This document shows positions 1 to 26,640 of a DNA stretch of 26,640 bases, in pieces (position 1 is the stretch's first letter; every line of letters starts with the position of its first letter). Position numbers and translations under genes: made by a program. The notes below the pieces were generated by a model that was given only the letters and a program-made list of their open reading frames with translations, was not told the DNA's origin and did not search any database. Source of the stretch: a virus. Where the stretch lies: IMG/VR virus record IMGVR_UViG_3300046516_001425, positions 1-26,640 of that record, one strand, 5' to 3'.

Positions 1-26
1 CATGATTCGTGCTCCTCTTGTCTGTT

Positions 27-47
27 GTGTTGAAACCGTTTCAACAC
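27..47. promoter_or_regulatory. Perfect 21-bp palindrome, operator-like
   Basis: Ten-base arms GTGTTGAAAC and GTTTCAACAC flank a single central C (position 37) with no mismatch. The TGAAAC...GTTTCA core resembles operators bound by LacI-family repressors, though those usually have an even CG centre and this one has an odd centre. As RNA it would make a very tight loop and there is no T-run, so a DNA-binding site is favoured over a terminator. Which gene it controls cannot be told, because it sits at the left edge of the window. Confidence 0.5.
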
Positions 48-320
48 TTCAAGTAGCACTATAGGACATCGGATGATCGATTGCAAGACATCAGGCAGGC
101 AATATCGCGAGCTCTCGTGTGAGACGTGGCATGCAGTGCACCAGTGCTCTTGTTCCGCCCGATGTGTGCAAGTGTTCACAATGTCCCGAAAAACGGCGTG
201 ATCGGTGCCTGCCTGGTGCCTTGTGTCGGTCGGTGCCTGGTGCGATCGATCGGTGCTCACACGCGCGCGTACGCGTGCATGCAGGTATGAATGTGAGCAC
301 TGCCTGCCTGGTGTCGGTGC

Positions 321-353
321 TAGCTTCCGATAAACTTTCATTATCGGAAGTTA
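321..353. promoter_or_regulatory. loxP-like dyad, candidate tyrosine-recombinase site or operator
   Basis: The arms are TAGCTTCCGATAA (321-333) and TTATCGGAAGTTA (341-353). They match in 12 of 13 positions, and the spacer is seven bases (ACTTTCA). The layout of about 13-bp arms around a short AT-rich asymmetric spacer resembles sites cut by Cre/Xer-type tyrosine recombinases (loxP has 13-bp arms and an 8-bp spacer). No T-tract follows, so an intrinsic terminator is unlikely. No recombinase gene is in the window, and a dimeric repressor site is an equal alternative. Confidence 0.4.
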
Positions 354-421
354 GGAATGCGGCCGCACAACCGCGAGCACTGCCGCGAGCACTGCCGTAC
401 GCGTTACCCGATCGGTGCGAT

Positions 422-433
422 TGATCATGATCA
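422..433. repeat. 12-bp perfect palindrome
   Basis: TGATCATGATCA is its own reverse complement. It lies between two copies of GATCGGTGC (410 and 436), so it is part of the repeat-rich pre-terminase region. It contains two GATC sites, potential targets of adenine methylation. No specific role can be assigned. Confidence 0.35.
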
Positions 434-692
434 TTGATCGGTGCTCGCGGTGTCGGTCGGTGCCTGCCTGCCGCACCAGGCCTGCCGGTGCGATCGATCG
501 GTGCCCATGCCGATACCTTCTGTCGCCCTAACCGTTTGGGAGGGGCGGCCTACCCTTCTGACCGGGGAGCACTGATACACACCCCACCAGCCCGTTGGTT
601 AGGCGCATAACCGGGGCATGGCCGAAGAAAGGCTCGTTCCGCCACAGGCCCGCATCCCATTTTCCCTGAGCATCTCAACCGAGGAGGCACCG

Positions 693-1199
693 ATGACCGT
701 CGAACCGAGAGCGCGTGTGATCCCGATCACGGCGAAGAACCCACGCGGATCGGGACGGCCACCGGGAAGACCGCACACGGGGGGGAAGCCAGCGGGATGC
801 ACGCCACGCGCAGCAGCGGAGGCACTCCGAGACTGCAAGGGGCTGATCACCGACGCGGCGAAGGCATTAGGCATCCTGCCGAGGACACTGCGGGCCTACA
901 TCTACAAGCACCCGCAGGTATCGGAAGCCTACAAAGAGGCACGCCAGCAGCTGGGCGACCTCTGCGAACTCAAGCTCTTCCAGGCGATCGACCGGGGCGA
1001 GTCGTGGGCGATCAAGTTCTACGCGACGACACAGATGCGCGACCGGGGCTACGGCGACAAGCCGACGGCGATGGACACGGGCGGCGCGACGAAGGTGGAG
1101 CAGCCGAAGAGCCTGACGATCGACTACGACGCCTACAACCGGGCGTATGAAGAGGCGATGAATGTCATCCGCGATGGGCAGGGTACTGACACCAACTGA
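693..1199 (+). CDS. terS: Terminase small subunit (TerS)
   Basis: 168 aa. TerS recognises the packaging site on the phage concatemer and hands the DNA to the large subunit. Residues 42-75 (ALRDCKG through YKHPQV) form a helix-turn-helix-like unit with the pattern ITDAAKALG-ILPRTLRAYI. It is followed by helices (76-120) ending in RDRGYGDKP, a pattern common in phage terminase small subunits and related homeodomain-like proteins. The N-terminal tail has GRPPGRP, which resembles an AT-hook. The ATG at 693 was preferred over an upstream in-frame ATG at 618 because GAGGAGG (681-687) lies five bases ahead. The 3' end overlaps terL by 38 bases, which supports the pairing. Function is inferred from motif and position. 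Confidence 0.82.
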   Translation: MTVEPRARVIPITAKNPRGSGRPPGRPHTGGKPAGCTPRAAAEALRDCKGLITDAAKALGILPRTLRAYIYKHPQVSEAYKEARQQLGDLCELKLFQAIDRGESWAIKFYATTQMRDRGYGDKPTAMDTGGATKVEQPKSLTIDYDAYNRAYEEAMNVIRDGQGTDTN

Positions 1200-2505
1200 C
1201 CACGCGCGTGAGCTACTGACGCACACGATCGAGGACAACCCGTACATCCCGCACGCACCGACGACGCGGCAAGCGCTCTTCCTCGCCTGCATGGTACGGG
1301 AGGCCTTCTACGGTGGGGCGGCAGGGGGCGGGAAATCGGACGCCTTGCTGATGGCGGCGGTGCAGTTCATCGACGTGCCGGGGTACAACGCCCTGCTGCT
1401 GCGCCGGACCTACGCGGACCTCTCGTTACCGGGGGCGATCATGGACCGCTCCCACGAGTGGTGGGACGGCACGGCCGCGCGCTGGCACCGGCACGACAAG
1501 CGCTGGGATTTCCCCAGTGGCGCGCGCGTCTCGTTCGGCTTCCTCGCCACCGACGCCGATCTGGAGCGCTACCGGGGCGCGGAGTTCCAGTTCTGCGGAC
1601 TGGATGAGAGCACGCAGTTCACGGGCAAGCAGATTCTCTTCCTCTTCTCCCGGCTGCGGCGACTCTCGGGCAGCAACATCCCGATCCGGCTCCGCAACGG
1701 CTCGAACCCCGGTGGCATCGGCCACGAGTGGCACAAGGAGCGCTATCTCAATCCGCTCACCCAGCGCGAGCGCCCGTTCTTCCCGGCGAAACTGCTCGAC
1801 AACCCGTACCTCGACCAGAAGGAGTACACGCGCTCCTTGGAAAATCTCGATCCCGTCACGCGCGCGCAGTTGCTCGAGGGCGACTGGAACGCGCGCTTCG
1901 ATGGTGGGCTGTTCCGCCGCGAATGGTTCACCCCGATCGACGCCCTGCCCGATCAGGCGAACCGCGTCCGCTACTGGGACTTGGCGGCGACGAAACAGAC
2001 CGGGTCATCCGATCCGGACTGGACGGTCGGCGTCCGGGTCAGTCGCGACCGGCAGGGGCTGTGGACGATCGAGGATGTCCGCCGCATCCGGGGCACGCCC
2101 GCCGAGGTCGAGAACCTGATGCGCCAGACCGCCGAACTCGACGGCACGTCGGTACGGATCTTCATCGAGCAGGAACCGGGCGCGTCGGGCAAGATCGTCA
2201 CCGACCGCTTCATCCGCGAGGTGCTCGTCGGCTATGCCGTCTACGCGGTGCGCGCCACCGGCCCGAAGTTGGAACGCGCCAAGCCCTACAGCGCCCAGGT
2301 GAACGCGGGCAATGTCCGCATTCTCCGTAGCACGTGGAACACGGCGTTCTATGACGAGCACGAGGCCTTCCCACTGGGGGCGCACGACGATCAGGTCGAT
2401 GCCGCCAGTGGCGCATTTGCCCAACTGGCGGTCAAAACGACGGGCGAGATCATCGTCGGCGGCACGCGCGCGCCGGTGAAACTGACCCTGCAAGCGATTC
2501 GCTGA
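1162..2505 (+). CDS. terL: Terminase large subunit (TerL), ATPase and nuclease
   Basis: 447 aa, a normal length for a compact TerL. This is the packaging motor that pumps DNA through the portal and cuts it. The N-terminal ATPase domain shows a Walker A motif GGAAGGGKS (51-59), a Walker B ending FCGLDES (144-150, D148 and E149) and a coupling motif SNPGG (181-185). The C-terminal RNase H-like nuclease has the expected acidic residues in YWDLAAT (D273), FIEQEPG (E337) and GAHDDQVDA (D409/D410). All catalytic residues appear intact. The start ATG at 1162 is inside terS, with AGAGG six bases upstream. The stop overlaps the next ATG (TGATG), so translation of the following methyltransferase gene is probably coupled. 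Confidence 0.96.
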   Translation: MSSAMGRVLTPTDHARELLTHTIEDNPYIPHAPTTRQALFLACMVREAFYGGAAGGGKSDALLMAAVQFIDVPGYNALLLRRTYADLSLPGAIMDRSHEWWDGTAARWHRHDKRWDFPSGARVSFGFLATDADLERYRGAEFQFCGLDESTQFTGKQILFLFSRLRRLSGSNIPIRLRNGSNPGGIGHEWHKERYLNPLTQRERPFFPAKLLDNPYLDQKEYTRSLENLDPVTRAQLLEGDWNARFDGGLFRREWFTPIDALPDQANRVRYWDLAATKQTGSSDPDWTVGVRVSRDRQGLWTIEDVRRIRGTPAEVENLMRQTAELDGTSVRIFIEQEPGASGKIVTDRFIREVLVGYAVYAVRATGPKLERAKPYSAQVNAGNVRILRSTWNTAFYDEHEAFPLGAHDDQVDAASGAFAQLAVKTTGEIIVGGTRAPVKLTLQAIR

Positions 2506-3035
2506 TGGGTGACTATCTCACCATCGTTGCCGATCCACCGTGGCAGGAACGGACCATCGGGCGTTGGAAGGTCGCGAAGCACCATCTCCCCGCCGCGTTG
2601 CCGTATCAGACGCTACCGTTGGACGCCATCTGCGCGCTGCCCATCGCCCCGCTGGCAGCGGTTGGCGCGCACCTCTGGCTCTGGACCACGAATAGCCACC
2701 TCGATGCCGCGTTCGACGTGCTGCGGGCGTGGGGGTTCACCTACCTGACGACCGTCACGTGGGTCAAGCCCTCTGGTTTCGGTGCCTACTTCGCCAGTAC
2801 CACCCAGCATTGCCTGTTTGGCTACTTCCAGAAGTGCAAGTTCCCGCACGCACGCTGGCAACCGACGCACTTCACGGCCAGTGTCAAGCGACACAGCCAG
2901 AAGCCCGAGCAGTTCTATGACCTCGTGGAGCGCGTCAGCCCCGCTCCCCGGCTTGAGCTTTTCGCCCGCCGCATGCGTCTTGGCTACGACGTTTGGGGCG
3001 ATGAAGTGCCATCGTCAATCACGCTACCGGTCTAA
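2505..3035 (+). CDS. MT-A70-type adenine-N6 methyltransferase
   Basis: 176 aa. It shows the signature of the MT-A70 family: DPPW at 10-13 (the catalytic motif of adenine-N6 methyltransferases), YQTLPLDAI at 34-42, LWLWTT at 57-62, WVKP at 86-89, the HSQKPEQFYDLVE segment at 130-142, ELFAR at 151-155 and a closing YDVWGDE. Family members transfer a methyl group from S-adenosylmethionine to adenine in DNA or RNA. Here the likely substrate is phage DNA, perhaps for protection from host restriction, or for marking packaging sites, but the target sequence is unknown. No specificity domain or cognate nuclease is seen. It overlaps terL by one base and lies between packaging and portal genes, an unusual place for a modification gene. 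Confidence 0.9.
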   Translation: MGDYLTIVADPPWQERTIGRWKVAKHHLPAALPYQTLPLDAICALPIAPLAAVGAHLWLWTTNSHLDAAFDVLRAWGFTYLTTVTWVKPSGFGAYFASTTQHCLFGYFQKCKFPHARWQPTHFTASVKRHSQKPEQFYDLVERVSPAPRLELFARRMRLGYDVWGDEVPSSITLPV

Positions 3036-3098
3036 CACGTGTCGTTTCGCCCGCTTTTTACCGGAAACGGCGGCAAATGGGCGGAAAAGGGGTGATGT

Positions 3099-4628
3099 AT
3101 GGCCGAAACGGTCATTTCTGAGGAAATCTCAGTCGGTGGCACCCCGGCACGCCCCGGCACGCCCGGTATGCCCGCCAGGACCGAGCAGTTGTTCGCTCCC
3201 GCCACCGTCGAAGTCGTCGCCGGTGGTCGCGCCCAGTGGACCGCCAACATCCCCAAGGCGCTGCCCTTTCAGTTCGACGATCTCACCACCGACTTCGGCG
3301 ACGACATCTATCAAAAGATGCTGATGGACCCCCAGGTCTCGGCCTGCCTCAATACGCTCAAGACCGCGATCCTCTCCGACGGTGTCTCGATCACCTCCGC
3401 CATCCTCGACGCCACCGCGCCCGGTTTCAAACGCGCGCAGACGATCGCCGCCTTCGTCCAGAGCGACATGGAGAACCTCGAGCCGACGCTCGACAGCGTC
3501 CTCTGGTCCCTCCTCGACGCGATGGCGTACGGCTCGAAGGTGGCGGAGCAAGTCTACCGGCTCGCGGGCGGGCAACTGCACCTCGCGGCGCTCAAGGTCA
3601 AACCGCGCCGGGTGACCGCGTTCGTGGTTGATGCCTACATGAATGTCCTCGGCATCCTCGCCGTCGTCCCCGGCACCGCGTCCTCCGCCACGCTCAGTAC
3701 GATGCTGATTCCCGATCCCGCCAGCATGCCGAACATGCTGCCGCGCGACAAGTTCGCCGTCTTCACGCACTGGCCGAAGGACGCCGATCCACGCGGCACC
3801 TCGATCCTCCGTCCCGCCTATCGCCCGTGGTGGGACAAGCAGCAGATGGTGCCCGAATATCTGAAATACCTGACGCAGTTCGCCTCGGCGTCGATGATCG
3901 CCACCGCGCCCGAGCAGAACTCGCCGTACACGACGACCGATGCCGAGGGGACGACGACGCAGCAGAGTGTCGCCCAGCAGATGGCGGCGGCACTGCAAGA
4001 TTTCCGCAACGGCACCTTCCTCGTCCTGCCCTACGGCTCAACCGCCAAGCCGATCGAGGTCGCGGGCGAAGGTGTCCCCTTCATGCACGCGTTCGATCGA
4101 TTCGACCGGCAAATCTCGACGGCGATCCTGCACCAGACGCTCGCCACGCAGGAAAGTCGGCACGAGACGCGCGCCGCCGCCGAGGTCCATCAGGACATCC
4201 TCGCCCTGCTGATTCGCCTGGGCAAGCGCGCGCTGGCGCAGATGCTCCGCAACGATGTCTTCCGTCCGCTCGTGCGCTACAACTGGGGCGACGACGCGGC
4301 CAATCGCTTCACGCCGACCGTCAACCTCTCCGAGATCGAAGCCGAAGACCTCTCGCCCCGGATGATCGCCGTCGCCAACATGGCCGACAAAGGTCTCATT
4401 TTCCCGAGCCAACTGCCCGACCTGTTCGCCGATCTCGATCTCCCCGAGGCATCGCAGGAAGACCTCGCCCGCTACGCCGAGCAGTTCGCCGCTCCCCCGC
4501 CGCAGGCCGCGCCCACCCCGCCACCGACCGCAGCGGGCACGCCCGTCACGCCGACGACCACCGACACCACGCCACCGGTCCCACCGGCCCAGGACAACAA
4601 CCCTAGTCAGGAGGAGGCAATGGCATGA
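3099..4628 (+). CDS. Portal protein
   Basis: 509 aa. The portal forms the dodecameric DNA channel at one head vertex, the docking site for TerL and the head-tail connector. The segment DFGDDIYQKMLMDPQVSA (65-82) and the following helices resemble the DUF935/Mu gp29-like group of portals. The central region contains the usual helical stem (LHQTLATQESRHETRAAAEV). The last 45 or so residues (from about 463) are a Pro/Thr-rich, apparently disordered tail (APPPQAAPTPPPTAAGTPV). The start ATG at 3099 has AAGGGG (3087-3092) upstream. It is preceded by 63 non-coding bases. Its stop overlaps the next start as ATGA. The portal role also follows from position and size. Confidence 0.88.
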   Translation: MAETVISEEISVGGTPARPGTPGMPARTEQLFAPATVEVVAGGRAQWTANIPKALPFQFDDLTTDFGDDIYQKMLMDPQVSACLNTLKTAILSDGVSITSAILDATAPGFKRAQTIAAFVQSDMENLEPTLDSVLWSLLDAMAYGSKVAEQVYRLAGGQLHLAALKVKPRRVTAFVVDAYMNVLGILAVVPGTASSATLSTMLIPDPASMPNMLPRDKFAVFTHWPKDADPRGTSILRPAYRPWWDKQQMVPEYLKYLTQFASASMIATAPEQNSPYTTTDAEGTTTQQSVAQQMAAALQDFRNGTFLVLPYGSTAKPIEVAGEGVPFMHAFDRFDRQISTAILHQTLATQESRHETRAAAEVHQDILALLIRLGKRALAQMLRNDVFRPLVRYNWGDDAANRFTPTVNLSEIEAEDLSPRMIAVANMADKGLIFPSQLPDLFADLDLPEASQEDLARYAEQFAAPPPQAAPTPPPTAAGTPVTPTTTDTTPPVPPAQDNNPSQEEAMA

Positions 4629-4813
4629 TGGTCAGCTTCGCACTAACCTTTAATCTCCGTGGGTTGCTCTTCCTCATTGGCGCGGTCGTTCTCGGTGTGG
4701 TCGCCGTGGCACTGCTCGCACCGGCACCTCGTCCGAACTGGCCCCTCGGTGCGGTCGCCGCCGCGTTGTGTCTCGGCTTCGTGGGCTGGTTTTTGTGGGC
4801 GGCGGGTGCCTGA
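4625..4813 (+). CDS. Small two-helix membrane protein
   Basis: 62 aa, no recognised family. Two hydrophobic segments are clear: about 12-32 (LLFLIGAVVLGVVAVALL) and about 41-60 (AVAAALCLGFVGWFLWAA), separated by a short turn APAPRPNWP. The likely topology is a helical hairpin in the inner membrane. The start overlaps the portal stop (ATGA), with GAGGAGG at 4611-4617 nine bases before the ATG at 4625 and with a second in-frame ATG directly after it. Size and topology would fit a class II holin or a small membrane anchor for assembly, but the place between portal and protease/scaffold is not the usual site for lysis genes. No function is claimed. Confidence 0.75.
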   Translation: MMVSFALTFNLRGLLFLIGAVVLGVVAVALLAPAPRPNWPLGAVAAALCLGFVGWFLWAAGA

Positions 4814-4825
4814 GAGGAGAACGTC

Positions 4826-6130
4826 ATGTCGAAATGGGGCACCGCGACAGCGGCGGAAAGACGTTCCGCCCCAGCAGGGACATTCTGCGGGACAAACAAC
4901 TCTTTCCCGGTCGCGGATCAAGAGGATGTCAACAACGCGGTGCGCGCGCTCGGTCGCGCCGGTGGTGATACCGCGCCGATCAAGTCGTGCATCATCCGCA
5001 AGGCAAAGGCGAACAACTGGACGCTGCCGCAGGCATGGATGAGCGCGGGGACACCGGTGGCGACCTTCGCGCTCGCGGATGCCAGCATCAACGCGGACAC
5101 GGTCACCCGGCGCGGTCTGGTCTTCCGTGCAGGCGATTACCCGGACAAGCAGTTCGCGGCGACGATCGAAGACCTCTATGCCGCCGCCACGAGTTTTGTG
5201 CCCGTGGACAATGATCTGGAGCACGTCCCCACCGTCCTCTCAGGAAAACTCGGGATGCTGACCAGCGTCTCGCTCTCGGAGAGCGGCGAGGAGTTGTACG
5301 GCGAGGTGGAGATTCCGCGCTGGCTCCACGACGCCATCGGAGACGCGCCGATCAAGTCCTCGCTCTCGTGGGACCGTGAATCGATGCAAATCGTCGGCAA
5401 CGCCCTCGTGCTGGAGCCACGCGTCGAGGATGCAGCCCTGATGAGCGCCTACACGGCCTTTACCGCCAGTCAACCGAACGCAGACCCGCCAACGGTCGTA
5501 GCGCCCGCTACGACGCCTGCCGAGGACATCAGCGCAGAGGCCGCGATCGGCTTCTGGTCCACCGTGCGCGCCCTGATGACAGGGCAAGACCCAAAGCCGC
5601 CGTCTGTCGTACCCGGAACCGTTCCACCACCGCAGGCGGCAACCGCGCCCACCGGCGCAGAGGAGGCACCCGTGAGTTTCGCGGAGTCCGAAGAGTACAA
5701 GGCGATGCAGGCGACGATTGCCGCCCTGACCGCCGACAACACGGCGCGCGCCGCGCGTGAGCAAGCGCGCGAGCGAGACATCATTGCCGAGCGCGCCGCG
5801 ACCTTCGCGGACGCTGAGATCAACGCCCTGCGTGCCGTGCCCGCAGAGCGTGACGGTCTCGTTGCCGCCTTCACCGACGCGGCCACCGATGACAGCAGCA
5901 CCCCGCGCACCGTGACGTTCTCGGTCAATGGCGAGCAGAAGGAAGGCAGTCGCGTCGATGCGCTGCGCGCGCGCCAAGCCGCCCGCACGCCGCACACCCT
6001 CACCAAAGAGCAGGTGGCCGAGGGCACCGTCCTGATGGCACAGCGCCCCGCCAACACCGCGCCGGTGAAGATGAGCGCCGAACGCAAGGCGGAACTGCTG
6101 GTCGCCTCCGGATTCTCCGTCAACAGCTAG
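4826..6130 (+). CDS. Head maturation protease / scaffold fusion (putative)
   Basis: 434 aa. It has three parts. Residues 1-75 (FPVADQEDVNNAVRALGR, IRKAKANNW) resemble a small helical domain found at the end of many phage proteins. Residues about 78-212 resemble the protease-like part of Mu I/prohead protease proteins (EHVPTVLSGKLGMLTS, YGEVEIPRWL, SSLSWDRE, LVLEPRVEDAALM), with H133 and S179/S181 as possible catalytic residues. A Pro/Thr linker (216-285) is followed by a charged coiled-coil (290-345) and a basic C-terminal end, as expected for a scaffold. The position between portal and capsid genes agrees. An internal start at 5672 could make the scaffold alone. GAGAGGAGA lies before the ATG. 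Protease activity is inferred, not certain. Confidence 0.7.
   Translation: MSKWGTATAAERRSAPAGTFCGTNNSFPVADQEDVNNAVRALGRAGGDTAPIKSCIIRKAKANNWTLPQAWMSAGTPVATFALADASINADTVTRRGLVFRAGDYPDKQFAATIEDLYAAATSFVPVDNDLEHVPTVLSGKLGMLTSVSLSESGEELYGEVEIPRWLHDAIGDAPIKSSLSWDRESMQIVGNALVLEPRVEDAALMSAYTAFTASQPNADPPTVVAPATTPAEDISAEAAIGFWSTVRALMTGQDPKPPSVVPGTVPPPQAATAPTGAEEAPVSFAESEEYKAMQATIAALTADNTARAAREQARERDIIAERAATFADAEINALRAVPAERDGLVAAFTDAATDDSSTPRTVTFSVNGEQKEGSRVDALRARQAARTPHTLTKEQVAEGTVLMAQRPANTAPVKMSAERKAELLVASGFSVNS
5672..6130 (+). CDS. Internal-start scaffolding protein (nested in protease gene)
   Basis: 152 aa if translated alone. GTG at 5672 is in frame with the 434-aa gene (codon 283) and has AGGAGG at 5661-5666 with a five-base spacer, as good as the sites of the main genes. 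It falls exactly at the end of the Pro/Thr linker and the start of the coiled-coil (ESEEYKAMQATIAALTADN). In phage lambda, Nu3 scaffold is made the same way from inside gene C. The product would be an alpha-helical, highly charged protein with a basic C-terminal region (MSAERKAELLVASGF), fitting a capsid-assembly core that is later removed. Confidence 0.6.
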   Translation: MSFAESEEYKAMQATIAALTADNTARAAREQARERDIIAERAATFADAEINALRAVPAERDGLVAAFTDAATDDSSTPRTVTFSVNGEQKEGSRVDALRARQAARTPHTLTKEQVAEGTVLMAQRPANTAPVKMSAERKAELLVASGFSVNS

Positions 6131-6186
6131 CCCCCCAACCCTCCACTCCCCGTCTCACTCAACGCCCAACCTTGGGAGGAATCATC

Positions 6187-6597
6187 ATGCCGAACGCACC
6201 GGTTACTGTCTTCAGTGGTCTGCGCCTCGATCCCTACATGGACCCGGACGACGCGCTCGAGTTCGCCATTTCACTCAAGGCCAGCACGTCCTACGCCAAG
6301 GGCACCGTCCTCGGTGAGATAACCGCCACACCCGGCACCTTCGCCGCCTACGCCACTGGCAATGGCGACGGTTCCAACACGCCGCGCTGCATCCTCCAGT
6401 ACGCGGCCGTCACCGACGCCAGCGGCAATATCACGATCGCCGGTGAGCAAGGGATGACCCGGAAAGACGTTCCTGCGTATTTCGCGGGCACCTTTGCCTG
6501 CGCCGATCTCGTCGGTCTCGATGCCGGTGGCGTCACCGCTGCTGGCTGGCGGCTGATCAACGGCTCGGCCACCACCGGTGTTGTCCGCCTGGGCTAA
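6187..6597 (+). CDS. Head decoration protein (putative)
   Basis: 136 aa, Gly/Ala/Thr-rich and mostly beta by appearance. Place (just before the capsid gene) and size match lambda gpD-like decoration proteins, which bind the outside of the expanded capsid and stabilise it. The segment YAKGTVLGEITATPGTFAAY followed by CILQYAAVTDASGNI is the typical pattern of such proteins (an initial 'what remains constant' strand, then 'bulk of data' strands). The ATG at 6187 was chosen over a TTG at 6172 because GGGAGGA (6174-6180) precedes it. The leader has a pyrimidine-rich tract and a hairpin overlapping the ribosome binding site. Confidence 0.78.
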   Translation: MPNAPVTVFSGLRLDPYMDPDDALEFAISLKASTSYAKGTVLGEITATPGTFAAYATGNGDGSNTPRCILQYAAVTDASGNITIAGEQGMTRKDVPAYFAGTFACADLVGLDAGGVTAAGWRLINGSATTGVVRLG

Positions 6598-6651
6598 CGC
6601 GCCCCCATCCCCCCTCGATCCACTTTCGCTTTAGCCTAAGGGGGCTATTCC

Positions 6652-7668
6652 ATGGCCGACGTGATTTTCCCCAGTAACGCCGAGTTGACGGAGATTTCGC
6701 AGGACTTGATGCCGCGTCTGCAAGCGGGGCGCGTGACCTTCGACTTCTTCCCGATCGTCACCCAGGACGCGTGGCTCTTGATCTGGGAGCAGTTGGACAA
6801 TTTCCAGGGTCTGCAATACGCGCGCGGCCTCAACGGCCAGCCGACGCGGATCAAGAAGACCGGCGCAAAGCGCTTCGCGATGCAGCCCGGTGTCTACGGT
6901 GAGTTCGAGTACATCGATGAGGAAGAACTGACCATCCGGCGTCAGTACGGCACGTTCAATGCGCCGATCAACCTCACCGACCTCGTCTCGACCGCGAACG
7001 TCAAACTGCTTCAGCGCGAGTTGGACCGGATGGAGGCGATCATCTGGACGCTGCTCACCACCGGCACCTTCGCCGTTGCCGGTCCCACGGGCGCGATCGT
7101 CCACACGGACATCTTCACGATGAAGACGCAGACACCGCTCAATGGGGCGTGGTCAACCACCGCGACCTCGACGCCGCTCGCGGACTTGCGTGCCACGGCG
7201 CTCCTCGGTCGCGGCACCTCGGCCAACTTCGGCGCGGGCGCGAAGGTCTATGTCAATCAGGTGACCGCCAACAACATCATCGCCAACACGAATGCCGCCG
7301 ACCTCGGCGGCAAGCGCTTCGGGCTGGGCACGCTCAACAACCTCAGTGATGTCAACACCCTGCTGACGATGGACGGTCTCGCCAATATCGCCGTCTACGA
7401 TCAGGGCTACATCGATGAGACGGGGACGTTCCAGACCTTCATCCCGAACGCGAAAGCGGTCGTCATCGGCCAGCGACCGGGCGGACAGGTGCTGGGGAAC
7501 TACCGGCTGGTCAGAAATGCCAACAATGACGGCTTCGGCCCCGGCCCCTACTCGATGGTCGTCGATAACATCGATGACGGCCCGCCACGCAGCATCGCCG
7601 TGCACCGGGGCCACTCGGGTGGGCCAGTACTCTTCTTCGGCACCGCGATTGTGCAGATGAACGTGTAG
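6652..7668 (+). CDS. Major capsid protein, lambda gpE-like
   Basis: 338 aa, a typical length for lambda gpE-type HK97-fold capsid proteins. Features seen include FDFFPIVTQDAWLLIWEQLD, the block RIKKTGAKRFAMQPGVYGEF (a Mu/lambda-type N-arm), the segment QRELDRMEAIIWTLLTTGTF, which fits a spine helix, and the closing part GPYSMVVDNIDDGPPRSIAV. It forms the icosahedral shell. GGGGG (6640-6644) lies seven bases ahead of ATG 6652, within the loop of a small TAGCC/GGCTA stem. It follows the decoration gene and is followed by an 83-base structured spacer, which fits a need for high and separately set expression. Confidence 0.9.
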   Translation: MADVIFPSNAELTEISQDLMPRLQAGRVTFDFFPIVTQDAWLLIWEQLDNFQGLQYARGLNGQPTRIKKTGAKRFAMQPGVYGEFEYIDEEELTIRRQYGTFNAPINLTDLVSTANVKLLQRELDRMEAIIWTLLTTGTFAVAGPTGAIVHTDIFTMKTQTPLNGAWSTTATSTPLADLRATALLGRGTSANFGAGAKVYVNQVTANNIIANTNAADLGGKRFGLGTLNNLSDVNTLLTMDGLANIAVYDQGYIDETGTFQTFIPNAKAVVIGQRPGGQVLGNYRLVRNANNDGFGPGPYSMVVDNIDDGPPRSIAVHRGHSGGPVLFFGTAIVQMNV

Positions 7669-7684
7669 TTAGCGGGTGAGCGGG

Positions 7685-7746
7685 TGAGGGGGAGCGGCAA
7701 CTGCCGCATTGGAGCCGACTCTCTCTCGCCCCCTCAGACTGGGGGT
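7685..7746 (+). promoter_or_regulatory. Leader with competing hairpins between capsid and next gene
   Basis: An outer stem TGAGGGGG/CCCCCTCA (7685-7692/7729-7736) encloses a short hairpin GCGGCA/TGCCGC (7694-7707). The CCCCC at 7729-7733 could instead pair with the ribosome binding site GGGGG at 7741-7745 around a seven-base loop. The two pairings exclude each other, so the leader could either expose or mask the start of the 7752 gene. No T-tract is present. Evidence is complementarity only. Confidence 0.45.
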
Positions 7747-7751
7747 ACACC

Positions 7752-8171
7752 ATGTCCGCAGGCAATGTCCGTCGTTCCCATCAGGAACCCGATCGCGGTG
7801 ACGGTCCCGGCAACAGTGGCACCGCACTCTCCGCGCGCGATGCCGCGCAAGCGCGCAAGCAACCGCCCGCTGGCAGTGCCGCCGGGTACGTCGTCGTGCA
7901 CACGCTCATCCATTCATCGACCGTTGGCTGGCAGGAGCGCCGCGTCGTGCTGCCCGAAGACCTCGCTGAAGCAGATGTCACTGAGGACCAGATCGCCCGT
8001 CTCGATCGCCTTGCCGCGTGGCGTCCGGCCACGCCGGAGGAACTGAAAGCGGCGCTGGACGCGAAGCAGGCGGCGGAGGACGCGGGCGTGCCCTTCGACG
8101 GCTACTCCGTCCCGGCGGAGCCGCCACCGGAAGCCACCCCGCAGAGCGCCGTGGTGGGCGAACGAGCATGA
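7752..8171 (+). CDS. Small head protein of unknown function
   Basis: 139 aa. The first 45 residues are polar and probably disordered (NVRRSHQEPDRGDGPGNSG). The middle holds two beta-strand-like stretches (GYVVVHTLIHSSTVGW, ERRVVLPEDL) followed by helices (EDQIARLDRLAAWRPATPEELKAALDAKQAA) and a Pro/Ala-rich tail. Many siphoviruses have a gene of this type directly after the capsid gene; no function is established from the sequence. GGGGG (7741-7745) lies six bases before the ATG, and the leader could fold so as to hide it. The stop overlaps the next start (ATGA). Confidence 0.75.
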   Translation: MSAGNVRRSHQEPDRGDGPGNSGTALSARDAAQARKQPPAGSAAGYVVVHTLIHSSTVGWQERRVVLPEDLAEADVTEDQIARLDRLAAWRPATPEELKAALDAKQAAEDAGVPFDGYSVPAEPPPEATPQSAVVGERA

Positions 8172-8614
8172 GCACGTGGCTGAGTGACGCGCAGCAGAAA
8201 ACCCTGATTCTCAGCGAGGTCGGGGATTACAACGGCGTCGTCGCGGCCAACATCGACCTCCTCTGGTCGTTCTACGCGCCCTATGCCACCTTCCCGCCGC
8301 TGCAATACCTGCTCACCAAGCGGCACGCGCTGACGATGCTCGCCGGTCAAGTCTGGCAAGCGGTCGATGCGACCGTCGATGACACACGCGAGAACCTCTC
8401 CGACATGCACAAGGCGCTGATGGATCAGATCGCCATGCTCGACAAGGAGATTCTCCAGAGCATGAACGAGTTGACCGGGATGGCGGGTCTCGGTGTCCAG
8501 GGTGGCGTGATCGTCGCCACGGCACCGATGGCTCCGCCCTCCGGTTACCCGGACGCGAACTCGCCTGCCTATCTCGGCAACCCGTACTACCCGATCGGGG
8601 GGCCACTCCGATGA
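8168..8614 (+). CDS. Head-tail connector (adaptor-type), putative
   Basis: 148 aa, mainly alpha-helical up to residue 105 (DAQQKTLILSEVG, GVVAANIDLLWSFYAPYA, LLTKRHALTMLAGQVWQAVD, ENLSDMHKALMDQIAMLDKEI), then a Gly/Pro-rich tail (YPDANSPAYLGNPYYPIGGP). The helical bundle plus position between capsid and stopper genes fits the adaptor that sits beneath the portal (HK97 gp6/SPP1 gp15 role). The ATG at 8168 was chosen because it overlaps the previous stop as ATGA; the longer ORF from 8018 has a low-complexity Arg/Gly extension that is a frame shadow. The assignment rests mainly on gene order. Confidence 0.65.
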   Translation: MSTWLSDAQQKTLILSEVGDYNGVVAANIDLLWSFYAPYATFPPLQYLLTKRHALTMLAGQVWQAVDATVDDTRENLSDMHKALMDQIAMLDKEILQSMNELTGMAGLGVQGGVIVATAPMAPPSGYPDANSPAYLGNPYYPIGGPLR

Positions 8615-8997
8615 GCGCCACGACACCGTATCTGAGCGCACCGACGCTCGCGGCGCTGATGACGCTCGATGAGAGCGCGATGCGCTCCACCTGCACGATC
8701 ACGCGGCACGTCGCGGGACCGCCGAACGCGGACAACTCGCCCTCGGACGGCACGGACTATGTCCAGAGCAACATCAAATGCCGCTTCACGCAACTGCGGC
8801 GCGCGCCGTCGATCGAAGACCTGTACATGCAACGGATCACCGAGGTGTCGGAGGCGTTCATTCGCGTGCCGGTCGGCACCGATGTGCTCACCTCCGACAC
8901 GATCACGCTCGATGGCAACCAGTACGAGATCGTCGGCACGAACGAGGACCGGACCTTCACCACCAGTGTCAAGCTGGCCGTCCGCAGGCTCACCTAG
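8611..8997 (+). CDS. Head-tail joining protein (stopper-type), putative
   Basis: 128 aa, beta-rich. The pattern TCTITRHVAGP near the start, the central KCRFTQLRRAP, IRVPVGTDVLTSDTITLDGNQYEIVGTNEDRTF and the closing TTSVKLAVRRL is the usual shape of small phage head closure proteins of the SPP1 gp16/HK97 gp7 type. These plug the DNA exit channel and dock the tail. It starts at the ATGA overlap with the previous gene. The stop is followed after nine bases by the next ATG. Confidence 0.75.
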   Translation: MSATTPYLSAPTLAALMTLDESAMRSTCTITRHVAGPPNADNSPSDGTDYVQSNIKCRFTQLRRAPSIEDLYMQRITEVSEAFIRVPVGTDVLTSDTITLDGNQYEIVGTNEDRTFTTSVKLAVRRLT

Positions 8998-9006
8998 GAG
9001 GGGGCA

Positions 9007-9225
9007 ATGGCAGACAAGGAAAAGAGCGAACCGAAGGAAGCGAAGGAAGCGAAGGCCGCGCCAGCGGCAGCACCGGCAGAGGAACCGGCAACGCAGCCCG
9101 CTCCCGAAGGGGAAACGCCGAACATCCCACCGGATCGGGAGGCGGAGGCGCGGATGATCGCGGCGGCGCAGGCTGCGGCACAGGCCGCGCTCTTCGGGGC
9201 CGTGCCGGTTGAGGACGCGTCCTGA
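9007..9225 (+). CDS. Small Ala/Glu-rich protein of unknown function
   Basis: 72 aa. Residues 1-45 are a charged, Pro/Ala/Glu-rich and probably disordered tract (KEKSEPKEAKEAKAAPAAAP); 46-66 form a likely amphipathic helix (EAEARMIAAAQAAAQAALFG). No family is recognised. GGAGGGGG (8997-9004) lies two to three bases before the ATG, a somewhat close spacing. The stop overlaps the next start (TGATG), so the two are probably co-translated. Similar short Ala/Glu/Pro proteins occur in connector regions of other phages, but their role is unclear. Confidence 0.65.
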   Translation: MADKEKSEPKEAKEAKAAPAAAPAEEPATQPAPEGETPNIPPDREAEARMIAAAQAAAQAALFGAVPVEDAS

Positions 9226-9581
9226 TGTCGATCACGATCACCGTCGAACAGAAGGTGACGGCACAGCAGCGGCGGCGCGATGCGCGCGCGGTCATCCGTG
9301 AGTATGCCGAGCGCATCCAGCAGCGCGCCGAGGAACTCGTGCCGCACGACACCGGCGCACTGCACGCCTCGATCCGGATGGAACTGATCGACGGTGGTTT
9401 CGTCATCCACGCCGGTGAGGGACTCGATGACGAGCGCGCCAAGTTTCAGGAGTACGGCTTCCACCATGTTTCCACCGGCGCGTTCATCCAGAACCCGTTC
9501 CTCCGTCCCGCCTTCGAGCAGTACAAGGAGGCGCTCCTTGTCGATCTCCTCGCCGCCGTCATCGGTGGTGAGGTCACCTAA
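9225..9581 (+). CDS. HK97 gp10-like tail completion protein
   Basis: 118 aa. The N-terminal helix (QRRRDARAVIREYAERIQQRAEEL) leads into VPHDTGALHASIRMEL and then EYGFHHVSTGAFIQNPFLRPAFEQYK. 'DTGALxxSI' followed by 'EYGxxxxxxxAFIxNPFLRPAxE' is the signature of the HK97-gp10 family, which helps join the completed tail to the head. The TGATG overlap fixes the start. It lies between connector and tail terminator genes, the usual place. Confidence 0.85.
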   Translation: MSITITVEQKVTAQQRRRDARAVIREYAERIQQRAEELVPHDTGALHASIRMELIDGGFVIHAGEGLDDERAKFQEYGFHHVSTGAFIQNPFLRPAFEQYKEALLVDLLAAVIGGEVT

Positions 9582-9592
9582 AGGGGGAGCCT

Positions 9593-10102
9593 ATGACCGT
9601 CGGCACGTATCCTCCCGTCACGCGGGACACGGATACGTATCAGATCGTCGTCGCCATCGTGCAATCGCTGCTCGCGGACAGCCGCGTCACCGGGGACAGC
9701 GCAGCGAATGGCTACCAGGGCACCGGCACGCGCGTCTTCCCCGAGGCCAACATCGCTGCCGACATCCCCGGTACGGGGCAGGAGTTCCCGTACTGCGTGG
9801 TGACCGCCCCCGCCAACACGGTGCCGTACGACTACACCGCGTCCTACTTCGACGGCATCTTCGACATCACCGTCGTTGATCGCGCCCACACCCCGAAGAA
9901 CATTAGCGGCGGCACCCAGAATGTCGTCCCCGTCGCCGCTGCCGCGCAGGCGCGCCTCCTCAACCACCCGCTCACGGTCACGGGCATGACCGGCGTTTCC
10001 GTCGCACCCGAGAGTGCCGCACGCGGCACCGCATACGTGCAGCAGGGTGTCGTCTATCGCCAGCGCCAGTTCACCGTCCGCGTGCGTGCGGCCAGGATGT
10101 AA
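9593..10102 (+). CDS. Tail terminator / tail completion protein (putative)
   Basis: 169 aa. The opening helix DTDTYQIVVAIVQSLLADSR, the central EFPYCVVTAPANTVPYDYTASYFDGIFDITVVDR and the end VVYRQRQFTVRVRAARM fit the alpha/beta fold of siphovirus tail terminators (lambda gpU type, DUF3168-like), which form a ring capping the finished tail tube. Placed directly before the tail tube gene, as usual. AAGGGGGA (9580-9587) lies six bases upstream of the ATG. A perfect 9-bp-arm palindrome overlaps its stop codon (10096-10115). Identification is by order, size and shape. Confidence 0.7.
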   Translation: MTVGTYPPVTRDTDTYQIVVAIVQSLLADSRVTGDSAANGYQGTGTRVFPEANIAADIPGTGQEFPYCVVTAPANTVPYDYTASYFDGIFDITVVDRAHTPKNISGGTQNVVPVAAAAQARLLNHPLTVTGMTGVSVAPESAARGTAYVQQGVVYRQRQFTVRVRAARM

Positions 10103-10115
10103 CGACCGTTACATC
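10096..10115. promoter_or_regulatory. 20-bp perfect palindrome before the tail tube gene
   Basis: Arms GATGTAACG (10096-10104) and CGTTACATC (10107-10115) are perfectly complementary around AC. The TAA stop of the preceding gene is within the left arm. In RNA it gives an eight-pair stem with a four-base loop; no T-tract follows. It may be an operator, or an RNA hairpin that stabilises or processes the abundant downstream tail tube message. Confidence 0.5.
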
Positions 10116-10158
10116 GCGACCCTCCCAACCACTCGCCATCTCGCATGGAGGTATCATC

Positions 10159-10914
10159 ATGGCTTCGGCACCACCCGAGATCAATCCGCTCGTTATCACC
10201 CCCGCCGCGCCCATCCTGCCGATCTCCGGTGTGGATGGCTATATCGCGCTCTGTCTCGGCATCAGTACGCCGAAGGCGGGCGAAATCTTTCAGGAGATCG
10301 CGCACGCGCCCGGTGGTTCCCGTACCTACAGCAAGCAACTGTACACCGTCGCGGATCGCGGCAAGAAGATCGCCGATTCGCGCGTACCGCCGAAGATCTA
10401 CATCGATGGCGGGACGGCGATCTCGCCCACGCAGTACCGCTGGTTCCCCGGTGGTGCGTTCATCTTGTTCTTCCAGCCGATCGTCGCCACACCCGGCGCG
10501 ATCACCGCCGATTTCAACTACATCCCGACCTCGACGGCAACCGGCGAAGTGTACGGCCTCTTGCACGTGAACAACTGGCAGTTGAATCTCGCTGCCAACC
10601 CGATCCCCGGTGACGAGTACGGCACGATGATGGCGCCGAACTATCGCGGCAAAATGGCAGGCACGTGGCAGTTCGAGCGCTATTCCTCGGCCTCCGCCGT
10701 TGACCTCTACATGCTGATGATGGAGCGGACCTTCTTCGTGATCTCGCTCTATGAATCCCTGATCGAGCAGCGGCAATGGATTTGTTACGGCGACATTGGC
10801 GCTTCGCCGATGTCCGCGCCCACCGCTGGCATGGTTGGGGGCACCGTGACGGGTACACTCGTGTCTCAACCTTCCCTCATTGTCGAGCCTCTGGCAGCAT
10901 CGTTCACTCCGTAA
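10159..10914 (+). CDS. Major tail tube protein
   Basis: 251 aa, largely beta in character (GVDGYIALCLGIS, RTYSKQLYTVADRGK, QYRWFPGGAFILFFQPIV, GEVYGLLHVNNWQLNLAANP, MAGTWQFERYSSASAVDLYML). The size, position between tail terminator and tail chaperone genes, and separate leader fit the hexameric ring-forming tail tube subunit of siphoviruses. It polymerises round the tape measure to make the tail. GGAGG (10147-10151) lies seven bases ahead of the ATG; a CCTCC at 10121-10125 is complementary to it. The C-terminal end (GTVTGTLVSQPSLIVEPLA) is short and no Ig-like extension is seen. Confidence 0.82.
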   Translation: MASAPPEINPLVITPAAPILPISGVDGYIALCLGISTPKAGEIFQEIAHAPGGSRTYSKQLYTVADRGKKIADSRVPPKIYIDGGTAISPTQYRWFPGGAFILFFQPIVATPGAITADFNYIPTSTATGEVYGLLHVNNWQLNLAANPIPGDEYGTMMAPNYRGKMAGTWQFERYSSASAVDLYMLMMERTFFVISLYESLIEQRQWICYGDIGASPMSAPTAGMVGGTVTGTLVSQPSLIVEPLAASFTP

Positions 10915-11081
10915 CCGAGTAGTGGTCGGTGGGGATCACGGCTGTCCGAGGACCGAATCGCATTCGCGGACCTTCCCCAATCACCCCTCCGGTTCGCACC
11001 CAGCCTCCCTGTCGCGGGGAGGCGGGCGGCGCTGTGTGAACCACTGACCCCTACTCCCGATGAAACGAGAAGAAGACTCCC
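10915..11081. other. Structured spacer between tail tube and chaperone genes
   Basis: 167 bases without a gene. It contains a short hairpin CGAAT/ATTCG (10954-10966) within a larger GTCCG/CGGAC pairing, and a seven-pair stem GCCTCCC/GGGAGGC around the base run near 11011-11031. No T-tract follows either stem. A structured spacer after a highly expressed tail tube gene could act as a partial terminator or an RNA-stability element. No strong promoter was seen; the ribosome binding site of the next gene (GAGAAGAAG) is weak. Confidence 0.45.
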
Positions 11082-11567
11082 ATGGCAACGAAAACCATCA
11101 CGCCGAACGGCGTTTCCACGGTGGACCAGATTTTCGCGCTCGTCGAGGACCGCTACGCGCCGCAGCGCTTCGAGATTCCCGACTACCCCGGCTCCGTCGT
11201 CGAGGTGCAGATGCTCTCATCGGGGGAGGAAGAGCATGCGAACATGTACGCGCGCATGGCCGACGGATCGCGCAACTCCGACGCCTTCATCCGTATCTTC
11301 GTCGCCTACGCGCTCGCGTCCCCGAAACTGGCCGAGGACAAGGACAAGAGAGTCCAGGCAGAAAAGATCGCGGCGCTCTTGGAGCGCTTCCCGACCGATT
11401 GGATGACGCCGATCTTCCGCAAGGCCTACGACATGACCACCGAGTACCAGCAGAAGCGCCAGGAACGGGAGCGCGAGGGTGATAAGGTGGTGCCTTTTTT
11501 TCCGAGAGTAAGTTCCGGGCGTTTGTCATTGCAGACCGTCTCGGACGACTCGGACACGAGATCCTAG
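11082..11567 (+). CDS. Tail assembly chaperone, zero-frame product (gpG-like)
   Basis: 161 aa. Lambda gpG-type chaperones bind the tape measure and recruit tail tube subunits. The body is a short beta N-terminus (QRFEIPDYPGSVVEVQMLSS) and a helical part (EEEHANMYARMADG, AEKIAALLERFPTDWMTPIFRKAY) with a charged end (QQKRQEREREGDK). After the slippery site at 11495-11501 the zero frame reads PRVSSGRLSLQTVSDDSDTRS and stops at 11567. This tail lacks the protein-like character of the -1 frame, consistent with simple termination of the short form. Position between tail tube and tape measure genes is diagnostic. Confidence 0.85.
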   Translation: MATKTITPNGVSTVDQIFALVEDRYAPQRFEIPDYPGSVVEVQMLSSGEEEHANMYARMADGSRNSDAFIRIFVAYALASPKLAEDKDKRVQAEKIAALLERFPTDWMTPIFRKAYDMTTEYQQKRQEREREGDKVVPFFPRVSSGRLSLQTVSDDSDTRS

Positions 11568-11821
11568 ACTTGCCACAGTGGCAGCAGGACGAACTCTACG
11601 ACTTCTACACCCTCTACGGCAGCACGGACGCGGACGGCAAGATCACCGGTATCTTCCGGCGCGCGCGCTCGATTGCCGACGACGGTGCGCTTGATGTCAA
11701 CTTCGCCGACTTCGCGGCGGGCAATCTCTCGCCCTCCGTGCTGGCGCGCGCCCAGACCTACAACGACGGCGCGACGACGAGCGCCACGCACGTGGACGCG
11801 ATGATGGAAAGAGATTGGTAG
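11082..11821 (+). CDS. Tail assembly chaperone, -1 frameshift fusion (gpGT-like)
   Basis: About 246 aa: 140 codons up to 11501, then reading resumes in the -1 frame at 11501 and ends at TAG 11819-11821. The slippery run is seven T residues (11495-11501), read as CCT TTT TTT in the zero frame. The new frame begins SESKFRAFVIADRLGRLGHE and continues DLPQWQQDELYDFYTLYG, a well-formed protein, and has no good start of its own (a TTG at 11570 falls within it without a ribosome binding site). AAGGTGG (11484-11490), close to a Shine-Dalgarno sequence, lies just upstream and may stimulate slipping; CCGAGA/TCTCGG (11502-11507/11539-11544) could pair downstream. The lambda G/GT arrangement is conserved in siphoviruses. 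Confidence 0.85.
11495..11501 (+). promoter_or_regulatory. Programmed -1 frameshift site (T7)
   Basis: The T TTT TTT heptamer fits the X XXY YYZ rule for -1 slipping of both P- and A-site tRNAs (Phe). The zero frame stops 66 bases later, whereas the -1 frame stays open to 11821. AAGGTGG lies four bases upstream, which resembles the Shine-Dalgarno-like stimulator of dnaX frameshifting. In GC-rich DNA such a T-run is very unusual, and this supports selection for slipping. Confidence 0.85.
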
Positions 11822-11827
11822 GCAGTC

Positions 11828-14800
11828 GTGCCAGAAGGCACCGAGATCACCCTCAGGTTTGTCGCGGACGATACGCAGGCGACCGCAGCCCTGAATCGGA
11901 TCAAGCAGAAACGCGACGAATTTGCCCGAGAGAAGACAACCAGCGAGATCGACTTCAACGATCAGGCGGCGCGCGCGAAGCTGGCAGGCCTCCGCAACGA
12001 GTTCGCGCGCCTTCAGGCGGAGCGTGTCGGCATCCGGATCGAGGCCGATACCACGCAGGTGCAGCGCAGCTACCAGCAGATCGAGCGCGAGACGCAAATC
12101 CTGACGGCGCAGACCCGCCTCCTCAAGATCAATGTCGATACGACGCAGGCGGAAGCCGCGACCGACTCGCTGATGGGCAAGCTGCAAAACATCGCCGCCT
12201 ACAGCGCCGGGTATCAGTTCTTCCGGCTGTTCGAGAACGCGGTCGGTGCCGCCGGTCAGGCGATCGTCGGTTTCAACTCCCAACTGGAGCAGACCCGGAT
12301 CGCCTTCACGCAGATGCTCGGCTCGGCGCAGTCGGCGGACGCCTTCCTGGCGCAGTTGCAAAGCTTCGCCCAGGCAACGCCGTTCCAGTTCGGCGACCTG
12401 ACGAAACTGTCGCAGCAGTTGATGGCGATGGGGATCGCGGCGAACGATGTCATCCCCGACCTGACGGCAATCGGCAACGCCGTCGCCGGTGTCGGTGGCA
12501 GCACGGACGTGCTCCAACGGGTGGTCATGGCCTTCGGCCAGATTTCCAGTGCCGGGAAGGCGAACGCGCAGGACTTGCGGCAACTGACGGAGGCGGGCAT
12601 CCCTGCCTACCAGATGCTCGCGAAGACGCTGGGCACCGATGTCGCCGGTGCGATGAAGCAGGTGACCGCTGGTACGGTCGATGCCGCGACGGCGATGGAC
12701 GCCCTGACGACCGGCATGAACGAGCGCTTCGGCGGGCTGATGGAGGCGCAATCGAAGACGCTCCTCGGTCGGCTCTCGAACCTCAAGGACGCGCTCTCGA
12801 TGGAGATGGCGGACATCGGCAAGCCGCTGTTCGACCAACTCTCCACCGGCCTCGATCAGATCGCCAACTATGTCCAGACCGCCAACTTCAAGGAGTCGTT
12901 CGCCGCGATCACCGAGGAAGTCGGGCAACTGCTCAGTGCCGTCGAAGCGGTCTTCGCGCTCTTCTCGCATATCCCCGCAGGCGTCCTCGAGTTCGGTGTC
13001 CGGCTCGCGGAGATCGCCGTCGGTGTCAAGGCGATCACCGCCGTCTCCGATGCGTTTGCCGCTGGCCTGACGCGCTCGATCGCCGCCCTGCGCGGTGAGA
13101 CGGTCGCCGCCGAGCAGGACGCTGCGGCACAGCGCCAACTCGCCGCCGCGAAGGAGCAGGTGCGGCTCGAGGGTTCGGTCGGCGCACCGATCCAGAGCGG
13201 TGTCAACGCGGCGCGCGGTGGCCTCGCCTCCGGACTTGCCGCCGTTGCCCCCGTCGCCGAGGTCGCCTCGATGATCGCTATCCCGACCTTCATCGGCGCG
13301 GGGCTGGCCGATCAGGTGACGAAATACCTCGACGATCAGGAGCGGGAGGCGCAGCAGCGCGCGCAGCAGAAGCAACTGCACATCTTCGTCGAGGGCGCAC
13401 TGGAATGGCCCGGACCCGAGGAGGCCGAGCGCCGCTATGCCGCCTTGCAGGACCGGCTCAACGAACTCGACCGGACGCAGGAGCGGGTGGTCGAGAACCT
13501 GTCCACCTGGGGCGGCGGCTTTGGCAGTTTCGATAGCAAGGTCACGGCAGCGATTCAGGCCAACATCGACCAGACGAAAGCGGCGAAGGATCAGATTGAC
13601 CCCGAGCAGTTGCTCGCGAACGCGACGGCGGGTCTGAAGAAGTACGAGGATCAGGCGACCGCTGCCCTCAAGCGGACGACGACGACGGCGGATGTCGATC
13701 AGACCGTCAAGACCTCCGAAGCGGCGATCGGCTCGATGCAGGACGAGTTCATCAAGGCGCACGGGACGCTGGAAGATTTCCAGAAGCTCTATCGCGAGTT
13801 CACCCAGGATATCGAGGATCAGGCCGAGGCGCAAAAGAAGAAGATCGTTCAGGACCAACAGCAAGCGGAGGCGATGCAGAAGCAGGCGGATGAGATTCGC
13901 CAGCAGGCGTCCTCGACCGGGCTGGCCCCGCCCGTGGACATCATGGCCGGTCTGAAGGGGACGAGTAAGTCCGACGCCGATCAGATCAAGTTGATCGCTG
14001 ACGCCTTCAAGCTCCAGCAGCAAGAACTGACGAAGGCCCAACAGGAGGCCTCGCAGGCACAAAAGCAGTGGCTCGCAGACACGGTCGCGGCGGCGACTCA
14101 GGCGAAGCAAGCCATCTCGAGCATCGACCTCTCGAAAGGCTTCTCCGGGCTGGCGGCAGCGGCACCCGCGCTCGAGCAGGCGCGCGCCGCCTACGAGGCG
14201 ATCGGCCAATCCTCGACCGCGCTCACCAATCTGACGGCGATCGCCTCCGAGTGGAAGGCGGTTGCCGACGCGACCGACGCGGCATCCGAGTCGTTCAACG
14301 GCTACCTGAATCTCTTCGACGAGACCGATCAGCGCATCAAGATGCTCTCCGATCTCGAGAAGAAGTGGAAGGATGCCCAGAAGGCGGCGGAGGACGCGAA
14401 GAAGGCGGGCATCGCCACGCCCGAGCAGGAGAAACTGCTCCAGCAGGCACCGACCGTTCTCGCGAACATCAACTATGAGCGCAACCAACTCCAGTCGAAT
14501 CAGGCGGGCGACCTGACGAATATGGCGCAGAACATGCCTGATCTGCGCGAAGCCGACAAGCTGATGCGGAGCATGGCGGATACCGCCGGTGGCACACGCC
14601 AGATTCGCGTCGATGTCAAGACGGAGGTGGCGCAAGCAAAGAGCGATCTCGACAAATGGATCAATGAACCGCGCGAGATCAAAGTCAAAGTCACCACCGA
14701 CATCGCGGCGAGCAACTCATTCTCACCGGGTGCCGGGGTGGCCGGGGGCGTCGATCTCTCCGGTCAGACGGGCTACGCGCGGCCCACGACCATCCGCAGC

Positions 14801-17719
14801 ACCGGCGGCGGACCCTACGGCAGTGGCACCCTCTACCAGCCGGGGGGTGGCGCGCAGAGCGATCTCGGCGGCGGCGGCGGCAGCACGATGACGCCGCACG
14901 GTGACGCGGCAAAGATCGCCCAGTGGAAGACGTACATCGATCAGGCGGCGAGTCAGTATCACATTGACCCCTACCTGCTCGCCGCGATCATCATGCACGA
15001 GTCGTCCGGCACGCCGGGGATCGTCAATCCGTCCGGTGGCGCGTCGGGCCTGACGCAAGTCTATCCGCCTGCACACGGCAACCTCGACTACAATCTCCTA
15101 CGCGGCACGTCAGAGCAGGCGATCCAGTATCAGATCGAGCAAGGCGCGAAGATTCTCGCTGGTCACATCGCCGCGCAGGGTGGGAATGTCCAGGCGGGAG
15201 TCGCGAACTACGGCGGCTATTCCGCCTCCGATCCCACCTACTACAAAGACTTGCAGTCGTATCTCCCTGGTGTCACTGCGGCGCTCGGCAGCGGCGCGGC
15301 CACTCCCGGCACGACACCCGATCAGGTCGTCAACACGGTCGGCGCGCAAATCGTCCAGAAGGCGATGCAGAGCATCGGTCGCACCGATCTCGCGGAATGG
15401 TGCGAACAGTTTGTCGAGGAAACGATCCAGAGCATTCTCGGCAGACGCGGCGCAACCGGGAAGAATGAAGGCACGGCGGCACAGGCGCTGGTCGTCGCGC
15501 AGCAGCAGGGTCTCGAGGTGCCGCGCGCGCAGGCGCAACCGGGTGACATTGTCTACTACGAGAACGCGGGTGATGCGCGCGGCCATGCCGCGATCTACAT
15601 GGGTGGCAATCAACAGATCGGCACGGCGGCGGACAATCGGCAAGACGTGCATATCGGGCCGGTCTGGGATCAGGACAACCCGCACTTCATTCGTGTCCCC
15701 GGTGTCCCCGGCGGCGGTGCGGGCACTGCCATCGGGCCGTCCGGCGCGGCGGTGCCGCCGGTTGGCAATGTCAATCTCACCGATCCGAACTCCCCCGGCG
15801 CGCAAGCAGCGACCGCGAAGGCGCTCGCCGACTTCCAGACGCTCCAGGCCTCGATCACGAAGGCAACGACGGCGCAACTCTCCTATAACGAGGCGCTCAA
15901 GGGCATTGACGCGCGCAACCTCGGTGCCGTCCAGCAAGAGTTCACGACGCTCCTGCCGATCCTGACCCAGGTCGAGCAGAAGAAACTCGCACCGGACGCG
16001 ACTGATCTGCAAAAGACGGCGGCGCTCAATGATGCCTATGCCGAGACCGCGCAACTGACGACCGCATGGGCGCACGGTATCGAAGCGATCAACCAGGGGA
16101 CCGGCGATCTCGCCGACGCCCAAAAGGAGATCGCGTCCATCGCTGCCGGTCCCGTCGCCGACGCCCTCAACTCCCAGCTATCGATCATGCAGGAGATGAA
16201 GACGACCGATGACGCGATTGCCGCCGTCGAAGCGCAAAAAGCGGACATGGCGAAGCAGCAGCAGGCGACCTCACGATCGAATCAGGATGAGGACCGTGCC
16301 CGCCAGCGCAGTCAGACCCTCGATCAGCGCGGTCAGCAGGATCAGGACCGGGCGCGGCAGCGCAGTCAGGCGCTCGAGCAACGCGGCATTCAGGATGAGC
16401 GGGACGCGGTCCAGCGCCGCTGGCGCGATGAGGACCAACTGCGCCAGGACAGTGACCGTGCCCGTCAGGTGCTGCATGCCAATGAGATGCGGCGCATTCA
16501 GGACGAGTCCACCGCTGAGAATGACCGCTGGACGACCACCTCCCGCCAGTTCGAGGATGCCCAACGATCGCTCGAGCATTACGGCACAGCGGCGAAGCAG
16601 CAACTGGTCGATGAGCAGCGCGCGCGCGAAGACCTCAATCGTGCCGCCACCCAGACGCGCAATGCCCAGAGCCAACTGGCGCAGGCGGGGGCGCGATCCG
16701 CAGGCACGAATGCCGAGGCGATGGCGTCCGGTCAGGCGCTCGCCGCGATCAAAGACGCGCAAACGACCGCAGACGACCTCTTCACCCAGCAAACGACCGA
16801 CAACAAGACGCTTCAGGATCAGCAGGACCGGCTGGCGTCCGAGGCGCTCTACAATCTCGAAACGCAGCGGCTCGCCGCCCAGCGCCTCCACGAGGACACC
16901 CTCTCGGGGATCGACAAGGAGTCCACCCAGTCGCAACGCGCCTTCGAGGATGAGGGCAACCGGATCAGTCAGGAGGACGTGCTGCGTCAGGCCTCGCATC
17001 AGGCGCAGATGGACCTCTGGGCGCAAGAGGATAAGGCGCGGCAACGCAGTAGCGAGGACGAGCAGTTCGCGACTGAGACCACCCGGCTGGCGCAATCGCG
17101 CGCGAATGAAGACGAGCAGTTCGCGTTGGAGACCACCCGGCTGGCGCAAACGCGCGCGAACGAGGATCAGGCAGCGGCGCTGGACGAGCAACTGAAAACG
17201 CTCCAGGCGACTGCCGCCGAAGAGAAGGGCCGGTTGCAAACGGCCCAGCAGGCGCTGACCGCGTGGCAGCAGGCGGAGAAGGTGGTCGGCCAGACAGCAG
17301 ACGAACTGGCCTCGCTCGTCTCGAAGGCGTCCGCCAGCAACTCCGGCACCATCCCGACGAAGGCGGGCGGCGGTCACGTCAGCGGCATGGCGATCGTCGG
17401 TGACAGCCCGACGGGCGACATGACCAATGCCGAGATCGTCTACGGCGACTTCACCGTCCTCTCGCACGCGGACAGTGTCCGGCGCGGCTACATCCCCGGT
17501 AATGGACTGAACACGTACGTCAACGGCACCGGCACTGCGGTTGGCGGCGGTGATGTCTACCACCTGAACTTCAATGCCAGTGGTAACGCGACGACCGACG
17601 AGCAGTTGTTCCAGCGCCTGACCGCCTGGGTGGCCGCGCGCGATCGTCAGAAGGAAATCGATATTCGGCGCACGAGCATGGGCGCGCGCGCCGCATCGCA
17701 AGGGAACGCGCGATACTGA
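11828..17719 (+). CDS. Tape measure protein with two wall-degrading domains
   Basis: 1963 aa; sets tail length and is ejected ahead of DNA. Residues about 140-340 carry the tape measure domain (FNSQLEQTRIAFTQMLGSAQ, LTKLSQQLMAMGIAANDVIP, LTEAGIPAYQMLAKTLG). A hydrophobic stretch follows at about 464-500. Residues about 1035-1125 look like a lytic transglycosylase SLT domain (LLAAIIMHESSGTPGIVNPS, catalytic Glu 1058, then GGASGLTQVYPP). Residues about 1180-1285 look like an NlpC/P60- or CHAP-like peptidase (EWCEQFVEE, Cys 1192; GDIVYY; GHAAIYMGG, His 1253). Charged helical tracts with an 18-residue period are at 1488-1595 and 1707-1796. The start is GTG 11828, with only a weak ribosome binding site, so translation may depend on the chaperone gene that ends six bases upstream. 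Confidence 0.93.
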   Translation: MPEGTEITLRFVADDTQATAALNRIKQKRDEFAREKTTSEIDFNDQAARAKLAGLRNEFARLQAERVGIRIEADTTQVQRSYQQIERETQILTAQTRLLKINVDTTQAEAATDSLMGKLQNIAAYSAGYQFFRLFENAVGAAGQAIVGFNSQLEQTRIAFTQMLGSAQSADAFLAQLQSFAQATPFQFGDLTKLSQQLMAMGIAANDVIPDLTAIGNAVAGVGGSTDVLQRVVMAFGQISSAGKANAQDLRQLTEAGIPAYQMLAKTLGTDVAGAMKQVTAGTVDAATAMDALTTGMNERFGGLMEAQSKTLLGRLSNLKDALSMEMADIGKPLFDQLSTGLDQIANYVQTANFKESFAAITEEVGQLLSAVEAVFALFSHIPAGVLEFGVRLAEIAVGVKAITAVSDAFAAGLTRSIAALRGETVAAEQDAAAQRQLAAAKEQVRLEGSVGAPIQSGVNAARGGLASGLAAVAPVAEVASMIAIPTFIGAGLADQVTKYLDDQEREAQQRAQQKQLHIFVEGALEWPGPEEAERRYAALQDRLNELDRTQERVVENLSTWGGGFGSFDSKVTAAIQANIDQTKAAKDQIDPEQLLANATAGLKKYEDQATAALKRTTTTADVDQTVKTSEAAIGSMQDEFIKAHGTLEDFQKLYREFTQDIEDQAEAQKKKIVQDQQQAEAMQKQADEIRQQASSTGLAPPVDIMAGLKGTSKSDADQIKLIADAFKLQQQELTKAQQEASQAQKQWLADTVAAATQAKQAISSIDLSKGFSGLAAAAPALEQARAAYEAIGQSSTALTNLTAIASEWKAVADATDAASESFNGYLNLFDETDQRIKMLSDLEKKWKDAQKAAEDAKKAGIATPEQEKLLQQAPTVLANINYERNQLQSNQAGDLTNMAQNMPDLREADKLMRSMADTAGGTRQIRVDVKTEVAQAKSDLDKWINEPREIKVKVTTDIAASNSFSPGAGVAGGVDLSGQTGYARPTTIRSTGGGPYGSGTLYQPGGGAQSDLGGGGGSTMTPHGDAAKIAQWKTYIDQAASQYHIDPYLLAAIIMHESSGTPGIVNPSGGASGLTQVYPPAHGNLDYNLLRGTSEQAIQYQIEQGAKILAGHIAAQGGNVQAGVANYGGYSASDPTYYKDLQSYLPGVTAALGSGAATPGTTPDQVVNTVGAQIVQKAMQSIGRTDLAEWCEQFVEETIQSILGRRGATGKNEGTAAQALVVAQQQGLEVPRAQAQPGDIVYYENAGDARGHAAIYMGGNQQIGTAADNRQDVHIGPVWDQDNPHFIRVPGVPGGGAGTAIGPSGAAVPPVGNVNLTDPNSPGAQAATAKALADFQTLQASITKATTAQLSYNEALKGIDARNLGAVQQEFTTLLPILTQVEQKKLAPDATDLQKTAALNDAYAETAQLTTAWAHGIEAINQGTGDLADAQKEIASIAAGPVADALNSQLSIMQEMKTTDDAIAAVEAQKADMAKQQQATSRSNQDEDRARQRSQTLDQRGQQDQDRARQRSQALEQRGIQDERDAVQRRWRDEDQLRQDSDRARQVLHANEMRRIQDESTAENDRWTTTSRQFEDAQRSLEHYGTAAKQQLVDEQRAREDLNRAATQTRNAQSQLAQAGARSAGTNAEAMASGQALAAIKDAQTTADDLFTQQTTDNKTLQDQQDRLASEALYNLETQRLAAQRLHEDTLSGIDKESTQSQRAFEDEGNRISQEDVLRQASHQAQMDLWAQEDKARQRSSEDEQFATETTRLAQSRANEDEQFALETTRLAQTRANEDQAAALDEQLKTLQATAAEEKGRLQTAQQALTAWQQAEKVVGQTADELASLVSKASASNSGTIPTKAGGGHVSGMAIVGDSPTGDMTNAEIVYGDFTVLSHADSVRRGYIPGNGLNTYVNGTGTAVGGGDVYHLNFNASGNATTDEQLFQRLTAWVAARDRQKEIDIRRTSMGARAASQGNARY
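16289..16612 (+). repeat. 18-residue repeats in tape measure, block 1
   Basis: Six consecutive 18-residue units can be laid out from residue 1488: EDRARQRSQTLDQRGQQD, QDRARQRSQALEQRGIQD, ERDAVQRRWRDEDQLRQD, SDRARQVLHANEMRRIQD, then two weaker units; each ends in Asp. The DNA period is 54 bases. Eighteen residues is five alpha-helical turns, so a continuous helix with a repeated charged face is expected. Confidence 0.7.
16946..17215 (+). repeat. 18-residue repeats in tape measure, block 2
   Basis: Five units of 18 residues from residue 1707 (two weak, two nearly identical, one weak). The strong pair is EDEQFATETTRLAQSRAN (17054-17107) and EDEQFALETTRLAQTRAN (17108-17161), 54-base near-exact direct repeats. 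The same period as block 1 suggests one common structural rule with a recent local duplication. Confidence 0.75.
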
Positions 17720-17731
17720 GGGAGGTGTGCT

Positions 17732-18637
17732 ATTTATCTGGACTACGCAATCCACCCGACCTTACGCACCCTCTATCAGTTCCCGCCCCGGCAGGCGGAC
17801 CTGTCGGTGGCGAACAACCGGCGCAACCCGATCTTCACGGTGCCCGGTGGCGGCGGGCCGGTCAATCCGCGTGGCGTGTCGCCGCTGACGCCGGAACCGA
17901 ACATCATCACCTATCAGTTCCAGATCAATCCGATCGCGGATCGAGTCTCCGTGGACACCGTCCGTGACGCCTTCATGCACGCGATCGGTCACGGGTTGCC
18001 GCAGATTCTGGCCTTCCGCACCGATGACGGCGTCCACTGGTTCCAGAACGTCATCCTCGTTGCCGATCCCCATCATCAGACGGCGTCGAGTGATGCCTCA
18101 CACACGATTCAGGTCACGTGGGCAGCACTCTCCGATTACCTCGACTCGCCCGCGACACCGGGCACCGCCGTCTACGGGCAGCACGCACTGTACGGCATGC
18201 ACACCCAGTACGGGGCGAAGGCCCAGAAGGTGACACTGACTGCCGCGAACAACCTCATCGTGCTAGACAACCAGAACACGGACGCGACCGCGACGACGAC
18301 CGATCCGATCATCACGCTGACGGGTCCGTTCGGCTCGACGCAGCCGACGCTCTACCCGATCCAGGTCTTCGGCTACGAGTCCGGTGTCGGTGTCAACATC
18401 TGGGCCGCGCTCATTTCCGGGGACACGCTGCTGATCGATCTCTCGGCACGGCGCGTGACGCTGAACAAGAACCCCGCGTTCGGGTTGGTCACCAAACTGC
18501 ACGCGCTCCAGACCGGATACTTCGCGATCCTGCCGAACATCGTCAACAACGTCATCGTGCAACTCGATCCACGCGGCACGGCGGCGGGACTTGGCGGTCA
18601 GGCATCGTTCCAGTGGAAGCCGAAGCGCAGCCTGTAA
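17732..18637 (+). CDS. Distal tail / minor tail protein (putative), ATT start proposed
   Basis: 301 aa from ATT 17732, or 276 aa from GTG 17807. It follows the tape measure gene, the place of the distal tail (Dit) protein that links tail tube to tip. The N-terminal half (NIITYQFQINPIADRVSVDT, DAFMHAIGHGLPQILAFRTD, HTIQVTWAALSDYLD) and the C-terminal half (YPIQVFGYESGVGVNIWAALISGDTLLIDLSARRVTLN, RGTAAGLGGQASFQWKPKRS) are beta-rich as in such proteins. The earlier start is preferred because GGGAGG (17719-17725 region) lies six bases ahead of ATT, while GTG 17807 has no clear site, and the extra codons (YLDYAIHPTLRTLYQFPP) are protein-like with G/C-rich third positions. Exact function is uncertain. 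Confidence 0.7.
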   Translation: MYLDYAIHPTLRTLYQFPPRQADLSVANNRRNPIFTVPGGGGPVNPRGVSPLTPEPNIITYQFQINPIADRVSVDTVRDAFMHAIGHGLPQILAFRTDDGVHWFQNVILVADPHHQTASSDASHTIQVTWAALSDYLDSPATPGTAVYGQHALYGMHTQYGAKAQKVTLTAANNLIVLDNQNTDATATTTDPIITLTGPFGSTQPTLYPIQVFGYESGVGVNIWAALISGDTLLIDLSARRVTLNKNPAFGLVTKLHALQTGYFAILPNIVNNVIVQLDPRGTAAGLGGQASFQWKPKRSL

Positions 18638-18647
18638 GGAGCCGTCG

Positions 18648-21600
18648 ATGACTGTCGGTCAGATTCCACCCATCAACCCACCGACGGACGATGTCAACTT
18701 CATCACGTCGGCGTCGATTTTCGATCCGATGCATACGATTGTCGTCACCCTCGACGGGCACATGATGGGGACGGGTGACGGCGGCGCGCTCAACCACACG
18801 GACACCCAGATCGTGACGACGCCGCTCGGTGAAGGCACGGTGCCAACGCAATCCCCGGTGAACCAGCACGTCTACAATGACGGCACGTACAAGGCGCTCT
18901 CGACGTGGATCGGCGGCTATCCCGGCGCGCAGTTCATCGCCAAGATCGCCGCCGCTGCCGCTGACATGCCGCTCTGGAACATCGTCCAGCAACTTCGTCA
19001 GCACACCCACGCGAACGCCATTACGGGCGGGCAACTGATCCAGGCGAATACGCATCAGACACCCGACACGGACGCGGCCCCCGCCAGCCTCCACCACACC
19101 CTCGGCACCAGCGCGAATCAGGCGGCGGCAGGGAACCACACCCACACCGGGCCGCAGGGCTACACGGGCACCACGGGGGTCGCGGCAGCGGTGCTGCGTA
19201 ACGCTCCCGGCGATCCCCCGGCACAGAACATCCTCGTCGTGCAGAACAACGCGGGTACGCTGAGTTATCTGAACCTCAGTCCCACGGCGGCGACCTTCAA
19301 CACCCCGATTGCCGCAACGCAGGGAGTGGTCGGCAACGTCACCGGCAACGTCACCGGCACCGTCAGCGGCACGTCCGGCGGGGTGACGCCGCTGGCGATT
19401 GCCACGGGCATGATTGCCGACAGCGCGATCACGAGCGTGAAGATCGCGGACGGGACGATTGCCACGGCTGATCTCGCGGACGGTGCCGTCAGTGGCGGCA
19501 GTGGCGCGGGTGCGAAGATCGGCGCGAAGACGATCACGGCGGCGAACATTGCCGATAGTACGATCACCTCACTGAACATCGCGGACAGCACGATCCAGAC
19601 GGCGGACATCGCTCCCAAGCAGATCACGACCGGGCTGATCGCGGACAGTGCCGTCGGTGCCTTGCAGATCGCGGACGGCACGGTGGGCACGGCCGAACTG
19701 GTCGATCTCAATGTGACGACGGGGAAACTGGCGGACGGCGCGGTGACGAGCGCGAAACTCGCCATCGGCGCGTTCACCCTCGACAAGGTGGCCGAGGGCG
19801 CGGTGACGGCACAATCGCCGCAAACGACGTTCGTGAACATCGCCGCGCTCACCCGGTTCAATAGTAACGGGCAACTGAAGACGTATATCGGTGGCAGCCT
19901 CGACCTCGCGCTCCACATCAACTCACTGACGGCCTCACAGAACCGCTTCGTCCTGATCGCCATCAACGGGCAGGGGGATGCGTTCCCGGTGCCGGGGGGT
20001 GCGGTGACCGGGACACTCTCGGACATCAACCGGCCCAACGCTCCCCCCGATGTCGCGCCGCTTGCCTACGTGACGCTGCGCTACGGGAACAATCAGATCG
20101 GGCCGGGGGACATCACCGTCGCGCGGGAGATTTTCTCCTACTACGGCGGCAGCGCATCGGGCGGCTCCCCGGTCGGCCACATGCACGGACGCTCGGCGGG
20201 TGAATCATGGATCGAGAGTATCGGCATGATGGAGGGCCGCGCGCACACGACGAGCACGCCGTCAAAGAACATCATCATCGAGCCGTTCCATTATGCGAGC
20301 ACCGCCGGGATCGTCGGTCAGGTGGGGCAGACCACGCTGACGATCCCCGATGCGACGGGCGGGGGCGTCTCGATTTTCCCGATCTCCTGTCTGCGCTCCA
20401 CCGGGGCAATCGTCATCGGCACCCCCGTCAACAGCGCGAACGTGCCGCCGATCGCCTCCTTCCCCGCCTTCAACCTCGCCCAATACGTGCCGCTCTGCTA
20501 CGCGATCAGTCGCACGGGTCAGACCGCGATCCTCGACTACGATCAGAGCGGCAATGCCAGTAACGGCTACCTCGTTGATGCCCGCGTCTGGATGTCCACC
20601 GGCGGCACGGGCGGCGCGGGATCAGGCTTCAACGTCATCGACGGCGGCACGGGACAATCCGGGTTCGCGCAGGGGCTGATCTGGCAGGCGTCATCCACCA
20701 CCCCCAGCGCGGCGTTAGCGACGGTTCCGGCGACGACGAACCCGCAAGCGGGGTTGGCCGTGCAACCGACCGTGCCGACACCGACACCCGGTGGCGTCCA
20801 GGTCGATGTCATTCAACTGGGGGGTGGTGCCAACCCGCCGATTGCCAATGGCTTGACGGGCTTCAGTCGAATGGTCGGCACGCATCTATTGACGCCGAGC
20901 AAATCCGGTGCCGGGGTGGCGACCGATGCCGTCTCGCTGCTCGTTGACGCGGGCGCGGGCGGCACGAACAACGCCAGCGCGATCTTCGCGGGCGGCGCGC
21001 GCGTCGGTGGGATCACGATGCCGGTGCGCGCCTTTGATGTCACGGGCGACATCGGCGGCAGTGGCGACGTGAACATTGTTGGCGTCACCACCTTCCCGAC
21101 CACGAACCTGACGGTCGGGCAGACGTGCTATCGGCGCGATCTGCACGCGCTGTTCATGTTGGAGTCCACCGGGCCGTCCGTCTGGCGGCAGTGCGGTATT
21201 CCGGGGTTCAGTACGGCGGGCCGTCCGGCCGCGTCGACGCTGACGGACTTCCGCTATTTCGATCTGACGGATCGCTACACCTATCGCTCCACCGGCACGG
21301 TCTATCAGCGACACAGCACGGGGATCGTGCAACTCAATATCAGGGAAACCACGAACCTGTTCAACGGTCTCGTTTCGCTCCTTGATTCGTGGCAACCGAT
21401 CAATGTGTTCCAATCATTCACCGTCGAGGATACGAACAGTGTGATCCGGCTGACGCTCAATACCCGGATCGCCATTGTTCCGGGTGCGGGCGGTGCGTCC
21501 CTCGTCGTCGCGCTCACGGTGGATCAGCCACAGGCGAACGGTTCACCATTGCGTATTCGCATGAACGGCGCGTTTGCGAGTGCGTCGGCAAACGGTGCCA

Positions 21601-21767
21601 CCGGGGGCGGGAGTGTCGATCTCCCTGCCGGGACGCTCGCCGCAGGGCCGCACACGCTGCGCGCGGAATACTATCTTGATGGGTCAGCATCGAACCTGTA
21701 CCTGCTCGCGCAATCATTCCCCGAACTGTATTTTCTGCAAATGCAGGTCACGGAGTTCAAACCATAA
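18648..21767 (+). CDS. Large tail fibre/tip protein with ten-residue repeats
   Basis: 1039 aa from ATG 18648 (AAGGA at 18636-18640; an upstream start at 18591 lies within the previous gene). The N-terminus probably docks on the tail tip. HTHAN and NHTHTG (about 120-170) and GHMHGR (about 510) are HxH-type metal-binding motifs known from phage fibres. Residues 256-390 are a run of ten-residue repeats (IADSTITSLN, IADSTIQTAD, LADGAVTSAK), which in fibres form an elongated trimeric beta-structure. A Gly/Thr/Pro-rich region follows, and the last 170 residues look like a beta-sandwich (FQSFTVEDTNSVIRLTLNTR, GPHTLRAEYYLDGS), a candidate receptor-binding or carbohydrate-binding domain. Confidence 0.8.
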   Translation: MTVGQIPPINPPTDDVNFITSASIFDPMHTIVVTLDGHMMGTGDGGALNHTDTQIVTTPLGEGTVPTQSPVNQHVYNDGTYKALSTWIGGYPGAQFIAKIAAAAADMPLWNIVQQLRQHTHANAITGGQLIQANTHQTPDTDAAPASLHHTLGTSANQAAAGNHTHTGPQGYTGTTGVAAAVLRNAPGDPPAQNILVVQNNAGTLSYLNLSPTAATFNTPIAATQGVVGNVTGNVTGTVSGTSGGVTPLAIATGMIADSAITSVKIADGTIATADLADGAVSGGSGAGAKIGAKTITAANIADSTITSLNIADSTIQTADIAPKQITTGLIADSAVGALQIADGTVGTAELVDLNVTTGKLADGAVTSAKLAIGAFTLDKVAEGAVTAQSPQTTFVNIAALTRFNSNGQLKTYIGGSLDLALHINSLTASQNRFVLIAINGQGDAFPVPGGAVTGTLSDINRPNAPPDVAPLAYVTLRYGNNQIGPGDITVAREIFSYYGGSASGGSPVGHMHGRSAGESWIESIGMMEGRAHTTSTPSKNIIIEPFHYASTAGIVGQVGQTTLTIPDATGGGVSIFPISCLRSTGAIVIGTPVNSANVPPIASFPAFNLAQYVPLCYAISRTGQTAILDYDQSGNASNGYLVDARVWMSTGGTGGAGSGFNVIDGGTGQSGFAQGLIWQASSTTPSAALATVPATTNPQAGLAVQPTVPTPTPGGVQVDVIQLGGGANPPIANGLTGFSRMVGTHLLTPSKSGAGVATDAVSLLVDAGAGGTNNASAIFAGGARVGGITMPVRAFDVTGDIGGSGDVNIVGVTTFPTTNLTVGQTCYRRDLHALFMLESTGPSVWRQCGIPGFSTAGRPAASTLTDFRYFDLTDRYTYRSTGTVYQRHSTGIVQLNIRETTNLFNGLVSLLDSWQPINVFQSFTVEDTNSVIRLTLNTRIAIVPGAGGASLVVALTVDQPQANGSPLRIRMNGAFASASANGATGGGSVDLPAGTLAAGPHTLRAEYYLDGSASNLYLLAQSFPELYFLQMQVTEFKP
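19413..19817 (+). repeat. Ten-residue repeats in the fibre protein
   Basis: Residues 256-390 fall in a ten-residue register, with one five-residue insertion (ITAAN, 296-300): IADSAITSVK, IADGTIATAD, LADGAVSGGS, then IADSTITSLN, IADSTIQTAD, IAPKQITTGL, IADSAVGALQ, IADGTVGTAE, LVDLNVTTGK, LADGAVTSAK, LAIGAFTLDK, VAEGAVTAQS. Hydrophobic residues at positions 1 and 6 of each unit are expected to face the core of a trimeric beta-helix. Such LADGAVT-type repeats are common in tail fibres. Confidence 0.8.
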
Positions 21768-21777
21768 GGAGGCGCAT

Positions 21778-22095
21778 GTGAGTGTCACGAATGTCCCGTA
21801 CGGTGCCGGTCACGATGAAGTGAGCACGACCATCTTCGCCTCGGAGTTAGCGAAACTCTGTGACGCGCTCAACGTGCAGGCGTCCTATGTCGTGGACTCC
21901 TACTCGCCGTTCTCGGCGGACGAGATCGCGGCGATCTGGTCCGCCCCGGATGATCCCACCCCGGAGCAACTGCAAAAGGCGAACGATTTCAAGGGCTGGA
22001 TCGCCACCGTCAACACGATGATCGACGCGGCGATGGCGGGGGATGTCGGATTCCAGATCAAGAAGTGGCGCAACACGTCGCCGTACCCACGGTAG
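21778..22095 (+). CDS. Small tail-region protein of unknown function
   Basis: 105 aa from GTG 21778. Sequence features are a helical body (TTIFASELAKLCDALNVQAS, ADEIAAIWSAPDDPTPEQLQKANDF, WIATVNTMIDAAMAGDVGF) and a basic end (KKWRNTSPYP). No family is recognised. AAGGAGG (21766-21772) lies five bases ahead. An ATG at 21776 is in another frame and is followed at once by TGA, so the GTG is the functional start. It sits between fibre and four-cysteine protein genes. Confidence 0.7.
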   Translation: MSVTNVPYGAGHDEVSTTIFASELAKLCDALNVQASYVVDSYSPFSADEIAAIWSAPDDPTPEQLQKANDFKGWIATVNTMIDAAMAGDVGFQIKKWRNTSPYPR

Positions 22096-22102
22096 GCCAG
22101 CA

Positions 22103-22735
22103 ATGGTCTACCCATTGTCCGGCGCGAACCCCGCGCTTGCCAGTGACCTCCCGTGGTTCTGGCGTACGCCGATCTCCTGCCCGCGCTGCGTGTTTTCGTT
22201 TCTCCTCACCGCCGAAGACACGATGCCGGGGTTGGTGACGAACCTCGGCGCATCGGGATCGCTCGCCTTTGGCTGGAAACAGTTGGTGGAGGGGAATCCG
22301 GCGACGGCACCGTTCGACACGGCCAATCAGCACGTCGATCCGGCGCAGGTGGTTGGCCCCTGTCCGCAGTGCGGCTACAACCCGATTGCCGTCCACGGCC
22401 CGCGCTACGGCACAACGAAACTGACGCTCAATGTCAACCCGACGACCAGCGCGATGCAGGACTGGCTCGCGCTCGGTGTCGTCTCAGCCGGGTTCATGTG
22501 GGCGAGCGCGGGCTGGCTGGCGGCGATCCTGCAAGATCAGTATCGCGCGCCGATCCAACTCGACGCGACCGGCATGTACGCGGCGAGCGTGCGGCGGCGC
22601 GACGACGGCACATTCGATGCCGCGTGGCCGTACGCACTCGCCGCGCCGGGGCAACGCCGGACACCGGATGAGGCGCAACAACTCGACAGCGCGCTGGTGA
22701 CGTTCCTGACGGGCTACGGTCTGGTCCTCACGTGA
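22103..22735 (+). CDS. Tail-module protein with a four-cysteine, zinc-ribbon-like pair
   Basis: 210 aa from ATG 22103; an earlier start at 22043 would overlap the previous gene. Two CxxC pairs, SCPRC (C26/C29) and GPCPQCGYN (C87/C90), 57 residues apart, could bind one zinc ion. The remainder (TSAMQDWLALGVVSAGFMWASAGWLAAILQD) has a long hydrophobic helix around 123-155, and the C-terminal half (RAPIQLDATGMYAASVRRRD) looks alpha/beta. No family is recognised. Lying among fibre and hub genes, a minor tail protein or a zinc-stabilised adaptor is possible. The ribosome binding site (GGTAGG) is weak. Confidence 0.7.
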   Translation: MVYPLSGANPALASDLPWFWRTPISCPRCVFSFLLTAEDTMPGLVTNLGASGSLAFGWKQLVEGNPATAPFDTANQHVDPAQVVGPCPQCGYNPIAVHGPRYGTTKLTLNVNPTTSAMQDWLALGVVSAGFMWASAGWLAAILQDQYRAPIQLDATGMYAASVRRRDDGTFDAAWPYALAAPGQRRTPDEAQQLDSALVTFLTGYGLVLT

Positions 22736-22750
22736 CATGAGAGGTTGCCG

Positions 22751-23755
22751 ATGTCATTCTCGCGCGCCGCGAACGTCGCCCTGTTCAGCGTTGCCGTCAG
22801 CGGGCGCACGCTCACCCCCAGCGGGCCATTGTTCATTGGTGACATTCGCCAGCGGTTGCCGATTGCCGCGCCGTCAGTGACCCTCACCGGCAGCGTGGAC
22901 AGCGCGCAGTTCGATGTCTACGCGCAGGCGATTGGCGGCGACGGCTATCAACTGATCAGCTACCCGGTGGGGACGGCGACGGCGGGACGGACGGACATCG
23001 TCCAGGCGGGCAGTGTCTATGATTACCCGTCGTCGGGCAGTTGCCTGTGGATACCCGTCCCCGGCGGCGCACTGCTGCCCTACATCCGCATTGATCCGTC
23101 GGGCGGCATCAGTCTCATCCCGTTCGCGGCGGCAGGGTCGTCACTGGTGACGGTCGGCGCGGCACCGCTGAATCCGATCCAACTGTCACTCGGCGCATCC
23201 TCCTCACGGATCGACGCGCTCCTCGGTGAGTTGCGGGTGGGCGGGCTGACGAACCTGATCCTGCAAACGCACGGCGGCACGGGTGCCGTCATCTCGATGC
23301 TCAATAATCTGATGCAGATCGTGCAGGCGGGGTTGACGATCTCCTCCATCACCCAGCCGGACAACGGGCAGCAGGTTGTTTTCGATCAGTCGGGCCACAT
23401 CCGCTACGCGCAGAACAACGCGCCGACCGTCAGTACCGGCACGGGTGCGGGGACGACGGCGGCGGCGACGACCCTCGCGGGCACCGATCAGCATGGACTG
23501 CTCGGCGTCACGACGACGGCGGCACCGGCAGCGAACGCGACGGTGGCGACGGTCGCCTACCGGACGAGTTACGCGACCGCGCCGTACGCGGTGGAACTGT
23601 TCCCGGCGAACCGCGCGGCGGCGGCACTGGGGAGTGCCAGTGTTGTCCTTGCCGCGCCGACGGCGGGGTTCAGTTTCAATCTGACATCCGGGGCAACGCC
23701 CCTCGCGGCGACGACACTCTATCAATGGACGTACCACGTCCTCGTTGCCGCGTGA
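22751..23755 (+). CDS. Tail fibre or spike protein with a common C-terminal domain
   Basis: 334 aa from ATG 22751 (GAGG six bases ahead; a TTG at 22745 is in the spacer). The N-terminal part (SVAVSGRTLTPSGPLFIGDI) and centre are beta-rich with Gly/Ser turns (YDYPSSGSCLWIPVPGGALL). The C-terminal 90 residues (GTDQHGLLGVTTTAAPAANA ... AYRTSYATAPYAVELFPANR ... TTLYQWTYHVLVAA) have the pattern of the small beta-sandwich that ends many phage fibres and spikes, often the trimer-forming or receptor-binding head. Two His are present but no HxH cluster. It probably contributes to host recognition. Confidence 0.72.
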   Translation: MSFSRAANVALFSVAVSGRTLTPSGPLFIGDIRQRLPIAAPSVTLTGSVDSAQFDVYAQAIGGDGYQLISYPVGTATAGRTDIVQAGSVYDYPSSGSCLWIPVPGGALLPYIRIDPSGGISLIPFAAAGSSLVTVGAAPLNPIQLSLGASSSRIDALLGELRVGGLTNLILQTHGGTGAVISMLNNLMQIVQAGLTISSITQPDNGQQVVFDQSGHIRYAQNNAPTVSTGTGAGTTAAATTLAGTDQHGLLGVTTTAAPAANATVATVAYRTSYATAPYAVELFPANRAAAALGSASVVLAAPTAGFSFNLTSGATPLAATTLYQWTYHVLVAA

Positions 23756-23767
23756 AGGGGTGGTGCG

Positions 23768-26401
23768 ATGGGTTTGCTGTCGTTGGTGCTGTGTGATCTG
23801 AATCTGACGCCGCTGCCGCAGGAATGGGCGATCGAGCAGATCCTTTCGGCGACGATCGTGATGGAGGAGTTGGACCAGTTCTCGCCGCACTCGATCACGG
23901 TCAGTGGCTCGTTCCGCCAATCACTGGCGCTCCTCACCGGCATCACGGCGGTACAGGTGATCGACGACGAGGTCGGCACGATCGCCTATGGGCTGATCGA
24001 TGACCCGGAGGAGCAAATCACCGCCTCGGATCAGCACACGATCACGCTGCAACTGCCGAACATCACCGAGGTGCTCCGCTACTCGACGACCGGTCAGGGC
24101 TGGATCGCGGGCTATGTCCAGCCGATCGGCGGCATCCCGCCACCGCACGGCACGACCTTCAGTGGGCCGACGCTGGCGACGATCATCAACCGGATCGGTG
24201 CCTTACGCTATGGTTGGTCCGCGCGCTGCGTCGATTTCGGGGATGTGCCCTATGTCCTGCGCTTCGAGGACGCGACGATCCTGGGCGCACTCCTGCAAAC
24301 GGCGGACGCCGTTGGGGCGCACGCGCGTCAGGGGCATGACCCGGACGGCACACCGAACCGCAGCATCGAACTCGGCATCTTCGGCGCGTCACCGCTGATC
24401 GAGATTCTCACCCCGGACGGCGGCAACGCGCAGGACATCCTCGCCAACAACGCGAACGCGCGCCTTGTGCAGACGATCACCCGTCACCCGGCGGACTGCA
24501 CGAAACTGACGAATGTGATGACCCCGCTCGGTGGTGGCAGCGGCACCAGTCAGGTGCGCTTCCGCAGACTCTTCCGCATCCTCTATGACCCAACCTACGA
24601 GCATTACCAGTCGAAGAATCCGCGCGGTATCAACTACTACTTCCCTGAGTACGACAGCCACTTCCCGATCCCGGCCCTCGTGGACTACAGCGCGACACCG
24701 GCGCGGTTGTTCCCGGCACGGCCGATGAAGGGGAACAGCACGCAGTGGGAGTTCGCCGTTCGGTTGGACGGTGGCGCGGACGGCTATGAATATTGCATCG
24801 TCAATCAGGCATCGCTCGACAAGTGGAACGCGCAGTATCCCGGCAGTGGGGAGTTCCGCAGCCCGTTCACCGACTCCTCATTCACCTATGTGGACAGCAA
24901 CATCTTCAATCAGGAGCTATCGGAGCGCGCGCTCTATGTCGCGGCGAAGGCGCAGTTGCAGTGGTACGGCACGCCGCAGCAGAGTGTGACGGTGACGACG
25001 GTCGGCACCCGTCGCCCACCGCGTGCGGGGGACCGCGTCAAGCTCAATGTGCAGATGATCGGCTTCGATCCGCAGGGCGCATTCCCCGAGATCGACGAGG
25101 AGGGCGCGTATTATGTCGTCGCGGTCTCGCGCTCCTACGGCGATGTCGTCACCGACACGTGGACGCTAACGAGTAACGGCAAGCACCCGCCCGACGCGAC
25201 CAGTCGATCCGGTGATGCCACACGCGGCATGATCGAGGCGCTCCGCTTGATCCCGACGACGACGCCCGCGATCTACCCCTTGGACACCGGTCGGGTGAAG
25301 ATCGATGCCGCGCACCCGCTCACCAAGAACTGGGAGATTCCCGCCTCGACCTTCCGCGTCCAGCAGGCGAAGATTCTCGTGACGATCTTCGCCGTGCGCC
25401 ACGACCTCAATCAGGCGCACAAGGATGGCGAGCACCAGCACGATGTCGGCATCCCGCAACTCACCGGTACGGTCACGATCAAAGCGGTCGATGAAACGAC
25501 GAGTAACGCCCAGCAGTTCCTGCCCCAGTTCCAGCACGGTCACACGAGTGCGAGCATGGGCAACCAGGGATCGCAGGGCATCGGCGTCGGCGCGAACCAG
25601 TGGGGGCACAATCACGGTTCCTCCGTCGCGGCAACCGGCGGCGGCACGGTCGGATCGGCCAATGTCCCCAATCTCGGTAGCCACTTCCATCATCTCACTG
25701 CCGGTTCCGGCGGCGACCCCATCGCCAACAAGTCGCCGCCGAACACGCCCGGTATTCTCTACACGACGAATACGGGGGTGCTGCAAGCAGACCGTCTCGG
25801 CGCGGTGATGAGCACCAGTTCGGACATCTCCTTCGTCGCGTCACAGACGAATCACAGTCACGGCACCTCCGTCCCCACGACCGGCGGCGGCGCGGTCAGC
25901 GGGAACAACCTCAATAACCCCGCACTGGGAACGGATGGCTACGCGGGACTCAAGCCCAGTGTGGATAACAGCGGCACCGGCTGGACGCCGCGTTCCTACT
26001 ATCCGGGCGAGACCCCGTTTGTCACCGTGCCGACGACGACCACGACGACGGTCGGCAACCTCGGCGCGCAGACGAATGGTGGGCACACGCACACGCTCGA
26101 TCCCGGTATCTACGAAACGTCCTTCAGCTACGTGCGCGTCCTCCTCGAGATCAACGCCCAGGACAGTCTCGGCTGGCAAGACCTCGGTGCGGGCATCGGC
26201 TGGGACGGCACCACATCGATGACGAACTCGTTGGACATCACCCGCTATGTCGAGCAGGCCTCGGGCAAGGTCGTCATGTTCCGCCTCACCGGTCTGTCAG
26301 ATGCCACCGGCGCGCAAAACCCGACCGGTCTGACCGAGGTGGAGATGTCCGGCTTCGGTGTCCTCGAACTGAGCGGTGTCGGGAGTCAGGTGTTGACATG
26401 A
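23768..26401 (+). CDS. Tail hub/tip protein with HxH-rich C-terminal region (putative)
   Basis: 877 aa from ATG 23768 (AAGGGG at 23755-23760). The first ~500 residues resemble baseplate hub or tail-associated proteins: an N-terminal beta part (SHSITVSGSFRQSLALLTGI-type), EEQITASDQHTITLQLPNITE, TIINRIGALRYGW, and VGTRRPPRAGDRVKLNVQMIG and AYYVVAVSRSYGDVVTDTWTL, the shape of a gp27-like hub. From about 550 six HxH motifs occur: 556/558, 590/592, 614/616, 639/641, 696/698 and 773/775, separated by Gly/Thr/Asn-rich stretches. T4 gp37 uses HxH motifs to bind iron ions in a needle-like tip. A closing beta region (YETSFSYVRVLLEIN) follows. The function is inferred. Confidence 0.72.
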   Translation: MGLLSLVLCDLNLTPLPQEWAIEQILSATIVMEELDQFSPHSITVSGSFRQSLALLTGITAVQVIDDEVGTIAYGLIDDPEEQITASDQHTITLQLPNITEVLRYSTTGQGWIAGYVQPIGGIPPPHGTTFSGPTLATIINRIGALRYGWSARCVDFGDVPYVLRFEDATILGALLQTADAVGAHARQGHDPDGTPNRSIELGIFGASPLIEILTPDGGNAQDILANNANARLVQTITRHPADCTKLTNVMTPLGGGSGTSQVRFRRLFRILYDPTYEHYQSKNPRGINYYFPEYDSHFPIPALVDYSATPARLFPARPMKGNSTQWEFAVRLDGGADGYEYCIVNQASLDKWNAQYPGSGEFRSPFTDSSFTYVDSNIFNQELSERALYVAAKAQLQWYGTPQQSVTVTTVGTRRPPRAGDRVKLNVQMIGFDPQGAFPEIDEEGAYYVVAVSRSYGDVVTDTWTLTSNGKHPPDATSRSGDATRGMIEALRLIPTTTPAIYPLDTGRVKIDAAHPLTKNWEIPASTFRVQQAKILVTIFAVRHDLNQAHKDGEHQHDVGIPQLTGTVTIKAVDETTSNAQQFLPQFQHGHTSASMGNQGSQGIGVGANQWGHNHGSSVAATGGGTVGSANVPNLGSHFHHLTAGSGGDPIANKSPPNTPGILYTTNTGVLQADRLGAVMSTSSDISFVASQTNHSHGTSVPTTGGGAVSGNNLNNPALGTDGYAGLKPSVDNSGTGWTPRSYYPGETPFVTVPTTTTTTVGNLGAQTNGGHTHTLDPGIYETSFSYVRVLLEINAQDSLGWQDLGAGIGWDGTTSMTNSLDITRYVEQASGKVVMFRLTGLSDATGAQNPTGLTEVEMSGFGVLELSGVGSQVLT

Positions 26402-26640
26402 GAATCACGGACCTCGTCCCATTGCGGCTACGGCAACGTTCGCTGCTGGCGCAGAACGGCGCACACGAGCCAGCGCGCGCTCCCGTCCCCGCCGTCAGTT
26501 TCGATCCAACCGATGGCGCGAAGCGGGTGCTGATCACCGTCAACCCGGACCTTAGCTTCGCGCCGGTCCAGTGGTTCGGGATGACCGAGACGCTGGGCGA
26601 TGCGGGCGCGCACGAGGCGGCGGAGATCGCCGCCCACGGT
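26398..26640 (+). CDS. Partial gene, unknown product (cut by window end)
   Basis: Starts at ATG 26398, overlapping the previous stop as ATGA, and remains open to the last base (81 codons). The visible part begins MRITDLVPLRLRQRSLLAQN, continues as a Pro/Ala-rich stretch and then VLITVNPDLSFAPVQWFGMTET. No family is recognised. Third positions are G/C-rich like the neighbours. It is probably another tail or baseplate gene of the same operon, but the 3' part is missing. Confidence 0.6.
   Translation, partial: MRITDLVPLRLRQRSLLAQNGAHEPARAPVPAVSFDPTDGAKRVLITVNPDLSFAPVQWFGMTETLGDAGAHEAAEIAAHG

Follow-up and report, generated by a model that had tools for sequence, protein, structure and literature searches.

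The gene at 4826-6130 of the window (the whole stretch of 26,640 nucleotides that was analyzed) very probably makes two products in one frame, namely, a protease-scaffold fusion and a nested scaffold of ~16 kDa, the latter presumably in excess over the protease and co-assembling with it so that the fused protease would enter the procapsid. Two features of the class of nested protease/scaffold genes were found: a Shine-Dalgarno (SD) of its own for the internal start lies between the protease and the scaffold parts, and the site is conserved in 8/8 close relatives and in 19/23 relatives by the region rule described below.

The steps that we propose are as follows. Initiation at ATG 4826 would give the 434-aa fusion, while initiation at GTG 5672, driven by AGGAGG at 5661-5666, would give the C-terminal scaffold alone, of 152 aa. 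The strength of the internal site would put the scaffold in excess over the fusion, and the scaffold with a few fusion molecules would then join the portal and the capsid protein through the C-terminal part that both products share. The fused protease, with His133 and Ser179, would thereby enter the procapsid in few copies; its later task would be to degrade the scaffold, making room for DNA entry and for the binding of the D-like protein.

The gene, its internal start and its neighbors

The features of the gene and of its surroundings are listed in Table 1. The internal site reads ggcgcAGAGGAGGcacccGTGagt in the window, and in it the 5-nt spacer CACCC separates AGGAGG from GTG 5672, which is in the same frame as ATG 4826. 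The calculated duplex with the anti-SD has an energy of -11.3 kcal/mol at the internal site versus -8.4 at the gene's own ATG, and the starts of the neighboring head genes are weaker than the internal site as well (decoration protein, -10.2; portal, -10.2; major capsid protein, -9.9 kcal/mol). By SD strength GTG 5672 ranks first among the 20 in-frame starts beyond codon 40. An SD of this strength is found in the window at seven start triplets on the + strand and 11 on the - strand. That the nested ORF has a promoter of its own was considered and rejected because no sigma-70-type site was found in 4400-6700, a consensus that may not suit the host. Also rejected was the reading of an out-of-frame SD-GTG at DAEVIR as a second nested gene, since its ORFs have 71-81 codons, it occurs in 4/8 relatives and the conserved residues explain it.

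Table 1. Positions of the protease/scaffold gene, its parts and the neighboring genes in the window
Feature	Position	Strand	Evidence or remarks
MT-A70 adenine methyltransferase	2505-3035		between TerL and portal; PF05063 E 7.4e-26
Mu-type portal protein	3099-4628	+	PF06074 E 7.9e-51
62-aa hydrophobic ORF, two TM-like segments	4625-4813	+	translation; overlaps portal stop (ATGA)
Protease-scaffold fusion gene, 434 aa	4826-6130	+	ORF; phrog_976 match; alignment with 19 relatives
Beta-rich protease domain, residues 72-216	5039-5473	+	invariant columns; domain model pLDDT 91.8
His133 codon	5222-5224	+	invariant in alignment
Ser179 codon	5360-5362	+	invariant in alignment
Pro/Thr/Ala-rich linker, residues 222-280	5489-5665	+	pLDDT; barely alignable among relatives
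Internal Shine-Dalgarno AGGAGG	5661-5666	+	sequence; -11.3 kcal/mol; same 5-nt spacer in 8/8 close relatives
Internal GTG start codon, codon 283	5672-5674	+	sole all-GTG column among 7 invariant Val columns
Proposed nested scaffold, 152 aa (~16 kDa)	5672-6130	+	in-frame ORF; helices; own phrog_976 match
Lambda D-like head decoration protein	6187-6597	+	PF02924 E 1.5e-6; phrog_49 E 1.5e-7
Lambda E-like major capsid protein	6652-7668	+	PF03864 E 1.6e-11; phrog_29 E 1.8e-13
Tape-measure protein, 1963 aa	11828-17719		

In the full-length AlphaFold model, made with 20 relatives, the N-terminus is helical, residues 76-215 form a beta-rich domain and the linker is mostly disordered, with pLDDT below 50 at residues 222-240 and 258-280 and a short helix at 243-252 between them. 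A helix of 45 residues (289-333) follows, then one at 339-358 and a C-terminal one at 418-427, and thus GTG283 falls between the disordered linker and the long helix. The preliminary description had claimed a well-spaced AGGAGG and in-frame GTG at the boundary between linker and coiled-coil; the spacing is plain in the sequence, where the start is codon 283 of 434, and the boundary is borne out by the model, in which disorder reaches residue 280 and helix begins at 289. Four columns in the protease domain, E132, H133, K177 and S179, are invariant in the alignment of 20 sequences, and from these His133 and Ser179 are the likely catalytic pair.

The order of the genes is TerL (a PF17289 match), MT-A70 methyltransferase, portal, 62-aa ORF, protease/scaffold, D-like protein, E-like capsid protein and tail genes, and by its profile matches the set combines a portal of the Mu type with D and E proteins of the lambda type. 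The match of the D-like protein to PF02924 scores 28.8 bits, which is 0.3 bit below the cut-off of 29.1. The 62-aa ORF also separates the portal gene from the protease gene in L009, L010, L011 and L040; inside the head module of the window its start is preceded by a strong AGGAGGAGG. The tape measure has two weak matches, lytic-transglycosylase-like at ~1040-1143 and endolysin-like at ~1231-1263.

Conservation of the internal start

The close set consists of the window and the loci L009, L010, L011, L012, L040, L042 and L043 (n=8), whose proteins are 51-73% identical in pairwise comparison. Within this set identical residues share the same codon at only 46-64%, and therefore codon choice is largely saturated. 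In spite of this, SD-5 nt-GTG stands at a single alignment column in 8/8 members, in a linker that is otherwise barely alignable. When all columns were scanned in the three frames the runner-up was present in 4/8 and was out of frame. The internal-start Val is GTG in 8/8, and the other six invariant Val columns have mixed codons. L010 spells AGGAGG with CAG GAG in place of GAG GAG, and it retains the site despite a protease/scaffold protein only 64% identical to that of the window. Over 3099-7668 this locus has a capsid protein 96% and a portal 87% identical to those of the window, so that, judged from this pair, divergence or recombination is much faster in the protease/scaffold gene than in the genes around it.

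Chance was assessed by shuffling synonymous codons according to the gene's own codon usage with the protein held fixed, and a site was counted if it was at least as strong as the real one. In the window gene 23% of the shuffles recreate the site, since Glu-Glu-x-x-Val is easily spelled in this way where GAG and GTG abound. The chances for all eight members are 0.23, 0.14, 0.21, 0.12, 0.03, 0.16, 0.10 and 0.15, and their product is ~5e-8, or ~3e-6 with the related L040, L042 and L043 counted once, both values assuming independence. From the window sequence alone, then, the internal site could be chance, and it is conservation that lifts it beyond. The preliminary description had tied its reading to the presence of the site in relatives, and SD-GTG is indeed kept in all of the close set, while most of the more distant viral relatives have an SD with ATG or GTG at this place between the domains.

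For the wider family we used a region rule by which the strongest in-frame SD-start must fall between the PR[VI]xxA motif and the PAER-type motif. It is satisfied by 19/23 relatives versus 8.0 expected (P 1.3e-6), a rule that was formulated after most of the individual sites were known and is therefore not fully blind; the out-of-frame control gave 19/46 versus 13.0 expected. The four misses include L041, in which a false motif shortened the region, and L025, which lies one residue outside, and the count of 19/23 was left unadjusted. The distant relatives L014, L017, L018, L021, L023, L024 and L025 have an SD with ATG or GTG in the linker amid unrelated residues, such as GGGDN-MPVTKKK, NGGAE-VPEKRT, QEGKH-MSNWDRF and TEDIH-MSEATL. 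Since these relatives differ in residues yet keep the SD-led start, the comparison argues that the start signal, and not a peptide motif, is what has been retained. An SD with ATG is also present at the same junction in L071-L074, L076 and L079, loci of bacterial genomes that were not used to frame the idea; examples are aaggagacaaaacgaATG and KETKR-MPQSLKERLRTLFG. A clear internal site is absent in L015, L070, L077, L082 and L083, and that of L016 is weak. When the window protein, L017 and L021 were used as tblastn queries against 50,697 annotated phage genomes, none gave a match, and hence no annotated relative was at hand for comparison.

The start of most of the distant relatives is found immediately upstream of a short helix of the WWxKL/LKERL type, whereas in the clade of the window it lies past the corresponding helix (243-252), ~45 residues downstream, as placed by a weak alignment of the linker. 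The start columns in the alignment differ accordingly, ~385-393 in most distant relatives versus 446 in the window clade. We suggest tentatively that, with the xxWWxKLxAL-type helix as a landmark, the nested start may occupy at least two positions within one protease/scaffold family. If this is true, the scaffold start was moved or re-invented while it was kept, and selection acts on having two products and not on a particular site.

The extension of the nested start to the widespread one-copy relatives of Armatimonadota was tried and rejected: the signal is not above chance in 74 loci, mostly such remote relatives (26 versus 22.4 expected, P 0.19). Because the signal is absent in these remote relatives, the nested start belongs to part of the protease/scaffold superfamily and not to all of it. 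The survey covered 291 genomes (G020-G249 are of the phylum of L007, a Chthonomonas MAG). A remote relative of the protease is present in 131/291, a Mu gpT-like capsid protein in 123/291, a Mu-type portal in 144/291 and a Terminase_6C match in 149/291, mostly one copy of each per genome. In several single-contig genomes the pair of TerL and portal is far from the trio of protease, small virion protein and capsid (1.675 versus 2.687 Mb in G140, 1.80 versus 2.83 Mb in G139 and 0.49 versus 1.25 Mb in G081), and in G168 the head genes are at three places. In L149 the trio has a MutY-like gene and a Na+/H+ antiporter as its neighbors; the positions concerned are 7425-9734 in L149 and 9128-11581 in L150. 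The dispersed Mu-type head genes suggest a domesticated phage or a gene transfer agent in Armatimonadota because they are single-copy, dispersed and widely shared. A limited literature search found no paper on such an element in this phylum.

Other explanations and the affinities of the protease

It could be argued that Glu-Glu-x-x-Val written in GC-rich codons spells a site that is never used. The rate of recreation in the window alone (P = 0.23) favors this, as does the strong out-of-frame SD-GTG at DAEVIR, which is purely protein-driven in 4/8 relatives. We hold it to be very improbable in view of the 8/8 conservation despite largely saturated synonymous sites and of the region test, and the linker residues are otherwise unconserved. 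Another explanation, which we consider unlikely, is that there is no separate initiation and that the linker motif is an autocleavage site at which self-processing of the fusion frees the scaffold, as for pUL26C at the herpesvirus R-site. Phage proteases self-process, and residues of the AE[E]xxxV-like or [E/Q]ExxV kind are conserved at the junction in the close relatives. Herpesvirus UL26 has an R-site as well as a nested start (PMC4498786). However, the conserved features are the choice of codon (GTG in 8/8, AGGAGG by different codons in L010) and the fixed spacing, the distant relatives keep SD with ATG or GTG and not the residues, and cleavage would yield equimolar products; cleavage and initiation can also coexist.

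A third explanation is that internal initiation does occur but yields something other than a classical scaffold, such as a protein that inhibits the protease in a dominant-negative manner or a cofactor of portal assembly. The 152-aa part resembles only phrog_976 and no biochemically proven scaffold, but the gene belongs to a module of portal, protease, D and E genes in which there is no other evident scaffold gene between portal and capsid, and the model gives the product a long helix and a short C-terminal helix. A product other than a scaffold is likewise unlikely, and a nested scaffold is the reading that we prefer.

The family to which the protease belongs is less clear-cut. The window protein matches phrog_976 (head maturation protease) with E 3.3e-5 over residues 269-423, that is, in its C-terminal half only; the nested 152-aa part alone matches the C-terminal half of phrog_976 with E 1.5e-4, and 10 of the 11 members of the set A2 match this family. 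PF10123, the Mu I family, gives no match to the window protein itself but is matched by one relative (E 0.0027) and by a remote Armatimonadota relative that passes the cut-off (27.1 versus 25.2 bits). Direct homology to Mu I was rejected because the comparison of profiles was not significant. Membership in the Mu-I family is thus borderline, and the remote affinities of the protease, by PF10123 and phrog_976, are Mu-I-like. In Foldseek searches the full-length model matches herpesvirus proteases with probabilities of 0.94-0.99 but E >= 0.02, and with the domain-only model these proteases are not among the best 50 matches. A fold of the herpesvirus assemblin type is therefore suggested by the full model only and is not borne out by the domain model.

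Comparison with known nested scaffolds

Because annotation pipelines usually list only the long protein of such genes, many uncultured phages probably have scaffolds that go unnoticed. A cheap way to detect nested scaffolds is the test applied here, which asks whether an SD-led start is conserved at the level of codons and includes out-of-frame controls.

Herpesvirus UL26/UL26.5 resembles the window gene in having an N-terminal serine protease, a linker and a C-terminal scaffold that is also made separately in frame (PMC4498786). It differs in that herpesviruses make the nested scaffold from a separate internal promoter and transcript (Liu and Roizman 1991, as cited in PMC4498786). In gene 27 of PaMx73, a Mu-like phage of P. 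aeruginosa, an in-frame internal start at Val177 behind a plausible SD was predicted from sequence, but this gene is of another sequence family and the prediction concerned a single phage, with Mu as the sole comparison (PMC4378225).

In Mu the protease I contains the start of the nested scaffold Z, which has its own RBS (AF083977 annotation), and the portal of the window phage is of the Mu type. The Mu start is an ATG, unlike the GTG of the window, and has a weaker SD (-7.4 kcal/mol). With this energy the annotated Z start ranks second in the scan of Mu, and hence this score does not suffice by itself for choosing a start.

The preliminary description had held that the logic is the same as that of lambda C/Nu3. 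This is sound functionally and by gene order, since both have the order portal - protease/scaffold - D - E, an in-frame nested C-terminal product and neighbors of the D and E families, but the protease is not a homologue of lambda C. Lambda C is a Peptidase_S49 (PF01343, E 1.5e-44), whereas no S49 match was obtained for the window protein, whose invariant His and Ser are of another kind; on this ground homology to lambda C was rejected. The Mu-type portal is a further difference from lambda. When lambda C was scanned for calibration, the strongest in-frame SD-start was at codon 309, giving a product of 131 aa, and the Nu3 start annotated in GenBank, codon 239, ranked second. Purified Nu3 protein is reportedly ~13 kDa, a size in keeping with a start at codon 309. 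The latter is at L064:1343, which is position 5342 of J02459. On the sequence comparisons made here, the nested start of the window adds a well-supported case to a trick already known from lambda and Mu and does not represent a novel type of system, and the nested protease/scaffold arrangement is now seen in a gene set with a Mu-type portal and lambda-type D and E proteins.
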